This document shows positions 1 to 64,000 of a stretch of DNA of 64,000 nucleotides, piece by piece. The notes under the pieces are model-generated. The model saw nothing but the letters and a program-made list of their open reading frames with translations, made no database searches and had not been told where the DNA came from. The translations under genes were made by a program, and so were the position numbers. The stretch covers positions 1 to 64,000 of the forward strand of contig NZ_KI421511.1 of NCBI RefSeq assembly GCF_000473265.1, given 5' to 3'. Positions within the stretch are counted from its first letter, which is position 1. Each line of letters starts with the position of its first letter. This DNA is from Amycolatopsis thermoflava N1165. GTDB taxonomy: Bacteria > Actinomycetota > Actinomycetes > Mycobacteriales > Pseudonocardiaceae.

Positions 1-37
1 CCCCTCAGCAGGGGAAGAAGTCGCCTCCCGGCCAGCG

Positions 38-210
38 GGCCGCCCGCCGCCAGCGGCAGCGGCCCGTCGGAACCGGCCCGCCGCCCGCCGCCCGCCGCCC
101 GCCGCCAGCGGCCAGCGGCCAGCGGCCCGTCGGCACCGGCCCGCCGCCAGCGGCCCGTCGGCACCGGCCCGCCGCCCGCCGCCCGCGGCCGGCCGCCCGC
201 CGCCCGCGGC
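38..210. repeat. GC-rich short tandem repeat tract
   Basis: This tract is built from reiterated CCGCC/CCAGCGG units. A longer period is also visible: the string GGCCCGTCGGCACCGG occurs twice, near 125 and 153, with a one-base variant near 62. It lies just beyond the 3' end of the M20 peptidase gene, so it is outside any gene I can support. Reading frames through it are low-complexity artefacts. It may be replication slippage or part of a transcription end region. Confidence 0.6.
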
Positions 211-225
211 AAGGCGCGAACAGCC

Positions 226-1371
226 TCAGGCCAGTGAGGTGAGCACCGCGGCGGCGAGGGCGCTCCGTTCCACCATGCCGCTCACCGAGACGTGTTCGTG
301 GCGTGCGTGGGCGCCGTCGCCGGTGGCGCCGAAACCGTCGAGCACCGGGACGCCCAGTGCGGCCACGAAGTTGCCGTCGCTGGCGCCGCCCACCGCGCAT
401 TCCCGCAGCGTCACCCCCATTTCCGCGGCCAGGTCCCGCGCCCGCGAGAACAACGCCGCGATCCCGGCCGACCGTTCCATCACCGGGCGGTTCCAGCCGC
501 CCTCCACGGTCACCGTCGCGCGGGGGTCGGCCGCCGTCAGCCCGGCCAGCGCTTCCTCGATCCGCGCCGCCTCGGCCGCGCTCGACACGCGCACGTCCAC
601 CTCGCCCCAGGCGGAGCCCGCGATCACGTTCCCCCGCGAACCGCCGCCGACCACGCCGACGTTCACCGTCGTCCCGGCCGCCAGATCCGTCAGCCCGTGC
701 AGCGCCAGCACCACCCGCGCGATCTCGTCCACCGCGCTCGCGCCCTTGCCCGGGTCGAGCCCCGCGTGCGCCTCCACCCCGGTCGCGGACACCCGATATA
801 TGCCGACCCCCTTCCGCGCGGTCTTCACAGCCCCGTCGGCCGCGGCCTCGAACACCAGCGCCGCCTGCACGCCGGCCGCCGACTTCTCGATCACCGGCCG
901 CGACACCGGGCTGCCGATCTCCTCGTCGCCGTTGAGCACCAGCCGCACCGGCGGCCGCGGCAGCCCCGCCGCCTCCAGCGCCCGCAACGCCCACACCGCC
1001 TGCACCAGCCCGGCCTTCATGTCGAACACACCCGGCCCCGTCGCGATGTCACCGTCCACTGTGAACGGCCACCCGTCGAGTGTCCCTTGTGGCCACACCG
1101 TGTCGTAGTGGCACAGCAACAGAACCGGCGTGGCATCCGACCCCGCGTAGTCGTATACCCGGACGTCGCCGAACTCGCCGCCCTCGGTCACGCCCACCGA
1201 CTCCGGCTCGCCGAGCCGCGCGCGCAGCCAGCCGTCCAGCCAGGACAGCCCGGCCTCCAGCAACAGCCGGTCGGTGCTCGGCGTCTCCAGCCCGGTGTAC
1301 CGGCCCAGGTCGTCGACCATCTCCTCGCGGTGCGCCCGCACCCACTCGTGCAACGCCCGGACATCGGTCAC
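226..1371 (-). CDS. M20 family metallopeptidase (carboxypeptidase G2-like)
   Basis: This 381-residue protein has the layout of zinc-dependent M20 amidohydrolases such as glutamate carboxypeptidase. Metal-binding motifs are visible in order: CHYDTVW, an aspartate in FDMKAG, the glutamate pair in NGDEEIGS, and a late histidine in GDGAHARHEH. The family cuts amide or peptide bonds next to a free carboxylate, in the cytoplasm. I chose the GTG at 1371 because it overlaps the stop of the upstream gene as GTGA and gives a normal family N-terminus; a longer frame upstream reads through the neighbour. It is the last gene of a six-gene operon. The substrate is unknown. Confidence 0.88.
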   Translation of the reverse strand: MTDVRALHEWVRAHREEMVDDLGRYTGLETPSTDRLLLEAGLSWLDGWLRARLGEPESVGVTEGGEFGDVRVYDYAGSDATPVLLLCHYDTVWPQGTLDGWPFTVDGDIATGPGVFDMKAGLVQAVWALRALEAAGLPRPPVRLVLNGDEEIGSPVSRPVIEKSAAGVQAALVFEAAADGAVKTARKGVGIYRVSATGVEAHAGLDPGKGASAVDEIARVVLALHGLTDLAAGTTVNVGVVGGGSRGNVIAGSAWGEVDVRVSSAAEAARIEEALAGLTAADPRATVTVEGGWNRPVMERSAGIAALFSRARDLAAEMGVTLRECAVGGASDGNFVAALGVPVLDGFGATGDGAHARHEHVSVSGMVERSALAAAVLTSLA

Positions 1372-2354
1372 AGCATCCGCTCCAGTTCGCTCAGGTGATC
1401 TTCCGACATCAGCCTGCGTCCGCTCTCGACGTCCCGCAAGAGGGCGAGCACCGCCGCCAGCAGCGGCACCCCACCGAGCGCCAGCACCGGCCGGTAGTGG
1501 TGGTGCACCTCGACCGGCCGCCGCCGCACCGCGATGTCCCGCCAGATGCCGCTGCGGTCCTTCGGCTGGGTCCGCAGCCACGCCACCAGCCGGTCCGTCG
1601 CCGCTTCCCGTTCCGCGGACGACGCGGACGGAAGGTACGCGCCCGGGTCGAACTGGTCGAACGGCTCCAGCACCCGGTCACCAGCGGCGGCCAGCACCTC
1701 CGCCGTGATCGCGTGCATCAGCGGGCGGTGCCGGTCGATCAGGTCCGCCATCGGCGCGTCGGCCAGCGCCGTCGTGGTCAGCATCGCCCCGAAACCCAGC
1801 TTCGACCACAGGAACCCCTCGACGTTCGCGGTCGCCTTCGCCGGGCCCCAGGCCTGCAGGTCGGCCACGATCCGCTCGACCCGCGGCGTGATCCGCCCGT
1901 CCGGCTCACCCACCACCAGCGCGCCCGCGCCGCCGTCCTGGACCACGCCGGGCTCGACCACGTCGGCGAACAGGTTCACGAACGCTCCCACCGTCCGCTC
2001 GGCGCCCACCGCCGCCGCGATCGCCTGCTCGTTCAGCCCGTTCTGCAACGACACCACGAAACCGTCCGGCGCCAGCCGCGGCGCGAGCCACGGCAGGACC
2101 TGCTCGGTCGCCTGCGCCTTCACCGCCAGCAGCACCCGGCCCACAACCGCAGGTGCCTCCTCGGGTGAACACGCCTCCACCGGCACGCTCGCGTCACCGC
2201 CGGGACCCCGCAGCACCAGCCCGCGGCGCCGGATCGCGGCGACGTGCGCGGCGTCGGTGTCGACGATCCGCACCGGGTGCCCGGCCCGCGCCAGGTGGAA
2301 CGCCAGCGTGCCGCCGATCGCCCCGCCGCCGACGACCGTGTACGGCTCAGACAT
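1368..2354 (-). CDS. ketopantoate reductase-like (ApbA/PanE family) dehydrogenase
   Basis: The protein has 328 residues. Its N-terminus carries a Rossmann motif GGGAIGG at residues 9-15, followed by an AVKAQ segment and LQNGLNE, both typical of ApbA/PanE enzymes that reduce 2-oxo acids with NADPH. In this operon, with a hydrolase, an SDR and a transporter, it is more likely a catabolic paralogue than the pantothenate enzyme; that is inference. The ATG at 2354 overlaps the end of the upstream SDR gene by 8 bases, and the stop overlaps the downstream M20 gene. Confidence 0.82.
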   Translation of the reverse strand: MSEPYTVVGGGAIGGTLAFHLARAGHPVRIVDTDAAHVAAIRRRGLVLRGPGGDASVPVEACSPEEAPAVVGRVLLAVKAQATEQVLPWLAPRLAPDGFVVSLQNGLNEQAIAAAVGAERTVGAFVNLFADVVEPGVVQDGGAGALVVGEPDGRITPRVERIVADLQAWGPAKATANVEGFLWSKLGFGAMLTTTALADAPMADLIDRHRPLMHAITAEVLAAAGDRVLEPFDQFDPGAYLPSASSAEREAATDRLVAWLRTQPKDRSGIWRDIAVRRRPVEVHHHYRPVLALGGVPLLAAVLALLRDVESGRRLMSEDHLSELERML

Positions 2355-3105
2355 GCGAACTCCCCTCCTGGACGGCGGTCGCGCCGTCCCAGTGCAACGG
2401 CAGCCCGGGAGCGCCGGCGGTCGACCCGCCGTCCACGCGCAGCACCGCCCCAGTGATCCACGCGGCCTGCTCACCGGCCAGCCAGTGCACCGCCTCGGCG
2501 ATGTCGGCCGGCCGGCCGCGCCGCCCGAGCGGGTTGACCGACACGGCGGCCGCGTACTCCTCGGTGACCGGGTTCGCCGCGCTGTCCACGGTCACGAACC
2601 CCGGGCTGACCGCGTTGACCCGGATGCCGTGCGGGCCCAGCTCGACCGCACACGCCTTGGTCAGCATCTCCAGCGCCGCCTTGGACGTCGCGTAGTGGGC
2701 CGCGCCTGGACGGGCTCGCGTGGCCGCGCCCGACGAGATGTTCACCACCACGCCGGAGCGTCCGGCCGCGACACACCTCCGTCCGAACGCGACGGTCGTG
2801 AGCATCGCGGCGCGCACGTTGACGTCCTGCACCCGGTCCCACGCCGCGGCCGTCATCTCCAGCAGCGGCGTCGCCGGGTAGATCCCGGCGGCGTTGACCA
2901 GCACATCGACGTCGGAGTCCACAAGCGACTCCGCGAACCGGGCGTCGGCCAGGTCGCCGACCCGGCACTCGGCGCCCAGTCCGGCAGCCACCACGGCCAG
3001 CCGGTCACCGTCCACATCGGCCAGAGTCAGCCGGTCACCCCGGAACCGGGCGGCGATCGCGGCGCCGATCCCGCTCGCGGCGCCGGTGACGAGCACGTGC
3101 CGCAC
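2347..3105 (-). CDS. SDR family NAD(P)-dependent oxidoreductase
   Basis: This is a 252-residue classical short-chain dehydrogenase. It shows the cofactor motif TGAASGIG at 7-14, an aspartate at position 30 after the second strand (suggesting NAD preference), NAAG at 71-74, the catalytic serines near 124-125, and Tyr138/Lys142 in YATSK. The reaction would be alcohol/ketone interconversion on an unknown substrate. It starts with GTG and shares one base with the stop of the upstream transporter gene, so it is probably translated by coupling within the operon. Confidence 0.88.
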   Translation of the reverse strand: MRHVLVTGAASGIGAAIAARFRGDRLTLADVDGDRLAVVAAGLGAECRVGDLADARFAESLVDSDVDVLVNAAGIYPATPLLEMTAAAWDRVQDVNVRAAMLTTVAFGRRCVAAGRSGVVVNISSGAATRARPGAAHYATSKAALEMLTKACAVELGPHGIRVNAVSPGFVTVDSAANPVTEEYAAAVSVNPLGRRGRPADIAEAVHWLAGEQAAWITGAVLRVDGGSTAGAPGLPLHWDGATAVQEGSSHV

Positions 3106-4391
3106 TACAGCTCCTTACCCTTCGTCTCCGGCATCGTCGTGTAGACGGCCAGGCCGATCACCGCGGCGATCGCCACGTACAGCCACACCAGATGCCCGAA
3201 CCCCTCGGCGTTCATCCAGGTCGTCACGTACGGCGCGGTGCCGCCGAACACGGCGACCGCCAGCGCGTAGGGCAACCCGATGCCGGTCGTGCGCACCTCG
3301 GGCGGGAACTGCTCGGCCATGATCACCGCGCAGTTGGCCGAGTACCCGACGATCAGCACCATGCCGACGATCTCGATGAGCAGCAACGTCCAGAAGTCCG
3401 CCGCCAGGAAGTGGAACGCCGGCCAGGAGAACAGCAGGAACCCGGCGGCGAACGCGGCCATCGTCGGCTTGCGGCCGATCCGGTCGGACAGCAGCCCGCC
3501 GAAAGGCAGCAGGATCAGGAACACCACGATCGCGAGCGTGTTCGCCAGCAGCGCCTGCCGCAACGGGATGCCGGTCGCCAGGTGCGCGTAGGTCGGCATG
3601 TAGGTGACCCACACGTAGTAGATGAGCGTGCCGGCGATCGTCACGCCGGCGACCCGCAGCGCGGCCTTCGGGTGGTCGCGGAACATCGCCACCAGCGGGT
3701 TGCCACGCGGCCGGTCCTTGATGCGAGTGAACGCCTCCGTCTCGTGCACCGAGCGGCGCAGCCACAGCCCGACCAGGCCGAGCAGCCCGGCGACGCCGAA
3801 CGCCACCCGCCAGCCCCAGCTCTGCAGCTGCGCTTCGGACAGAGTCGAGTTCAGCACGGTTCCCATCAGGGACGCGATCAGCGCTCCCGCGCCGACCGAA
3901 ACCTGCTGCCAGGACCCGGCGAACGCGCGCCGCCCGCGCGCCGCGGACTCGATGAGGAACGCCGAGGACGACCCGAACTCGCCACCGGCGGAGAAGCCCT
4001 GCACCAGCCGGGCCAGCAGCAGCACGATCGGCGCGAGCACCCCGATCTTCGAGTAGGTCGGGCACGCCGCGATCACCAGCGACGCGCCTGCCATCAGCGA
4101 GATGGTCAGCGTCAGGCCCTTCTTGCGGCCGTGCCGGTCGGCGTAGGCGCCGAGCACCGCGCCGCCGATGGGCCGCATCACGAACCCGACCGCGAACACG
4201 GCCAAAGTGGACAGCAGCGCGGTGGTTTCGTTTCCCGGCGTGAAGAACTGCTTGGCGAACACCGGGGCGAAGGTCGCGTACACGGCCCAGTCGACCCATT
4301 CGACGGTGTTGCCGACCGCGCCGGCGACGATCGCCTTGCGCTGGGCCGGCGAGAGCCGGTGCTCCTGGACGGTCGCGGCGTGGGTGGTCAC
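3105..4391 (-). CDS. MFS transporter, metabolite:H+ symporter (MHS) type
   Basis: The 428-residue membrane protein has about twelve hydrophobic segments. The N-terminus NTVEWVDWAVYATFAP and the loop DRHGRKKGL are typical of the MHS branch (ShiA/KgtP/ProP-like), which imports organic acids, osmolytes or aromatic acids with protons. It probably feeds the substrate of this operon into the cell. The GTG at 4391 overlaps the upstream stop (GTGA). The longer frame starting near 4670 lies inside the deacetylase gene and was rejected. Confidence 0.88.
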   Translation of the reverse strand: MTTHAATVQEHRLSPAQRKAIVAGAVGNTVEWVDWAVYATFAPVFAKQFFTPGNETTALLSTLAVFAVGFVMRPIGGAVLGAYADRHGRKKGLTLTISLMAGASLVIAACPTYSKIGVLAPIVLLLARLVQGFSAGGEFGSSSAFLIESAARGRRAFAGSWQQVSVGAGALIASLMGTVLNSTLSEAQLQSWGWRVAFGVAGLLGLVGLWLRRSVHETEAFTRIKDRPRGNPLVAMFRDHPKAALRVAGVTIAGTLIYYVWVTYMPTYAHLATGIPLRQALLANTLAIVVFLILLPFGGLLSDRIGRKPTMAAFAAGFLLFSWPAFHFLAADFWTLLLIEIVGMVLIVGYSANCAVIMAEQFPPEVRTTGIGLPYALAVAVFGGTAPYVTTWMNAEGFGHLVWLYVAIAAVIGLAVYTTMPETKGKEL

Positions 4392-5284
4392 GGTGCCTCC
4401 TGCTCGGCGAGGACGTGGGCGACGACCTGGGCGTGGGTGGCGAACCAGACGTCGTGGCCGCTGATGTGCTCCAGCAGCTCGGTCAGCACGGCCATCCGCG
4501 AGCGGTGGCCGATGATGTGCGGGTGCAGGGTCAGCTGGAACAGTCCGCCCTCGGCGTGTGCGGCGTCGAACTCGTCGCGCCAGATGGGCAGCACGCCGCG
4601 CGGCGGCGTGTACGGGCGCAGCGACGCGAAGCGCTCCATCATGAAGTACGGCGCGTCGTCGCGGATCCACTCCACCGGCAGCTCGACGACCCCGGTCTGT
4701 TCGCCGTCGGCCAGCAGCTCGTAGCAGTCGTCGTCGGCCATCAGCGACGAGTCGTAGGCCAGCCCCAGCTCACGGGTGATGGCGAGCGTGGCCGCCGAGA
4801 AGTCCCAGGACGGCGTGCGGATGCCGACCGGACGGGTGCCGGCCAGCCGCTCCAGCGTGTCCGCGGCGCGGAAGGCGAGGTCACGCTCGGCCTCCGGCGG
4901 CAGCGACGTGTTGCGCTCGTGGATCCAGCCGTGCAGTGCGACCTCGTGCCCGCCGTCCACATAGGACTTCACTTCGCCGTCGTGCAGCAGGGCCGACACC
5001 GCGGGCATGAAGAACGTCGCGGGCGCGGAGAACCGCTCCAGCAACCGCAGGATCCGCGGCACGCCGACGCGCGCGCCGTACTCGCCCTGCGCGAGCTTGC
5101 CGGGCAGCACCTCGCCGTCGCGCAGGGCGGGTGTCTCGTGGTCGGAGTCGAACGACAGCGCGACCGCCACACGCGCGCCGCCGGGCCACGACGACGGCCG
5201 CAGGGGCCGTCCGGCCCGCACCCGTCCGACGTGCCCGCGCCAGGTGGGCTCGTCCCACTGCCAGGGGTGGAGCTGGTCGTTCAC
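4388..5284 (-). CDS. polysaccharide deacetylase-family hydrolase (PgdA/cyclic-imidase/PuuE branch)
   Basis: This 298-residue protein has the NodB-homology fold signature: SFDSDHET supplies the metal-binding aspartates and HGWIHER supplies the two histidines. It has no signal peptide or membrane anchor, so it is cytoplasmic. That separates it from cell-wall deacetylases and places it near the PgdA-like/cyclic imide hydrolase/allantoinase group, which open amide or imide rings. Together with the downstream M20 amidohydrolase, this suggests stepwise hydrolysis of an N-containing compound (inference). The GTG start overlaps the stop of the regulator gene. Confidence 0.8.
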   Translation of the reverse strand: MNDQLHPWQWDEPTWRGHVGRVRAGRPLRPSSWPGGARVAVALSFDSDHETPALRDGEVLPGKLAQGEYGARVGVPRILRLLERFSAPATFFMPAVSALLHDGEVKSYVDGGHEVALHGWIHERNTSLPPEAERDLAFRAADTLERLAGTRPVGIRTPSWDFSAATLAITRELGLAYDSSLMADDDCYELLADGEQTGVVELPVEWIRDDAPYFMMERFASLRPYTPPRGVLPIWRDEFDAAHAEGGLFQLTLHPHIIGHRSRMAVLTELLEHISGHDVWFATHAQVVAHVLAEQEAP

Positions 5285-6288
5285 GCGTCCTCCAGGATGG
5301 TCCGGGGAGTGGGGGTCCAGGCGCGCTTGAGGGTCGACACCTGGAGCGTGACGTCGGCGGCCTGCAGCCCGGGCAACGCGCCCACGACGTCGGTGGTGTG
5401 CCGGTACAGCTCGCCGTAGTGCCGCAGCACGACCTGGCCGACCAGGTTGAACCGGCCGGTCGTGGCGGACAGGTACCGCGTGCCGGGGTGGGCGGCCAGC
5501 TGCTGCCCGGCGGCGTCGAGGTGGCCGGGCAGCACCGACAGCCACAGCATGAACTCGACGGTGAAGCCGAGGATGCCCGGCTCGGCGAGGGTGCGGAAGC
5601 GCAGGCAGCCTCGTTTGACCAGCGAGTCCACCCGCCGCGCCGCGGTCGATTCGCTGCTGCCGACCTGGCGGGACAGCTCCTTGAACGACATCCGCCCGTC
5701 CTCGCCGAGCGCCGCGATGATCGCCAGGTCCAGCTCGTCGAGCTTCTCCGGCGGCCGCTCCCACAGCTGTTCCTCGAACGGCCGCACGTCCTCGCCACGC
5801 AGGCCCGCGACGGCGTCCGGACCGAGGACGCCGGAGTCCCAGTCGTGGTTGGACGTGAAGGTCCGCATCACGGCGAGCGTCTCGGTCTCCAGGACGTCGC
5901 CGCCGCCGGGCAGGCCGTCCAGCTGGAGCCGTGCCACGTCGGAGTGCGTGGGCAGCACCAGCTCGGCGGTGCAGTCGGCGCTGCCGGTGAGGACGCTGGC
6001 GTAGCGGGTCTCGGGGCGCGCCGCGATCGCCTCGGCGACCGCGCCCGCGGTGCCGGGACGGCAGCGGAACCGGACCAGGACCGGCACGCCGAGCCCGCAG
6101 CGCAGCACGTCCACGACGCCGATGACGCGCAGCTGCCCGCTCTCGGTGAGCTGCGCGGCGCGGCGCAGGACGGTCGACTCGCTGGTGCCCGCGTACTTGG
6201 CCACGGCGCCCCACGACGCCCGGCCGTTGAGCTGCAACGCGGCGACGATCCGGCGGTCCAGCTCGCCAACCTTGACGTCATTCTGCAT
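5281..6288 (-). CDS. Lrp/AsnC-family regulator with duplicated domains
   Basis: At 335 residues this is about twice the usual Lrp length. The N-terminal half has an HTH (LDRRIVAALQLNGRASWGAVAKYAGTSES is its region) and a RAM-like segment. The second half repeats the pattern, starting at KLDELDLAIIAALGEDGR with a second HTH. Such double AsnC proteins are common in actinomycetes and are usually local regulators. It is the first gene of the operon it probably controls, sensing an amino-acid-like substrate. A TTGACA at 6319-6324 places transcription start close to the ATG, so the mRNA may be leaderless. Confidence 0.85.
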   Translation of the reverse strand: MQNDVKVGELDRRIVAALQLNGRASWGAVAKYAGTSESTVLRRAAQLTESGQLRVIGVVDVLRCGLGVPVLVRFRCRPGTAGAVAEAIAARPETRYASVLTGSADCTAELVLPTHSDVARLQLDGLPGGGDVLETETLAVMRTFTSNHDWDSGVLGPDAVAGLRGEDVRPFEEQLWERPPEKLDELDLAIIAALGEDGRMSFKELSRQVGSSESTAARRVDSLVKRGCLRFRTLAEPGILGFTVEFMLWLSVLPGHLDAAGQQLAAHPGTRYLSATTGRFNLVGQVVLRHYGELYRHTTDVVGALPGLQAADVTLQVSTLKRAWTPTPRTILEDA

Positions 6289-6295
6289 ACCGGCG

Positions 6296-6324
6296 ATCGT
6301 CGGTGCAGTAAACCGTCATGTCAA
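6296..6324 (-). promoter_or_regulatory. predicted promoter of the six-gene operon
   Basis: On the minus strand TTGACA occupies 6324-6319, followed after 17 bases by GACGAT at 6301-6296, a weak -10 match. Transcription would begin at about 6289-6290, directly at the ATG of the Lrp gene at 6288. No ribosome-binding site precedes that ATG, which agrees with leaderless translation. The call is read by eye. Confidence 0.4.
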
Positions 6325-6488
6325 GAGAAAATATGGCGGAAATCTGCGGGCAACGCGGCTGTCGACAGCGCTGCGACGAGGCCAACGGGGACGAAGTGCC
6401 AGGTCGGGGCTGTTGAATCGGTGGACACCCCGCACCTCCCGTGATAGGACAACCGCACCGGGCCTCGTCTGCAGGGGAGGGCAGCGGC

Positions 6489-6869
6489 ATGTCACGAAGC
6501 ACCTCCGCCGACGGTCTGCTCACCACCCGACGGGAGGTCCGTGGTTCCGCTGTCGTGGTGCACGTCGCCGGCGAGGTGGACTTCAGCTCGCTCGGGCACC
6601 TCCAGGAGGAGCTCAGTACCGCGGTGACCGTCGCGACCCCGCCCGCACCCGTCGTGCTCGACCTGCGGGACGTCGAGTTCTTCGGGTGGTGCGGGCTGAC
6701 GCTGCTGATCAACTCCGACGACCGGTGCACCCGCAACCACACGCCCCTGCGAGTGGTCGCGGCGAGCGGGACCGTGCTGCAGCCGCTGATGCTCGCCGGA
6801 CTGGACCAGGTGCTGCCGGTGTACTCGAACCTGACCGACGCGCTGGCCCAGTCCACGCCGGTCGCGTGA
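6489..6869 (+). CDS. STAS-domain protein, anti-sigma-factor-antagonist-like
   Basis: The 126-residue protein is a single STAS domain (VVVHVAGEVDFSS, VVLDLRDVEFF). STAS anti-anti-sigma factors bind anti-sigma kinases and are switched off by phosphorylation of a serine in a DSSG motif. Here that site reads G-W-C-G at 66-69, so the serine is replaced by Cys68. It may therefore be insensitive to kinase control, or belong to a non-phosphorylated STAS subgroup. The ATG at 6489 has a GGGAGGG ribosome-binding site. It stands alone before the methyltransferase gene. Confidence 0.8.
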   Translation: MSRSTSADGLLTTRREVRGSAVVVHVAGEVDFSSLGHLQEELSTAVTVATPPAPVVLDLRDVEFFGWCGLTLLINSDDRCTRNHTPLRVVAASGTVLQPLMLAGLDQVLPVYSNLTDALAQSTPVA

Positions 6870-6939
6870 GGGCGGTTCCACGGGGCGAACGCGGAGCACT
6901 ACTGTGTGTTCACCCACCAGCTCGCGAGAAGGTGTTGTG

Positions 6940-7779
6940 ATGGCTTCTTCGCCCAGCCAGGTGCCGGTCGGCGTCGACCCGAGCCGGCCGAGCATCGCCC
7001 GCATCTACGACGGATTCCTCGGCGGCAAGGACCACTACGAGGTCGACCGCATGGTGATGCGGAAGATCAACGAAGCGGTCCCGGAGGCGGTGGACATCGC
7101 CCGCGGCAACCGCGGTTTCCTCAACCGCGCCTGCCGCTTCCTGGCCGGCCAGACCACCGTGGCCCAGTACCTCGACTGCGGTTCCGGCCTGCCGACCGCC
7201 GAGAACACGCACCAGATCGTGCAGCGCGCCAACCCCGAGGCGATGGTCGTCTACGTCGACAACGACCCGGTGGTCCTCGCACACGGCCGCGCGCTGCTCG
7301 AGGAGAACGACTTCGTGCACATGACCGAGGCGGACATCTTCGAGCCGTCCGAGGTGCTCGGCAACGAGGTCGTGCGGCGCCACCTCGACTTCAGCGAGCC
7401 GCTGGTGCTGCTGCACGTCGGCACGTTGCACCACTACGAGGGCGACGGCGCCGCCGACATCATGCGCGCGTACATCGACGCGCTGCCCTCCGGCTCCTAT
7501 GTGGTGTTCTCGCACTTCTTCGACCCGGAGGTGCCGGAGCTGACCGAGGTGGCGAAGCGGATCGAGAACATCCTCGTCAACGGCCCGATGGGCGCCGGGC
7601 GGTTCCGCACCCACGCCGAGATCATGACGATGCTCGACGGCCTGGAGCTGATCAAGCCGAACGCGCTGTCCGAGCCCGGGCTCGCCGTCTGCGACGAGTG
7701 GTGGCCGGACGGCCCGCGGCTGGCGCCACTGAGCCTCGCGGCGCGGTGCATCGTCGGGGCGGTGGGGCGCAAGCCGTAG
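6940..7779 (+). CDS. SAM-dependent methyltransferase, actinobacterial PF04672 (DUF574) type
   Basis: This 279-residue protein has the characteristic N-terminus ARIYDGFLGGKDHYEVDR and the SAM-binding segment YLDCGSGLPTAENTH. Members are abundant in Streptomyces and Amycolatopsis, usually without a known substrate. The ATG at 6940 follows a GAGAAGG-like ribosome-binding site. The last 46 bases of its conserved C-terminal coding region recur 254 bp downstream at 7952-7997, which suggests a former tandem copy. Confidence 0.87.
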   Translation: MASSPSQVPVGVDPSRPSIARIYDGFLGGKDHYEVDRMVMRKINEAVPEAVDIARGNRGFLNRACRFLAGQTTVAQYLDCGSGLPTAENTHQIVQRANPEAMVVYVDNDPVVLAHGRALLEENDFVHMTEADIFEPSEVLGNEVVRRHLDFSEPLVLLHVGTLHHYEGDGAADIMRAYIDALPSGSYVVFSHFFDPEVPELTEVAKRIENILVNGPMGAGRFRTHAEIMTMLDGLELIKPNALSEPGLAVCDEWWPDGPRLAPLSLAARCIVGAVGRKP

Positions 7780-7951
7780 CGGCCCGCCGGACCGGTCCGC
7801 GGGTGACCGGCCTAGGGGGTTGCTGTCCCGTGCGGGTGGCCGGGCGGGCTGGCGGGGAAGTGCTGGCCCGGGTGGCCGGATGGCACGCGCGCCGTGCGTC
7901 TGGCGGCGCTCACGTCAGCGACGGGTGGTGTCGGACCGGCCTGGGAGAACT

Positions 7952-7997
7952 GTGGTGGCCGGACGGCCCGCGGCTTGGCTCCCTGAGCCTCGCGGCG
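7952..7997 (+). pseudogene. duplicated 3' fragment of the PF04672 methyltransferase gene
   Basis: These 46 bases match 7698-7743 inside the methyltransferase gene at 41 positions by my count. The frame encodes WWPDGPRLGSLSLAA against WWPDGPRLAPLSLAA in the intact gene. No start or body of a second methyltransferase remains. The rest of the 7780-8108 gap holds no gene I can support. It is most simply a remnant of a tandem duplication reduced by deletion. Confidence 0.6.
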
Positions 7998-8108
7998 CCG
8001 AAAAATTTGTCATCCGCGTGCGTGTTCCTGGCTCAAAAAGCGGCGAGCGCGTGAGTTCCCCACGACGGTCCCTTACGGACGGCCGGGGACGCGGGGCACC
8101 ATGACGGC

Positions 8109-10595
8109 ATGGGCGCCGTTGACCAGGTGGTTCTGCGTGGTCGCGATCGTGAGCTGACGGTGCTCCGCCGCGCGCTCGGGGAGGCCAGGGACGGCCGCGG
8201 CGGCGGTCTCGTCGTGCTCGGTGAGCCGGGCTCGGGCCGGACCGCTCTGCTCGCGGCGGCCCGCGCCGAGGCCGCCGGGTTCGGCGTCCGCGAGGCCAGG
8301 GGCGTGGCCGCCGAACGCCACCTCGCGCACTGCGGCCTGCTCCAGCTCCTGCCGGAGCTGACCGACCTCCCCGCGGAACCGCTCGCGCTCGGCCGTGCCG
8401 TGCACGCGGCCCTGACCGCCGCCGCGCCGCTGTTGTGCCTGGTCGACGACGCCGACCTGCTCGACCCCGAATCACGCGACGCGCTGGCGTTCGCGGCCCG
8501 CCGGCTGTCCGGCGCGAGCGTGCTCGTGGTGTTCACGGCCGGGACGCCCCTCGACGGAGTTCCCGCGGTGTGGCTGGAACCGCTCGGCGCGGAGGACAGC
8601 GCGCAGGTGCTCGCCGACCACGGCGTCCCGGAACCGGTCCCGGACCTGCTCGACCTGGCCTCCGGCAACCCGCTCGCCCTCACCGAGCTGGCCGCCGAGG
8701 GACGGATCCCGCCGCACAGCCGCCTGCGCCGCGCGGTCCGCGAGCGGCTCGCCGCCCTTGATCGGGGCGCCCGCGAGATCGCCCTGATGGCGGCGCTCGA
8801 CGACCGGCTGGACGTGGACACCCTGGTGCGCGCCACGGAACGGTCCGGTGTGGACCTCCGCGCGCTGGAGGAGGCCCGGGCGGCCGGGTTCGTCCGGCTG
8901 GACGGCGACCACGTCCTCACCGCAGGCCCGCTGCTGCAGGCGCTGATCCGCGAGGAGGCGCCGCTGGCCGACCGGCGCGCCACCCACACACTCCTGCTGT
9001 CCGTGCTGGACCCGGACCGGCACCGGCTGCGCTGCACCTGGCACCGGGCCGCGCTCGCCGGCGGCGCCGACCCGCGGCTGGCGGGCGAGCTGCTGGAGTC
9101 GGCGTCGGAGTTCTGGCTGGCCGGGCGGCCCCGGCGGGCGCGGGCGCTGCTGCGCCAGGCCCGCCCGCTGGCGCGGGGCACGTCCGTGCGCGGCGTCGCC
9201 GACCTGCTGCAGGGCAGCCTCGAAATGCGCGAGGGCATGCCCGCGGTCGCCAGTCAGACACTGCTCGTCGCGGCGAACCAGCTCGCCGGCTCCCAGCGCG
9301 ACCACGCGCTCACCGCGCTGATGCTGGCCGGCGAGGCGAGCTGCCTGGCCGGCGACTACGTGCGCTACTACGCGATCGCCGACCGCGCGCAGCAGCTGCG
9401 CCGCCCCGACGACTCGCCACGCACCCGGCTGATCCTGGACCACTTCGCCGGCATGAGCGACGCCTTCCGCGGGCGGCACGACCGTGCGGCCGCGCCCCTG
9501 CGCCGGGTCGTCGGGCTCGGCGGGGTGCTGGACGAGCCGGTGGCGAAGATCTGGGCGAGCCAGGCCGCCTACACGCTCGGCGACGCGGCCCGCGCGCACG
9601 AACTGGCCGTCGGCGCGGTGACCTCGGCGGGCAGCCGCGGCACCACCGCGGTCGTGCCGTGGGCGCTGGTGTACGTGGCGGTGTCGGAGCTGCTGCTCGA
9701 CCGGCACTCGGCGGCGCTGTCCAGCGCGCTGGAGGGGCTGCGGATGGCTCGCGCGATCGGCCAGCCGAACTCGGCGGTCGACCACCTGACGATCCTCGCG
9801 CTGGAGGCGTCGCTGCGCGGCGACCGGGAGACCGCGCAGGCCCGGCTGGACGCGGCCGGGCACGAGGTCGCCACCCGCGGGCTGGGACGGCCCGGCGCGC
9901 TGAGCACGTGGGCCTCGGCCTGCGTCGACCTCGCCGAGGACCGGCCGGAGGACGCGCTGGACCGGTTCCGCCTGATGGCGGCCGGCACCGGCCGGGTGCA
10001 CCCGGGGATCCGGGCGATGGCGACGCCGCACTTCGTCGAGGCCGCGGCGCGCTGCGGGCAGACCGTGAAGGCCGCCAAAGCGCTGGCCCCCTACGAGGAC
10101 TGGGCGCGCAGCACCGGCAGCGACGTCCGGATGGCCCTGTCGCACCGCTGCCGCGCGCTGCTCGGCGACCCGGACGCCGACGAGCACTTCGAGACCGCGA
10201 TCGAGCTGCACCGCGCCAGCCAGACCGCGCTGGAACTGGCCAAGACCGAGTTGTTCTACGCGCACCGGCTGCGCCGCAACCGCAAGGCGCGGGCCGCGCG
10301 GGAGCTGCTGCGGGACGCGCTGAAGATCTTCCAGCGCTACGACGCGCCGCGCTGGGCCGAGCGCACGACGGCCGAGCTGCGGGCGGCGGGGGAGTCGGTG
10401 CCCGGCTGCGCCCGGCCCGCCGACCTGACGCCGCAGCAACTGCAGATCGCCCGGCTGGTCGCGGAGGGCGCGACGAACCGGGAGATCGCGGCGCAGCTGA
10501 TCATCAGCCACCGCACGGTCGACCACCACCTGCGCAACATCTTCGCGCGGCTCGGCATCCGGTCCCGCGTGGAGCTGGCCGCCCGCTTCCGCTGA
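8109..10595 (+). CDS. large LuxR-family (LAL-type) ATPase transcriptional regulator
   Basis: The protein has 828 residues. An N-terminal ATPase module shows a Walker A-like GEPGSGRT at 38-45, with arginine where lysine is normal, and a Walker B-like [10 protein letters not shown] long helical, TPR-like middle follows. The C-terminus is a LuxR helix-turn-helix ([22 protein letters not shown] onwards). LAL regulators are usually activators of adjacent genes, often in secondary metabolism or sugar use. The downstream secreted polyester hydrolase gene is a candidate target. I see no clear ribosome-binding site before the ATG. Confidence 0.87.
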
Positions 10596-10678
10596 CTGGT
10601 GATTTCACCGATGCGCGTGGTTGGCGGCCTTTGTCAGAGTTCCCTGGTTCCCCTCTCACGGAAAGGGAGTTCGAACGC

Positions 10679-11548
10679 ATGCGACGTTCACCAAGAAACC
10701 TGGCCCGGCTGGTCACGGCGCTGGCCCTGGTCGCGGGCGCCGCCACCGCGACCGCCTCCGCCCAGGCCGCCGACAACCCGTACGAGCGCGGGCCCGACCC
10801 CACCGAGTCGAGCATCGAGGCCAGCCGCGGCCCGTTCGCGGTCTCGCAGACCACGGTTTCGTCGCTGGTGGTCAGCGGCTTCGGCGGGGGCACCATCTAC
10901 TACCCGACCGACACGAGCCAAGGCACCTTCGGCGCGGTCGCGATCTCGCCGGGCTACACGGCGGACCAGACCAGCATCGCCTGGATCGGGCCGCGCCTGG
11001 CCTCGCAGGGGTTCGTCGTGTTCACCATCGACACGATCACCCGCTACGACCAGCCGGCCAGCCGGGGTGACCAGCTGCTCGCCGCGCTGGACTACCTGAC
11101 TCAGCGGAGCTCGGTGGCCAGCCGCATCGACAGCAGCCGCCTCGGCGTCGCGGGCCACTCGATGGGCGGCGGCGGCACGCTGGAGGCGGCCGACGAACGG
11201 CCCAGCCTGCAGGCGGCCGTCCCGCTCGCGCCGTGGAACCTGCGGAAGAACTTCTCCAGTGTGCAGGTGCCGACGTTCATCATCGGCGGCGAGGCCGACA
11301 CGGTCGCGCCGGTCGCCACGCACTCCGAACCGTTCTACACGTCGCTGCCCAGCTCGCTGGACAAGGCGTACATGGAGCTGAACAACGCGTCGCACTTCTT
11401 CCCGAACACGTCCAACACCACGATGGCGAAGTACATGATTTCGTGGTTCAAGCGGTTCATCGACAACGACACGCGGTACGACCAGTTCCTCTGCCCGAAC
11501 CCGAGCGGCCTGGCGATCGAGGAGTACCGGTCGACCTGCCCGTACTGA
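10679..11548 (+). CDS. secreted polyester hydrolase / cutinase (PET-hydrolase family)
   Basis: The 289-residue precursor has a signal peptide ending near AQA at 28-30. The mature enzyme is an alpha/beta hydrolase with nucleophile Ser161 in GHSMGG (159-164), acid Asp207 in GGEADT and His239 in NNASHFFPN. Trp186 in PLAPWNL, and the C-terminal cysteines Cys272 and Cys287 in the EEYRSTCPY tail, match the architecture of Thermobifida TfCut2 and leaf-compost cutinase, known from the family. These enzymes hydrolyse cutin and synthetic polyesters outside the cell. An AAAGGGAG ribosome-binding site precedes the ATG at 10679. Activity on any given polymer is not shown. Confidence 0.9.
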
Positions 11549-11568
11549 TCCGTCTAGTGAGCGGCGGA

Positions 11569-11739
11569 TCAGGAGTCTTCGCGCTCCTGGTCCGCCGTTT
11601 CGCCGCGGTGCTCGTCCTCCTCGTTGCCGCCGCGGGGGCCGAACCCGGGGGCCGGCTCGGGCGCGCCGGGACCGGGATCCGCGGCGGCGATGCGCTCTTC
11701 GCCCAGGTACGGGTCGGGTTCGAACGGTGAGGTCGTCAT
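11569..11739 (-). CDS. small acidic hypothetical protein, 56 residues
   Basis: A 57-codon frame runs from ATG at 11739 to TGA at 11569 on the minus strand. The product is acidic and rich in Pro, Gly and Glu (EEDEHRGETADQEREDS at its C-terminus), with no membrane segment or recognised domain, so it is probably disordered. It lies 28 bp behind the MOSC gene on the same strand and could be co-transcribed with it. Codon third positions are GC-rich like the neighbours. I do not recognise it, and it could be a chance frame. Confidence 0.45.
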   Translation of the reverse strand: MTTSPFEPDPYLGEERIAAADPGPGAPEPAPGFGPRGGNEEDEHRGETADQEREDS

Positions 11740-11767
11740 GCCGGCCGGATACCCGGCGGGGCCGCGA

Positions 11768-12235
11768 TCATGCGGGCACCATGCGGTCGCCGGGCCGGAT
11801 CGTGCCGCCGGTGACGATGCGGCAGTTGAGCCCCGACCGGTTGGCCAGCGGCGCGAACACCGGCTTCCCGAGCAGGTTTTCCAGGTAGCGGCACGGCACG
11901 TTGAGCCGTCCGCCGAACAGCACGGCGCCGCCCACGCGGAAGTGCTTGCCCACCAAGTGGTTCAGCGGCACGTCGCGGGTGAGCAGGTTGCGGCGGGTCT
12001 CCCCGGGTTCGAGGGTGAGGTCGTGGTCCCGGGCGAGGGCGACCAGCGTCTCCTCCTCGATCAGAGTGACCTGCCGGTCCTCGTGCGGGCGCGTGGAGTA
12101 GAGGCCGCGGCCGGTGGCGTACCGGTCGCCCTCGATGCCGTGGCCCGCGACGAGGACCGCCTCGTCCAGTTCCACCATCGCGGCCCCGGCGGTCTCGGCG
12201 GTGAAGATCCGCAGCAGCTCGCCCGTCCAGGTCAT
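11768..12235 (-). CDS. MOSC domain-containing protein
   Basis: This 155-residue protein matches the MOSC fold (GIEGDRYATGRG near the start, ETRRNLLTRDVPLN in the middle, RSGLNCRIVTGGTIRPGD at the end). MOSC domains bind molybdenum cofactor or persulfide sulfur carried on a cysteine. Candidate cysteines are those in NVPCRYLE and GLNCRIV. It is a stand-alone domain, like YiiM-type proteins, and the partner is unknown. It starts 7 bp after the stop of the IclR gene, so the two are probably co-transcribed. Confidence 0.85.
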   Translation of the reverse strand: MTWTGELLRIFTAETAGAAMVELDEAVLVAGHGIEGDRYATGRGLYSTRPHEDRQVTLIEEETLVALARDHDLTLEPGETRRNLLTRDVPLNHLVGKHFRVGGAVLFGGRLNVPCRYLENLLGKPVFAPLANRSGLNCRIVTGGTIRPGDRMVPA

Positions 12236-12242
12236 GGCGCTG

Positions 12243-12983
12243 TCACCCCGCCGGCGGCCAGGACGGCGCGCCCAGTTCGCGGGAGATCGCGCGAGCCGCC
12301 TCGCGGACCGCGCCGGGTACCGCGGGTCCGGCCGGCCAGTCGGTCATCGGCACCACCACGCCGATCGCCCCGGCGATGTCCTGCCCGGCGTCGAAGATCG
12401 GCGCGGCCACGCAGCATTCGCCGATCACCGCCTCCTCCACCTCGGTCGCCAGCGCCTCGCCGCGCACCTGCTCCAGGTGTGCGGCCAGGTCCGCCGGGTC
12501 GGTGATGGTGTCCCTGGTCATGCTGCGCAGCGGCTCCGGCGCCAGGCCGGGCGACCACGCCAGCATCGCCTTGCCGAGCGCGCTGGCGTGCGCCGGGATC
12601 ACGATCCCGACCTCCGGCATCTGGCGGGAGCCGTCCGGGCGCGGCTCGTGGTGCACGATCATCACCTCGCCCGGCAGCAGCACCCCGGTCCGCACCGCGC
12701 ACCCGGTCGTGCGCGCCAGCTCGGCCGCCCAGGTGAGCGCGCGGGACCGCAGTTCGAGGGTGTCGAGGTAGACGTTGCCCAGCTTGAGCACGGCGGGCCC
12801 GAGCCGGTAACGGGCGGAGTCGCGGTCCTGCAGCACCAGGCCGTGGGCCTGCAGGGTCTTGATGATGCCGTGCACTGTGGACGGCGCCAGCCCCAGCCGG
12901 GCCGCGATCTCGGACAGGCTCAGCCGCCGTTCCGCCTGCAGCACGCCGAGCACGCGGACCGCCCGGTCGACGGACTGGATCAT
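12243..12983 (-). CDS. IclR-family transcriptional regulator of dhaKL
   Basis: The 246-residue protein has an N-terminal winged HTH (LSLSEIAARLGLAPSTVHGIIKTL) and a C-terminal IclR effector domain. The ATG at 12983 has a GGAGGG ribosome-binding site 7 bases upstream; a longer frame to 13091 would cover the operator and was rejected. It is divergent from dhaKL, with a palindrome between them, which is the usual layout for a local regulator. IclR proteins of this type respond to a pathway substrate such as a ketose or polyol derivative (inference). Confidence 0.86.
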   Translation of the reverse strand: MIQSVDRAVRVLGVLQAERRLSLSEIAARLGLAPSTVHGIIKTLQAHGLVLQDRDSARYRLGPAVLKLGNVYLDTLELRSRALTWAAELARTTGCAVRTGVLLPGEVMIVHHEPRPDGSRQMPEVGIVIPAHASALGKAMLAWSPGLAPEPLRSMTRDTITDPADLAAHLEQVRGEALATEVEEAVIGECCVAAPIFDAGQDIAGAIGVVVPMTDWPAGPAVPGAVREAARAISRELGAPSWPPAG

Positions 12984-13044
12984 CGGCGCACCCTCCTGCC
13001 AGCCGCACTTTACAACAGTCCCGCGCCGTTCTATGTTCGGAAGA

Positions 13045-13063
13045 CATTCGATAATGTCGAATG
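13045..13063. promoter_or_regulatory. palindromic operator between iclR and dhaK
   Basis: CATTCGA at 13045-13051 and TCGAATG at 13057-13063 form a perfect 7-bp inverted repeat around a TAATG spacer. The site lies 27 bp before the dhaK ATG and 61 bp from the IclR ATG. Its position in the divergent gap and TTCGA-type half-sites suit an IclR-family operator. A similar TGTTCGG half-site precedes it near 13034. Confidence 0.55.
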
Positions 13064-13089
13064 ACAGTCGACGATGACGGAGGGGTGGC

Positions 13090-14088
13090 ATGGCGGCACG
13101 CCAGCTCGTGAACGATCCGGACGACTTCGTGCGGGAGGCCCTGGAGGGGCTCCAGCGTGCGCATCCGGACCTCGTCCGCTACCACGAGGACCCGGCGTAC
13201 GTGGTCCGCGCGCGGCAGGCGGACAAGGTCGCGCTGGTCTCCGGCGGTGGCTCCGGGCACGAGCCGCTGCACACCGGTTTCGTCGGCAGCGGCATGCTGG
13301 ACGCCGCCGTGCCGGGCGCGGTGTTCGCCAGCCCGACCGCGTTCCAGATCCGCGCCGCCATCGCCGCCGCCGACCGGGGCCGCGGGGTGCTGCTGATCGT
13401 CAAGAACTACACCGGTGACGTGCTGAACTTCCGCATCGCCGCCGAGCTGGCCGCGGACGACGGCATCGAGACGCGCACCGTCCTGGTCGACGACGATCTC
13501 GCCACCGACGGCCAGGAGGACGGCGCGCCGGGCCGTCGTGGAACCGCAGCGGTCGTCGCGGTGGAGAAGATCTGCGGCGCGGCGGCGGAGAACGGCGCGT
13601 CGCTGGACGAGCTGGCCGCGCTGGGGGAGCGGATCGTGTCGTCGGCGCGCACGCTGGCGCTGGCGCTGGAGGCGTGCACGCAGCCGGGGCAGGACCGGCC
13701 GTCGTTCGACCTGCCCGACGGCGAGATCGAGTTCGGGGTCGGCATCCACGGCGAGCACGGCGTCGGGCGGCGCCCCTATGCGCCGGTACGGGAGCTGGTG
13801 GGCGATCTGACGAAGCCGCTGGTGGCCGCGCTCGGCCTGGACCGGGGTGACGAGGTGATCGCGATCGTCAACGGCCTCGGCGCGACGCACGGTCTGGAGT
13901 TGTCGGTGGTGCACCGCGAGCTGGGCGAGTTCCTGGACGGGCTGGGGGTGCGCATCGGGCGCGCGCTGGTGGGCTCGTACGTGACCGCGCTGGACATGCG
14001 GGGCTGCTCGATCACGCTGCTGCGCGCCGACGACGAACTGCTGGCCCTGTGGGACGCGCCGGTCCGCACGCCGGCCCTGACCTGGTGA
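13090..14088 (+). CDS. dhaK: dihydroxyacetone kinase, DhaK subunit
   Basis: This 332-residue protein is the substrate-binding subunit of the dihydroxyacetone kinase family. The substrate pocket is visible: SGGGSGHEPLH near 51-61, and the histidine in GVGIHGEHG (His220), which forms the covalent hemiaminal with the ketone in this family. It pairs with DhaL encoded 11 bp downstream. No DhaM phosphotransferase subunit is present, so the enzyme may use ATP, or DhaM may be encoded elsewhere. The substrate may be dihydroxyacetone or another short ketose. Confidence 0.92.
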   Translation: MAARQLVNDPDDFVREALEGLQRAHPDLVRYHEDPAYVVRARQADKVALVSGGGSGHEPLHTGFVGSGMLDAAVPGAVFASPTAFQIRAAIAAADRGRGVLLIVKNYTGDVLNFRIAAELAADDGIETRTVLVDDDLATDGQEDGAPGRRGTAAVVAVEKICGAAAENGASLDELAALGERIVSSARTLALALEACTQPGQDRPSFDLPDGEIEFGVGIHGEHGVGRRPYAPVRELVGDLTKPLVAALGLDRGDEVIAIVNGLGATHGLELSVVHRELGEFLDGLGVRIGRALVGSYVTALDMRGCSITLLRADDELLALWDAPVRTPALTW

Positions 14089-14099
14089 AGGAGACCATT

Positions 14100-14696
14100 G
14101 TGGACACTCGTGCCTGGATCGAGCGGTTCGCCGCCGTCATCGACGACCGCGGCGCCGAGCTGACGGAGCTGGACCGGCGCGCCGGTGACGGCGACTACGG
14201 CACCAACCTCCGGTCCGCGCTGGCGAAGGTGCGGGCGAACCTGGCCGCGGACGACCCGCGCACCGCGGGGGAGGTGTTCACCGCGGTGTCGAACGCGTTC
14301 CTGCACACGGGCGGCACCAGCGGTCCGTTGTTCGGCATGTGGTTCCGCGAGTTCGCCAAGGGCCTTGGGGACGAAGTGTCCGCGGGGAGCCTGGCGCGCG
14401 CCGCGGGCGAAGCGGAAGCGACGGTGCGTCGACTCGGTGGCGCGGAGGTGGGCCACAAGACGATGGTCGACGCGATGGTGCCGGCGGCGGAAGCACTGGC
14501 TGCCGCGGCCGAGCGGGGCGCCGACGTGGAAACCGCGCTGAAGGAGGCCGCCGCCGCGGCCGACGCCGGAGCCCGCTCGACGGAGGCCTTGCTGGCGAAG
14601 CGCGGACGGGCAAGCTACGTCGGCGAACACGCGCGGGGCGTCACGGACCCGGGCGCGCTGACGGTCGCATGGTTCTTCGAGGCGGCCACGAAGTAG
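14100..14696 (+). CDS. dhaL: dihydroxyacetone kinase, DhaL (nucleotide-binding) subunit
   Basis: The 198-residue protein carries the DhaL signature: the metal/nucleotide-binding aspartates in DRRAGDGDYGTNL, the GGTSGPLFG loop and GHKTMVDAM. It is the ATP- or ADP-binding partner of DhaK. I place the start at the GTG at 14100, after a GAAGGAG ribosome-binding site, because the longer frame from 14049 overlaps the end of dhaK. A GC-rich hairpin follows the stop. Confidence 0.92.
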   Translation: MDTRAWIERFAAVIDDRGAELTELDRRAGDGDYGTNLRSALAKVRANLAADDPRTAGEVFTAVSNAFLHTGGTSGPLFGMWFREFAKGLGDEVSAGSLARAAGEAEATVRRLGGAEVGHKTMVDAMVPAAEALAAAAERGADVETALKEAAAAADAGARSTEALLAKRGRASYVGEHARGVTDPGALTVAWFFEAATK

Positions 14697-14700
14697 ACCC

Positions 14701-14738
14701 GGGACGGCGCGACCACAGGGGTGCGGCCGCGCCGTCCC
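14701..14738 (+). terminator. GC-rich hairpin after dhaL
   Basis: GGGACGGCGCG at 14701-14711 pairs perfectly with CGCGCCGTCCC at 14728-14738 across a 16-base loop, just after the dhaL stop. There is no T-run, as is common in high-GC actinomycetes. It probably ends the dhaKL transcript. Confidence 0.5.
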
Positions 14739-14809
14739 GCAACCACCCGAGCGACGTGCCGAGCCAGGAAACCGCCACCCGGCAACGAAAGCCCGAATCC
14801 CCCGAGCCA

Positions 14810-14934
14810 CCCCTCTCCCGTAACCCGATCCCCAGCCCAATCGGTTGCCGAGCCACCGGGTCAAGCCACGCTTTCCCGGCTTGACGCGGTGTCCCGGCAA
14901 CCGAACACTGCAAGATCGGGTTCGGGAGGGCACT
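14810..14934. repeat. nested long inverted repeat between convergent genes
   Basis: Three arms nest around one centre: AACCCGATC (14822-14830) with GATCGGGTT (14914-14922); TCGGTTGCCG (14841-14850) with CGGCAACCGA (14895-14904); and ACCGGGTCAAGCC (14855-14867) with GGCTTGACGCGGT (14878-14890), which has one mismatch. A weaker CCCTC/GAGGG pairing continues outward. It sits between dhaL and the convergent MpaB-like gene. It could be a bidirectional terminator, a structured RNA or a small palindromic mobile element. Confidence 0.65.
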
Positions 14935-14998
14935 TCTCATCCGGGCGTAGCGAAGCGCAGCCCGGCGCAGTAGAAACCCGCGTAGGGGCTCCCCGGAG

Positions 14999-15886
14999 CT
15001 ATCGAGATCGGCGCCGCAGCAGGGCTGGGTCGATGCCGGCCGGCGGCTCCGGCGCGCCGAGGTCCGAGGGCGAGTACCCCTTCGGGTAGCCGGGGTAGCT
15101 GCGCACCTTCGAGTTCAGCAGCTTCGACTTCCGTCGTGGCGGGAGCAGCCGCACCACCGCCGATCGCGCGTGCAGGCCGGCGCGCGCCGCGCGGCCCACC
15201 CACGCCGGGCTCGGCCGGAACCCGAACGCCGCCAGCATCCGGTCGTCGAGCAGGCTCTTGGCGCCCATGGCGACCGCGGGCCGCAGCGGTTTCGGGTACC
15301 ACGCGCAGAACAGGTCCAATGTGTACCGGCCGATCCGGTTGTTGTCCGCCGAGTACACGAAGTTCGCCTCTTCGTAGGCATCCTTGAACTTGCGAAAGGA
15401 ATCGAAGTCGCCGGGGATGTCCTTGATCCCCATGCGCTTGCCGACCTCTCGGAAGTAGAAGTACGCGGCCTGCCGCTCGTTCTCGTGCAGCGGCCGCCAG
15501 CCGAACTGGTCGATCCAGTCGATCGGGTCGTGGACGAACGTCGACAGCACGTACAGCATGTCCTCGTTGCTGATGCGGTACCGGCCGTGCATCCGGTTGA
15601 CCGTGCTGAGCGCCTCCCGCCCGCGCGGCGAGTCGTACCCGTTCTCGGCCAGCTCCGCCATCAGCAGAGCCGTGTCGTCGTAGCGTTTCTGCGGCCGCTT
15701 CTCGAATTCGCCCGTCGCGGCGAGCAGCCGCGATATGCTCGGCACGCAATACGTGCGGAACAGGGCGAACTCCAGCGCCCGCTGGTAGTCCCAGGGAAAC
15801 TCGAAGCCGATGGAGATGCGGTAGATCTCCTGGTGGTCCCGCTCGGGGTCGCACCGCTCGATCCGGCGCAGCCAGTATCCGGTCAT
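14999..15886 (-). CDS. oxygenase MpaB family protein (DUF2236)
   Basis: This 295-residue protein belongs to the DUF2236 family, which includes latex-clearing oxygenase Lcp and fungal MpaB, heme-type enzymes that cleave C=C bonds. Family-like features are the N-terminal GFEFPWDYQRALEFALFRTY, RMHGRYRIS, FVHDPIDWIDQFGWR and the C-terminal FGFRPSPAWV. It has no signal peptide. The ATG at 15886 has a GGAGGCC ribosome-binding site. It follows the CoA-transferase and AtuA-like genes, so it may act on the same isoprenoid-like substrate (inference). Confidence 0.78.
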   Translation of the reverse strand: MTGYWLRRIERCDPERDHQEIYRISIGFEFPWDYQRALEFALFRTYCVPSISRLLAATGEFEKRPQKRYDDTALLMAELAENGYDSPRGREALSTVNRMHGRYRISNEDMLYVLSTFVHDPIDWIDQFGWRPLHENERQAAYFYFREVGKRMGIKDIPGDFDSFRKFKDAYEEANFVYSADNNRIGRYTLDLFCAWYPKPLRPAVAMGAKSLLDDRMLAAFGFRPSPAWVGRAARAGLHARSAVVRLLPPRRKSKLLNSKVRSYPGYPKGYSPSDLGAPEPPAGIDPALLRRRSR

Positions 15887-15923
15887 CGCCGGCCTCCTCC
15901 TCGTTCGATGTCGACCAGTGGTG

Positions 15924-17402
15924 CTACCCCAGCCACTCCGCGCGTGACGAACCCCGCGGCACCAGCACCGTCCGGTAGTGGCCTGGCGTCGCCGACATGT
16001 GGACCTGCTCGGTGACGCCCTGGTAGTGCCCGAGCGGCGTCTCGGCGGTGAACGTCTCCGGGTCCAGGTACGCGTGCTCCTCGCCGCGGCCCGCGGTCTC
16101 CGTCGCATACGCCTTGTCGAACACGCCCAGGCTCAGGATCCACAGCGCGGCCCGCGTCAGGGACACATGCACCCGGTAGCTGCCGCCGTCCCGGGCGCGC
16201 CGCGTCAGCGCCACCACGATCCCCGCCGTCAGCAGCCACGACACGATGTAGTCGTTGACCACCAGGATCGGCGGCAGCGCCGGCCGCACCCCGTCGCCCT
16301 CCAGGTGCATCATCCCGACCAGGCTGCCCGCGCTCTGGTCGAAGCCCACGCGGTCCGCCCACGGTCCTTGCTCCCCGTTCAGCGACGCGGTCGCGTGGAT
16401 GATGCCGGGCCGCAGCGCCGCGGCCTCCTCCGCCGAGAACCCGATCTTCGCCAGGTACCCCGGCCGCCGGTTGGCGTAGAAGACATCCGCCTCCCGCAGC
16501 AGCGACCGCAACAGCCCGGCGCCCTCGGACTCGTACGGGCTGACCGTCGCCGACCGCACCCCCACGTTCGCCGTGATGTAAGTGACGTCGTGCTCCAGTT
16601 CGTCGGGCCGCCACACGTTCAGCACGTCCGCGCCGTGCAGCGCGAGCGCCCGGCCCACCCCGGCGCCCGCGATGACGTGCCCCATCCCGAGCGCCCGCAC
16701 CCCGGCCAGCGGATCCTCCACCGGGCCGAGCGGTTCCGGCGCGCTGTCGCCGATCTTCGTGATCTCCACCAGCGGCAGGTCCGCCAGCACCTCGCGGTAG
16801 TGCGGCTCGGCCATCAGTTCCGCGGGCGTGCGCAGCATCGGCAGCACCGCGCCCGCCGTGACCGCCGCGTTCTCCAGGTCCCGGCCCCGCCACTTCGCGA
16901 TCGCCGCGGCGACCGCCTCCGTGTCGTCGGGCACGCCGAGCAGTTTCTGCGCCGCCAGCTTGATCTTCGGGTAGGGGTTGAGCGGCATCACCCACTTCTC
17001 GTCCGCGGTGCGGTAGAAGCGGAAACCCAATGCCTGCGACGGGTTCGCCGGGGTGCTCGCCGGATAACCGTTGAGCAGCTCCCACTTCCGGTCGTAGAAC
17101 GGGCACAGCCGGTGCGGCGCCACCCGCAGGTCGACCGCGATGTCCTGCCCGTCACCGCCACGCAGCCGCCACAGCTTCGCGATCGCGGCGGACTTCGCGG
17201 CCAGCGCGATCGCCGCCGACCCGCCCAGCCGCAACGTGCTCGGCACCACCGGGTCCGTCCCGCGGAACGTGATCGCGCCGCCGGTGTCGGCCGGGCTCAT
17301 CCCGATGCCGGCCAGCACCTCGGTCAGCTCGGTGTGCGGGTCGAACTCGTCGCTCGTGGCCGGCTCGGCCACGGCGGCGGTGATGCGGTCAGTGAGCGAC
17401 AT
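15924..17402 (-). CDS. class III CoA-transferase (CaiB/BaiF family)
   Basis: The 492-residue protein has two CaiB/BaiF-like halves. The first includes AVDLRVAPHRLCPFYDRKWELLNGYP. The second starts near GMGHVIAGAGVGRALALHGADVLNVWRP, with YANRRPGYLAKIGF and ISWLLTAG-like segments typical of the family. These enzymes move CoA between acyl groups. The ATG at 17402 lies inside the end of the AtuA-like gene, a 14-bp overlap, which implies translational coupling. The long family-atypical length suggests an internal duplication of the core fold. Confidence 0.82.
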   Translation of the reverse strand: MSLTDRITAAVAEPATSDEFDPHTELTEVLAGIGMSPADTGGAITFRGTDPVVPSTLRLGGSAAIALAAKSAAIAKLWRLRGGDGQDIAVDLRVAPHRLCPFYDRKWELLNGYPASTPANPSQALGFRFYRTADEKWVMPLNPYPKIKLAAQKLLGVPDDTEAVAAAIAKWRGRDLENAAVTAGAVLPMLRTPAELMAEPHYREVLADLPLVEITKIGDSAPEPLGPVEDPLAGVRALGMGHVIAGAGVGRALALHGADVLNVWRPDELEHDVTYITANVGVRSATVSPYESEGAGLLRSLLREADVFYANRRPGYLAKIGFSAEEAAALRPGIIHATASLNGEQGPWADRVGFDQSAGSLVGMMHLEGDGVRPALPPILVVNDYIVSWLLTAGIVVALTRRARDGGSYRVHVSLTRAALWILSLGVFDKAYATETAGRGEEHAYLDPETFTAETPLGHYQGVTEQVHMSATPGHYRTVLVPRGSSRAEWLG

Positions 17403-19158
17403 CGTCGAGCAGCTCCTCGGGGATCGGGACGTGCTTGGCGCGCAGGTACTCGCCGACGGCCTTGCCGACCTGGTCGGCACGCAGGTTCGCGGACCCGCCG
17501 GTGCCGAGCAGGCCACGCAGGACGAAGTGGACGGCCCGCAGGTGCGGGAACTCGTGCCGGACGATGTCCAGTTCCGCCGCCTCGGGCAGCAGCTTCCGCA
17601 GCTCCGCCGTGGACAGCGCCTGCCGCAGCCACGGCCAGGTGCGCTCGTCCGGCACCCACACCCCGACGTTGCTGTTGCCGCCCTTGTCGCCGCTGCGGGC
17701 GTAGGCGACCGCGCCCAGCGGCGCCTTCCGGACCCGGTCCGGCAGCGGCCGCTCGGCGGGTTCGGGGTGCACCGGCTGCGGCTGGACCGGCGCCGAGGGC
17801 GGCGGGGCGATCGGCAGCGTGCGGCCGTCGTCGAGGACGACGCGGTGCGCCACCTCCGACATCGGCAGCAGCGCGGGCCAGTAGTCGATGCGGGGCCTGC
17901 TGCGGCCGGTCAGCCCGGCGCCGCCGTCGTGGTAGAAGCCCGGGATGCTCTGCAGGTACAGCGATCCCAGCCGCGCGGGCAGGTTCAGCTTGGCCAGCGG
18001 TTCCGGGGCCGCGGCGACGGCCATCACCCGCAACGCGACCGTCGCGTCCCACTGCGTCTCGGGGTCGGTGGCCGCGGTGCCCAGGCGCGTGATGTCCAGC
18101 TCGACACCCTCGGGCAGGTCCCGCGTGATCTGGGCGTGCAGCAGGGCGACCTTCGCGTCCACGTCCGGCGCGGTGACGTAGACCGTGTTGACGAGCGTGT
18201 GGCCGATCGCGGCGAACACCGCGACCTTCGTCGTCGGCGGGGGCGGGGAGCCGGTGGCGCCGGTGACCGCGACCCGGTCCGGCCCCGCCGCGGTCAGCCG
18301 CACGGTGTCCAGGTGCACCGTGACGTCCGGGTTGAGGTAGCGCGGGCCCTGGATCTCGTAGACCAGTTGCGCCGTCACGGTGTCGACGGTGACCGCGCCG
18401 CCGTGCCCGGCGTGCTTGGTGATCACGCTGCTGCCGTCCGCGGCGACCTCGGCGATCGGGAAACCCGGCACCAGCATGTCCGGGATGCGGGTGAAGCCGG
18501 AGAAGTTGCCGCCCACGGCCTGCGAACCGCACTCGATGACGTGGCCCGCGGTGACCGCGCCGGCGAGCGCGTCCCAGTCGTCGATCGCCCAGCCGTGCCA
18601 CCACGCGGCGGGTCCGGTGACCAGGGACGCGTCCGCGACCCGTCCGCACACCACGATGTCCGCGCCCTCGGCGAGCGCGGCCGCGATGCCCCAGCCGCCC
18701 AGGTAGGCGTTCGCGGCCAGCGGCTCGTGCCCCCAGGACGCCAGCGGCTCGCCGGTGTCCAGGTTCTCCAGCCGGTGCCCGGCGTCGGCGTACTCGCCCA
18801 GCCGCGACAACACGTTGTCGCCCTCCACGTGCGCGATCCGCAACGCCACACCCTCGTCGGCGGCGACCTTGCGCAGCTTCTCCGCGAGCGCGGCTGGGTG
18901 GAAACCGCCCGCGTTGGTCACGACCTTCACGCCGCGCCGCGCGATCGCCGCCAGGTGCGGGCGGATCTGGTCGACGAAGTACTCGACGTACCCGCGTTCG
19001 GGGTCCCGCCGGTAGCCGGTCGCGAGGGCGGCCAGGGTGACCTCGGCGAGGTAGTCGCCGATCAGGACGTCGACCGGGTCACCGCTCATCGCCTCGTCGA
19101 TCGCCGTGTAGCGGTCCCCGAGATAGCCCGAGAAGTTCGCGATCCGGACAGCGGTCAT
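17389..19158 (-). CDS. acyclic terpene utilization AtuA-like protein (DUF1446)
   Basis: At 589 residues the protein matches AtuA/DUF1446 over most of its length (GYLGDRYTAIDEAMSG, VVTNAGGFHPAAL, CGRVADASLVTGP, IECGSQAVGGNFSGF). A C-terminal extension of roughly 100 residues includes YARSGDKGGNSNVGVW, characteristic of the AtuA-associated domain. Pseudomonas AtuA works in citronellol/geraniol catabolism, though its reaction is not well defined. An AGGAGGTG ribosome-binding site fixes the ATG at 19158. It is the first gene of an operon with the CoA-transferase and MpaB-like protein. Confidence 0.85.
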   Translation of the reverse strand: MTAVRIANFSGYLGDRYTAIDEAMSGDPVDVLIGDYLAEVTLAALATGYRRDPERGYVEYFVDQIRPHLAAIARRGVKVVTNAGGFHPAALAEKLRKVAADEGVALRIAHVEGDNVLSRLGEYADAGHRLENLDTGEPLASWGHEPLAANAYLGGWGIAAALAEGADIVVCGRVADASLVTGPAAWWHGWAIDDWDALAGAVTAGHVIECGSQAVGGNFSGFTRIPDMLVPGFPIAEVAADGSSVITKHAGHGGAVTVDTVTAQLVYEIQGPRYLNPDVTVHLDTVRLTAAGPDRVAVTGATGSPPPPTTKVAVFAAIGHTLVNTVYVTAPDVDAKVALLHAQITRDLPEGVELDITRLGTAATDPETQWDATVALRVMAVAAAPEPLAKLNLPARLGSLYLQSIPGFYHDGGAGLTGRSRPRIDYWPALLPMSEVAHRVVLDDGRTLPIAPPPSAPVQPQPVHPEPAERPLPDRVRKAPLGAVAYARSGDKGGNSNVGVWVPDERTWPWLRQALSTAELRKLLPEAAELDIVRHEFPHLRAVHFVLRGLLGTGGSANLRADQVGKAVGEYLRAKHVPIPEELLDDVAH

Positions 19159-19194
19159 CGGCGGCACCTCCTGTGGTCCGGTCCCGACGATAGC

Positions 19195-19218
19195 CCATTA
19201 GCGATCGTTAGGTAATGG
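19195..19218. promoter_or_regulatory. inverted-repeat operator ahead of the AtuA operon
   Basis: CCATTA at 19195-19200 and TAATGG at 19213-19218 form an inverted repeat. Inside it, TTAGCGATCGTTAG contains a nearly perfect palindrome centred on CGATCG. TAACGATCGTTA-like palindromes are typical TetR-family operators. It sits 36 bp upstream of the AtuA-like ATG and just behind the tetR gene, which fits control of the operon by that regulator. Confidence 0.55.
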
Positions 19219-19221
19219 CTC

Positions 19222-19842
19222 TCAGGCGATCTTCGACACGGCGAGGAAGACCTCGGTGCAGTGCTCCACGAGGTCCTCTTCGGACAGTTCGAGGTTGCCG
19301 TCCAGCCAGGAGGTCAGCGCTTGGGAGAGCCCGCCGACCAGCATCTCGGCCAGCAGGTCCAGCCGCGCCGTGGAGGGCATCCCGTAGAACTCGCGGGCCT
19401 GCAGCCCGAGCAGTCCGGCGAACCACCGCGCGGACGCGGCGCGCCGCTCGGCCAGCACGGTGTTGTCCAGGCTGGGGGAGAAGAGCAGGAAGCCCTTGCG
19501 CGGGTCCTCGGCGATCGTGCGCACCAGGCGGCTCAGCCCGGCGTGGGTCTTGGCGCGCGCGTCGCCGGGGGCGGACTGGACGGCCTCCAGGGTTCTGGCC
19601 GCGATGCCCTCGACCACGGAGTCGTACACCGCGACCGCCAGCGCGTCCCGGTCGGCGAAGTTCTCGTAGAAGTACCGCGCCGCCAGCCCGGCCTGGCGGC
19701 ACACGCCCCGCACGGTCAGGTTCCGGTCGCCATCGCGCGCGCCGAGGAGTTCCAGGCCGGCCTCGACGAGCTGGGCGCGGCGCTCGGCCTGCCGGTCCTC
19801 GCCGGCGACGCCGCCGTAGGTGCGCAGCGATGTCGATTCCAT
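19222..19842 (-). CDS. TetR-family transcriptional regulator
   Basis: The 206-residue protein has a TetR HTH near residues 20-65 (RRAQLVEAGLELLG, then LTVRGVCRQAGLAARYFYENFADRDAL). The C-terminal ligand domain is unremarkable in length. The ATG at 19842 gives the normal N-terminus; a longer frame to 19998 would run into the divergent gene. It lies between the AtuA operon and the divergent frameshifted MpaB gene, and inverted repeats at 19195-19218 and 19875-19911 are its likely targets. The ligand is probably an acyl-CoA or terpenoid (inference). Confidence 0.87.
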   Translation of the reverse strand: MESTSLRTYGGVAGEDRQAERRAQLVEAGLELLGARDGDRNLTVRGVCRQAGLAARYFYENFADRDALAVAVYDSVVEGIAARTLEAVQSAPGDARAKTHAGLSRLVRTIAEDPRKGFLLFSPSLDNTVLAERRAASARWFAGLLGLQAREFYGMPSTARLDLLAEMLVGGLSQALTSWLDGNLELSEEDLVEHCTEVFLAVSKIA

Positions 19843-19874
19843 GCCCCCATCTTGACAGGTGCGCACCGGTGGCG

Positions 19875-19911
19875 CTCCAATATCTGCGAACGCCCGTGAG
19901 CAGAATTGGAG
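19875..19911. promoter_or_regulatory. inverted repeat between tetR and the divergent MpaB gene
   Basis: CTCCAATATCTGC (19875-19887) and GCAGAATTGGAG (19900-19911) are inverted copies that differ only by one extra A in the left arm. A TTGACA at 19852-19857 and a perfect GGTGCGCACC palindrome at 19858-19867 precede it. The position in the divergent gap suggests a regulator site controlling one or both genes. Confidence 0.5.
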
Positions 19912-19918
19912 ACCAACG

Positions 19919-20738
19919 ATGGCCCAGGCTGCCGCCACCCGCCTCGATGACGCGATGATCGGGGCCGGCCTGCTGGCCGGGGCCGCGAACGTGATCATGC
20001 AGCTCGCGCACCCCTCCGTCGGCTACGGCGTGTACGAGAGCCGGGTGGACAGCGGGAACCTGTTCAAGCACCCGGTCAAGCGGAGCCGGACCACGGTCAC
20101 CTACCTGGCCGTCGCCGCGCTGGGCACCGACGCGGAGCGCAAGGCCTACCGCAAGGCTGTGAACGCCTCGCACGCGCAGGTCCGCTCGACGCCGTCCAGC
20201 CCGGTGTCCTACAACGCCTTCGACCCGAAGCTGCAACTGTGGGTCGCCGCGTGTCTGTACCGCGGGTTCGAGGACATCTACGAGGCGTTCATCGGGCCGC
20301 TGACCCCCGAGCAGACCGAGGAGATCTACCGCAACTCCGCGCGGCTGGGCACGACGCTGCAGGTCAAGGAGGACATGTGGCCCGCCGACCGGCAGGCCTT
20401 CGAGGAGTACTGGATCGAGGCGCTGGCCGAGATCTCGATCGACGACACCGTGCGGCAGCACCTGCTCGACATCGCCGACCTGAAGTTCCTGCCCGGCTTC
20501 GTCAGCCGCACGCTGGGGCCGGTCAACCGGTTCGTCACCACCGGGTTCCTGCCCCAGCCGCTTCCGCGAGGAGATGAAGCTCGACTGGACGCCGCGCGAC
20601 CAGCGCCGGTTCGAGCGGGTGCTCAAGGCGGTCGGGCTGGGGGTGCGCCTGTCGCCGAAGCCGTTGCGGGAGTTCCCGTTCAACGCCTACCTCTGGGACC
20701 TCCGCCGCCGGATGCGCTCGGGGCGGCCGCTGGTCTGA
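19919..20738 (+). pseudogene. frameshifted oxygenase MpaB family protein (DUF2236)
   Basis: From the ATG at 19919 the frame encodes a DUF2236 protein ([50 protein letters not shown]) up to about 20555-20570. The family-conserved C-terminus ([20 protein letters not shown], then [19 protein letters not shown]) continues one frame over, ending with TGA at 20736-20738. A single-base indel relative to a functional ancestor, or a sequencing error, is the simplest reading. Restored, the protein would have about 273 residues, normal for this family. The tail overlaps the convergent AsnC gene by 59 bp. Confidence 0.75.
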
Positions 20739-21189
20739 CCGGCGGCGGGCCGGCGGGACCGCGCGCGGGCAGCGTCCGCCGGTACACCACGCTCGTCGTC
20801 GTGCTGCCGAACTGCGCCAGCTGGTCCGCGACCTCCTCCAGGTGCTCCATCGAGGCGGCCGCGACCTTCAGCGTGTAGCAGTCGTCGCCGGTGGTGCGCA
20901 GGCACTCCAGGATCTCGCAGCGCTCGGCGAGCAGCCGGTGCAGCGGCTCGTGCCTGCTGCCCGGGTACTTCAGCCGCACCACGGCGAGCACCGGGTACCC
21001 GACCTTGCCGAGGTCGACCTCCGCGCGGTACCCGGTGATCACCCCTGACGCTTCGAGCCGCTTGACCCGTTCGGTCGTCGCGGAGGCGCTGAGGTTGACC
21101 CGGCGGGCCAGCTCGGTCAGCGGCACGCGGCCGTCCCGCTGCAGCTCGGTGAGGATCGCCCAGTCGGTCGCATCGAGAGTCTCGGTCAT
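20680..21189 (-). CDS. Lrp/AsnC-family transcriptional regulator
   Basis: The 169-residue protein has a typical AsnC HTH at the N-terminus ([30 protein letters not shown]) and a RAM effector domain ([13 protein letters not shown] onwards). The last 25 or so residues are Pro/Ala/Gly-rich and may be disordered. The ATG at 21189 is the natural family start. It is divergent from the LLM oxidoreductase and deaminase genes, which it may regulate in response to an amino acid or similar ligand. Confidence 0.87.
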
Positions 21190-21269
21190 ACGCCGAAAAT
21201 ACCGGGAGATCCACGGGAGACGGCCGGGAAGACCGGAAGGAATCGGTGTGCGGGCCGGTGATCGCTGCC

Positions 21270-21275
21270 TAACCT
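21270..21275 (+). promoter_or_regulatory. -10 element of a probably leaderless LLM-oxidoreductase mRNA
   Basis: TAACCT at 21270-21275 lies only 7 bases before the GTG at 21283, with no ribosome-binding site between. This spacing puts the transcription start at the start codon. The same arrangement occurs at the vanR-like gene (41422-41434). Confidence 0.45.
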
Positions 21276-21282
21276 GGATGCC

Positions 21283-22116
21283 GTGCGAATCGGTGTGAAT
21301 GTTCCGAACTTCGGCCCCGGCACGGATCCGGGGGTGCTGCGCGACTGGGGCCGGACGGTCGAAGGGCTGGGTTACGACCTGCTGATGGTGTCCGACCACG
21401 TGGCGCTCACGGCGGACGTGGCCGAGCAGTACCCGGCGCCGTTCTACGAGCCGTTCACGACGTTGTCCTGGCTGGCCGGCGTGACCGAGCGGATCCGGCT
21501 CGGCACCACGGTGCTCGTCCTGCCCTACCGGCACCCGTTGCTGACCGCGCGCATGGCCGCGAACCTGAACGCCCTCAGCGGTGGGCGGCTGGTGCTCGGC
21601 GTCGGGGTCGGCTGGGCGCGCCAGGAGTTCGCGGCCCTGGGCGTGCCGTTCGAGCGGCGCGGCGCGCTGACCGACGAGTACCTCGACGCGCTGCGCGAGG
21701 CGTGGGCCGATCCCGGTTACCGCACCGCGCAGATCCCGTTGTGGATCGGCGGGAACAGCCCGGCGGCCATGCGGCGGGCGGTGCGGCGGGGCGAGCCCTG
21801 GCACCCGCTGCGGTTCGCGCCCGAGTGGTTCCGGTCGGCGACCGGGACGCTCAAGGCCTTGGCCGACGAGGCGGGACAGCCGGTGCCCCCGTTGGTGCCG
21901 CGGATCGTGCTGCGCCTGACCAGCCGGCCGGTCACCGGGGAGCGGCTGGCCGGTGAGGGCACCATCGAGCAGATCGTGGCCGACATCGAAGAGTTGCGGG
22001 TGCTGGGCGCGGAGACCGTGGTGCTCGACCCGTTCAGTGGTGACCCGGCGGAGACGTTGCGGCCTCAGGCCGCCTGGCAGGCGCTGGCGACCGTCCGCGC
22101 CCATCTGGAGGGCTGA
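21283..22116 (+). CDS. LLM-class F420/flavin-dependent oxidoreductase
   Basis: This 277-residue protein is a luciferase-like monooxygenase-family TIM barrel. Diagnostic segments are GYDLLMVSDHVAL, LGTTVLVLPYRHPLLTARMAANLNALSGGRLVLGVGVGW and LWIGGNSPAAMRRAV. Actinobacterial members often use coenzyme F420 and reduce or oxidise unknown metabolites. The stop shares one base with the start of the deaminase gene (TGATG), so the two are translationally coupled and probably act in one pathway, perhaps on a heterocyclic substrate (inference). Confidence 0.86.
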   Translation: MRIGVNVPNFGPGTDPGVLRDWGRTVEGLGYDLLMVSDHVALTADVAEQYPAPFYEPFTTLSWLAGVTERIRLGTTVLVLPYRHPLLTARMAANLNALSGGRLVLGVGVGWARQEFAALGVPFERRGALTDEYLDALREAWADPGYRTAQIPLWIGGNSPAAMRRAVRRGEPWHPLRFAPEWFRSATGTLKALADEAGQPVPPLVPRIVLRLTSRPVTGERLAGEGTIEQIVADIEELRVLGAETVVLDPFSGDPAETLRPQAAWQALATVRAHLEG

Positions 22117-22547
22117 TGTCCGACGACGACAAGTACCTGCGGCGCGCGATCGAGCTGGCCGGCGAGGCCCGCGCGTCGGGCAACCCGCCGTTCGGCTCGC
22201 TGCTGGTCGGTCCCGACGGGCGGATCCTCGCCGAGGACCGCAACACGACGATCACCGACCGGGACATCTCCGCCCACCCCGAGCAGAAACTCGCTCGCTG
22301 GGCGGCGCGCGAGCTGGACCCGGAGACGGCGGCGTGCACCACGATGTACACCAGCTGCCAGCCGTGCGGGATGTGCACGGGCGCGCTGGCGCGGTCCGGG
22401 CTGGGACGCGTGGTGTTCGCGTTGTCCGGTGAGCAGCTGGAGAGCCTGAAGGAGCCGACCGCGCCCGTCGTGGCGAAGCCGGTGCCGCAGGAGGGCCCGT
22501 TCCTGTTCGAGGAGGCGCGCGTACCGGTGGAGGGCTACTACCGCTGA
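22116..22547 (+). CDS. nucleoside/CMP-dCMP deaminase-family protein
   Basis: The 143-residue zinc deaminase shows the pattern of the cytidine deaminase superfamily: SGNPPFGSLLV, then HPEQKL in place of the common HAE motif (the glutamate is retained), and TSCQPCGMC with the two zinc cysteines. Members hydrolyse amino groups on purines, pyrimidines or related rings. It overlaps the LLM oxidoreductase gene by one base. The last 10 bases overlap the convergent membrane-protein gene. Confidence 0.86.
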   Translation: MSDDDKYLRRAIELAGEARASGNPPFGSLLVGPDGRILAEDRNTTITDRDISAHPEQKLARWAARELDPETAACTTMYTSCQPCGMCTGALARSGLGRVVFALSGEQLESLKEPTAPVVAKPVPQEGPFLFEEARVPVEGYYR

Positions 22548-23650
22548 GTGAGCTCGGCGCCCGGCCGGAAGGACCGCACCAGGGCGGAGTCCTGGTGCTC
22601 GGCGAGGGTGAGCGCGAACCCGACCTCGTCGGCCCACTCCTCGCCCGAGCAGTCATCGCCCGGCGGCGTCGCCGTGCGCGGGCGCGTGCCGCGTAGTTTC
22701 GCCGCCTCCGCCAGCGGGAGCCAGCAGGCCGTGGCGAGGGCTTCGGAGCCGGCGTGGGCGCGGGCCGCGGCGAGCGTGGCCGGGGCGACGTAGTCCCGCA
22801 GGACCAGGACCGCGTCGCGGATCTCGATGACCCGGCGGTACAGCCGCAGGTCGCTGGCCCAGCGGCCGTTCTCCGGCAGGTGGACCTGCGGCACGGCCGC
22901 GACCAGCCGGCGCCACAACGGCTCCAGCCTGCGCAGGGTGCGGTGGTCGTTCACGGACCGGTGCAGCCGCAGCAGTTGCGGCAGGGCCGTGCCGAGCGCC
23001 ATCACCCACGCGGTGATGGCGACGTTGAGCGGGAACGTCGCCGCCACCCACGGTGAGCGCGTGACCAGGTAGGCGGGCGCGACCAGGCCCCAGAACACGG
23101 TCGAGGACGCGAAGCCGGTGGTGAGCACGTACAGGCCGGCGCGCAGGGGGCGGGTCGTGGCGCGGCGGCCGTAGCGGGCGCACACGACCGCGGCGGGGCC
23201 GGTGCCCAGCACGTGCGCGAGGCAGAGCAGCAGCCAGAACAGGTCGAACCACGGTTTGTCGGCCGGGGTGACGCAGGCGGCCGTGGCGCCGGTGTTGAGC
23301 AGCAGCAGGGCGGCGCTCACCAGGGCGGCCGAGCCGTAGACCAGCAGCGGACGGCGGCGGGAGGCGGCGGCGAGGACGAAGTCGAGGATGAGCGCGGAGC
23401 TGACCACGCGCCAGACGTTGACCACGATGCCGCACGTGTCGCCGAGCCGGAGCGCGCGGTTGACCAGGCCGGTCACCGGGTCGAGGGCGACCGTGATCGA
23501 GGTGGCGAGGCTGGCGATCGCGATGAGCATGCGCCGCCGCGGAGGCGAGCGCCGGGCGGCCGGGGCGCGGATCAGCAGCGCGGCCCAGAGGAGGAGGGTG
23601 CCCGCGACGAGGAGGTCGGTGCCGGCGCCCTGCACGAGTGCCGGGTTCAC
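22538..23650 (-). CDS. MAB_1171c-family integral membrane protein
   Basis: The 370-residue protein has about seven hydrophobic segments in its first 250 residues, then a soluble, helix-rich C-terminal part with RRLEPLWRRLVAAVPQVHL, a feature of the MAB_1171c group known from mycobacteria and streptomycetes. Members are usually encoded beside XRE and ImmA/IrrE genes, as here. The function is unknown; 'putative transporter' labels are not supported by visible motifs. I use the GTG at 23650, because the longer frame to 23767 is Arg/Ala-rich and lacks membrane-protein character. Confidence 0.75.
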   Translation of the reverse strand: MNPALVQGAGTDLLVAGTLLLWAALLIRAPAARRSPPRRRMLIAIASLATSITVALDPVTGLVNRALRLGDTCGIVVNVWRVVSSALILDFVLAAASRRRPLLVYGSAALVSAALLLLNTGATAACVTPADKPWFDLFWLLLCLAHVLGTGPAAVVCARYGRRATTRPLRAGLYVLTTGFASSTVFWGLVAPAYLVTRSPWVAATFPLNVAITAWVMALGTALPQLLRLHRSVNDHRTLRRLEPLWRRLVAAVPQVHLPENGRWASDLRLYRRVIEIRDAVLVLRDYVAPATLAAARAHAGSEALATACWLPLAEAAKLRGTRPRTATPPGDDCSGEEWADEVGFALTLAEHQDSALVRSFRPGAELTQR

Positions 23651-23801
23651 GGGCTGCCTCCCCGGCGCGGGGCTGAGGGTCGCGGGCAGCTCCGTGCAGT
23701 GCCGGCCCGTGAGGCGGGGCCGACGTGCTGCTGCCGCGTGCTGCGCCCGTGACTTCGCACAGCACACCCTCGGTCCGGGAGAACCGCCGCCCGGGTCACT
23801 C

Positions 23802-24302
23802 TCACGTCCCGCGCAGGCCGAGCGCCGTTTCGAACTCGCGGAGCGCTCCGGTCGTCGTCCAGGTCGCGCGGGCCTGCGCGGCGGTCCGGATGAGGCTCGC
23901 GACCAGTTCCGCCTCCTGTTCCTCCTCCGTGGTGTACCCGGTGCGGGTCAGCAGCCGCTCGATCAGCTCCGGCGACAGGTCCGGCAGCACCCGCGCCAAC
24001 GGGTGCGCCCCGCCACCGGCGCCGGTGTGGTCGCACAGCAGGTGGCCGATCTCGTGCAGCACGATGTGCTCGCGGTGCACCCGGCTCGTCTTCTCCTCGA
24101 CGTAGATCACGTCCGCCGTCGCCAGCCGGATCCACGCCCCGCACGCGGACCCGCCGGACCCGGGCGGCAGCGTGCGCACGTGGATCGGGCGGCCGCGCCG
24201 CGCCGCGAGGGCGTCCACCAGCGCGGGCACCGAGAACGGCTGGGGCAGCGGCAGGCCGGCCACCAGGGCCTGGCACCGCCGCAGGTCGCGTCGCGTCACC
24301 AT
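23802..24302 (-). CDS. ImmA/IrrE family metallo-endopeptidase
   Basis: The 166-residue protein has the zinc protease motif HEIGH at 83-87 within VLHEIGHLLCDH, and a downstream EEEQEAELVAS that could supply the third ligand. ImmA-type proteases cut or release their partner XRE repressor to induce a target operon; IrrE does this in radiation response. It is encoded just downstream of an XRE gene and upstream of a membrane protein, a recurring actinobacterial trio. It probably acts on the XRE protein (inference). Confidence 0.85.
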   Translation of the reverse strand: MVTRRDLRRCQALVAGLPLPQPFSVPALVDALAARRGRPIHVRTLPPGSGGSACGAWIRLATADVIYVEEKTSRVHREHIVLHEIGHLLCDHTGAGGGAHPLARVLPDLSPELIERLLTRTGYTTEEEQEAELVASLIRTAAQARATWTTTGALREFETALGLRGT

Positions 24303-24361
24303 CGCGCTGCCGTCACCTCCGCTCGCGCGTCGTCCGCGAGCCGGCGCGGCGCCTGCCTGGT

Positions 24362-24808
24362 CTACGCGCCCGGCTCGTCCTCCGGCTGCTCGGCAGGCGG
24401 CCCGAGCCGCTCGATCTTGCGGGCCTCGGTGACCATGGCCAGCAGCGCGTCCAGGGTATCGTCGGACAGCCCGTCCGCGCGCAAGGCGATGGACCGGACC
24501 TTCTGGTTGCGCAGCGCCTGAGCCAGCTCGAGCTGGGCGTCGACGCGGGAGGTCACCGCGTCGTCCAGGAAGTACTCCGCGGGCACGCCGAAGAACGCGG
24601 CGAGCGTGCCCAGCGTTTCCTGCGTCAGGTTGCGCTTGCGGCCGCTGGCCAGTTCCCACAGGTACGTGCTCGACAGCGTCGCCCCCGTGCGCTCGCGGAT
24701 CTGCGCCGCGAGCTTCGCGTACCCGGGCCTGCCCTCGGGGTAGAGGGTGGTGATCAGGTGCGTGATCTTGGCGGCGAGTGAGCCACCCTCCTGCCCGCCC
24801 TGGTCCAT
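24362..24808 (-). CDS. XRE-family helix-turn-helix regulator
   Basis: The 148-residue protein has an N-terminal HTH (GYAKLAAQIRERTGATLSSTYLWELASGRKRNLTQETLGTLAAFFGVP region) and a C-terminal half rich in Glu/Leu that could form a helical partner surface. It is typical of XRE proteins paired with ImmA/IrrE proteases. Two copies of an 18-bp palindrome flank its promoter region, one between promoter and start codon, so it probably represses itself and is relieved by ImmA. Confidence 0.86.
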   Translation of the reverse strand: MDQGGQEGGSLAAKITHLITTLYPEGRPGYAKLAAQIRERTGATLSSTYLWELASGRKRNLTQETLGTLAAFFGVPAEYFLDDAVTSRVDAQLELAQALRNQKVRSIALRADGLSDDTLDALLAMVTEARKIERLGPPAEQPEDEPGA

Positions 24809-24832
24809 GGGGTTCCTCGTGCTCGAAGGGAG

Positions 24833-24850
24833 CGTCCGCTGAGGCGGACG
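24833..24850. promoter_or_regulatory. operator copy 1 (imperfect 18-bp palindrome)
   Basis: CGTCCGCTGAGGCGGACG has arms CGTCCGC (24833-24839) and GCGGACG (24844-24850). It matches operator copy 2 at 15 of 18 positions, with changes mostly in compensating pairs. It lies in the presumed leader of the XRE transcript, 25 bp before the ATG at 24808. Confidence 0.6.
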
Positions 24851-24867
24851 GCCGGTGGTCGGCAGCC

Positions 24868-24920
24868 ATTCTGAGTCAGCTGTGAGCCGTTGACAAACCG
24901 AGGTGTCCAGCCCCTATTCT
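24868..24920. promoter_or_regulatory. overlapping divergent promoters sharing one -35 core
   Basis: TTGACAA at 24890-24896 reads as TTGTCAA on the other strand, so both directions have a -35-like hexamer at the same place. Rightward, TATTCT at 24915-24920 is a -10 candidate with a long 19-bp spacer. Leftward, CAGAAT at 24873-24868 follows a 17-bp spacer. Each predicted start point is followed by one operator copy. The assignment is by eye. Confidence 0.45.
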
Positions 24921-24929
24921 GGCCCACGT

Positions 24930-24947
24930 CATCCGCTGAAGCGGATG
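24930..24947. promoter_or_regulatory. operator copy 2 (perfect 18-bp palindrome)
   Basis: CATCCGCTGAAGCGGATG has perfect 8-bp arms (24930-24937 and 24940-24947) around GA. It starts a few bases after the predicted rightward transcription start and just before a terminator. It is 97 bp from operator copy 1. Confidence 0.6.
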
Positions 24948-24950
24948 TGC

Positions 24951-24984
24951 GGCCGGCGGGGCCTGGGGGCTCGCCGGCCTTTTT
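24951..24984 (+). terminator. Rho-independent terminator with T-run
   Basis: GGCCGGCG (24951-24958) pairs with CGCCGGCC (24972-24979), followed by five T residues at 24980-24984. It would end the rightward transcript from the divergent promoter after only about 60 nt, before any gene. The remaining gap to 25171 holds only the next promoter. Confidence 0.65.
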
Positions 24985-25097
24985 CGTGTCCGGATCCGTT
25001 CACCCTGCACGCCCCGCCCGGAAGCGGTTATGATGGTGGAGGCGTCGTTCTCCCAGTGACCCCCAGGCTGGTCGAGGACGACGCCCCTTTTTGCGGC

Positions 25098-25126
25098 TTG
25101 ACTTTTGTTCACGGTATGCATTAGAT
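25098..25126 (+). promoter_or_regulatory. sigma70-type promoter of the Gfo/Idh gene
   Basis: TTGACT at 25098-25103 and TTAGAT at 25121-25126 are separated by 17 bp, a good consensus match in such GC-rich DNA. Transcription would start about 40 bp before the ATG at 25172. The surrounding bases are unusually AT-rich for the window. Confidence 0.55.
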
Positions 25127-25171
25127 GATTTCAGTAGTGCAGAAGACCTGTCGACAGGGGGAGAAGTGAGC

Positions 25172-26242
25172 ATGCCGCTGCGGGCCGGGATCATCGGTGC
25201 CGGGTTCATCGGAGCCGTGCACGCCCGTGCGGTGCACACGCTGGGGCAGGACCTGGCCGCCGTGGCGGCGTCCACGCCCGCCCGCTCCCGGGAAGCAGCG
25301 GCAGAGCTGGGCGGGCGAGCCGCCGTCGACAGCGCCGAGGAACTGGCAGCCGCCCCGGACATCGACGTCGTCCACATCTGCACCCCGAACGCGCTGCACG
25401 CGCCGCTGACCCGCATCGCGCTCGACGCGGGCAAGCACGTCGTGCTGGAGAAGCCGGTCGGCACCAGCAGCGCCGAGGTCGCCGACCTCGTCCGGCGGTG
25501 GCGGGACACCGACCGGGTGGTCGCCGTCCCGTTCGCCTACCGCTTCTACCCGGTGGTGCGCGAGGTGCGGGACCGCGTGCGCGGCGGGCCGGTCCGGCTG
25601 ATCCACGGCGTCTACCTGCAGGACTGGCTTTCCCGGGACAGCGACACGAACTGGCGCGTGCGGTCCGGGCTCGGTGGGCCGTCGCGCGCGTTCGGCGACA
25701 TCGGGGTGCACTGGTGCGACCTGGCGGAGTTCGTCACCGGGCAGCGGATCGCGCGGGTGCACGCGGTGCTGCCCCGGGTCGTGCCGGTGCGGGCGGGCGT
25801 CGAGGTCGACACCGAGGACGCGGCGCTGCTGCAGTTCGAGACCGAGCAGGGCGTGTTCGGGTCGGCGGTGATCAGCCAGATCTCGCCGGGGCGGCGCAAC
25901 CAGCTGCAGTTGCGGATCGACACGCCGGACACCGAGTACGCGTTCGACCAGCAGGAGCCGGAGGTTCTGTGGATGGGCGGGCGCGAGGAGACGCGGGTCC
26001 TGCACCGCGGCGACCCCGCACTCGGCCCGGACGCGACCTCCCGCAACCTCGTCCCGGCCGGCCACCCGCAGGGCTACCTGGACTCCTTCACCGGCTTCAT
26101 CGCCGACGCCTACGCCGCGATGCGCGGCGAAAAGCCCGACGGCCTCCCGACACTGGCCGACGGCGCCCGCGCGACGGCGATCACCGAGGCGGTCCTGGAC
26201 TCCGCCGCCCGCCGCGACTGGGTGGAGGTCACGCCCGGCTGA
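25172..26242 (+). CDS. Gfo/Idh/MocA family oxidoreductase
   Basis: The 356-residue protein has an N-terminal NAD(P) fold with GAGFIG at 9-14, VHICTPNALHA and the conserved lysine in VLEKPVG. The C-terminal half contains the GDIGVHWCDLAEF motif, whose histidine is the usual catalytic residue. Members oxidise sugars, inositols or sugar acids. A GGGGGAGAAG ribosome-binding site supports the ATG at 25172. The ROK-family gene 49 bp downstream on the same strand suggests a sugar catabolic unit. Confidence 0.87.
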   Translation: MPLRAGIIGAGFIGAVHARAVHTLGQDLAAVAASTPARSREAAAELGGRAAVDSAEELAAAPDIDVVHICTPNALHAPLTRIALDAGKHVVLEKPVGTSSAEVADLVRRWRDTDRVVAVPFAYRFYPVVREVRDRVRGGPVRLIHGVYLQDWLSRDSDTNWRVRSGLGGPSRAFGDIGVHWCDLAEFVTGQRIARVHAVLPRVVPVRAGVEVDTEDAALLQFETEQGVFGSAVISQISPGRRNQLQLRIDTPDTEYAFDQQEPEVLWMGGREETRVLHRGDPALGPDATSRNLVPAGHPQGYLDSFTGFIADAYAAMRGEKPDGLPTLADGARATAITEAVLDSAARRDWVEVTPG

Positions 26243-26291
26243 GCGCCGGGCCTGGTACGAATTTCCGGGTAGTGCGAGCGAAGGGACCCCC

Positions 26292-27548
26292 GTGACCGCA
26301 ACCATCCCGTCCGACCAGCTCGACGATCTGGTCCTGGTGCTCGACCTGGTGCGCTCCGGCGCCGCGCGGACCCGGCCGGAGCTGGGCAGGCGGTCGGGCC
26401 TCGGGCGGACCGTCATCAGCCAGCGCGTCGGTCACCTGATGCGCGCCGGGCTGCTGGAGGACGGCGAGCTGGGGCCCTCCAGCGGCGGGCGCGCGCCGCG
26501 GGAGCTGCGGTTCTGCTCCGGCGCCGGGGTGATCCTCACCGCCGAGCTGGGCGCGACCAGCATCAGCGCCGGCCTCACCGACCTCGCCGGGAACCTGCTC
26601 GCGCAACGCACCGAGGCCTCCGACGTCGCCCGCGGTCCGGAACCCGTGCTCGCCCAGGTCGGCGCCCTCTTCGACGACCTGCTGGCCACCCGGCCGGACG
26701 CCCAGGTGTGGGGGGTGGGCATCGGGCTGCCGGGGCCGGTCGAGTTCGCCACCGGGCGACCCAGCGCCCCGCCGATCATGCCGGGCTGGGACGGCTACCC
26801 GGTGCGCGACCACTTCGCCCGGCGGCACAACGCGCCGGTGTGGGTGGACAACGAGGTGAACGCGATGACGCTCGGCGAGTTCCGGGCGGGCGCGGCGGCC
26901 GGGGCGCGCGACTACCTCTACGTCAAGATCGGCACCGGGATCGGCGCCGGGCTCATCTCCGGCGGCCACCTGCACCGCGGCAGCCAGGGATGCGCCGGCG
27001 ACATCGGGCACACGGCGGCGCGCGCCGACACCTCCGTCGTGTGCCGGTGCGGCAACATCGGATGCCTGGAAGCGCTCGCCGGTGGCGCCGCGCTGGCCAG
27101 GGACGGCGAGGCCGCGGCGAAGGACGGCGGCAGCCCCATCCTGGCCGAGCGCCTCGCGGAGAACGGCGTGGTCACCGCGGAGGACGTGGCGTGGGCGGCG
27201 CAGAACGGCGACCGCGCGGCGCTGGAGCTGATCCAGCGCGCGGGACGGCTGATCGGCGACCAGCTGGCGATGCTGGTGAGCTTCTTCAACCCCTCGCTGC
27301 TGCTGATCGGCGGTGGTGTGGCCGGCGCGGGCGACCACCTGCTGGCCACGATCCGCGAGGTGATCTACGGGCGGTCCCTGCCGCTGGCGACGCGGGACCT
27401 GCGGATCGTGCGCTCGTCGCTGGGCGACCAGGCCGGGGTGGTGGGCGCCGCGTTCATGGTGCTGGACGAGCTGTTCACCCGCGACCGCTTGGCGAAGTGG
27501 ATCGACGCGGGCACGCCGGCGGGGCTGCCGGACCTGACGGCCGCCTGA
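26292..27548 (+). CDS. ROK-family transcriptional regulator / sugar kinase homologue
   Basis: The 418-residue protein starts with a winged HTH (LGRRSGLGRTVISQRVGHLMRAGLL), then a ROK ATPase fold: VGIGLPGPV, DNEVNAMTLGE, GTGIGAGLI, the zinc site CRCGNIGCLE and GGGVAGAGD. The GDIGHTAA histidine is also present. With an HTH it is more likely an NagC/XylR-like regulator than a pure kinase. It probably controls the Gfo/Idh gene upstream in response to a sugar. The GTG start follows a GAAGGGA ribosome-binding site. Confidence 0.87.
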   Translation: MTATIPSDQLDDLVLVLDLVRSGAARTRPELGRRSGLGRTVISQRVGHLMRAGLLEDGELGPSSGGRAPRELRFCSGAGVILTAELGATSISAGLTDLAGNLLAQRTEASDVARGPEPVLAQVGALFDDLLATRPDAQVWGVGIGLPGPVEFATGRPSAPPIMPGWDGYPVRDHFARRHNAPVWVDNEVNAMTLGEFRAGAAAGARDYLYVKIGTGIGAGLISGGHLHRGSQGCAGDIGHTAARADTSVVCRCGNIGCLEALAGGAALARDGEAAAKDGGSPILAERLAENGVVTAEDVAWAAQNGDRAALELIQRAGRLIGDQLAMLVSFFNPSLLLIGGGVAGAGDHLLATIREVIYGRSLPLATRDLRIVRSSLGDQAGVVGAAFMVLDELFTRDRLAKWIDAGTPAGLPDLTAA

Positions 27549-27813
27549 CCGTCGCGGTCGTGAGCCCGCCGGAGGCGGCGGCGGGCCGGCGGAGCGGGTC
27601 TGGTGGCGGGCGGTGCTGCGTGAGTGGCGTGCCGGAGGCTGGTGCGCCTGCCGGACCGCGGGGCGGGTTGCGGGTGTGGCAGATGGTGGTCCGCTGGGGC
27701 GGGTGGGCTGCGGCGCGCGGGTGGCTGCGCCGGCCTGGCCGCGCGCGGGGTTGCCAGGCGGCGCTGGTGATCATTCTGCGCGAGCGGCAATGGACCGAGC
27801 GCCCCGCCAACGG
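27549..27813. other. gene-free G-rich spacer with one hairpin
   Basis: This stretch between the ROK gene and the csp terminator holds no gene I can support. GCCCGCCG (27564-27571) and CGGCGGGC (27579-27586) can form an 8-bp stem shortly after the ROK stop and may end that transcript. The rest is G-rich simple sequence without a clear signal. Confidence 0.4.
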
Positions 27814-27849
27814 CAACGGGCCGGTCCCCCGTGGGGAACCGGCCCGTTG
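27814..27849. terminator. strong bidirectional hairpin behind the cold-shock gene
   Basis: CAACGGGCCGGTCCCC (27814-27829) pairs with GGGGAACCGGCCCGTTG (27833-27849) with a single bulged base and a 3-base loop. It lies 16 bp after the csp stop on the minus strand and faces the ROK gene on the plus strand, so it can terminate either. Confidence 0.65.
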
Positions 27850-27865
27850 AACAGTCGCGCGAAGG

Positions 27866-28066
27866 TCAGATGATGCTGACGCGGCTCGCCTGCGGGCCCT
27901 TGGCGCCCTGCGTGATCTCGAAGGTCACCTGCTGGTTCTCTTCAAGGCTGCGGAAGCCGTTGCCGTCGATCTCCGAGTAGTGGACGAAGACGTCCGGTCC
28001 GCTCTCCTGCGCGATGAAGCCGAAGCCCTTTTCGGCGTTGAACCATTTGACGGTGCCCTGTGCCAT
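27866..28066 (-). CDS. cold-shock protein, CspA family
   Basis: This 66-residue single OB-fold protein is a textbook CspA-type RNA chaperone: [17 protein letters not shown] (RNP1) and DVFVHYSEI (RNP2) are intact. It binds single-stranded RNA/DNA and melts RNA structure. An AAGGAG ribosome-binding site precedes the ATG. Only 29 bp separate it from the small upstream gene, so it is probably co-transcribed with the desaturase, which would join RNA and membrane responses to cold. Confidence 0.95.
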
Positions 28067-28095
28067 GTGTTTCTCCTTGATATTTTCTCTAACAA

Positions 28096-28299
28096 TCAGA
28101 GCGCGGAGGCCGCGCTCTTCGTGGTCAGCCCGAGCATGGCGAGCAGCTCGCGGCAGTCGTGGACGTCCAGCGCGTGGTCGGCGACCGTGCGCGCGGCGCG
28201 GTGGTTGGCGATCGCCTCGTCCTGCGCCATCCGGGCCCGTGCCTCGGCGATCGGGCCGGTCTCGGGTTGCTGTTCGGAAGCGTGGCGAGCCCAGGTCAT
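28096..28299 (-). CDS. small helical hypothetical protein, 67 residues
   Basis: The 67-residue product is hydrophilic and predicted helical in its middle ([22 protein letters not shown]), with a Leu-rich segment [10 protein letters not shown] near the end. There is no signal peptide. The start ATG overlaps the desaturase stop as ATGA, a strong sign that it is a real, translationally coupled gene. I do not recognise the family. Confidence 0.65.
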
Positions 28300-29264
28300 G
28301 ACGATCCCTTCGACGGTGCGGACGACTTCACGGCCAGCCGGGCCAGCCGTTGCTCGGTGGGCCAGCGCACCTGCCAGGCCCAGCCGAGACGTTCGAATGC
28401 CCAGATGACCCGGGCGGACACGTCGATCTGCCCGCGGCGCACGCCGTGGCGGGCGCAGGTCGGGTCGGCGTGGTGGGAGTTGTGCCACGACTCGCCCATC
28501 GACAGGATCGCCAGCGGCCAGAAGTTGGCCGAGCGGTCGCGACTGGCGAACGGGCGGTCGCCGATCATGTGGCAGATCGAGTTCACCGACCACGTGACGT
28601 GATGCTGGAACGCCACCCGCGCGAGCCCGGCCCACAGGAACCCGGTGAGCGCGCCCCACCAGGACATCGTGGCGAGCCCGCCGATCAACGCAGGCAGCAG
28701 CACCGACAGCGAGACCCACAGCGGGAAAAGCCGGTCCACCGCACGGATGTCGGGGTCCGCGGCCAGATCCGGCGCGAACCGGTCCACATTGGTCCGGTCG
28801 CGGCCGAACAGCCAGCCCATGTGCGCGTGCCAGAAACCCTTGGCCAGCGCGGCAGGCGAGGTGCCGAACAGCCACGGCGAGTGCGGATCGCCCGCACGGT
28901 CGGAAAACGCGTGGTGGCGGCGGTGGTCGGCGACCCAGCCGATCACCGGTCCCTGCGCGGCCATGCTGCCCGCGATCGCCAGTGCGATCCGGAGTGGACG
29001 GTTCGCGCGGAACGCGCCGTGCGTGAAGTACCGGTGGTAGCCGATCGTGATGCCCAAAGTGGACACCGTGTAGAACGCGGCGGCGACGGCGAGGTCGAGC
29101 CAGCTCAGTCCCCAGCCCCAGAGCAGGGGAACGGCCGCGATCAGCGCGGCGAACGGGATGATCAGGAACGCCCGGATGACCACCATCTCGGTCATCGACG
29201 CTTGTTCCGACAGCAGGGGCTTTGGGCTCTTCCGGTCCGGGACGACGGAAGTGGGAGAGGTCAA
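28296..29264 (-). CDS. acyl-CoA/fatty-acid delta-9-type desaturase
   Basis: The 322-residue membrane di-iron desaturase has the three histidine boxes HRYFTH (77-82), HRRHH (114-118) and HNSHH (261-265), and four hydrophobic stretches. It would introduce a double bond into saturated acyl chains and so set membrane fluidity. The start is uncertain: TTG at 29264 gives the N-terminal KPLLSEQ segment seen in relatives, while ATG at 29195 is a shorter alternative. It heads an operon with a small protein and CspA. Confidence 0.87.
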
Positions 29265-29418
29265 AAAGGAAACTTCTCTCGTGGAGGATCAACCACGAAG
29301 GGCCAACCGAAGGGAACGAAACCGGCCCGGTTGCCAGCCTGCGAAAAACTCCCGACGAGAACGACCTTACCCCATCGGATCCGGTACGTCACGATTCCCG
29401 GGTGGGAAGCTGTTTTTC

Positions 29419-30513
29419 ATGATCATCGTCGGCGTGGTCGCGCTGGTGGCCTGGCTGTGGCTGGCCGCCACCCGGTTCTGGCGCACTGACCAGCGGTTAC
29501 CGCCCCGGCGGACGCCCGCCACGTGGCCCTCCGTGGCGGTCGTCGTGCCCGCCCGCGACGAGGCCGGGATCCTGCCGGAAACGCTGCCCGCGCTGCTCGC
29601 CCAGCGCTACCCCGGGCCGCTGCGGCTGATCCTCGTCGACGACGGCAGCGGCGACGGCACCGCCGACGTCGCACGCGGCCTGGGCGGCTGCCGCCTCACC
29701 GTCACCGCGCCGGGTGACCGGCCGCCCGGCTGGACCGGCAAGCTGTGGGCGCTCGCCCACGGCGTCGAGCAGGCGGGCGAGCCGGACTTCCTGCTGTTCA
29801 CCGACGCCGACATCGCGCACGGCCCGGACTCGGTCACCGCGCTGGTCGAGGCCGCGGGGGAGCGCGATCTCGTGTCCCAGATGGCGCGCCTGCGCACCCG
29901 CACCGGCTGGGAGCGGCTGGTCGTTCCCGCTTTCGTGTACTTCTTCGCGATGCTCTACCCGTTCCGCCGGGTGAACGGTCCCGGCCGCACGGCCGCGGCG
30001 GCCGGCGGGTGCTGCCTCGTCCGGCGTGCCGCGCTGGAGCGGGCCGGGGGAGTGGCCGCCATCCGGGACGCGGTGATCGACGACGTCGCCCTCGGCAGGC
30101 TGCTCAAACGCGCCGGGGGCCGGATCTGGCTCGGCCTGGCCGGCGACGTGCGCAGCGTCCGGCCGTACCCGTCCCTGCGCTCGCTGTGGGACATGGTCGC
30201 GCGCAGCGCCTACACCCAGCTGCGGCACTCCCCGGCGCTGCTCGCCGGCACCGTGCTCGGCCTCGCGCTGGTGTTCCTCGCGCCCCCGGTCCTGACCCTC
30301 GCCGGCGCCGGCCCCGCACGTCTCCCCGCCCTCGCCGCGTGGCTGCTGATGACCCTCACCTACGTCCCGATGCTGCGCTACTACCGGCAGCCGTGGCCCG
30401 CGGCGCTGCTGCTGCCCGTCACGGCAACGCTGTACCTGCTGATGACCGTCGACTCGGCCGTGCGGCACCGGCGCGGGCACGGCGCGGCCTGGAAGGGCCG
30501 CAGTTACGGGTGA
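29419..30513 (+). CDS. family 2 glycosyltransferase, HpnB-like
   Basis: The 364-residue protein has an N-terminal membrane segment, a GT-A domain (VVVPARDEAGILPETL, LVDDGSGDGT, FTDADI) and three C-terminal membrane segments. The order and length fit the hopene-associated glycosyltransferase HpnB. No hopanoid genes are in the window, so a role in hopanoid or other polyprenyl glycolipid synthesis is inference. A GGTGGGAAG ribosome-binding site supports the ATG at 29419. It is divergent from the desaturase. Confidence 0.8.
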   Translation: MIIVGVVALVAWLWLAATRFWRTDQRLPPRRTPATWPSVAVVVPARDEAGILPETLPALLAQRYPGPLRLILVDDGSGDGTADVARGLGGCRLTVTAPGDRPPGWTGKLWALAHGVEQAGEPDFLLFTDADIAHGPDSVTALVEAAGERDLVSQMARLRTRTGWERLVVPAFVYFFAMLYPFRRVNGPGRTAAAAGGCCLVRRAALERAGGVAAIRDAVIDDVALGRLLKRAGGRIWLGLAGDVRSVRPYPSLRSLWDMVARSAYTQLRHSPALLAGTVLGLALVFLAPPVLTLAGAGPARLPALAAWLLMTLTYVPMLRYYRQPWPAALLLPVTATLYLLMTVDSAVRHRRGHGAAWKGRSYG

Positions 30514-30558
30514 TCGCGGGTACGGTCTGAAGCGGTTACCGGAACGAGGAGACACACC

Positions 30559-30801
30559 ATGGCCGACCAGGACATCATCGCCAACATCGACAAGCTGATC
30601 GCGGAGGAGCACGAGCTGCGGTCGCGTTCGGTCGGCGACGGCCTGAGCGACGACGACCGCACCCGCATGCGCCGGGTCGAGGAGCAGCTGGACCAGTGCT
30701 GGGACCTGCTCCGCCAGCGCCGGGCCGCGCGCGAGTTCGGGGAGAACCCGGACCAGGCGCAGGCCCGCCCTGTCAGCGAGGTCGAGTCCTACCGCCAGTG
30801 A
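30559..30801 (+). CDS. DUF2630 family protein
   Basis: The 80-residue protein is highly charged and helical (IANIDKLIAEEHELRSRS, RRVEEQLDQCWDLLRQRRAARE), a match to the actinobacterial DUF2630 family. The function is not known. A coiled-coil is likely from the heptad-like pattern. A GAGGAG ribosome-binding site precedes the ATG. It stands alone between the glycosyltransferase and the FMN reductase. Confidence 0.85.
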   Translation: MADQDIIANIDKLIAEEHELRSRSVGDGLSDDDRTRMRRVEEQLDQCWDLLRQRRAAREFGENPDQAQARPVSEVESYRQ

Positions 30802-30836
30802 TGGAATACCCGCCCTGCCCAGGCTGTTGTGCCGAC

Positions 30837-30854
30837 TAGTTGAACGCACAACTA
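30837..30854. promoter_or_regulatory. TAGTTG-N6-CAACTA palindrome upstream of the FMN reductase
   Basis: TAGTTG (30837-30842) and CAACTA (30849-30854) form a perfect inverted repeat 19 bp before the start codon. A second overlapping repeat, GTTGTGC (30826-30832) with GCACAAC (30846-30852), is also perfect. TTG-N-CAA palindromes of this size are typical MarR-family operators. No marR gene is adjacent. Confidence 0.5.
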
Positions 30855-30873
30855 CCTGAGCAGGGTGAGGTCC

Positions 30874-31491
30874 ATGTCCCGCACACTCGTGGTCGTCTCG
30901 GCCGGCCTGAGCAGCCCTTCCTCGACGCGGCTGCTGGGTGACCGCCTGGCGCAGGCCGCCGCACGCGAGACCGGCGCCGCGATCGAGGTCGTCGAGCTGC
31001 GCGACCTCGCCACCGACATCGCGAACAACCTGGTCACCGGCTTCCCGAGCCCGAAGCTGGGGGACGCCGTCGAGACCGTGACCCGCGCCGACGGGCTGAT
31101 CGTGGTGACGCCGATCTTCAACGCCTCCTACAGCGGCCTGTTCAAGTCGTTCTTCGACGTGATCGAGGCCGGCTCGCTGCAGGGCAAGCCGGTCCTCATC
31201 GCCGCGACCGCGGGCACCGCACGGCACTCGCTCGCGCTGGAGTTCGCGCTGCGGCCGCTGTTCGCCTACCTGCGCGCCGACGTCATGCCGACCGCCGTGT
31301 TCGCCGCGTCCGAGGACTGGGGCGCCTCCGACGGGCCGGACGGCGACCTGACCGCGCGCATCGAGCGCGCCGCCGGTGAGCTGGCCGCCGCGGTGAGCGG
31401 GCGGCCCGCCGCGCCTGCCGTGGCCGATGAGGACGAGTTCGTCCCCTTCGACCAGCAGCTGGCGCGCCTGGGCATCACGTCATCGCGTTGA
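30874..31491 (+). CDS. NADPH-dependent FMN reductase
   Basis: The 205-residue flavodoxin-fold protein has the phosphate loop SAGLSSPSSTRLLGDRL and the active-site segment TPIFNASYSGLFKSFFDV of SsuE/MsuE-type reductases. These supply reduced FMN to two-component monooxygenases or reduce quinones. The ATG at 30874 has a nearby GGGTGAGG ribosome-binding site; a GTG at 30865 is the alternative. The last 17 bases overlap the convergent acyl-CoA dehydrogenase gene. Confidence 0.87.
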   Translation: MSRTLVVVSAGLSSPSSTRLLGDRLAQAAARETGAAIEVVELRDLATDIANNLVTGFPSPKLGDAVETVTRADGLIVVTPIFNASYSGLFKSFFDVIEAGSLQGKPVLIAATAGTARHSLALEFALRPLFAYLRADVMPTAVFAASEDWGASDGPDGDLTARIERAAGELAAAVSGRPAAPAVADEDEFVPFDQQLARLGITSSR

Positions 31492-32635
31492 CGCCGGTCA
31501 GGTCCCGCCCGATGATCAGCTTCTGCACCTGGCTGGTGCCTTCGTAGAGGGTGAGCACGCGGGCGTCGCGGACGTACTTGCCGACCGGGTACTCGTCGAT
31601 GAACCCGTACCCGCCGAACACCTGCAGGCAGTTGTTCGTCACGCGCACCGCGGTCTCGCTCGCGTGGTACTTCGCGGCCGAGGCGTCCGTGGCGTACTCC
31701 TTCGGCTTCATCCCGGCGTCGGCCATGCGGGCGACCTGGTGGGTGAGCAGCCGCGAGGCCTGCACGTCCACCGCGGCGTCCGCGAGCAGCTCCTGGACCA
31801 GCTGGAACGAGGCGATCGGCTTGCCGAACTGCTCCCGCTCGGTGGCGTAGCGGGTGGCGGCGTCCAGGGCGGCCTGCGCCACGCCGACCGCGCCCGCGGC
31901 CACCGAGATCCGGCCGCGCGACAGCGTGCCGAGCGCGATGCCGAGGCCCTTGTCGACCTCGCCCAGCCGCGCCGAATCGGGCACGCGCACGTTGTCGAAG
32001 GTCAGCTCGGCGGTCGCCTGGCCGCGCAGGCCGAGCTTGCCCTTGATCTCCGTCGCCGTGAAGCCGGGGGAGTCGGTGGGCACCAGGAACGCGGTGATGC
32101 CGCGGTCGCTGGTGCGCGCGAAGGTCAGCGCGACCTTCGCCCACGTGCCGTTGGTGATGAACATCTTGCTGCCGTTGATCACCCAGTCGCCGCCGTCGCG
32201 CTTGGCGCGGGTGCTCAGCGACCCGGCGTCGGAGCCGGTGCCAGGTTCGGTGAGGCCGAAGCAGCCCAGCGCCTCACCGCTGATCAGCCGCGGCAGCCAC
32301 TCCTGCTTCTGCTCGTCGGTGCCGTGCGCGGCGATCGTCTTCGACACCAGGCCGAGCGACACCGACACGATCCCGCGCACCGCGGAGTCGCCACGGCCCA
32401 GCTCCTCGGTGACCAGGACGTAGGACAGCATGTCGGCGTCCACCCCGCCGTACCGCTCGTCCAGCGTCAGGCCGAGGAACCCCAGCTCACCGAGCCGCCG
32501 CACCACGGACTGGTCGACGTGCTCGGCGCGGTCCCACTCCCGGGCGTTGGGCGCGATCTCGGCGTCCACGAACTCCGCCGCCATCCGGCGGAAGTCGCGC
32601 TGGGTCTCGGTGAGACCGAAATCCCGTGCCAGCAT
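31475..32635 (-). CDS. acyl-CoA dehydrogenase
   Basis: The 386-residue flavoprotein matches the family throughout: CFGLTEPGTGSDAGS (FAD/substrate), ERFGKPI-like region EREQFGKPIASFQ, and a C-terminal LYEGTSQVQK containing the catalytic glutamate position. It oxidises acyl-CoA to enoyl-CoA. It is the last gene of a four-gene operon with CoA-transferase subunits and 3-hydroxyacyl-CoA dehydrogenase. The substrate is probably a dicarboxyl- or aryl-acyl-CoA (inference). Confidence 0.92.
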   Translation of the reverse strand: MLARDFGLTETQRDFRRMAAEFVDAEIAPNAREWDRAEHVDQSVVRRLGELGFLGLTLDERYGGVDADMLSYVLVTEELGRGDSAVRGIVSVSLGLVSKTIAAHGTDEQKQEWLPRLISGEALGCFGLTEPGTGSDAGSLSTRAKRDGGDWVINGSKMFITNGTWAKVALTFARTSDRGITAFLVPTDSPGFTATEIKGKLGLRGQATAELTFDNVRVPDSARLGEVDKGLGIALGTLSRGRISVAAGAVGVAQAALDAATRYATEREQFGKPIASFQLVQELLADAAVDVQASRLLTHQVARMADAGMKPKEYATDASAAKYHASETAVRVTNNCLQVFGGYGFIDEYPVGKYVRDARVLTLYEGTSQVQKLIIGRDLTGVNAMT

Positions 32636-32649
32636 TGGCTTTCTCCTCC

Positions 32650-34137
32650 TCAGACGTCTTCGGGCGCGGTGCCCGCGGCGGTCAGCGGCAGGCCGAGCTG
32701 CGCGCGTTCGGCCAGCCACCGCGTCGGGCGGTAGCGCGGGTCGCCGGTGGCCTCGTGCAGCGCGCGCTGCAGCGTGAGCAGCCGGGCCGGGCCGACCTCG
32801 TCGCCCCAGACCAGCGGGCCGCGCGGGTAGCCGAGCCCGAGCCGCACGCCCAGGTCGATGTCGGCGGGCGCGGCGATGCCCTGCTCGGCGATCGAGGCGG
32901 CGACCGAGACGATCGACGACACCAGCCGCTGCGCCACACCGCCTTCGACGTCCCGCACCACCGAGACCGCCTTGTCGCCGCGGGCCAGCACCGCGCGCGC
33001 GTCGCGGGCCGCGGCCGGGTCGGCGGCCGGGGTGATCGCCAGGACGCGGCGCGCGGTCCGGATCGACAGCGGGTCGACGCCGAAGGTCCGCTCCGGCGGC
33101 AGTCCCTGCGCGGCGATCGCGGTCGCCACCGTGGTGCCCCACGTGGTGACGAGCGCGACCGCGTCGCCGGTGAGCGTGTCGGCGACCTTCGCGCCGGCTT
33201 CGGTCAGCGCGGCGCGCAGCTCGTCGTCGTCCGTCCACACCGGACGATCCGCGTCGCCGGTGACGGGCTTCTCGGCGGGCTTTTCCGCGCCCTCGGTGTA
33301 GTCGAACCAGCCCTGCTTGGTCTTGCGGCCGTGCAGGCCCGCGGCGACCCGGTTCGGGGTCAGGAAGGACGCCCGCAGGCGGTCGGAGTAGCGGAACCCG
33401 GCCCAGATCGACTCGATCACGGTCGCCGTGACGTCCAGCCCGGTGAGGTCCATCAGCTCGAACGGGCCCATCTTCAGGCCCAGCACGTCACGTGCGATCC
33501 GGTCCAGCTCGGCAGGCTCGGCGGCCTGGCGCTCCAGGAGTGCGAGCGCCTCGGTGACGAGCCCGCGGCCGGCGTGGTTGATCAGGAAGCCCGGCGTGTC
33601 GGAGACGACGACCGCGCTGTGGCCGGTCTCCCGGACCAGCGCGGACACCGTCTCGACGACGTCCGGCCTGGTGCGTGCGCCGGGGATCACCTCGACGATC
33701 TTCATCAGCGGCGCCGGGTTGAAGAAGTGCAGCCCGACCAGGCGGGACGGGTCGGACAGCCGCGCCGCGATCTGCGTGACCGGCAGCGACGAGGTGTTCG
33801 TCGCGAACACCGTCGTGGCCGGCAGCGCCTGCTCCAGTTCGGTGAACAACGCGGCCTTGGTGTCCAGGTCCTCGCGGATCGCCTCGATCACCAGGTCCGC
33901 CTCGCCCGGCTGGGCGGGGGAGTCCAGCGGCACCAGGCGCGCGCCGATCGCGGCGGCCTCCTCGGCGGTGCTGCGGCCCTTCGCCACGGCCCGGTCGAGC
34001 ATGCCGCGGATGAACTCCACGGCGTCGCCGACCGACTCCGGCCGGGCGTCGGCCAGCTCCACGGTGTGCCCGGCGGTCGCGGCCCACTGGGCGATCCCGC
34101 GGCCCATCACCCCGGTCCCGACGATCCTGATGCGCAC
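32650..34137 (-). CDS. 3-hydroxyacyl-CoA dehydrogenase (two 3HCDH domains)
   Basis: The 495-residue protein has an N-terminal NAD fold (GTGVMGRG), the FATNTSSLP and GLHFFNPAPLMKIVEV motifs and two C-terminal 3HCDH domains, as in PaaH/PaaC-type enzymes. I choose the GTG at 34137 because AAGGAGAGGACC directly precedes it. The ATG at 34152, which overlaps the upstream stop, has no good ribosome-binding site. The enzyme oxidises 3-hydroxyacyl-CoA to 3-oxoacyl-CoA, the substrate type of the upstream CoA-transferase. Confidence 0.9.
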   Translation of the reverse strand: MRIRIVGTGVMGRGIAQWAATAGHTVELADARPESVGDAVEFIRGMLDRAVAKGRSTAEEAAAIGARLVPLDSPAQPGEADLVIEAIREDLDTKAALFTELEQALPATTVFATNTSSLPVTQIAARLSDPSRLVGLHFFNPAPLMKIVEVIPGARTRPDVVETVSALVRETGHSAVVVSDTPGFLINHAGRGLVTEALALLERQAAEPAELDRIARDVLGLKMGPFELMDLTGLDVTATVIESIWAGFRYSDRLRASFLTPNRVAAGLHGRKTKQGWFDYTEGAEKPAEKPVTGDADRPVWTDDDELRAALTEAGAKVADTLTGDAVALVTTWGTTVATAIAAQGLPPERTFGVDPLSIRTARRVLAITPAADPAAARDARAVLARGDKAVSVVRDVEGGVAQRLVSSIVSVAASIAEQGIAAPADIDLGVRLGLGYPRGPLVWGDEVGPARLLTLQRALHEATGDPRYRPTRWLAERAQLGLPLTAAGTAPEDV

Positions 34138-34148
34138 GGTCCTCTCCT

Positions 34149-34904
34149 TCATCGCAGATACACCCGCTCCGGGTCGACATCTTCGCGCAGCAACCGTAGT
34201 TCGGCCTCGCTCGGCGGTTCGATCACCGTCAGGTCGCCGCCCACCTCCAGCGGCCAGCCGGTGCACTCGCGCGCCTGGTCCACGGTGACGCCCGGGTGCA
34301 GCGCGACCAGCTTCAGCTCCTCGCCGGGGCCGCTGCGCGCGAGGATGCCGAGTTCGGTGATCACCCTGGTGACGCCGAGCCCGGCCGGCCGCACACCGTC
34401 GCCGAGGGCGCGGTCGGGGCCGGGCGAGGTGCAGAAGTCCAGCTCGTCCACAAAGGACCGGGGGTCGTGGCGGCGCATCACCACGAACACCTCGCGCGAG
34501 TTCGCCATGACCTCCATCGCGCCGCCGGAACCGGGCAGCCGCACCTTCGGGGAGTGCCAGTCGCCGATCACCGAGGAGTTCAGGTTGCCCCAGCGGTCGA
34601 TCTGCGCGGCGCCGAGGAACCCGACGTCGATGTGCCCGCCCTGCAGCACGTAGCCGAACAACGCGGGCATCGACAGCACCGCCTCGGCGCCGGTGATCAG
34701 CACCGCGTCGGCGATCGTCTCCGGCAGGTGCGACGGGTGCGCCCCGCACACGCCCGACTCGTAGACGATCTCCAGGTCCGGCGCGACGGTCAGGTGGGCC
34801 AGCGACGCGGCCAGCGTGGGCAGGCCGATGCCGGCGAACACCGTGCGCTTGCCGGCCAGTTCGCGGGAAGCGACCACGGACAGGACTTCGCTTGCTGTTG
34901 TCAT
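34149..34904 (-). CDS. CoA-transferase subunit B (Gct/Pca-type)
   Basis: The 251-residue beta subunit has the family glutamate in IVYESGVCGAHP and the GGHIDVGFLGAAQIDRWGNLN segment. Size and pairing match glutaconate/3-oxoadipate CoA-transferases and IpdB. It forms a complex with the A subunit whose stop lies 2 bases upstream. It transfers CoA between an acyl-CoA and a free acid in the cytoplasm. 3-Oxoadipate is one possible substrate, but this is not certain from sequence. Confidence 0.87.
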   Translation of the reverse strand: MTTASEVLSVVASRELAGKRTVFAGIGLPTLAASLAHLTVAPDLEIVYESGVCGAHPSHLPETIADAVLITGAEAVLSMPALFGYVLQGGHIDVGFLGAAQIDRWGNLNSSVIGDWHSPKVRLPGSGGAMEVMANSREVFVVMRRHDPRSFVDELDFCTSPGPDRALGDGVRPAGLGVTRVITELGILARSGPGEELKLVALHPGVTVDQARECTGWPLEVGGDLTVIEPPSEAELRLLREDVDPERVYLR

Positions 34905-34905
34905 G

Positions 34906-35835
34906 TCAGAGCCTCCGCCCGTAGTTCACCGGTTCGCTCATCGCCTCGCCGACCGCGAGGCCGGCCCAGAACTCCTCGCCCAGCTTGGCGACGTACTCGC
35001 CGTGGTCGGCCGTGCCGTGCACCCACTCCGCCATCCACGCGGCCAGTTTCTCCTTGTCCCTGCTGATGCCCGACCACGCGCGGTAGAAGGCGTTGTCGCG
35101 GTCGTAGTAGCCCTGCGCGAACGACGGGTGCGCCCCGCGCGGGACCTCGACCACCGCGTCGACGGCGTGCGCGGGCACGACCGTGCGGTTCGGGTCGGAG
35201 CGGACCACCTCGTCGGCCACGATCTCCTCTACCACGACGATCGCCTTGTCCGCGGCGAACACCGCCTCGGCCTGGACGCCGGTCAGGCCCCAGATCTGGG
35301 TGTTGCCCGCCCGGTCGGCGCGCTGGGCGTGGATGATCGTGACGTCCGGGTTGACCGGCGGGACGACGTAGATCTGCTCGTCGCCGTAGGGGGAGGCGAC
35401 CTTGCGGATGGCCGGGTTGACGCCTGGCAGGTCGGAGCCCGCGTAGGAGCGCAGCGGGTAGAACGGCAGGCGCTGCGCGCCGGCGAGGTAGCGGCAGATC
35501 AGGCCGTAGTGGCTGTACTCCTCGAACTCCAGCGGCTCGGGGTCGGCGTGTTCGATCCGGCGCCGCAGCTCACCCAGCGACCCGGCGGAGGAGTTGCCGA
35601 CGAACGACGACACCAGCTTGCGCACGCACCCGCCGGCGAGCATCTGGTCGACGACGATGTCCGCGGTCATCCGGACGACGGTGAGGTCGCGGCGGCCCTG
35701 GCGGATGATCTCGTGCCCGGCCGCGGTGGGGATGAGGTGCGTGAACCCCTCCAGCGCGACGGTGTCCCCGTCGTGCACGTAAGCCGCGACGGCGTCGCGC
35801 AGGCTCATCGTCTTGTCCGGACCCGGGCGGGGCAT
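34906..35835 (-). CDS. CoA-transferase subunit A (Gct/Pca-type)
   Basis: The 309-residue alpha subunit starts with MSLRDAVAAYVHDGDTVALEGFTH after a short leader and contains VVRMTADIVVDQMLAGGCVRKL and VDVVVEVP-like segments typical of GctA. The ATG at 35835 is preceded by AGGAGCG; a longer frame to 35904 would cover the operator. It is the first gene of the acyl-CoA operon and is divergent from the lysR gene. Confidence 0.87.
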   Translation of the reverse strand: MPRPGPDKTMSLRDAVAAYVHDGDTVALEGFTHLIPTAAGHEIIRQGRRDLTVVRMTADIVVDQMLAGGCVRKLVSSFVGNSSAGSLGELRRRIEHADPEPLEFEEYSHYGLICRYLAGAQRLPFYPLRSYAGSDLPGVNPAIRKVASPYGDEQIYVVPPVNPDVTIIHAQRADRAGNTQIWGLTGVQAEAVFAADKAIVVVEEIVADEVVRSDPNRTVVPAHAVDAVVEVPRGAHPSFAQGYYDRDNAFYRAWSGISRDKEKLAAWMAEWVHGTADHGEYVAKLGEEFWAGLAVGEAMSEPVNYGRRL

Positions 35836-35873
35836 CGTCGCGCTCCTGTGCTGCTCGTGGATGGGGCGGTCTT

Positions 35874-35913
35874 CACCGTGCCACCGAGATTGATTAGTGT
35901 CCAATACCGAATC
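35874..35913 (-). promoter_or_regulatory. LysR-regulon element upstream of the CoA-transferase operon
   Basis: Read on the minus strand, GATTCGGTATTGGAC (35913-35899) is followed after 15 bases by TGGCACGGTG (35883-35874). The same two blocks occur in the same order before the MHS transporter gene at 38857-38897. The first block ends 63 bases before the CoA-transferase start codon and also lies 29 bp before lysR. Confidence 0.65.
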
Positions 35914-35942
35914 AGAGTCAGATCAAGACGGAGCTGGTAATA

Positions 35943-36836
35943 ATGGAGCTGCGTTACCTCACGTCCTTCCTGGCCGTGGCTGAGGAGCTGCACTTCGGGC
36001 GCGCCGCCAAGCGGCTGCAGATGGCGCAGCCGCCGCTGTCGCAGCAGATCCGGCAGCTGGAGAAGGAGCTGGGGGTCCAGCTGTTCGAGCGCAACACCCG
36101 CTCGGTGCGGCTGACCAGCGCGGGGGAGTCGTTCCTCGGGCCGGTCCGGCGGGTGATGGAGGACCTGGACATCGCGACGAAGGCGGCGCGAGCGGCGGGC
36201 CGGGGCGAGTACGGGCGCGTGACGGTGGGGTTCGCGGGCGCGTCCAGCCACGAGAGCCTGCCGCTGCTGACCCGCGCCGTACGGGCCGCGCATCCGGGGC
36301 TGGAACTGGTGATGCGCGGCCAGACGTACGCGAACGTGGCGCTGGCGCGCGTCGCGGACGGCTCGCTGGACCTGGGGTTCGTGCGGCTGCCGATCACCCA
36401 GCCCGGCGTCGAGGCGCGGGTGATCGACGAGGAGGAGATGATCTGCGCGCTGCCGTCGGACCATCCCCTGGCGCGGCTGGACAAGGTGCCGGTCGAGGCG
36501 CTGGCGGAGGAGGCGTTCGTCAGCTTCCCGGCCAACGCGGGGTCCAGCGTGCGGGACGCGACGGTGCGGGTGTGCGTGTCGGCCGGGTTCAACCCGCGCG
36601 TGGTGCAGGAGGCGCCGGACTCGTACACGATCCTCGCGCTGGTGGCCGCCGGGGTCGGGGTGACGTTGACGGTGTCGTCGTGTCAGCACATCCAGCAGAC
36701 GGGGCTGGCGTACCGGCCGCTGGCGGGGGAGCCGGTGCGGTTGCAGGCCGCGCTGGCCTGGCGGCCGGACAACCCGTCGGCGGCGTTGCGGACGGTGCTG
36801 GCGATCGCGGAGCAGGCGTTGCCTACGCCTGCTTAG
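35943..36836 (+). CDS. LysR-family transcriptional regulator
   Basis: The 297-residue protein has the N-terminal LysR HTH (LHFGRAAKRLQMAQPPLSQQIRQLEKELG) and a BenM/CatM-like effector domain beginning around VTVGFAGASSHESLPLL. Members of this branch respond to aromatic-acid intermediates such as muconate or benzoate, known from the family. It is divergent from the CoA-transferase operon, and a 15-bp element shared with the 38936 transporter gene lies in the gap, so both are probable targets. The 290-bp gap after it holds no gene I can support. Confidence 0.9.
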   Translation: MELRYLTSFLAVAEELHFGRAAKRLQMAQPPLSQQIRQLEKELGVQLFERNTRSVRLTSAGESFLGPVRRVMEDLDIATKAARAAGRGEYGRVTVGFAGASSHESLPLLTRAVRAAHPGLELVMRGQTYANVALARVADGSLDLGFVRLPITQPGVEARVIDEEEMICALPSDHPLARLDKVPVEALAEEAFVSFPANAGSSVRDATVRVCVSAGFNPRVVQEAPDSYTILALVAAGVGVTLTVSSCQHIQQTGLAYRPLAGEPVRLQAALAWRPDNPSAALRTVLAIAEQALPTPA

Positions 36837-37125
36837 CGGTTCTGGCGGATCGGGTGTTCCTCGAATCGGCGCCGGCAGCGGATTTCCCAGCGGGTCCGCG
36901 GGCGTCAGAACTTGTGCGGCAGGGCGGTGTTTTGCTCGACCACCCCGTGGTGGACGCCAGGCCGGAGCCGTGCTCGGTGCCGCGGCGGGCGAAGCGCGGC
37001 GAGCCATCGATCGCGGCCCGGGCCAGTCGATCGGCCCTGCCGCGTTCAGCTTGGCCGGCAGCAGCTCGTGCGACTGCCGCCGCTCCCCGGCCTGGTCTCC
37101 CACGGCAGCGCCCGTGTGCGGGGGC

Positions 37126-37752
37126 TCAGCGCTTTGCCTGCGTGCCGTGGGGTGACACGCCGAGCAGGGGAAGCCATACGGTGTCCACGATCTCGACGAT
37201 CGCCTCGTCCGGCACCGCGCCCATGCGCATCAGCATGTCGTGGCGCAGCAGGTCGAAGGGCAGGTTCACCAGGCGCGCGGACCGCGGCTCGTCCGCGAGC
37301 TCGCCGCGTTCGACGGCGCGCTCGACGAGCGCCGCGAAGGGGGGCGTCTGGTCCGCGGGGCGGAGGCGGCCGCGCAGGTCGTCGAACGTTGTTCCGGTCT
37401 CGCGGAAGTAGTCCGCCAGTTGGATGCGCAGGAGCACCACCGCGCGGGACCGCTCGGCGTTGATCGTGCGCAGGAGTGCGAGGGCGTCCTGGCGCAGGCT
37501 GCCGGTGTCGGGAGGGATGTCGAGTGGGCGCCAGTGCCGGGCGAGTGTGGCGACGAGGAGGTCCTCGCGCTGCGGCCAGCGGCGGTAGAGCACCGGCTTG
37601 CTGGTGCCCGCGCGCGTCGCGACGACCTCGTAGGTGAAGCCGTGGTAGCCCTGCTCGACCAGGACCTCCCAGGCGGCATCGGTGATCGCGTTCTCCAGGG
37701 TGGCACCCCTGCGTCGCGTGGAAATGCCGTCCGTGCGCTGCCGCTCACCCAT
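37126..37752 (-). CDS. TetR-family transcriptional regulator
   Basis: The 208-residue protein has a TetR HTH (ATLENAITDAAWEVLVEQGYHGFTYEVVATRAGTSKPVLYRRWPQREDL) and a TetR_C_16-like ligand domain. Start choice is ATG 37752 or GTG 37755, one codon apart. It is divergent from the quinone-oxidoreductase-like gene, with palindromes in the gap that may be its operator. That gene is the likely target. Confidence 0.88.
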   Translation of the reverse strand: MGERQRTDGISTRRRGATLENAITDAAWEVLVEQGYHGFTYEVVATRAGTSKPVLYRRWPQREDLLVATLARHWRPLDIPPDTGSLRQDALALLRTINAERSRAVVLLRIQLADYFRETGTTFDDLRGRLRPADQTPPFAALVERAVERGELADEPRSARLVNLPFDLLRHDMLMRMGAVPDEAIVEIVDTVWLPLLGVSPHGTQAKR

Positions 37753-37793
37753 CACTGCCCCATGTCTTCAGCCATTCGGTTAGATCCGCTTGC

Positions 37794-37852
37794 GTATCTT
37801 AACCCGCGGACGTAGCCTCGGAGCCATAAGATACCAAGCCGTTTCTAAACGG
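37794..37852. promoter_or_regulatory. palindromes between tetR and the quinone-oxidoreductase gene
   Basis: GTATCTTA (37794-37801) and TAAGATAC (37827-37834) are perfect inverted 8-mers whose centres are 33 bp, about three helical turns, apart. CCGTTTCTAAACGG (37839-37852) is a separate perfect 14-bp palindrome just before the ribosome-binding site. Either could be the TetR operator. Confidence 0.5.
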
Positions 37853-37864
37853 GGGGAGACCCGC

Positions 37865-38830
37865 ATGTCCACGATCAACGCCGCCCTGGTGGAGTCCTTC
37901 GCCGAGCCGCCGCACTTCCGCTCCGTCCCGGCCCCCGAGGCTGGCCCCGGGCAGGAGGTGGTGGACGTCCTCGCCGTCGGCGTGCACCCCGCCACCCGCG
38001 GCATCGCCGCCGGCAAGCACTACACGAGTCCCCAGGCGCTGCCCGCCCTGGCGGGTGCCGACGCCGTCATCCGCAGGACGGACGGCAGCCTCGGCTACGT
38101 CATGCTCATGGGCGCCGGCACCCTGGCCGAGCGCATCGTCGTCGATCCCGCCACCGTCATCCCGGTCCCGGACGGCGCCGACCCCGCACTCGTGGCCGCC
38201 ACCATGAACCCGGCGCTGTCCTCATGGACCGCGCTGCGCACCCGCGTGCCGTTCCAGGCCGGGCAGTCGGTCCTGGTGCACGGCGCGACCGGCAACGCCG
38301 GCTCGATGGCCGTCAAGGTCGCCAAGCACCTCGGCGCGGGGCGGGTGATCGCCGCCGGACGCAACCGCGCCCGCCTCGACGAACTCCTGGACCAGGGCGC
38401 GGACGCCGTTGTCCAGCTCGTCCCCGACGAGGACGCCACCGCGGCCGCGTTCGCCGAGGCGGCCGCCGAGGTCGACGTGGTCCTGGACTACGTGTGGGGG
38501 CAGCCCACCGAACTCGCCATGCGTGCCGTCCTCGGAGCGCGGACCCAGCACACCCGCCTGCTCGACTGGGTGCAGATCGGCGGCATGGGCGGAGACGCGA
38601 TCACCCTGTCCGGGCACCTCATGCGCTCCAACGCGGTCCGGATCCTGGGCAGCGGCTTCGGCGCCGTGGACATGCAGGTCATGCAGCGGGAGTTCACCGA
38701 GCTCGTGGCCGCGATCGCGGCAGGCGGCATGGCCGTGCGCCCGCATCCGTTCCCGCTCGACCAGGTCGCGGCGGCTTGGGCCCACCAGGACGCACCCGGC
38801 GAGCGCACCGTCATCCTGCTGCGCGATTGA
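37865..38830 (+). CDS. quinone-oxidoreductase-like MDR dehydrogenase (zinc-less)
   Basis: The 321-residue medium-chain dehydrogenase/reductase has a GroES-like start and a nucleotide-binding segment VLVHGATGNAGSMAVKVAKHLGAGRVIAAGRN. The zinc-binding cysteine cluster of alcohol dehydrogenases is absent, so it is probably an NADPH:quinone or enone reductase. The ATG at 37865 follows a GGGGGGAGAC stretch. The divergent TetR gene probably regulates it, as is common for electrophile-response pairs. Confidence 0.85.
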   Translation: MSTINAALVESFAEPPHFRSVPAPEAGPGQEVVDVLAVGVHPATRGIAAGKHYTSPQALPALAGADAVIRRTDGSLGYVMLMGAGTLAERIVVDPATVIPVPDGADPALVAATMNPALSSWTALRTRVPFQAGQSVLVHGATGNAGSMAVKVAKHLGAGRVIAAGRNRARLDELLDQGADAVVQLVPDEDATAAAFAEAAAEVDVVLDYVWGQPTELAMRAVLGARTQHTRLLDWVQIGGMGGDAITLSGHLMRSNAVRILGSGFGAVDMQVMQREFTELVAAIAAGGMAVRPHPFPLDQVAAAWAHQDAPGERTVILLRD

Positions 38831-38856
38831 GACGACCGCCGTCTTACCGGCCCCGC

Positions 38857-38897
38857 GATTCGGTATTGGACTCTTCTAGGTCCCGTTTGGCACGGTG
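38857..38897 (+). promoter_or_regulatory. LysR-regulon element upstream of the MHS transporter
   Basis: GATTCGGTATTGGAC (38857-38871) and, 16 bases on, TGGCACGGTG (38888-38897) repeat the two blocks found ahead of the CoA-transferase operon. The first block ends 64 bases before the start codon, against 63 in the other operon. The match implies the same regulator. Confidence 0.65.
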
Positions 38898-38935
38898 TCC
38901 GAGCAACACGGGATCTCAAGGGAGAGAAAATCACC

Positions 38936-40246
38936 ATGAGCACGGCCACGGCGGCCAGACGAGCGGGCATCGGGTCGTTCATCGGCTCGACCATCGAATG
39001 GTTCGACTTCTACATCTACGGCACCGCGTCGGCGCTGGTCTTCGACGAGGTCTTCTTCCCGGAGCTGGACGGGGCGCTCGGCACGCTGGTGGCCTTCGCG
39101 ACGTTCTGGGTCGGCTTCCTCGCGCGCCCGCTGGGCGGGATCATCTTCGGCCACTACGGCGACCGCCTCGGCCGCAAGAAGACGCTCGTCATCACGCTGC
39201 TGATGATGGGCATCTCGACCACGCTGATCGGCGTCCTGCCCTCTTATGCGCAGATCGGCGTCGCCGCGCCGTTGCTCCTCATCGCGATCCGCATGGTGCA
39301 GGGCATCGGCCTCGGCGGGGAGTGGGGCGGCTCCGTCCTCATCGCCTCCGAGCACGCGCCCAAGGGCAAGTCGATCCTCTACGGCGCGTTCGCCCAGCAG
39401 GGCTCGCCCGTCGGCAACACGCTGAGCACCGTCTGCTTCCTGGCGATCAGCCAGCTGCCCGACGACGCGTTCACCTCGTGGGGCTGGCGCCTGCCGTTCC
39501 TGTTCTCCGCGCTGCTGGTGATCGTCGGCCTGTTCATCCGGCTGCGGGTCGCCGAATCGCCGGCCATGGCGAACCTCATCGAGAAGAAGGCGGTCGCCAA
39601 ACTGCCGTTCACCGAGGTGCTCCGCACGCAGCCGCTGCTGATCGTCCTCGGCATCGGCGCCTGCACCATCGGCCTGTCGGCCACCTACTTCAAGTCGACG
39701 TTCGCCTTGTCCTGGGCGACTTCGGACCTCAGCTTCGACAAGAGCTCGTTCCTCACGATCATCCTGGTCGCCAACATCACGCAGATCCTGGTGCAGCCGT
39801 GGGGCGCGGTGATCGCGACCAAGATGCGCAGCTGGTCCCGCGCGGTGATCGTGATGCTGGTGCCGGAGATCCTGCTGATGCCGCTGATGTTCCTGTTCAT
39901 CGGCACCGAGAACTACGCGCTCGCGATGGTCGGCACCGCGGTCGCCACCGTGCCGCACTGCCTGTACTACGCGGCGCTGGCCGGGATGCTCGCCAGCCGC
40001 TTCCCCGCGAACGTGCGCTACACCGGCATCTCCCTGTGCTACCAGCTGTGCGGCACCCTGCTCGGCGGCACCACGCCGATCGTGGGCCAGTTCCTGCTGA
40101 ACCAGACCGGGTCGATCGTCGCGGTGATCGTGTACGCGGTGTTCCAGGTGGTGCTGACGCTGGGCTGCATGCTCGCGTTGCTGCGCAAGCCGAACTACGA
40201 CGAGCGCGCCGGCGAGGAATCCGGCGCGCAGACCGTCGCGGCCTGA
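38936..40246 (+). CDS. MFS transporter, metabolite:H+ symporter (MHS) type
   Basis: The 436-residue membrane protein has about twelve hydrophobic segments and the MHS hallmarks GSTIEWFDFYIYGTASALVF and the loop FGHYGDRLGRKKTL. It imports an organic acid or aromatic acid with protons. A GGGAGAGAAA ribosome-binding site precedes the ATG. The upstream LysR-type element ties it to the acyl-CoA operon 3 kb away, so it may import that pathway's substrate. The MaoC gene follows after 14 bp. Confidence 0.9.
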   Translation: MSTATAARRAGIGSFIGSTIEWFDFYIYGTASALVFDEVFFPELDGALGTLVAFATFWVGFLARPLGGIIFGHYGDRLGRKKTLVITLLMMGISTTLIGVLPSYAQIGVAAPLLLIAIRMVQGIGLGGEWGGSVLIASEHAPKGKSILYGAFAQQGSPVGNTLSTVCFLAISQLPDDAFTSWGWRLPFLFSALLVIVGLFIRLRVAESPAMANLIEKKAVAKLPFTEVLRTQPLLIVLGIGACTIGLSATYFKSTFALSWATSDLSFDKSSFLTIILVANITQILVQPWGAVIATKMRSWSRAVIVMLVPEILLMPLMFLFIGTENYALAMVGTAVATVPHCLYYAALAGMLASRFPANVRYTGISLCYQLCGTLLGGTTPIVGQFLLNQTGSIVAVIVYAVFQVVLTLGCMLALLRKPNYDERAGEESGAQTVAA

Positions 40247-40260
40247 AGGGAGTGACTTCG

Positions 40261-40719
40261 ATGCCGGTGGTGGCGAACGGGATTCCGGAGATCCTGGCGC
40301 TCGCGGGGCGCGACCTGGGCCGCTCGTCGTGGCGGGAGGTGACGCAGGAGCTGATCGACGCCTACGCCGAGGTGTCCGGGGACCACCAGTGGATCCACAC
40401 CGACCCCGTCCGCGCGGCGGAGGGCCCGTTCGGCCGCACGATCGCCCACGGCTACATGACCCTGAGCTGGGGCATCCCGATGGTCGCCGAGCTGCTCCAG
40501 GTCACCGGCGTCGGCATGGCCCTGAACTACGGGGTCAACAAGGTCCGCTTCCCGGCGCCCGTCCCGGTCGGCAGCCGGGTGCGGCTGCACGCCGAGATCG
40601 CCGCGGTCGAGGAGGTCGGCCGCGGCGGGGTGCAGGTGACGCGGAACTTCACCTTCGAGATCGAGGGCTCGGCGAAACCGGCCTGTGTGGCGGAATCCCT
40701 GACCCGCTACTACCCGTAA
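40261..40719 (+). CDS. MaoC-family enoyl-CoA hydratase
   Basis: The 152-residue hot-dog-fold protein has the hydratase motif SGDHQWIHTDP followed by FGRTIAHGYMTLS, in which Asp and His are the catalytic pair of (R)-specific enoyl-CoA hydratases. It would hydrate the enoyl-CoA made by the acyl-CoA dehydrogenase. It is co-transcribed with the MHS transporter. With the LysR-linked operon it completes an oxidation sequence: dehydrogenase, hydratase, hydroxyacyl dehydrogenase, CoA-transferase. Confidence 0.88.
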   Translation: MPVVANGIPEILALAGRDLGRSSWREVTQELIDAYAEVSGDHQWIHTDPVRAAEGPFGRTIAHGYMTLSWGIPMVAELLQVTGVGMALNYGVNKVRFPAPVPVGSRVRLHAEIAAVEEVGRGGVQVTRNFTFEIEGSAKPACVAESLTRYYP

Positions 40720-40722
40720 GAC

Positions 40723-40739
40723 ATATCGCGGGCGTATCG
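40723..40739 (+). promoter_or_regulatory. 11-bp-spaced direct repeat ahead of the VanY-like gene
   Basis: ATATCG at 40723-40728 and GTATCG at 40734-40739 begin exactly 11 bp apart, the spacing of OmpR/PhoB-type response-regulator boxes. A similar pair stands ahead of the response-regulator gene (41396-41412). No clear -10 follows. Confidence 0.5.
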
Positions 40740-40785
40740 GAAAGCGCAGACGCCGTGGCAACAGCCTCCCGCCTTCAGTGGAGGT

Positions 40786-41385
40786 ATGAACCACACCCTG
40801 CTACTGCCCGCGCCCGCCCGCCGCGTCCGCCGGATCGTGCTCGTCGGCCTCGCGATCGCCGGGGTGGTGATCGCCGCGCCCGGGGTGCGGCGGCTGTTCG
40901 TGGCCGCCGCGCCGCCGGTCACCGCGCTGGGGGTGGCCGACGGCGTCGTCCCGGACGGCGCGCCGGTCTCGGTGTGGGACGAAACCCCGGCGGTGTGCAA
41001 GCTCGACGCGGACCTCCTCGACGCCCTGCGGCGCGCGGCGAAGGCCGCCGAAGCGGACGGCGTCCGGCTCCGCGTCAACAGCGGCTGGCGCTCGCCCGAG
41101 TACCAGGAGGAGTTGCTACGGCGCGCGGTCGACCGGCACGGCTCGCTCGAGAAGGCCGCCCGCTGGGTCGCGACCCCTGAAACGTCACCGCACGTGGCGG
41201 GCGAAGCCGTCGACATCGGCCCGGCCCGCGCCGCGGCGTGGCTGTCCGTGCACGGCGCCGCGTACGGGCTGTGCCAGATCTACCGCAACGAGCCCTGGCA
41301 CTACGAACTCCGCCCGGACGCGGTCCGCCGCGGCTGCCCGTCGATGTACCCGGACCCGTCGAAAGACCCGCGGATGCGGCGGTGA
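40786..41385 (+). CDS. VanY-like M15 D-Ala-D-Ala carboxypeptidase
   Basis: The 199-residue protein has an N-terminal membrane anchor (residues 15-45) and an M15 zinc peptidase domain. The ligands are His136 and Asp143 in SPHVAGEAVD and His172 in EPWHYE, with Glu169 as base. The domain also carries the VanY-type NSGWRSPEYQEELL. It would trim the terminal D-Ala of cell-wall pentapeptides outside the membrane, the target of glycopeptides. A GGAGGT ribosome-binding site precedes the ATG. It sits before a VanRS-like pair, as in glycopeptide-producing actinomycetes, but no vanHAX genes are present. Confidence 0.85.
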   Translation: MNHTLLLPAPARRVRRIVLVGLAIAGVVIAAPGVRRLFVAAAPPVTALGVADGVVPDGAPVSVWDETPAVCKLDADLLDALRRAAKAAEADGVRLRVNSGWRSPEYQEELLRRAVDRHGSLEKAARWVATPETSPHVAGEAVDIGPARAAAWLSVHGAAYGLCQIYRNEPWHYELRPDAVRRGCPSMYPDPSKDPRMRR

Positions 41386-41395
41386 CCCGCTCCGG

Positions 41396-41427
41396 ATATG
41401 CGGGCGATATGCCGCGCTGCCTAGGCT
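41396..41427 (+). promoter_or_regulatory. direct-repeat box and -10 of the vanR-like gene
   Basis: ATATGC at 41396-41401 and again at 41407-41412 are exact direct repeats 11 bp apart. TAGGCT at 41422-41427 is a -10 candidate 6 bases before the ATG at 41434, so the mRNA is probably leaderless. The box covers the -35 position, as expected for activation by a PhoB-type regulator. Confidence 0.55.
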
Positions 41428-41433
41428 GCGGAC

Positions 41434-42108
41434 ATGCGCGTGCTGATCGTGGAGGACGAGCCCTACCTGGCCGAAGCAGTGCGGGACGGCCTGCGGCTGG
41501 AAGCGATCGCCGCCGACATCGCCGGCGACGGGGACACCGCGCTGGAGCTGCTCAGCGTCAACTCCTACGACCTCGCGGTCCTCGACCGCGACATCCCCGG
41601 CCCTTCCGGCGACGAGATCGCGCGGTACATCATCGCCTCCGGCAGCGGCACCCCGATCCTCATGCTCACCGCCGCCGACCGGATCGACGACAAGGTCTCC
41701 GGGTTCGAGCTCGGCGCCGACGACTACCTCACCAAACCGTTCGAGCTGCGGGAACTGGTCCTGCGGCTGCGCGCGCTCGACCGCAGGCGCGCGCACGCCC
41801 GGCCGCCGGTCCGCGAGATCGCGGGCCTGCGGGTGGACCCGTTCCGCCGGGAGGTCTACCGCGACGGCCGCTACGTCGCGCTCACCCGCAAGCAGTTCGC
41901 CGTGCTGGAAGTCCTCGTCGCCGCCGAAGGCGGGGTGGTGAGCGCCGAGGAGCTGCTGGAGCGGGCCTGGGACGAGAACGCCAACCCGTTCACCAACGCC
42001 GTCCGCATCACCGTGTCCGCCCTGCGCAAACGGCTCGGTGAGCCGTGGCTCATCGCCACCGTGCCCGGCGTCGGCTACCGGATCGACACCGGCGGAGACC
42101 GTGGATAG
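41434..42108 (+). CDS. OmpR/PhoB-family response regulator, VanR-like
   Basis: The 224-residue protein has a receiver domain (acidic pocket VEDE, phosphorylation Asp51 in VLDRDIPG, lysine in YLTKPF) and a winged-helix DNA-binding domain (VALTRKQFAVLEVLVAAEGGVVSAEELL). It overlaps the kinase gene by 8 bases. The location after a VanY-like gene, and similar repeats before both, suggest it activates that gene and itself in response to cell-wall stress or glycopeptides (inference). Confidence 0.9.
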   Translation: MRVLIVEDEPYLAEAVRDGLRLEAIAADIAGDGDTALELLSVNSYDLAVLDRDIPGPSGDEIARYIIASGSGTPILMLTAADRIDDKVSGFELGADDYLTKPFELRELVLRLRALDRRRAHARPPVREIAGLRVDPFRREVYRDGRYVALTRKQFAVLEVLVAAEGGVVSAEELLERAWDENANPFTNAVRITVSALRKRLGEPWLIATVPGVGYRIDTGGDRG

Positions 42109-43186
42109 GCGTCGCGGGCCGAGCCTGCGGCTGAAGCTCACCCTCAGCTACGCCGGGTTCCTCCTGCTCGCCGGCGCGCTGCTGATGACCTTGCTCTGGT
42201 TGCTGCTCGCGCGCTCGTTCCCCGCCCGGGCGCCCGGCCCGCCCGGGCTGCCCGCGCGCCGTCCCGGCCTGCTCGCCGTCGGCGGGCCCGCCGCGGCCAC
42301 CGCGGTGGCGTTCCTGCTGTTCTTCGGCCTGCTCGGCGGATGGGTTCTCGCCGGGCGGATGCTGGCGCCGCTGACCCGGATCACCGAGTCGGCGCGGCGG
42401 GCGTCCGACGGCTCGCTGTCCCACCGCATCCGCATGGACGGCCCGGAGGACGAGTTCCGCGAGCTCGCCGACGTGCTCGACACGATGCTCGAACGGCTCG
42501 AATCCCAGGTCGCCGAGCAGCAGCGGTTCGCCGCGAACGCCTCGCACGAGCTGCGCACCCCGCTGGCGATCTCGCAGACGCTGCTCGACGTCGCCCGCAA
42601 GGACCCGACGTGGGACCGGGACGAGCTCATCGAACGCCTGCACGTGGTCAACACGCGGGCGATCGACCTGACCGAGACCCTCCTGCTGCTCAGCCGCAGC
42701 GACCGGCGCAGCTTCACCCGCGAGCCCGTCGACCTGTCCCTCGTCGCCGAACAAGCCGCGGAAACGCTGCTGCCCCTCGCCGAACGACGCGGGATCAAGC
42801 TCGACGTCGCGGGCGAGGCCGCGCGGGTCACCGGGTCCGCCGAGCTCGTCCTGCGGATGGTGACGAACCTCGTCCAGAACGCGATCGTGCACAACCTCCC
42901 CACCGGCGGCACCGTGACCGTCCACACCGGACCGGACGGCGACGCGAGCGTGGTGCGGGTGGAGAACACCGGGCCGCCGCTGCCGCCGGAACTAGTGCCG
43001 ACCCTGACCGAACCCTTCCACCGCGGCACGAAACGCACCCGCACCGGCGAGCACGCGGGGGTCGGCCTCGGGCTCGCCATCGTGGCGAGCATCGTCCGCG
43101 CCCACGACGGGACGCTCGAACTCGCTGCCCGGCCGGAAGGCGGTCTCGTGGCGGTGGTCCGGTTGCCCGCCCCGCCCGCCCCCTGA
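42101..43186 (+). CDS. sensor histidine kinase, VanS-like
   Basis: The 361-residue kinase has two membrane segments (about 11-36 and 59-82) with a very short, Pro-rich extracellular loop, then HAMP, HisKA with His149 in ANASHELRTP and an HATPase domain (NLVQNAIVHN, GVGLGLAIV). The short loop resembles streptomycete VanS sensors. The start GTG at 42101 lies within the end of the regulator gene. Confidence 0.9.
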   Translation: MDRRRGPSLRLKLTLSYAGFLLLAGALLMTLLWLLLARSFPARAPGPPGLPARRPGLLAVGGPAAATAVAFLLFFGLLGGWVLAGRMLAPLTRITESARRASDGSLSHRIRMDGPEDEFRELADVLDTMLERLESQVAEQQRFAANASHELRTPLAISQTLLDVARKDPTWDRDELIERLHVVNTRAIDLTETLLLLSRSDRRSFTREPVDLSLVAEQAAETLLPLAERRGIKLDVAGEAARVTGSAELVLRMVTNLVQNAIVHNLPTGGTVTVHTGPDGDASVVRVENTGPPLPPELVPTLTEPFHRGTKRTRTGEHAGVGLGLAIVASIVRAHDGTLELAARPEGGLVAVVRLPAPPAP

Positions 43187-43190
43187 CCGC

Positions 43191-44438
43191 TCAGGCGGGA
43201 TCGCGGGCCAGCGGGCAGGTCATGCAGTGCCCGCCGCCGCGTCCGCGGCCCAGCTCGGCGCCCCGGATGGTGAGGACCTCGATACCGGCCTCGCGCAGCA
43301 GCCGGTTCGTCGTCGTGTTGCGGTCGTAGGTGAACACCACGCCCGGCTCCACCGCGACGGCGTTGTTGCCACTGTCCCACTGCTGCCGTTCCGACTCGTA
43401 CACGTCGCCGCCCGTTTCGATCACCCTCAGGTCGGACCCCACCGCCTCGGCGACCACGTCGAGGAACGACCGCTTGCCCTCGTCGGCCACCTCGACGCCG
43501 GGCGCCCGGTCGGACGGGCGCAGCGAGAACGGGTGGATCCGGTCCACGATCCGCGGGTAGACGGTGACGACGTCGCGGTCGGCGAAGGTGAACACGGTGT
43601 CCAGGTGCATAGCGGCGCGGAGTTTCGGCATGCCCGCTACGATGACGTGCTCGGCGGCCCCTGCGGCGAAGAGCGCGGCGGCGACCTGGGTGATCGCCTG
43701 CCGCGAGGTGCGCTCGCTCATTCCGATGAGGACGGTGCCGCCGCCGACGGGCATGACGTCGCCGCCCTCGAAGGTGGACCGGCCCCAGTCCCGCTCCGGA
43801 TCGCCCCACCACACGGTGGAGGACGCGAAGTCCGGGTGGTGGGTGTAGATCGCCTTCATGATCAGCGTTTCGTCGTGCCGGGCAGGCCAGTACAGCGGGT
43901 TCAGCGTGACGCCGCCGTAGATCCAGCACGTGGTGTCGCGCGTGTAGAGGGTGTTGGGCAGCGGCGGCAGCAGGTATTCCCGCGCGTCCGGCGAGTACTC
44001 CGCCAGCAGGCGGTACCCGGGCGCGAGCTCCGGCGGCAGCTCCGCCGTGGCCAGGCCGCCGACGAGGTGCTCGGCCAGATCGCCGGGAGACAGCGTCTCC
44101 AGGAACTCGCGGGCCGGGCCGACGAGGCCGGGGCCGACGATCTCGGGCACGATCGTGCGGTCCAGGATCCAGTCGCGGGCGCCGGGCGCCGCCATGGTTT
44201 CGGCGAGCAGGTCGTGCAGCTCGAGCACCCGGACGTCGCGGCGGCGCAGCTCGTCCACGAACGCGGCGTGGTCCTGCTGCGCCTTCTCGACCCACAGGAC
44301 GTCGTCGAAGAGGAGGTCGTCGCTGTTGGTCGGGGTGAGTCTGCGGTGCGCCAGGCCGGGCCGGCACACGAGGACCTCGCGTAGCCTGCCCACCTCCGAG
44401 AACACACCGCGGCCAGGACGGTCGTCGTCGGTTGTCAT
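43191..44438 (-). CDS. arcA: arginine deiminase
   Basis: The 415-residue enzyme matches bacterial ADI throughout: [47 protein letters not shown] with the catalytic histidine, and the nucleophile Cys405 in GGGHCMTCP. It converts arginine to citrulline and ammonia. A GGAGGGAGCG ribosome-binding site precedes the ATG. The amino-acid antiporter gene directly upstream completes a partial ADI pathway; arcB and arcC are not present here. Confidence 0.95.
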
Positions 44439-44452
44439 GTCGCTCCCTCCGG

Positions 44453-45892
44453 TCAGATCGTGATGGCTCCGGTCGCCAGCGCGACGACACCGGCGGCGGC
44501 GCCGAGCAGCGAAACCGCGAAGATGCCGAGCTCCACGGGCGTGAACACGCGCCGCCCCTGCTCGCGGCGGGCCATCGCGAACAACACCGTCGCGGGCGCG
44601 TAGACGATGAACGCGATGAGCAGGAACTTCAGGCCGGCCGCGTAGATGAGGAACGCGGTGTAGACGGTGGCGACGACCGCGACGGCGAGTTCGCGGCCGC
44701 GGCCGGTGGGCCGGTCGGCATAGCCCTCCCGCGTGACGCCCAGCTTGACCGCGTAGCCCGCGGCGAGCAGGAACGGCACGAGTGACAGCGCGCTGGTCAG
44801 GTCGAGGGCGAACGCGAAGGCGTCCTCGGAGAACACCGTGATCAGCAGGACGACCTGGATGAGCAGCGTGGTCATGAGCAGGGCCGGACCGGGCACGTCC
44901 GCGGCGCTGCTGCGGCCGAGGAACCGGGGCATGTCGCGGTCGCGTGCGGCGACGAACAGCACCTCGGCCGCCATCAGCGTCCACGCCAGGTAGGCGCCGA
45001 GCACGGACACGATCAGCCCGATGGAGACGAACGTGGCTCCCCACGGCCCCACCGCGGCCTCCAGCACCCCGGCCATCGACGGCTGCCGCAGGTCGGCGAT
45101 CTCGCTCAACGGCAGGATGCCGTACGACACGATGGTCACCGAGGCGAAGATCGCCAGCACGCTCAGGAAACCCAGGATCGTGGCGCGGCCGACGTCCTGC
45201 CGCCGCCGCGCGTGCCGCGAGTAGACGCTCGCGCCCTCGACGCCGAGGAACACGAACACGGTGACGAGCATGGTGCCGCGCACCTGCTCGAACAGCGAAC
45301 CGACGCCCGGCCCGCCGCGGAAGTTGTCCGCGAACACGCCGGGTTTGAGCAGCACCAGCGCGATCACCACGAACACCAGGATCGGCACCAGCTTGGCCAC
45401 GGTGACGATCCGGTTGATGGCGGTCGCCTCGCGCACGCCGCGCCGGATCAGCAGGTAGAACGCCCACAGGCAGACGGAGGAGAGCGCGAACGCGATCAAC
45501 GTGTCGCCCTCGCCGAGCGCGGGCCAGATCTTGCCGACCGTCGACATGATCAGCACCCAGTAGGTCACGTTGCCGACGCACGCGCTGGCCCAGTAGCCGA
45601 ACGCGGAGAAGAACCCGAGGTACTCGCCGAACCCGGCCTTGGCGTAGGCGTAGACCCCGGCGTCCAGCCCGGGTTTGCGGACCGCCAGGTTCTGGAAGAC
45701 GAAGGCCAGCGTCAGCATCCCGGCGCCGGCGATCAGCCACGCCACGAGCGCGCCGCTCACGCCGGTCTCGGCGGCGAACCGGCGCGGCAGGGAGAACACG
45801 CCCGCGCCGACCATCGAGCCGACGACCATCGCCATCATCGTGGCGATGCCGAACTTCGCGGTCTCGGTCCGTGTCGTTTCGGCCGTGCTCAT
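44453..45892 (-). CDS. APC-family basic amino acid permease/antiporter (ArcD-like)
   Basis: The 479-residue membrane protein has about twelve hydrophobic segments and the APC-family start [28 protein letters not shown] with the GAGVF substrate loop. The family and its position next to arginine deiminase favour arginine/ornithine or arginine/citrulline exchange. It is separated from arcA by 14 bp, so the two are co-transcribed. The HtrA-like gene upstream ends 19 bp before it and may be part of the same unit. Confidence 0.87.
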
Positions 45893-45911
45893 CTCGTGCT
45901 CGCCTCCCGGT

Positions 45912-46937
45912 CTAGCTGCTGAACGCAGGGCGGTCGGTCAGGGTCAGGGGTGTTCGGACGTCCTGGCCCCCGGCGCGGTGGAACGTGACGGTGACCGTGT
46001 CGCCGGGGTCGCGGCGGCGCAGCTGCCCGAGGAACTCCTCCGGCGTGCGGACGGCCGTGCCGTCCAGCGCCGTGACCACGTCGCCGGGCTGGAGACCGGC
46101 GGCCGCGGCGGGGCCGCCGTCGGCGATCGCCGCGACGATCACCCCGTCCGCCCTCGGCAGTCGCAGCTGGGCGGCGATCTGCGGGGTGAGCTGGGCGGGT
46201 TCGAGCCCGGCGAAGGCGTGCCGCGCCCGGCCGGTGCTCATCAGCTGCTCGGCGACGTCGACGGCGGTCGCGGCGGGGATGGCGAAGCCGAGGGACACGG
46301 CGCCGGCCTGGGGCGGGATGTAGGCCTCGCTGATCCCGACGACCTCGCCGGCGGCGTTGAACACGGCGCCGCCGCTGCTGCCCGGGCTGATCGGGGCGTC
46401 GGTCTGGATCAGGTCGACGAGCGCCTGCGTTTCGGCGGCGCTGCCCGGGATCTCGCGGTGCAGCCCGGACACCACGCCCGCGGTGACGCTGTTCTCGAAG
46501 CCGAGCGGGCTGCCGATGACGACGACCAGCTCACCGACGGCCGGGAGCTGGGGCTGGAACCGCGCGGGCGGCAGGCCGGTGCGGGCGACCTGCACCAGGG
46601 CCAGGTCGGTGACGACGTCGACGGCGCGGATCGTCCCGGGCACCCGCTGCCCGTCGGCGAAGGCGACCTGCACCGCCTGCGCGCCGCGCACCACGTGCTC
46701 GTTGGTGAGGATGAGACCGTCGGCGCCGTAGACGACGCCGCTGCCGTTGCCGCCCGCGGTCAGGATCTTCACGACGCTGGCCTGGGCGAGCGCCGCGACG
46801 GAAGTGACGGCTCCCGTCGCGGGCGGCGCCCCCGTGGTGGGCGGCGCCGCCGGCTGGGCGGCCCCGGTGCACGAGGTCAGGGTGACCACCGCCGCGACGA
46901 TGATCCACGCCTTGCCCCTGACGGCGGTGATGGTCAC
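45912..46937 (-). CDS. HtrA/DegP-like serine protease lipoprotein with PDZ domain
   Basis: The 341-residue precursor has a lipoprotein signal ending in TLTSC (Cys23), a Pro/Thr-rich linker, then a trypsin-like protease with His81 (TNEHVV), Asp111 (VVTDLALV) and Ser188 (SPGSSGG), and one C-terminal PDZ domain (PAAAAGLQPGDVVTALDG). It would act on misfolded envelope proteins outside the membrane. I choose the GTG at 46937; an upstream extension to 47123 is out of character and overlaps a gene relic. Confidence 0.86.
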   Translation of the reverse strand: MTITAVRGKAWIIVAAVVTLTSCTGAAQPAAPPTTGAPPATGAVTSVAALAQASVVKILTAGGNGSGVVYGADGLILTNEHVVRGAQAVQVAFADGQRVPGTIRAVDVVTDLALVQVARTGLPPARFQPQLPAVGELVVVIGSPLGFENSVTAGVVSGLHREIPGSAAETQALVDLIQTDAPISPGSSGGAVFNAAGEVVGISEAYIPPQAGAVSLGFAIPAATAVDVAEQLMSTGRARHAFAGLEPAQLTPQIAAQLRLPRADGVIVAAIADGGPAAAAGLQPGDVVTALDGTAVRTPEEFLGQLRRRDPGDTVTVTFHRAGGQDVRTPLTLTDRPAFSS

Positions 46938-46980
46938 GGGGGCGGATGTTAGGGATCTCCGGCAGTTTCGAACCTCACCT

Positions 46981-47205
46981 GAAACGGATGAGGCTGCGCG
47001 GATCCCGGGACGGCCGAACTCGGACACGCGGCGGAGGATCCTGGACGTCGCGGTCGAGGTGATTGGGCACAGTGTCGTGGACGCGCACAAGGCCTGGCAG
47101 ATCCTCGAGTACGGCGAGCGCACAACACCTGGCGACGGGCCGGACGTTCGTCACCGCCCCCGCACTCGCACGGCGCCGTCGTCCGTGGTGCGCGACCTCG
47201 CCTAG
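46981..47205 (+). pseudogene. truncated TetR-family gene remnant
   Basis: The frame encodes GRPNSDTRRRILDVAVEVIG, which matches the start of a TetR DNA-binding domain. The continuation loses the recognition helix and ends at TAG 47203-47205. No start codon or ribosome-binding site precedes the matching part. It is most likely a decayed regulator; I see no alternative function. Confidence 0.5.
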
Positions 47206-47214
47206 AGGTGGTCC

Positions 47215-47422
47215 GGACCGTCGATCACGTTTGTGCTGACCGGAGCTGCCGGTGGGAGCTGGGAGGTTGGTGCGGGCGAACCGGTCGCGGTCGTGCGGAC
47301 CGAGGCCCCTGATCACCTGTGGCATCTCTCGGGTCGCGCCGATGCTCGACATCGATGGCGACGTGAGGGTCGCCGACGCGGTGCCGGCCGCGCGGGTGGT
47401 GCTTTTCCGACCGCGCCGTTGA
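47215..47422 (+). pseudogene. C-terminal remnant of a mycothiol-dependent maleylpyruvate isomerase-family gene
   Basis: SITFVLTGAAGGSWEVGAG and EPVAVVRTEAPDHLWHLSGR match the C-terminal domain of MDMPI-family proteins. Near 47333 the frame shifts, and VAPMLDIDGDVRVADAVPAA continues in another frame to a TGA near 47420-47422. The N-terminal zinc-binding domain is missing. It is a decayed paralogue, not the intact isomerase at 51200. Confidence 0.5.
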
Positions 47423-47457
47423 CCGCGAACAAACTTCACGTTATGGTCCATATCACG

Positions 47458-47469
47458 TGGTCTAGACCA
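47458..47469. promoter_or_regulatory. DasR-responsive element (dre)
   Basis: TGGTCTAGACCA is a perfect 12-bp palindrome and equals the core of the DasR operator known from Streptomyces, which is controlled by glucosamine-6-phosphate. It lies 31 bp before the LPMO start codon, where a bound repressor would block transcription. Confidence 0.75.
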
Positions 47470-47500
47470 AAGTCATCCGGGTTCACCGCAAGGAGCCGAC

Positions 47501-48016
47501 ATGACCATCAGACGACGCATCGCGACCATCGCCGCCGGGGCGGCTCTCGCTCCCGTCGCCCTCGTGGCCCTCCCGGGCACCGCCAGCGCGCACGGCTACG
47601 TCGACTCGCCGCCCAGCAGGCAGGCCCAGTGCGCGCAGGGGATCGTGCCCTGCGGCGACATCAAGTACGAACCGCAGAGCGTGGAAGGCCCGAAGGGGCT
47701 GCGCAGCTGCAGCGGCGGCAACACCCGCTTCGCCGAGCTCGACGACGACAGCAAGGGCTGGCGCGCCACCCCGGTCGGCAGCACGGTGACCTTCACCTGG
47801 AAGCTGACCGCCCAGCACCGCACCAGCACCTGGGAGTACTACATCGGCGACACCCGCGTCGGGTTCGTCGACGACGGCGGCGCACAGCCCGCGGCGACCG
47901 TCTCGCACCCGGTCGACCTCAGCGGCTTCACCGGGCGGCAGAAACTCCTGGCGGTGTGGAACATCGCCGACACCGCCAACGCCTTCTACGCCTGCGTGGA
48001 CCTGCAGATCGGCTGA
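47501..48016 (+). CDS. secreted chitin-type lytic polysaccharide monooxygenase (AA10)
   Basis: The 171-residue precursor has a signal peptide ending in TASA, so the mature protein starts with His31 (HGYVDSPPSRQAQC), as required for the copper histidine brace. The second copper ligand is His106 in LTAQHRTSTWEYYI, and Phe162 in NAFYACVDL fits the axial position. There is no carbohydrate-binding module. The enzyme oxidatively cleaves crystalline chitin or cellulose outside the cell. The dre palindrome upstream links it to chitin/GlcNAc control, so chitin is more likely. Confidence 0.9.
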   Translation: MTIRRRIATIAAGAALAPVALVALPGTASAHGYVDSPPSRQAQCAQGIVPCGDIKYEPQSVEGPKGLRSCSGGNTRFAELDDDSKGWRATPVGSTVTFTWKLTAQHRTSTWEYYIGDTRVGFVDDGGAQPAATVSHPVDLSGFTGRQKLLAVWNIADTANAFYACVDLQIG

Positions 48017-48069
48017 TCGCCAGGTCTGTCCACCCTGGACGGTTGCCGTGCAGCCGCCCGGGGTGGATC

Positions 48070-48489
48070 ATGGCGCGGGTGAACCGCTGGAACCCCGACA
48101 CCGTCGCGCCGCCCGCCGGGCGCTACAGCCACCTCGCGTCCGTGCCCGAGGGGCACGAGATCGTCTACCTCGCCGGGCAGCTCGGCGTCCGGCCGGACGG
48201 CACCCTCGCGGGGCCGGACGCGCGGGCGCAGGGCGAACAGATCTTCGCCAACCTCGAAGCGCTGCTGTCCGCCGCCGGTGGCGGTCCGGAACACCTTGTG
48301 AAGCTGCTGACGCTCGTCGCCGGGGTGGAGCACCTCGACGGCTACCGCGCGGCGCAGGCCGAAGCGTTCAAGCTCTGGTTCCCCGGCGACGACTTCCCGG
48401 CGCAGTCGCTGGCCGTGGTCGCGGCACTGGCCGCGCCGCAGTACGTCGTCGAGGTCGAGGCGATCGCCGCGATCCCGCGGACGAGCTGA
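48070..48489 (+). CDS. RidA (YjgF/YER057c/UK114) family protein
   Basis: The 139-residue protein has the family pattern: VNRWNPDTVAPPAGRYSHL, YLAGQLGVRPDGTL, QIFANLEALLSAAGG and FPAQSLAVVAALAAPQYVVEVEAIA. RidA proteins hydrolyse reactive enamine/imine intermediates. A final AVNALYI-type arginine typical of true RidA is replaced by another pattern, so it is a subgroup of unknown substrate. It is convergent with the IclR gene. Confidence 0.85.
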   Translation: MARVNRWNPDTVAPPAGRYSHLASVPEGHEIVYLAGQLGVRPDGTLAGPDARAQGEQIFANLEALLSAAGGGPEHLVKLLTLVAGVEHLDGYRAAQAEAFKLWFPGDDFPAQSLAVVAALAAPQYVVEVEAIAAIPRTS

Positions 48490-48492
48490 CCC

Positions 48493-49227
48493 TCAGCCCA
48501 GGTCGTGCGCGATCGCCGTCGCCGCCGCCGACAGCGCGCCGACCCACGTGGGCAGCAGGTCGTGGTCGAACCGGGCCGACGGCAGGGCCACCGACAACGC
48601 GGCGGCGGGCTCGGCCCCGCCGGGCCACGGGATCGCCACCCCGACCGCGGTCAGACCGGTCTCCGTCAGCTGGTCGTTGACCGCGAAGCCGCGCCGCCGC
48701 ACCAGGCCCAGCTCACGCCGCAGGCGGACCAGGTCCACGTCCGTTCCGGCGTACCGGCGCGTCAGCTCGGCCGGCGGCAGTGCGGCCAGCAACGCCTTGC
48801 CACCGGACACCTGGTGCGCCGGCAGGGCCCGCCCGGCGCGGTCACCCACCCGCAGGATCTGGTCGCACTCCACCGACGCGACGAACCGCGTCTCCGTGCC
48901 CGCCAGGACCTGCAGGTTCACCGTTTCCCCCACCCGCGCCACCAGCGCACGCAGGTGGGGCATCGCCGCCTGGCGCAGCAACGCCACCGGCGCGCCGGCC
49001 GGATCCGCGGGCCGCAGCACCGGCCCGGCCTGGTAGCGGCGGTCCGGACCCTGCTCGGCGAAGTCCCGGTACACCAGCATCTGCAGCAGCCGGTGCGCCG
49101 TCGAGCGGGACACCCCCAGCCGCGCGGCCGCTTCGGACACCCCCATCGGCCCCTCCTGCTGCAGCACCGTGGCCAGGTGGAGCGCGTGGTCGACCGAGTC
49201 GATCGCGTACGGCGGCTTGTTCTTCAC
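48493..49227 (-). CDS. IclR-family regulator of the gentisate operon
   Basis: The 244-residue protein has an IclR winged HTH (MGVSEAAARLGVSRSTAHRLLQMLVY) and effector domain. It starts with GTG at 49227 and is divergent from the gentisate dioxygenase gene, the layout seen for hydroxybenzoate regulators in actinobacteria. The gap contains an AGAATTCT palindrome at 49231-49238 and two GCAGAA copies. The inducer is probably 3-hydroxybenzoate or gentisate (inference). Confidence 0.87.
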   Translation of the reverse strand: MKNKPPYAIDSVDHALHLATVLQQEGPMGVSEAAARLGVSRSTAHRLLQMLVYRDFAEQGPDRRYQAGPVLRPADPAGAPVALLRQAAMPHLRALVARVGETVNLQVLAGTETRFVASVECDQILRVGDRAGRALPAHQVSGGKALLAALPPAELTRRYAGTDVDLVRLRRELGLVRRRGFAVNDQLTETGLTAVGVAIPWPGGAEPAAALSVALPSARFDHDLLPTWVGALSAAATAIAHDLG

Positions 49228-49230
49228 AGC

Positions 49231-49269
49231 AGAATTCTAGATCCCTGCTGGCAGAACATCGCCTAGCGT
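49231..49269 (+). promoter_or_regulatory. operator/promoter region of the gentisate operon
   Basis: AGAATTCT (49231-49238) is a perfect palindrome directly behind the iclR start codon. TAGCGT at 49264-49269 is a possible -10 for the rightward operon. The site is short and the call tentative. Confidence 0.35.
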
Positions 49270-49309
49270 CCTCCTCGACCCGCCGTCCCGAGGAAGGAGT
49301 GGCCAGGCG

Positions 49310-50383
49310 ATGACCGCCAACCAGCCCGATCCGTCCCCCGAGCTCGACGAGCTGTACCGGGGGTTCGCGGAGGAACTGCTCGTTCCACTGTGGACCGAGA
49401 TCGGCGACCTGATGCCGATGAGCCCGTCCCCGGCGATGCGCCCGCACGCCTGGCGCTGGAAGACCCTGCTGCCGCTGGCGGAGAAGGCCGGCGAGCTGGT
49501 GCCGGTCGGCCGCGGTGGGGAGCGGCGCGCCATCGCGCTGGCCAACCCGGGCCTCGGCGGCGCGCCGTACGCGACGCCGACGCTGTGGGCCGCGATCCAG
49601 TACCTCGGCCCCGGTGAGAACGCGCCCGAGCACCGGCACACGCAGAACGCGTTCCGGTTCGTCGTCGAGGGCGAAGGCGTCTGGACCGTCGTGAACGGCG
49701 ACCCGGTGGCCATGCGCCGCGGCGACTTCCTGCTCACCCCGGGCTGGCACTTCCACGGCCACCACAACACCTCCAGCGAGCCGATGGCCTGGATCGACGG
49801 CCTGGACATCCCGTTCGTGCACTACACCGGCTCGGCGTTCTTCGAGTTCGGCCCCGAGCAGGTGTCCAGCACCGACACCCCGCAGCGCTCCCGCGCCGAG
49901 CGGCTGTGGGCCCACCCCGGCCTGCGCCCGGTGTCGCAGACCGCGCCTGCGGTGAACTCGCCGATCGCCGCCTACCGCTGGGAGCACACCGACGCCGCGC
50001 TGACCGACCAGCTGGCACTGGAGGACGAGGGCCACCCGGGCGTGGTCGAGCCCGGTCACGCCGCGGTCCGCTTCACCAACCCGACCACCGGCGGCGACGT
50101 CATGCCGACCATCCGCGCCGAGTTCCACCGGCTGCGCGCCGGCGCCGAGACCGCGCCGCGGCAGGAGGTCGGCTCGGCCGTGTGGCAGGTCTTCGAGGGC
50201 TCCGGCACGGTCCGCGTCGGCGATCAGGAGTGGACCGTCGACCACGGCGATCTGTTCGTCGTGCCGTCCTGGGCCGAGGTGACCCTCGCCGGCGACACGC
50301 AGCTGGACCTGTTCCGCTTCAGCGACACCCCGATCTTCGAGCGGCTGCACGCCGACCGCGTGCGGGTGGGAGGGCAGCGGTGA
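49310..50383 (+). CDS. gentisate 1,2-dioxygenase
   Basis: The 357-residue bicupin protein has the first cupin iron ligands His108 and His110 in PEHRHTQNAFRFVVEG, with His149 in GWHFHGHH, and a second, metal-free-looking cupin near 290-340. It opens the gentisate ring to maleylpyruvate using O2. GAGGAAGGAG precedes the ATG. Its stop overlaps the GTG start of the hydrolase gene. The four downstream-coupled genes encode the remaining steps. Confidence 0.93.
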   Translation: MTANQPDPSPELDELYRGFAEELLVPLWTEIGDLMPMSPSPAMRPHAWRWKTLLPLAEKAGELVPVGRGGERRAIALANPGLGGAPYATPTLWAAIQYLGPGENAPEHRHTQNAFRFVVEGEGVWTVVNGDPVAMRRGDFLLTPGWHFHGHHNTSSEPMAWIDGLDIPFVHYTGSAFFEFGPEQVSSTDTPQRSRAERLWAHPGLRPVSQTAPAVNSPIAAYRWEHTDAALTDQLALEDEGHPGVVEPGHAAVRFTNPTTGGDVMPTIRAEFHRLRAGAETAPRQEVGSAVWQVFEGSGTVRVGDQEWTVDHGDLFVVPSWAEVTLAGDTQLDLFRFSDTPIFERLHADRVRVGGQR

Positions 50384-51207
50384 AGCTCGCGACCCTGCGC
50401 ACCGCCGAAGGCACCCGCGCCATCCGCGTCGAAGGTGAGCGCTACGCCGAGCTCGGCGCGCCCGACGTCGGCGCTTTCCTGGCCCAGGAGGACTGGCGCG
50501 CTCAGGCCGGGGCGGTCACGCCGGAGCGCCCGCTCGCCGGCGCCGACCTCGCCGCGGTCGTCCCGCGGCCGGGCAAGATCCTGTGCGTCGGCCTGAACTA
50601 CCGCAACCACATCCTGGAGATGGGCCGCGAACTGCCGCGGTACCCGACGCTGTTCGCCAAGTACCCGGAGGCGCTCGTCGGCCCGGCCGACCCGATCGCG
50701 CTGCCGCCCGAGTCGGACGCGGTCGACTGGGAGGCCGAGCTGGCGCTCGTCGTCGGCGCCACCGTGCGCCGCGCGAGCGAGACGGAGGCGGCCGCGGCGA
50801 TCGCCGGGTTCAGCGTCCTCAACGACGTCACCACCCGCGACTGGCAGTACCGGTCGCCGATGTGGTTGCAGGGCAAGACGTTCGAGGGCACCACACCGTT
50901 CGGCCCGTACCTGGTGACCCCGGACGAGCTGCCCGGCGGCGCCACACCCGCGCTGGAGCTGAGCTGCGAGGTCGACGGCGAGCAGGTCCAGAAGGCGAAC
51001 ACCGGCGACCTGGTGTTCGACCCGGTCCAGCTGGTCCGCTACGCCTCGACGATCCTGACGCTGCGGCCCGGCGACGTCATCGCCACCGGCACCCCCGGCG
51101 GCGTCGGCCACGCGCGGAAACCACCGCGGTACCTGTCCCACGGCGCCCGGCTGGTCACCGAGATCAGCGGTCTGGGCAGGCTGGAGAACGTGGCCCGCGA
51201 TGAGTGA
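50380..51207 (+). CDS. fumarylacetoacetate hydrolase-family protein (fumarylpyruvate hydrolase)
   Basis: The 275-residue protein has the FAH-fold metal site (DWEAELALVVG), the catalytic region KILCVGLNYRNHILEMG and GDVIATGTPGGVG. In this operon it must be the fumarylpyruvate hydrolase giving fumarate and pyruvate, from the context and family. The GTG overlaps the dioxygenase stop (GTGA), and its own stop overlaps the isomerase start by 8 bases. Confidence 0.92.
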   Translation: MKLATLRTAEGTRAIRVEGERYAELGAPDVGAFLAQEDWRAQAGAVTPERPLAGADLAAVVPRPGKILCVGLNYRNHILEMGRELPRYPTLFAKYPEALVGPADPIALPPESDAVDWEAELALVVGATVRRASETEAAAAIAGFSVLNDVTTRDWQYRSPMWLQGKTFEGTTPFGPYLVTPDELPGGATPALELSCEVDGEQVQKANTGDLVFDPVQLVRYASTILTLRPGDVIATGTPGGVGHARKPPRYLSHGARLVTEISGLGRLENVARDE

Positions 51208-51781
51208 CTGGATGGACGACGGCACCCGGCTCGTCCTCCGGGCGATCGACGAGTTGCCCGACGACGCGTTCGACGCGCCGACGCTGCTGCCCGGCTGGAC
51301 CCGCCGCCACCTCGTGGCCCACCTGCACTACAACGCCGAAGCGCTGCGGCGACTGCTGAGCTGGGCCCGCACCGGGGTCGAGTCGCGGATGTACGAAAGC
51401 GCCGAGCACCGCGCCGCGGAGATCGAGGCGGGCGCGAAGCTGCCCGTGCCCGAACTGCGGCGGCTGGTGCACGACTCGGCCGACGCGCTGGCCGCCGACG
51501 TGGCGGCGCTGCCCGCGGACGCCTGGGCCAACGAGGTGGTCACCGCGCAGGGCCGGACCGTGCCCGCCACCGAGATCGTCTGGATGCGCACCCGCGAAGG
51601 CGCCGTGCACGCCGTCGACCTCGACTGCGGCGTCGGGTTCGAGGACCTGCCCGCGGACCTGGTCGAGGCGCTGATCGCCGACGCGCTGCGGCGGCGGACC
51701 GCGCAGGGCCACGGCCCCGCTCTCGCGCGCTGGCTCACCGGACGCGCCGACCAGGCCCCCGAACTCGGCCCCTGGCTGTAG
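51200..51781 (+). CDS. mycothiol-dependent maleylpyruvate isomerase-family protein
   Basis: The 193-residue protein is a DinB/MDMPI-type helical bundle. LPGWTRRHLVAHLHYNAEALRRL carries the zinc histidines, and REGAVHAVDLDCGVGF supplies the third. Family members isomerise maleylpyruvate to fumarylpyruvate with mycothiol, as in Corynebacterium glutamicum. The position between FAH and hydroxylase genes supports this role. It is shorter than the two-domain isomerase. Confidence 0.85.
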   Translation: MSDWMDDGTRLVLRAIDELPDDAFDAPTLLPGWTRRHLVAHLHYNAEALRRLLSWARTGVESRMYESAEHRAAEIEAGAKLPVPELRRLVHDSADALAADVAALPADAWANEVVTAQGRTVPATEIVWMRTREGAVHAVDLDCGVGFEDLPADLVEALIADALRRRTAQGHGPALARWLTGRADQAPELGPWL

Positions 51782-51790
51782 GAGGAAGAC

Positions 51791-52963
51791 ATGACCGACA
51801 CCGATGTGGTCGTGGTCGGCGGCGGGATCGGCGGGCTCGCCAACGCCCTCGCCCTCGCCGCGACCGGGCAGCGGGTCCGCGTGCTGGAGCGGGCCCCCGC
51901 GTTCGCCGAGGTGGGCGCGGGACTGCAGCTGGCCCCCAACGCGACCCGGATCCTGCGCGAGTGGGGCCTGCTGGACGAGGTGGTCGCGCGCGGGGTGCTG
52001 CCCCGGCGGCTGGTGCTCAAGGACGCGCTCGACGGCGCCGAGCTGACCTCGCTCGACCTCGGGCGGGGGTTCGTCGAGCGCTACGGCGCGCCGTACGTGG
52101 TGATCCACCGCAGCGACCTGCTGACGATCCTGCACGACGCCTGCCGGGATGCCGGGGTCGAGTTGCTGGCCGACCACCAGGCCGACGACGTCGAGGTGCG
52201 GCCCGACGGCGTGCGGGTGCGGGCGGGGGAACGGGAGTTCGCGGCCGGTGCGGCGCTGGCCGCCGACGGGCTGTGGTCGTCGCTGCGGTCGCGGCTGTCC
52301 GACGACCAGCCGGTGTGCTCCGGTTACGTCGCCTACCGCGGCACCCGCCCGGTGTCCGAGGTGACCGGGCTCGACGACGACGTGCTCACCGACGTGGTCG
52401 TCCACTTCGGACCGAAGTGCCACCTGGTGCAATACCCGTTGCGCGGTGGGGAGTTGCTCAACACGGTCGCGGTGTTCGCCTCGCCCGCGTACGAGCGCGG
52501 CGAGAGCGACTGGGGCGGCCCGGACGAGCTGGACGCGGCGTTCGACGACACCTGCGACGCGGTGCGGCGCGGTCTGGCGTGGCTGTGGCGGGACCGGCGG
52601 TGGCCGATGTACGACCGGCTGCCGGTGCCGCGCTGGGTCGACGGACGGCTGGCGCTGACCGGTGACGCGGCGCACCCGATGCTGCAGTACCTCGCGCAGG
52701 GGGCGTGCCAGGCGCTGGAGGACGCGCACAGCCTTGCCGGCGAGGTCGCCAAGCAGCAGGCCGCCGCCGCGCTGGACTGGCCGGCCGCGCTCGCGTCGTA
52801 CGAGCAGGCCCGCACGGCGCGGACCGCGCGCGTGCAGTCCAGCGCCCGGGTCTGGGGCGAGCTCTGGCACTGCGACGGCCTGGCCCGGCTGCTGCGCAAC
52901 CAGTACCTGACCGAACGCCGCCTGGACGACTACCGCTGGACCGACTGGCTCTACCAGCCGTGA
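51791..52963 (+). CDS. FAD-dependent 3-hydroxybenzoate 6-hydroxylase
   Basis: The 390-residue flavoprotein monooxygenase has GGGIGG at 10-15, the second FAD motif LTGDAAHPMLQYLAQGACQALEDA and a DG motif (ALAADGLWS). Length and operon point to 3-hydroxybenzoate 6-hydroxylase, which makes gentisate with NADH and O2. It is the last gene of the operon, 9 bp after the isomerase gene, and has a GGAGGAAG ribosome-binding site. Salicylate 5-hydroxylation is a less likely alternative. Confidence 0.88.
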   Translation: MTDTDVVVVGGGIGGLANALALAATGQRVRVLERAPAFAEVGAGLQLAPNATRILREWGLLDEVVARGVLPRRLVLKDALDGAELTSLDLGRGFVERYGAPYVVIHRSDLLTILHDACRDAGVELLADHQADDVEVRPDGVRVRAGEREFAAGAALAADGLWSSLRSRLSDDQPVCSGYVAYRGTRPVSEVTGLDDDVLTDVVVHFGPKCHLVQYPLRGGELLNTVAVFASPAYERGESDWGGPDELDAAFDDTCDAVRRGLAWLWRDRRWPMYDRLPVPRWVDGRLALTGDAAHPMLQYLAQGACQALEDAHSLAGEVAKQQAAAALDWPAALASYEQARTARTARVQSSARVWGELWHCDGLARLLRNQYLTERRLDDYRWTDWLYQP

Positions 52964-53059
52964 GGCGGTGACGGGGCACCTCGCCGGGCGGGGTGCCCCG
53001 CCGGGGCGGTTGCGCCCGCACGGCCCCTGGGGGACGCTGGTCCCCTGGGAGGAGCGACG

Positions 53060-53668
53060 ATGGGGACGACCTACCTGCACGCGGTGGCTTCGCTGGACGG
53101 CTACATCGCCGACGAGAACGACGACGTCGGACCGCTCCACGACTGGTACTTCAACGGCGACCACCCGCTCGTCGGCGAGGACCACCCCGACATCCACGGC
53201 TCGCCGTTCCGGGTCTCGGCGGCCTCCGCCGGGTACGTGCGCGGCATGTGGTCGCGCCAGAAGGTCCTGGTCGTCGGGCGGCACCAGTTCGACCTGACCA
53301 ACGGCTGGGAAGGCCATCCGCCCGCGAGCGAGCACGTCGTGGTCGTGTCGCACCGGCCGCGGCCCGCGGGCTGGCACCCGGAGGCGCCCTACCACTTCGC
53401 CGGCTCGGTGGAGGAGGGGATCGCGCGAGCGCAGGAACTGGCCGGCGACGGCGAAATCGGGGTGGGCGCGGGTGACGTCGGCGGGCAGGCGCTGGCGCTC
53501 GGGCTCATCGACCATGTGGCGATCGACGTCGTGCCGGTCGTCTTCGGCCGGGGGAAGCCGTACTTCGGCGCGCTGGCCGACGGCAACCTGATGCTGGGCG
53601 ACCCCGACGTGGTCATCCAGGGCGACGGCGTGCTGCACCTGCGCCTCCCGGTGCGCCGCCGCGGCTAG
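53060..53668 (+). CDS. dihydrofolate reductase/RibD C-terminal-family protein
   Basis: The 202-residue protein has the RibD_C/DHFR-like fold start THASLDGYIAD-type (TYLHAVASLDGYIADENDD), the VLVVGRHQFD segment and GGQALALGLIDHVAIDVVPVVFG near the end. Such proteins are common in actinomycetes as stand-alone NADPH reductases of unknown substrate. GGAGG precedes the ATG. It stands alone. Confidence 0.85.
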   Translation: MGTTYLHAVASLDGYIADENDDVGPLHDWYFNGDHPLVGEDHPDIHGSPFRVSAASAGYVRGMWSRQKVLVVGRHQFDLTNGWEGHPPASEHVVVVSHRPRPAGWHPEAPYHFAGSVEEGIARAQELAGDGEIGVGAGDVGGQALALGLIDHVAIDVVPVVFGRGKPYFGALADGNLMLGDPDVVIQGDGVLHLRLPVRRRG

Positions 53669-53914
53669 CCCGCCCGTTGGTCGTCTTCTACAAGGGCGAG
53701 TGACCAGGCTCTCACGATCCGCGTGGTCCCGCGTGCGCGCGAGCGGTGGGCATAGTCCCGGGTCAGAGCGGTCCTTTGGAGGGTTCCGACAAAAAACCGC
53801 CGTCGGCACGGTGCGGGTGCGACGATCACACTACCGGTGGGTACGCGCGATGCTGGACCAGCGGCCAGGGGAGGCCGCGCAGTCCAACCACCACAACTTG
53901 TGAGGCTCGATTCG

Positions 53915-56900
53915 GTGTTCAGTCGTGTCGCGATCGTCAACCGGGGAGAAGCCGCGATGCGGCTCATCCACGCCGTCGGTGAGCTCAACGCGGAGGGCGG
54001 GCCGCGCATCGAGACGGTGGCCCTCTACACCGACGTGGACCGCAACGCCACCTTCGTGCGGGAAGCCGACATCGCCTACAACCTGGGCCCCGCGGCGAAC
54101 CGCCCCTACCTCGACCTCGCCGTGCTGGAACGCGCGCTGACCGAGACGAAGGCCGACGCCGCCTGGGTCGGCTGGGGCTTCGTCGCCGAGGACCCGGCCT
54201 TCGCCGAGCTCTGCGAAAAGCTCGGGGTCACCTTCATCGGCCCGAACCCGGAGGCCATGCGCAAACTGGGGGACAAGATCGGCGCCAAGCTGATCGCCGA
54301 AGAGGTGGGCGTGCCCGTCGCGCCGTGGAGCCGCGGGCCGGTCGAGGACCTCGACGCCGCGCTGCGCTCCGCCGAGCAGATCGGCTACCCCCTCATGCTC
54401 AAGGCCACCGCGGGCGGCGGTGGCCGCGGCATCCGGGTCGTCAACGACGCGGACGAGCTGCGGGACGCCTACGAGCGCACCAGCCAGGAGGCCGCGCGCG
54501 CCTTCGGCAGCGGTGTCGTGTTCCTGGAGCGGCTGGTCACCGGCGCCCGGCACGTCGAGGTCCAGGTCATCGCCGACGGCCAGGGCACCGCGTGGGCGCT
54601 GGGCGTGCGGGACTGCTCCGTGCAGCGCCGCAACCAGAAGATCATCGAGGAGTCCGCCTCGCCGGTGCTCGCGCCGGAGCAGGTGGCCGAGCTGAAAGCC
54701 TCCGCCGAGCGGCTCGCCGTCGCGGTCGGCTACCGCGGCGCCGCCACCGTGGAGTTCCTCTACCACCCCGGCGAGAAGCTGTTCGCCTTCCTGGAGGTGA
54801 ATACCCGCCTGCAGGTCGAGCACCCGATCACGGAGGCCACCACCGGCATGGACCTGGTCAAGGCCCAGCTGCACGTCGCGTCCGGCGGCAAGCTGGAGGG
54901 CGCCCCGCCCGCCGAGCTGGGCCACGCCATCGAAGCCCGGCTCAACGCCGAGGACCCCGACCGCGACTTCGCGCCCGCCCCCGGCCGCATCGCGCTGCTC
55001 GACCTCCCGGCAGGCCCGGGCATCCGCGTCGACACCGGCGTCAGCGAGGGCGACACGATCCCCGCCGACTTCGACTCGATGATCGCCAAGATCATCGCCT
55101 ACGGCCGCGACCGCGACGAGGCGCTGTCCCGCCTGCGCCGCGCCATGCGCGAGACCACCGTGCTCATCGAGGGCGGCACCACCAACAAGAGCTTCGTCCT
55201 GGACCTGCTCGGCCAGCCCGAGGTGATCGACGCGAGCGCCGACACCGGCTGGATCGACCGGGTCCGCGCGCAGGGCCGCCTGGTCTCGCACGCGCACTCC
55301 GGCATTGCGCTGGCCACCGCCGCGATCGAGGCCTACCAGGACGAGAAGCAGGTCGAGCTGCAGCGCCTGCTGTCCACCGCGCACGGCGGGCGCCCGCAGG
55401 TGCAGCACGAGGTCGGCCGCCCGATCGACCTGAAGCTGCGCGGCGCGAGCTACCGCCTCACCGTCGCCCAGACCGGGCCGGGCCGCTACCGGATCGGCTT
55501 CGTGACGGGCGACGACGTGGAGACCGTCGACGCCGAGCTGGAACGCTACGACTCCCACACCGGCCAGATCCACGTCAACGGCCACCGCTTCCGGCTGGTG
55601 ACCGGCACGCACGGGCCGATCCACCTGGTCGAGGTCGACGGCGTGACCCACCGGATCAGCCGCGACGAGGGCGGTGTCGTCCGCTCGCCCGCCCCGGCGC
55701 TGGTGGTCGCGACGCCACTCGCCGTCGGCGACGAGGTCGAGGCCGGCGCCCCCGTGCTGGTGCTCGAATCCATGAAGATGGAGACCGTCCTGCGCGCGCC
55801 GTTCCGGGCGCTGCTCAAGGAGTCCCTGGTCTCCGTCGGCAGCCAGGTGGAGACCGGCGCCGCGCTGCTGCGGCTGGAACCACTCGCCGACGACGACGCC
55901 GACGCCGCCCCGGAGACCGCCGGGGTGGACCTGGACCTGCCGTCCGAGCCGGACGGGCTGTCCGCGGCGCACCGCGTCGAGCGCGGCCTGGCCGACCTGC
56001 GCAGCATGCTGCTCGGGTTCGACGTCGACCCGCGCGACGGCGGCCGCACCCTGGCCGGGTACCTGGCCGCGCGCGCCGAGCTGCCGCAGCGGCCGCTGGA
56101 GGCGGAGACCGCGCTGCTGGAGGTCTTCGCCGACCTGTCGGAGCTGTCCCGCAACAAGCCGGAAGGCGAGGAGACCAAGGCCGAGACGCGGGTGCACAGC
56201 CCGCGCGAGCACTTCCACACCTACCTGCAGAGCCTCGACGCGGAGCGAGCCGGGCTGTCCGAGACCTTCCAGGGCCGCCTGACCCGCGTGCTGGGCCACT
56301 ACGGCGTCGACGGGCTGGACCGCACGCCCGAGCTGGAGGAGGCGGTCTTCCGCATCTTCCTCGCCCAGCAGCGCGCGGCCTCCGACGTCGCCGTGATCAC
56401 CGCGCTGCTGCAGCAGTGGCTCACCGAGGCCCCGCCGCACAACGGGCTCCGGCAGACCGTCGGCCAGGCGCTGGAGCACCTGATCCGCGCCACCCAGCTG
56501 CGGTTCCCGGTGGTCGGCGACCTCGCCCGCAGCCTGGTGTTCCGCTGGTTCGCCCAGCCGCTGCTGCGCCGCACCCGCGCCGAGGTCTACACCAAGGTGC
56601 GCCGCCACCTCAGCTACCTCGACGCGAACCCGGAGGCGCCGGACCGCGAGCAGCGCATCGCCGAGATGGTCGCCAGCCCCGAACCGCTGGTGCGGCTGCT
56701 CGGCCAGCGCATCGGACGGCCCGGCCTCGACCCCGGCCCGCTGCTGGAGGTGCTCAGCCGCCGCTACTACCGCGAGCACGGCCTGGAGGGCGTGGAGACC
56801 GGCATGGCGGGCGGGCACGCGTTCGTCACCGCCGGGTACGACCTGGACGGCCAGCGGCAGCGGCTCATCGCGACCGTCGCCGACTTCGACGGCCTGGCCG

Positions 56901-59401
56901 ACGCGGTGCACAGGGTCGCCGAGGTCGCCGCGAAGACCGAGCCCGGCGCGCTGGTCGCCGACATCTACCTGACCTGGACCGGCCAGCCGGCCGAGGCCGA
57001 CCTGATGGCCGCCGAGCTGCGCGAGGTGCTGTCCCGCGTCGCGCTGCCGAACAACCTGCGCCGCCTGACCACCACGGTCGCCGGGCGCAGCGGATCGGCC
57101 ATGCACCACCACTTCACGTTCCGGCCGTCGTCGGCGGGCCTGGCCGAGGAGCGGCTGATCCGCGGCCTGCACCCGCTGATCGGGCAGCGGCTGCAGCTGC
57201 GGCGCCTGCAGAACTTCGACCTCACCCGGCTGCCGTCGGCCGACGAGGACGTCTACCTGGTGCGCTGCGTCGCGCCGAAGAACCCGTCCGACGAACGCCT
57301 CGTGGCGATGGCGCAGGTCCGCGACCTGACCCCGCTGCGCGACGACGAGGGCCGCATCCTCGCCCTGCCCGCGGTCGAGGGCGCGCTCGGCGCGTGCCTG
57401 GACGCGATCCGCAAGGTGCAGGCCCAGCGCCCGGCCAAGAAGCGGCTCGACACCAACCGGATCTTCCTCTACGTGTGGCCGCCCAGCGACCTCACCGCCG
57501 ACGACCTGAACACGGTCGCGCAGCGGGTGGTGCCGACCACCGCGGGCGCCGGTGTCGAGGAGGTGCTGTTCCTCGGCCGCCAGCGCGACAAGGAGACCGG
57601 CGAGCTGCGGCCGATCGCGGTGCGGGTGACCTACGACGTCGCCACCGGTGTCCGGCTGACCATCACCGACCCGCCGACCGAGCTGATCCAGCCGCTGGAC
57701 GACTACGGCCAGAAGGTGCTGCGCGCGCGGCGCCGCGGCACGGTCTACCCGTACGAGCTGACCGGCATGCTCGCCGGCGAGGGCGGCTCGTTCACCGAGT
57801 ACGACCTCGACGACGCCGGGGCGCTGGTGCCGGTCGAGCGCGAGCGGGGCCTGAACAAGGCCGGGATCGTCGCGGGGGTGGCGACCACGCCGACCGAGCG
57901 GTACCCGGAAGGCGTGACCCGCGTGGTGCTGCTCGGCGACCCGACGAAGGCGCTGGGCGCACTGTCCGAACCGGAGTGCGCCCGCGTGATCGCGGCGCTG
58001 GACCTCGCGGAGCGGCTGCGGGTCCCGGTCGAGTGGTACGCGTTGTCGGCAGGCGCGCGGATCGCGATGGACTCGGGCACCGAGAACATGGACTGGATCG
58101 CCGCGGCCCTGCGCCGCATCGTCCAGTTCACCCAGGACGGCGGCGAGATCAACATCGTGGTCGCCGGTATCAACGTGGGCGCGCAGCCGTACTGGAACGC
58201 CGAAGCCACGATGCTCATGCACACCAAGGGCATCCTGGTGATGACGCCGGACTCGGCGATGGTGCTGACGGGCAAGCAGTCGCTGGACTTCTCCGGTGGC
58301 GTGTCCGCCGAGGACAACTTCGGCATCGGCGGCTACGACCGCGTGATGGGGCCGAACGGTCAGGCGCAGTACTGGGCGCCGAACCTGGGCGCCGCGCACG
58401 GCGTGCTGATGACCCACTACGACCACACGTACGTGCTGCCGGGCGAGACCGGCCCGCGCCGGGCGACGACGACCGACCCGGTCGACCGGGACGTCTGCGA
58501 CTACCCGCACGCCATCGTCGGGTCCGACTTCACCACGGTGGGCCAGATCTTCTCGCGGGAGACCAACCCGGACCGCAAGAAGCCGTTCGACATCCGCACC
58601 GTGATGCGAGCGCTGGCCGACCAGGACCACGCGATCCTGGAACGCTGGGCCGGCATGGCGGACGCGGAGACCGCGGTCGTGCAGGACGTGCACCTCGGCG
58701 GGATCCCGGTGTGCCTGCTGGGCATCGAGTCGCGGTCGGTGCCGCGGCGCGGTTTCCCGCCCACCGACGGCCCGGACACCTACACCGCGGGCACGTTGTT
58801 CCCGCGCTCGTCGAAGAAGGCGGCGCGCGCGATCAACGCGGCGAGCGGCAACCGGCCGCTGGTGGTGCTGGCGAACCTGTCCGGTTTCGACGGTTCCCCG
58901 GAGTCGATGCGCAAGCTCCAGCTGGAGTACGGCGCGGAGATCGGGCGGGCGATCGTGAACTTCCGCGGGCCCATCGTGTTCTGTGTCATCTCGCGCTACC
59001 ACGGCGGGGCGTTCGTGGTGTTCTCGAAGACGCTGAACCCGAACATGACGGTGCTCGCCGTGGACGGCTCGTACGCGTCCGTGCTGGGCGGCGCCCCCGC
59101 GGCGGCCGTGGTGTTCGCCCAGGAGGTCAACTCCCGCACGGCGAACGACCCGCGGGTGTCGGAGCTGGAGGCGCGGATCGCGGCGGCGGACAGCGCTTCG
59201 CGGGCCGCGCTGGTGACGCAGCTGGCGGACGTGCGGGCGTCCGTGCGGGCCGAGAAGCTGGGCGAGGTGGCCGCCGAGTTCGACGGGGTGCACTCGATCC
59301 AGCGGGCGCAACGGGTCGGCTCGGTGGACGCGATCATCCGCCCGGAGGAGCTGCGGCCGCAGATCATCGCCGCGGTGGAGCGGGGTTTGGCGCGCGCTTG
59401 A
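53915..59401 (+). CDS. single-chain biotin-dependent acyl-CoA carboxylase (BC-BCCP-CT)
   Basis: This 1828-residue protein fuses all carboxylase parts, as in eukaryotic ACC. Biotin carboxylase fills residues 1 to about 470 (RVAIVNRGEAAMR, the ATP loop KATAGGGGRGI near 163, RLQVEHPITE). A biotin carrier domain follows, with Lys621 in ESMKMET. A helical central region comes next, and a carboxyltransferase domain occupies roughly 1200-1828. It would make malonyl-CoA or a longer/branched carboxyacyl-CoA. Start may be GTG 53915 or GTG 53900. A strong terminator follows. It is much larger than the usual actinobacterial split AccA/AccD enzymes. Confidence 0.88.
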   Translation: MFSRVAIVNRGEAAMRLIHAVGELNAEGGPRIETVALYTDVDRNATFVREADIAYNLGPAANRPYLDLAVLERALTETKADAAWVGWGFVAEDPAFAELCEKLGVTFIGPNPEAMRKLGDKIGAKLIAEEVGVPVAPWSRGPVEDLDAALRSAEQIGYPLMLKATAGGGGRGIRVVNDADELRDAYERTSQEAARAFGSGVVFLERLVTGARHVEVQVIADGQGTAWALGVRDCSVQRRNQKIIEESASPVLAPEQVAELKASAERLAVAVGYRGAATVEFLYHPGEKLFAFLEVNTRLQVEHPITEATTGMDLVKAQLHVASGGKLEGAPPAELGHAIEARLNAEDPDRDFAPAPGRIALLDLPAGPGIRVDTGVSEGDTIPADFDSMIAKIIAYGRDRDEALSRLRRAMRETTVLIEGGTTNKSFVLDLLGQPEVIDASADTGWIDRVRAQGRLVSHAHSGIALATAAIEAYQDEKQVELQRLLSTAHGGRPQVQHEVGRPIDLKLRGASYRLTVAQTGPGRYRIGFVTGDDVETVDAELERYDSHTGQIHVNGHRFRLVTGTHGPIHLVEVDGVTHRISRDEGGVVRSPAPALVVATPLAVGDEVEAGAPVLVLESMKMETVLRAPFRALLKESLVSVGSQVETGAALLRLEPLADDDADAAPETAGVDLDLPSEPDGLSAAHRVERGLADLRSMLLGFDVDPRDGGRTLAGYLAARAELPQRPLEAETALLEVFADLSELSRNKPEGEETKAETRVHSPREHFHTYLQSLDAERAGLSETFQGRLTRVLGHYGVDGLDRTPELEEAVFRIFLAQQRAASDVAVITALLQQWLTEAPPHNGLRQTVGQALEHLIRATQLRFPVVGDLARSLVFRWFAQPLLRRTRAEVYTKVRRHLSYLDANPEAPDREQRIAEMVASPEPLVRLLGQRIGRPGLDPGPLLEVLSRRYYREHGLEGVETGMAGGHAFVTAGYDLDGQRQRLIATVADFDGLADAVHRVAEVAAKTEPGALVADIYLTWTGQPAEADLMAAELREVLSRVALPNNLRRLTTTVAGRSGSAMHHHFTFRPSSAGLAEERLIRGLHPLIGQRLQLRRLQNFDLTRLPSADEDVYLVRCVAPKNPSDERLVAMAQVRDLTPLRDDEGRILALPAVEGALGACLDAIRKVQAQRPAKKRLDTNRIFLYVWPPSDLTADDLNTVAQRVVPTTAGAGVEEVLFLGRQRDKETGELRPIAVRVTYDVATGVRLTITDPPTELIQPLDDYGQKVLRARRRGTVYPYELTGMLAGEGGSFTEYDLDDAGALVPVERERGLNKAGIVAGVATTPTERYPEGVTRVVLLGDPTKALGALSEPECARVIAALDLAERLRVPVEWYALSAGARIAMDSGTENMDWIAAALRRIVQFTQDGGEINIVVAGINVGAQPYWNAEATMLMHTKGILVMTPDSAMVLTGKQSLDFSGGVSAEDNFGIGGYDRVMGPNGQAQYWAPNLGAAHGVLMTHYDHTYVLPGETGPRRATTTDPVDRDVCDYPHAIVGSDFTTVGQIFSRETNPDRKKPFDIRTVMRALADQDHAILERWAGMADAETAVVQDVHLGGIPVCLLGIESRSVPRRGFPPTDGPDTYTAGTLFPRSSKKAARAINAASGNRPLVVLANLSGFDGSPESMRKLQLEYGAEIGRAIVNFRGPIVFCVISRYHGGAFVVFSKTLNPNMTVLAVDGSYASVLGGAPAAAVVFAQEVNSRTANDPRVSELEARIAAADSASRAALVTQLADVRASVRAEKLGEVAAEFDGVHSIQRAQRVGSVDAIIRPEELRPQIIAAVERGLARA

Positions 59402-59407
59402 TCCCCT

Positions 59408-59435
59408 GGGGCGCCCGGCGTTGGCCGGGCGCCCC
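59408..59435 (+). terminator. perfect hairpin terminator after the carboxylase gene
   Basis: GGGGCGCCCGGC (59408-59419) pairs perfectly with GCCGGGCGCCCC (59424-59435) around a GTTG loop, 6 bases after the stop codon. No long T-run follows, as usual in such GC-rich DNA. Confidence 0.7.
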
Positions 59436-59540
59436 TTCGGCTTCGGCGAGGTCGCTGGCGGCGGCGCTGCCCTCAGGTTCTCGCGCAACACCCGCCGCGC
59501 GGCGGGCGCCGTGCGCCGCGCGGGTAGTGCTGTGTCCGGG

Positions 59541-59780
59541 GATTCTTGTCGCAGGTGCCGCACCAGCGGCACGGGCTACCGAGGGCTCCGGGGAGGCCGC
59601 GGATTCCCACGTGGCGCTTGCCGGCCACGGAGCGCGGCACGCGCCGCTGGTGCGGCCTCGGATTCCTGCGTGGCGGGGATGCGGGCCACCGCGCGCGGCA
59701 CAGGCCGCCGGGGCGGTTCAGACTCCCGCGTGGCGGTTGCGGGCCACGGCCCGCAGCACCCGCCTCGCCGCGCGCTCCGG
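59541..59780. repeat. four degenerate ~60-bp tandem repeats overlapping a gene end
   Basis: Units begin at about 59541, 59602, 59661 and 59721 with GATTC-like starts followed by G(T/C)GG and a GCGGGCCAC-like core. The last unit contains the 3' end of the hydrolase gene, whose stop is at 59718-59720. The three others lie outside the gene, so the gene end appears to have been copied outward repeatedly. The surrounding 59436-59717 gap holds no gene I can support. Confidence 0.5.
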
Positions 59781-61310
59781 GGAGCCGTCCCCGGCCACGA
59801 TCACGTTCAGGCCGGGGTATTCGCGTCGCAGGCGGGCGGCTTCCGCGGGGTCGTGCAGCACCAGCTGCCCGCCCTCGCCACGGTCGGCCATCCGCGCCGC
59901 GAACTCCCGCGCCGTGCCCCGGCTGTCCACCACCACGTCCGGCACGTCCGGCCCGTCGCCGCGCACCTCGGCCCCGGCCCTCGCGAACGCCGCGGCCGCC
60001 GCCCGCGCGAACCGGCTCTCCCCGGTGACCACCACCAGGTACCCGTCGAACCGGGCCGCCCGCGCCCGCCGCCGCCCCCGGCTCTCCGGCGCGCCTTCGA
60101 CGGAATCCACCGGCCCGGCCCCGACGGCCCGCATCCGCCGCCGCCCCCGGCTCTCCGGCGCGCCTTCGACGGAATCCACCGGCCCGGCCCCGACGGCCCG
60201 CACCCGCCGCCGCCCCCGCCTTTCCGGCGCCCCCTCGACGGCACCCACCAGCCCGGCCTCGACGGTCCGCGCCCGCCGAAGCGCCACGCTCTCCGACGCC
60301 CTCTCCACGGAATCCACGAGCTCGGTCCCGGCCGCCCGCGCCCGCCTTTCCGGCGTGAAATCGACCAGCCCGGCCGCTCGCGCCCGCCTTCCCGTCGTCC
60401 CCACCGCGGAATCCACCATCCCTGCCGCCCGCGCCCGCCGCAGTCCCCGGCTCTCCGGCGCACCCTCGGCGAAATCCACCAGCTCGGCCGTGCAGCGGGC
60501 GATCACGTCCGGCCGCTCGCGCGGGATCCAGTGCCCGCCCGGCAACCGCCGCACCCACAGCCGCGGCGCCCACCGCGCCACGTCCGTCTGCAGCGCGGGC
60601 GTCACGTACGGGTCGTCCAGCGGCGCGAGCACCTGCACCGGCACCTCCGCGGGCCGCGGCCGCGGACGGGACAGCCGGGCGCCGATGTTCGCCCGGTACA
60701 GCTCCAGCCCGTGCACGGCGTCCGCCACCGCCGGGCTGCCCGCCGCACTGCCCGACAGCCGCCGCAGCACCCGGCGGCCCACCCCGGACCGCCAGCCCAG
60801 CTCGGGAACCAGGGGGATCTGGAAGAACACGATGTAGGTCGAGTGCACCAGCTGCCGCAGCGCCGGCCCCCACCCCGACGGCCGCCGCAACCGGGTGCGG
60901 AACCAGTGCCCGGCGTGGTCGAGCGAGGGCCCGGAGATCGAGGTGAACGACGCGATCCGCCCGCGCAGCAGGTCCCCGGTCACCGCGTGCCAGCTCTGGA
61001 TCGAACCCCAGTCGTGCGCGACGAGGTGCGCCGGCCGGTTCGGGCTGACCTCGTCGAGCACGGCGGCCAGGTCCTCGGCCAGCCGGTCGAGCGCGTAACC
61101 CTCGCGCCGCGCGGGCCGGTCCGACTCGCCCGCGCCACGGACGTCGTAGGTGACCACGTGGAACCTGTCCGCGAGGCGGGCCGCCACACCGTCCCAAACG
61201 GACCGGTCGTCGGGGTAGCCGTGCACGCACACCACGGTCGGCGCGGTCGGATCACCGGCTTCCGCGACCGCGATCCGCGTGCCGTCCCGGGACACCACTC
61301 GCCGGACCAC
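59718..61310 (-). CDS. epoxide-hydrolase-like alpha/beta hydrolase with repeat linker and SDR-like tail
   Basis: The 530-residue protein has an N-terminal hydrolase of about 290 residues: HGYPD (30-34), nucleophile Asp100 in VAHDWGS and catalytic His in GGHWIP, an epoxide-hydrolase pattern. Seven repeat units follow, mostly 23 residues (VDSVEGAPESRGRRR type). The last ~110 residues begin like an SDR cofactor fold (GYLVVVTGESRFARAAAAAF) but lack TGxxxGxG and YxxxK. Mycobacterial EphD has the same hydrolase-SDR order, so this looks like an EphD-like protein with a decayed second half. AGGAGGCG supports the GTG start. Confidence 0.75.
   Translation of the reverse strand: MVRRVVSRDGTRIAVAEAGDPTAPTVVCVHGYPDDRSVWDGVAARLADRFHVVTYDVRGAGESDRPARREGYALDRLAEDLAAVLDEVSPNRPAHLVAHDWGSIQSWHAVTGDLLRGRIASFTSISGPSLDHAGHWFRTRLRRPSGWGPALRQLVHSTYIVFFQIPLVPELGWRSGVGRRVLRRLSGSAAGSPAVADAVHGLELYRANIGARLSRPRPRPAEVPVQVLAPLDDPYVTPALQTDVARWAPRLWVRRLPGGHWIPRERPDVIARCTAELVDFAEGAPESRGLRRARAAGMVDSAVGTTGRRARAAGLVDFTPERRARAAGTELVDSVERASESVALRRARTVEAGLVGAVEGAPERRGRRRVRAVGAGPVDSVEGAPESRGRRRMRAVGAGPVDSVEGAPESRGRRRARAARFDGYLVVVTGESRFARAAAAAFARAGAEVRGDGPDVPDVVVDSRGTAREFAARMADRGEGGQLVLHDPAEAARLRREYPGLNVIVAGDGSPERAARRVLRAVARNRHAGV
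60072..60480 (-). repeat. intragenic 69-bp minisatellite (23-residue units)
   Basis: Five units of 23 residues and two shortened ones (17 and 16 residues) run through the hydrolase gene. Two adjacent 69-bp copies near 60080-60200 are almost identical in DNA, which means recent expansion or homogenisation. Unit length is a multiple of three, so the frame is kept. The first unit resembles the end of the hydrolase domain. Confidence 0.8.
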
Positions 61311-61339
61311 GCCGCCTCCTCGCTGAAGCTATTACCCGA

Positions 61340-61352
61340 AGTAACAGTTACT
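61340..61352. promoter_or_regulatory. AGTAACAGTTACT palindrome upstream of the hydrolase gene
   Basis: The 13-base palindrome AGTAAC-A-GTTACT lies 30 bp from the hydrolase GTG, with an ATTACCCGAAGTAAC half-repeat overlapping it. It is a plausible regulator site. The rest of 61353-61657 shows no gene; a TGATAC -10 candidate and GAAGGGA lie just before the next gene. Confidence 0.45.
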
Positions 61353-61657
61353 GCGATGAGCATCGGCGGCGGGGCGATCTTTGTCAAGCGCCGCGGCCTG
61401 GTCCAGTCCACACGCGTGAGTGACGCACCAAGGGTGGATGCCCTGCGGGGCAACGGAATTCGCGGCGTCCGCCGTGACGGATCGGTTTCGCGGGGCCGAC
61501 CAGCGAGAGTTCGCCTGTCATGTCGCCACGCCGTGATCGCAACGTGTCCTGCGTCACATCTGCGTGCCGGATTTGCCCCAGCCGTCCCGGGCACCCGGTC
61601 CGCGGAGCCGCTCAGGTTCCGGCCCGGAATCCGTTGATACGAAGGGAATTCAGAACC

Positions 61658-62068
61658 ATGAACGTTCGTCGCTTCGCGATCGCCAGTCTGCTGGCCATCC
61701 CGCTGTCGTTCGGTGCCGCGGGCATCGCGTCGGCTGACAGCTACGGCGACTCCGCCGCGTCCGCCGGCCCGGACGGCGCCGCGATCTCCAGCACCGGCTC
61801 GGTCGCGGGCCACGACTACGGCTACGACGACGACGGCTACGGTCACGGCTACGCCGGCTACTACGACGCCAACCTGTCGGCAGGCCCGGAGGGGGCGGGC
61901 GGCGACTACACCGTCTCCGGAACCAACGGCCACACCTCCTTCTACGGTGAGGGCTGCCAGTGGGCGGGCCCGGAGGGCGCGCACTCCAGTGACACCTGGT
62001 CGGTCGCGGGTCACCACCACCACGACCACGACTGGGACGACGACGGAGACGAGGGCGACGACGACTGA
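61658..62068 (+). CDS. secreted Gly/Asp-rich protein with His/Asp tail
   Basis: The 136-residue precursor has a clear signal peptide (RRFAIASLLAIPLSFGAAGIASA). The mature part is rich in Gly, Tyr, Ser and Asp with a repeated (S)AGP(D/E)G(A) motif. It ends in HHHHDHD followed by a run of Asp/Gly/Glu. That tail should bind divalent metal. A lone cysteine sits in GEGCQW. I do not recognise the family. GAAGGGA precedes the ATG. Confidence 0.75.
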   Translation: MNVRRFAIASLLAIPLSFGAAGIASADSYGDSAASAGPDGAAISSTGSVAGHDYGYDDDGYGHGYAGYYDANLSAGPEGAGGDYTVSGTNGHTSFYGEGCQWAGPEGAHSSDTWSVAGHHHHDHDWDDDGDEGDDD

Positions 62069-62120
62069 CGTCACCCGCTCCGCCTCTCTCCCTGACGGTG
62101 ACCCCCGGTGAGGCCGGGGG

Positions 62121-62768
62121 TCACCGTTTCCCGTCGTCCGGGGTCAGGTCGTGGCGCACGGCGAGGATCGCCAGGTGCACGCGGCTGGGGCTGCCGGTCT
62201 TGTCCATCAGGTTCGCCACGTGCGTCTTGACCGTCGTGACGCCGACGTGCATCCGCGCCGCGATGTCCGCATTGGACAGTCCCATCCCGACCAGTCCGAG
62301 CACCTCCCGCTCGCGCGGCGTCAACGGCAGATCCGGCCGCTCCGCCCTGGACCGCACCGCCTGCCCGACCAGCCGCCGCAGGACGTCGTCGCTGAACGGG
62401 CTGCCGCCCGCGGCCGCCCGGCGGATCCCGTCGAGCAGCTCGGCGGGCGTGGCGTCCTTGGCCAGGAACCCGCACGCGCCCGCCGCCAGCGCCGGGTACA
62501 GGTGCTCGTCGTCGTCGAAGGTCGTCAGCACGACGATCCGCGTCGCGGGCCGCTCGCCGAGGATCGTCTTCGTCGCGGTGATGCCGTCCGTGCCGGGCAT
62601 CCGCAGGTCCATCAGCACCACGTCGGGCTTGACCCGGCCGGCCAGCCGGATCGCCTCACCGCCGTGCGGCGCCTCGCCGACGACCTCGATGTCCGACGTG
62701 GACTCGCACAGCATGCGCAGGCCGGCGCGGACGAGCTGCTGGTCGTCGACGAGCAGGGTGCGGATCAC
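62121..62768 (-). CDS. NarL/LuxR-family response regulator
   Basis: The 215-residue protein has a receiver domain (VDDQ, phosphoacceptor aspartate in DVVLMDLRMPG, lysine in FLAKDATPAEL) and a C-terminal LuxR HTH (LTPREREVLGLVGMGLSNADIAARMHVGVTTVKTHVANLM). It is encoded with an overlapping kinase gene upstream. The signal and targets are unknown; the divergent secreted His/Asp protein is not adjacent in a way that proves control. Confidence 0.92.
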   Translation of the reverse strand: MIRTLLVDDQQLVRAGLRMLCESTSDIEVVGEAPHGGEAIRLAGRVKPDVVLMDLRMPGTDGITATKTILGERPATRIVVLTTFDDDEHLYPALAAGACGFLAKDATPAELLDGIRRAAAGGSPFSDDVLRRLVGQAVRSRAERPDLPLTPREREVLGLVGMGLSNADIAARMHVGVTTVKTHVANLMDKTGSPSRVHLAILAVRHDLTPDDGKR

Positions 62769-63946
62769 GGGACCTCCGAATCGACCGGGGCGGACGTCTC
62801 CGCCGGGATCAGCGCACGCACCCGCCAGCCGTCGCCGTGCGGGCCGGCCTCGAGGGTGCCGCCGACCAGGTCGACGCGTTCCCGCAGGCCCACCAGTCCG
62901 TAGCCCGGTTCACCGCCGCCGCCCCGCGCGCCGCCCGTGTCGGTGACCTCGACCAGCACCTGCCCGCCGCCGGCGTCCACCCGGACGTGCGCCCGCGCGC
63001 CGGGGCCGGCGTGCTTGGCGACGTTCGTCAGGCTCTCCTGCACCAGCCGCAGCACCGCCAGGCCGCGCAGCGAATCGAGGGCCGCGATGGCCGGGTCGAC
63101 GTGGCAGTCGATCGCCAGCCCGGCCTGCCTGCTGCGCCCGATCACCGACTCCACCGCGGCGGGCAGCGACGCGGTCTCGATGAGCACGCCGTGGTCGCGC
63201 ACGCTCGCCGGGTCGCGCAGCGCGGACACCAGCTCCCGCAGGTCCGCGAGGGTCCGGGTGGCCGAGGCGTGGACGTCGTCGAGCACCTCGCCGACACGCG
63301 GATCCAGGTCCGGCACCACGGCCCGCGCCACGCCCACCCGCAGCGCCATCGACGCGACGTGGTGGGCCACCAGGTCGTGCAGCTCGCGGGCGATCTCGGT
63401 GCGCTCGGTCAGGCGGGCGCCACGCGCGGCGAGTTCCCGGCGCGCCTCGGCCTCCTCGGCCCGCGCGCTCGCCTGCGCCACCGCCCGCACCCCGGCCCGC
63501 AGGTAGGCGCCGAGCAGCAGCGGGCCGCCCACGACGGTGAGGACCCGGTAGCCGACGGCGAGCACGCCGGTCAGCACGTGGTCGTAGGTGCCGAGGACGA
63601 AGTACACCGCGGTGAGCACGGCGGCGCCGAGCAGGGCGGTGCGCATCGGGCGGCGGATGGCCAGCTCGAACACCGCGACGCCGGCCAGCACCTTCACCGC
63701 CACCGGCGTGGCGTCGGCCCACTGGTGCGCGGCCAGGATGAGCAGCGACTCCACGCCCGCGACCGCCAGCGGCCACACCCCTCCCGCGAGGAACACCCCG
63801 GCCGCGGCGAACACGACCACCCAATCCGCCGGCGTCGGCTCCGGCCGCTGCACCAGCAGCAGATAACCAGGGCCGATCACGAGCGGCAGCAGACGCGCGG
63901 GCCCGAACCGGTCGCCGACCGCCCGCCCAACCCACCCCAGGAGCAC
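62765..63946 (-). CDS. sensor histidine kinase of the NarL/DesK-type
   Basis: The 393-residue kinase has about five or six hydrophobic segments in its first 160 residues, a coiled-coil linker and a HisKA_3 domain with the phosphohistidine in ARELHDLVAHHVASMALRVG, followed by an HATPase (QESLTNVAKHAGPG, GYGLVGLRERVDLVGG). The few residues outside the membrane suggest it senses the membrane or a hydrophobic signal. Its stop overlaps the regulator start (ATGA). The GTG at 63946 is close to the window end and lacks a clear ribosome-binding site. Confidence 0.88.
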   Translation of the reverse strand: MLLGWVGRAVGDRFGPARLLPLVIGPGYLLLVQRPEPTPADWVVVFAAAGVFLAGGVWPLAVAGVESLLILAAHQWADATPVAVKVLAGVAVFELAIRRPMRTALLGAAVLTAVYFVLGTYDHVLTGVLAVGYRVLTVVGGPLLLGAYLRAGVRAVAQASARAEEAEARRELAARGARLTERTEIARELHDLVAHHVASMALRVGVARAVVPDLDPRVGEVLDDVHASATRTLADLRELVSALRDPASVRDHGVLIETASLPAAVESVIGRSRQAGLAIDCHVDPAIAALDSLRGLAVLRLVQESLTNVAKHAGPGARAHVRVDAGGGQVLVEVTDTGGARGGGGEPGYGLVGLRERVDLVGGTLEAGPHGDGWRVRALIPAETSAPVDSEVP

Positions 63947-64000
63947 AGAACCGACACTAACCGGCGGGCGCGCCGGGCGGTTCCTCCCTGGGAAGGAGGT

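Follow-up and report, generated by a model that had tools for sequence, protein, structure and literature searches.

Repressor–peptidase pairs of the ImmR/ImmA type are encoded by an XRE gene followed by the gene for a putative HEXXH peptidase, and the 6C RNA of actinobacteria is a small RNA with a C-rich loop. The locus analysed here lies in a 64,000-nucleotide stretch of the Amycolatopsis thermoflava N1165 genome, referred to below as the window. It resembles ImmR/ImmA systems in its gene order, XRE then putative peptidase, but its XRE protein is EspR-like, the peptidase falls below the Pfam cut-off and cleavage is putative. Beside it lies a candidate small RNA, R1, which has a C-rich loop in common with 6C RNA but is a single hairpin that matched no Rfam family.

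In Mycobacterium tuberculosis, two sites flank the promoter of espR, the gene for EspR (Rv3849), and a loop has been suggested to occlude or trap RNA polymerase, as described in PMC3315491. The regulator of the present locus is homologous to EspR and likewise has two sites flanking its own promoter, but at this locus they are strictly palindromic, keep a nearly fixed distance and also cover a divergent promoter, and the XRE gene is followed by genes for an ImmA-like peptidase and a MAB_1171c-family protein. EspR is described there as a nucleoid-associated protein with 165 loci, whereas the exact operator occurs twice in the genome studied here. By analogy, the operator half of our locus is best read as a known kind of autoregulation, of the EspR type, with a stricter geometry. 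In Bacillus subtilis, RosA, a stand-alone RNA with G-rich regions that is repressed by CcpA (a CcpA site is predicted at −1 to +12), acts as a sponge for RoxS via the C-rich regions of RoxS, according to the account in PMC8216469. The layout that we propose, a repressor-controlled G-rich RNA antagonising a C-rich small RNA, would match that of RosA and RoxS. The likeness is one of layout: the regulator here is EspR-like rather than CcpA, the G-rich RNA would be one short hairpin and the interaction is predicted.

Our model is as follows. An EspR-family repressor would bind two palindromic operators lying 97 bp apart, one on each side of a shared −35 element, and, probably by bridging them, would repress both its own operon (XRE, ImmA-like peptidase, MAB_1171c) and a divergent RNA of about 58 nt. 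The working part of this mini-RNA would be a hairpin with a G-run in its loop. This hairpin would most likely engage the C-loop of R1 in loop–loop pairing and so titrate or destabilise R1. Removal of the repressor, perhaps by the ImmA-like peptidase, would allow the mini-RNA to be made and the targets of R1 to be released. We put the scheme as a whole forward tentatively, at somewhat below an even chance; its parts differ in strength and are taken up in turn. The operators and their spacing, the EspR homology, the conserved promoter layout and G-loop hairpin, and the R1 family with a promoter signal of its own come directly from the computation, whereas transcription, repression, bridging and the RNA pairing with its effect are inferred.

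The XRE operon and its paired operators

The source genome comprises 8,693,468 bases in two contigs. The XRE gene (24362–24808, minus strand) encodes a 148-aa EspR-family protein. A profile built from ten XRE proteins matched M. tuberculosis EspR (PDB) with an E-value of 8.8e-20 over profile positions 3–130 of 143, a span that takes in both the HTH and the C-terminal part, and the protein is thus an EspR homologue over nearly its whole length. The Pfam HTH models all scored below their cut-offs on it, and it is 99% identical to a protein from Amycolatopsis tucumanensis. Next in the operon comes the gene for the ImmA/IrrE-like putative peptidase (23802–24302, minus strand), which has a HEIGH motif and scores below the cut-off for the M78 domain (PF06114, E 0.0039, 17.4 bits against a cut-off of 22), and then that for a MAB_1171c-family membrane protein (DUF6545; 22538–23767, minus strand; NF042915 E 1.1e-52, PF20182 E 1.7e-24). 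A Mycobacterium abscessus MAB_1171c mutant is reported to form about half the biofilm mass, as stated in PMC8707978. It is plausible, judging from the HEIGH motif, that the putative peptidase inactivates the XRE repressor in the ImmA manner.

Upstream of the XRE gene, the proximal operator CGTCCGCTGAGGCGGACG (24833–24850) and the distal operator CATCCGCTGAAGCGGATG (24930–24947) are 18-bp palindromes lying 97 bp apart from start to start, as the first-pass annotation of this DNA had reported. Its description of them as mirror images adds nothing, because each operator is itself palindromic. Relative to the predicted transcripts, the proximal operator falls within the 5′ leader of the XRE message and the distal one covers about +3 to +20 of the rightward RNA. 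Searching the window with the 18-mer pattern at up to three mismatches gave 7 matches, four of them being the two operators counted once per strand; shuffles averaged 2.04, and none of 100 reached 7. Within the 8.69-Mb genome the exact core TCCGCTGARGCGGA is present at the two operators only. When one mismatch was allowed across the whole genome, 13 matches were obtained compared with 14 for the reversed control, so it is the exact operator pair that is special and not the loose motif, which is not enriched.

We then scored as a pair any two sites that together hold at least 20 of 24 motif letters and lie 40–200 bp apart. Such pairs were found upstream of XRE homologues in 31 of 59 named loci (L044–L102, collected by scanning named genomes with the XRE alignment) and in 17 of 30 whole-genome loci, two sets that have species in common, and these loci, like the window, thereby carry predicted sites on both sides of the XRE promoter. 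Shuffled controls yielded no pairs in the whole-genome set; in the named set 20 shuffles yielded none, except for one pair once. The first-pass annotation had assigned the palindromes to this XRE and had named their absence upstream of orthologous XRE genes as a ground for refutation: they do recur there, and they are absent from a genome of the same genus (G092) in which the operon is lost.

The distance between operators was 96–99 bp in 18 of the 31 named pairs and in 15 of the 17 whole-genome pairs. Other values were 42 and 54 bp (Streptomyces), 55, 86, 90, 94 and 95 bp, the distance of 86 bp being 11 bp, or about one helical turn, shorter; four wider pairs (121–171 bp) may be chance pairings. 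At loci with a clear divergent promoter, the offset from the −10 element to the distal operator ranges over 11–15 nt (7 in L053), while the operators remain 96–99 bp apart except in L047 (86) and L053 (90); in L074 the script paired other sites, at 55 bp. Since the spacing is steady where the −10 offset varies, contact between the two bound sites is favoured, although unproven, and the near-fixed distance suggests bridging or looping by dimers of dimers. We hold the operator and regulator part of the model with considerable confidence. In one Streptomyces locus (L068, Streptomyces sp. RPT161), a perfect palindrome of about 40 bp, some 220–260 bp upstream of the XRE gene, has the distal operator at its centre.

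Divergent promoters and the G-loop hairpin

The TTGACAA lying between the operators had been proposed as a −35 element on both strands, and the promoter layout agrees. Leftwards, the promoter scan returned TTGTCA-17-CAGAAT for the XRE gene (24868–24896, minus strand), which is a consensus match only. Rightwards, TTGACA (24890–24895), a 19-nt spacer and TATTCT (24915–24920) form a promoter-like sequence (24890–24920, plus strand) that was recognised by reading, the scan taking spacers of 16–18 nt only and hence not listing it. With a script we found TTGACA, 19 nt and TANNNT followed by the distal operator in 17 of 25 loci, which were picked for inspection and include several near relatives of each other; two of the 17 are from Streptomyces (L065, L068). 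Three of the remaining loci have weaker versions and five have none. Those five, and a spacer that exceeds the consensus, are what one would expect if the operators were DNA sites only and the rightward promoter were weak or dead, producing no mini-RNA. We regard this as very improbable given the perfect TTGACA, the identical spacer with TANNNT in the 17 loci, both Streptomyces among them, and the strand-biased hairpin downstream.

From this promoter and a downstream T-run we predict a mini-RNA of about 58 nt (24927–24984, plus strand) made up of an operator hairpin and a G-loop hairpin, with a computed fold of −38.5 kcal/mol (z −2.64). The hairpin and five Ts noted earlier after the right-hand palindrome are real: the G-loop hairpin (24951–24984 with its tail, plus strand) occupies 24951–24979, carries the loop GGGCCTGGGGGCT, part of which the predicted fold closes with two C–G pairs, and is followed by the five Ts at 24980–24984. 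A terminator scan reports none here, as loops longer than 8 nt fall outside its settings. The first-pass annotation had the XRE protein controlling both its own operon and a tiny rightward RNA containing the operator palindrome. The geometry of the pair would permit control of both, but conservation lies less in the transcribed palindrome than in the hairpin that follows. The predicted mini-transcript, which had been called unusual, is better supported than the author of that annotation knew, but for a different reason, namely the conserved G-loop and its C-loop neighbour. We consider it likely that the predicted rightward RNA is real.

We defined a G-loop hairpin as a stem of at least six perfect pairs with GGGGG in a loop of 5–18 nt, and looked for it in up to 450 bp upstream of each XRE gene in 90 loci of the family Pseudonocardiaceae (30 whole-genome loci and 60 stretches from a longer list). 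Of these loci, 34 have it on the divergent strand and 2 on the opposite one, counts that do not represent independent events as the species are related; 56 loci have no hairpin of this definition. The stem differs between lineages while the loop retains its G-run on the divergent strand, so that the hairpin is conserved as a class. Fifteen Markov shuffles gave 1–7 hairpins on the divergent and 1–5 on the other strand, against 36 and 2 observed. Among 15 named family loci the hairpin was found in 8 in the divergent orientation and in none in the other. Outside the family, it was found in one of 44 loci in either orientation, these loci being assigned by record title and one being an unclassified MAG. 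As background, 246 kb of sequence from the window and from family loci contained nine hairpins, three of them in the window, that have stems of at least 8 and are not the distal-operator neighbour. Another hairpin in the window, at 27814, has a 12-bp stem and the loop CCCCCGTGGGGA and lies downstream of a ROK gene. One locus (L187) has two tandem G-loop hairpins on the divergent strand, at about −167 and −198 from the XRE gene, and three loci with more distant EspR-like genes (L040, L041, L043) have paired sites that belong to a different type (TTCACCTCAGTTGA, for example) but nevertheless carry a G-loop hairpin on the divergent strand.

A simpler account would make the hairpin only a terminator or insulator of divergent transcription, with the short RNA a by-product and only the two-operator autoregulation of the EspR-like operon of consequence. 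In the window's genus the hairpin is indeed followed by a T-rich stretch. Moreover, when we tested eight loci not closely related to the window, the neighbouring gene on the divergent side pointed towards the mini-RNA in seven, an arrangement in which a terminator would be useful. By reading frames and Pfam, the facing genes (L046, L048, L050, L051, L052, L053 and L055) encode a response regulator, a subtilase, an APH-family protein, an amino-acid permease, an alpha/beta hydrolase, a transglycosylase and a methyltransferase; the exception, L057, has a codirectional gene for a beta-helix protein. However, a T-rich tail (at least four Ts in the 8 nt after the stem) accompanies only 7 of the 34 G-loop hairpins, which are thus not uniform U-tailed terminators, and a terminator needs no G-run on one strand of its loop, as seen in 34 against 2 of the 90 loci. 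We therefore take the terminator account to be possible but rather unlikely. The same seven facing genes led us to reject the hairpin as a leader of the downstream gene in general.

The neighbouring C-loop RNA family

Downstream of the predicted mini-RNA, and missed in the first-pass annotation, is the candidate small RNA R1 (25041–25095, plus strand), predicted to be about 50 nt long, with the loop GTGACCCCCAGGCTGG and a T-run after the hairpin (fold z −3.87; R1 model E 2.8e-16). It is preceded by a −10-like TATGAT (25029–25034, plus strand). A covariance model built from ten copies gave two strong matches in the source genome, at 25041–25095 and at C1:7140924–7140978, the next match having an E-value of 0.05. 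R1 was found in 131 of 150 genomes of the family and in 42 of 46 genera, the source genome included, whereas in a sample of the class it was found in 2 of 197, namely the source genome and one weak match (E 3.6e-4). In all 31 copies read, TANNNT stands 5–15 nt before the start, and the T-rich tail and GACCCCCAGG are kept; these copies are mostly top matches, so that their constancy is partly selected. The copy in G119 reads AACCCCCAGG in place of GACCCCCAGG.

Covariation among the ten sequences gave 94.6% of cells paired, which none of 500 shuffles reached. Three pairs are changed on both sides, a number reached by 65 of 500 shuffles, and the covariation score of 0.176 was reached by 3 of 500, while sliding the alignment by +3 gives 0.179. 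An Rfam search of window positions 22000–28000 at E-values up to 5 returned three weak matches, none of them on R1 or the mini-RNA, and a search of six loci at E-values up to 0.1 returned none. Neither RNA was found in the freely accessible literature that was searched.

Among the matches listed, at least 10 genomes of four genera have R1 no more than 350 bp away from an XRE homologue (by genus: G000, G064, G113, G130 and G146; G012 and G052; G010; G100 and G119). In G100 and G119 the XRE is distant (35 and 37% identity) and R1 stands upstream of it, on the XRE strand. These two genomes lend some colour to the notion that the hairpin at our locus functions when read from the XRE strand, as an R1-like C-loop RNA located upstream of XRE, all the more as the loop on that strand, AGCCCCCAGG, is much like that of R1. 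Nevertheless, an R1-type −10 element or T-rich tail accompanies none of the 34 hairpins read in that direction, whereas each is present in all 31 R1 copies, and we reject this reading as scarcely credible. Also rejected was R1 as a leader or attenuator of a Gfo/Idh/MocA gene: in Actinokineospora (L048, L049), A. antarctica (L050) and Longimycelium (L051) R1 stands beside XRE and tblastn found no Gfo relative, and other copies situated elsewhere likewise argue against such a role.

The second R1 of the source genome (L104; G000:C1:7140924–7140978, minus strand) lies between alanine dehydrogenase and ABC-transporter genes. A relative of alanine dehydrogenase was found near an R1 model match in 10 of 38 loci searched, in either relative orientation. 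One genome, G006 (L142–L145), has 14 R1 model matches compared with one to six in the other genomes listed.

Complementarity and co-occurrence of the G-loop and R1

The mini-RNA loop GGGCCTGGGGGCT contains GCCUGGGGG, which is complementary over 9 nt to CCCCCAGGC of R1. The duplex between the window's two loops is computed at −23.5 kcal/mol, a value reached by about 2% of flank-shuffled loops. Across the family, 29 distinct loops were each compared with their own shuffles: only 2 score 5% or less, several score 0.9–1.0, and examples such as GCCAGGGGG and GGGGTAGAGGGGGCCGT are a poor match to R1. In a test of the letters flanking the G-run, U precedes the run in 20 of 33 loops against 40 of 117 in the background (p 0.009) and stands on both sides in 9 of 33 against 10 of 117 (p 0.008), while CU at the G-run was not enriched (p 0.25). 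With the opposite strand of R1 in the background, the two U tests give p 0.03 and 0.06. Complementarity beyond the G-run is modest across the family.

That the flanking letters fit R1 only in part, while the G-run itself is conserved, could mean that the G-loop RNA is functional with a partner other than R1, such as another C-rich RNA, an anti-Shine–Dalgarno region or an RNA-binding protein. Yet the G-loop and R1 have the same phylogenetic range in our samples, and R1 adjoins the locus in several genera, and we think a different partner improbable. Consistent with pairing between the G-loop and R1, none of the 8 XRE loci in R1-negative family genomes has a G-loop hairpin, compared with 34 of 88 that do in R1-positive genomes, though the XREs of the R1-negative loci are distant relatives (31–46% identity). 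A whole-genome search for the antisense of the R1 loop at up to two mismatches gave 28 matches, of which four belong to one repeat and only the two R1 genes are exact; the reversed control gave 9.

The same-genus genome G092 separates the two elements. It has no XRE match, and the interval from the deaminase gene to R1 lacks both operon and operators, with no operator site above 9 of 12 letters at the locus (L116). A segment that aligns with the G-loop hairpin persists there without the G-run, while R1 is nearly unchanged. The deletion thus indicates that operators and G-loop go with the XRE operon, and that R1 is separable from it and kept. Around G092:C1 position 4730119, a stretch of about 200 bp with the decayed G-loop hairpin occurs twice.

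Taken more generally, the model would describe a two-RNA module of the Pseudonocardiaceae: a family of C-loop small RNAs of about 50 nt in most genomes, together with G-loop antagonists, each under an EspR-family repressor that bridges two operators and also controls an ImmA-like peptidase and membrane-protein operon. We offer this generalisation as a possibility about which we remain doubtful. The analysis also yields a family of small RNAs that Rfam does not list, together with a candidate antagonist, in a group of actinomycetes for which we found little literature on regulatory RNAs. If the module is real, a repressor–peptidase switch would be wired to post-transcriptional control, and EspR-like regulators would be connected to control at the RNA level.
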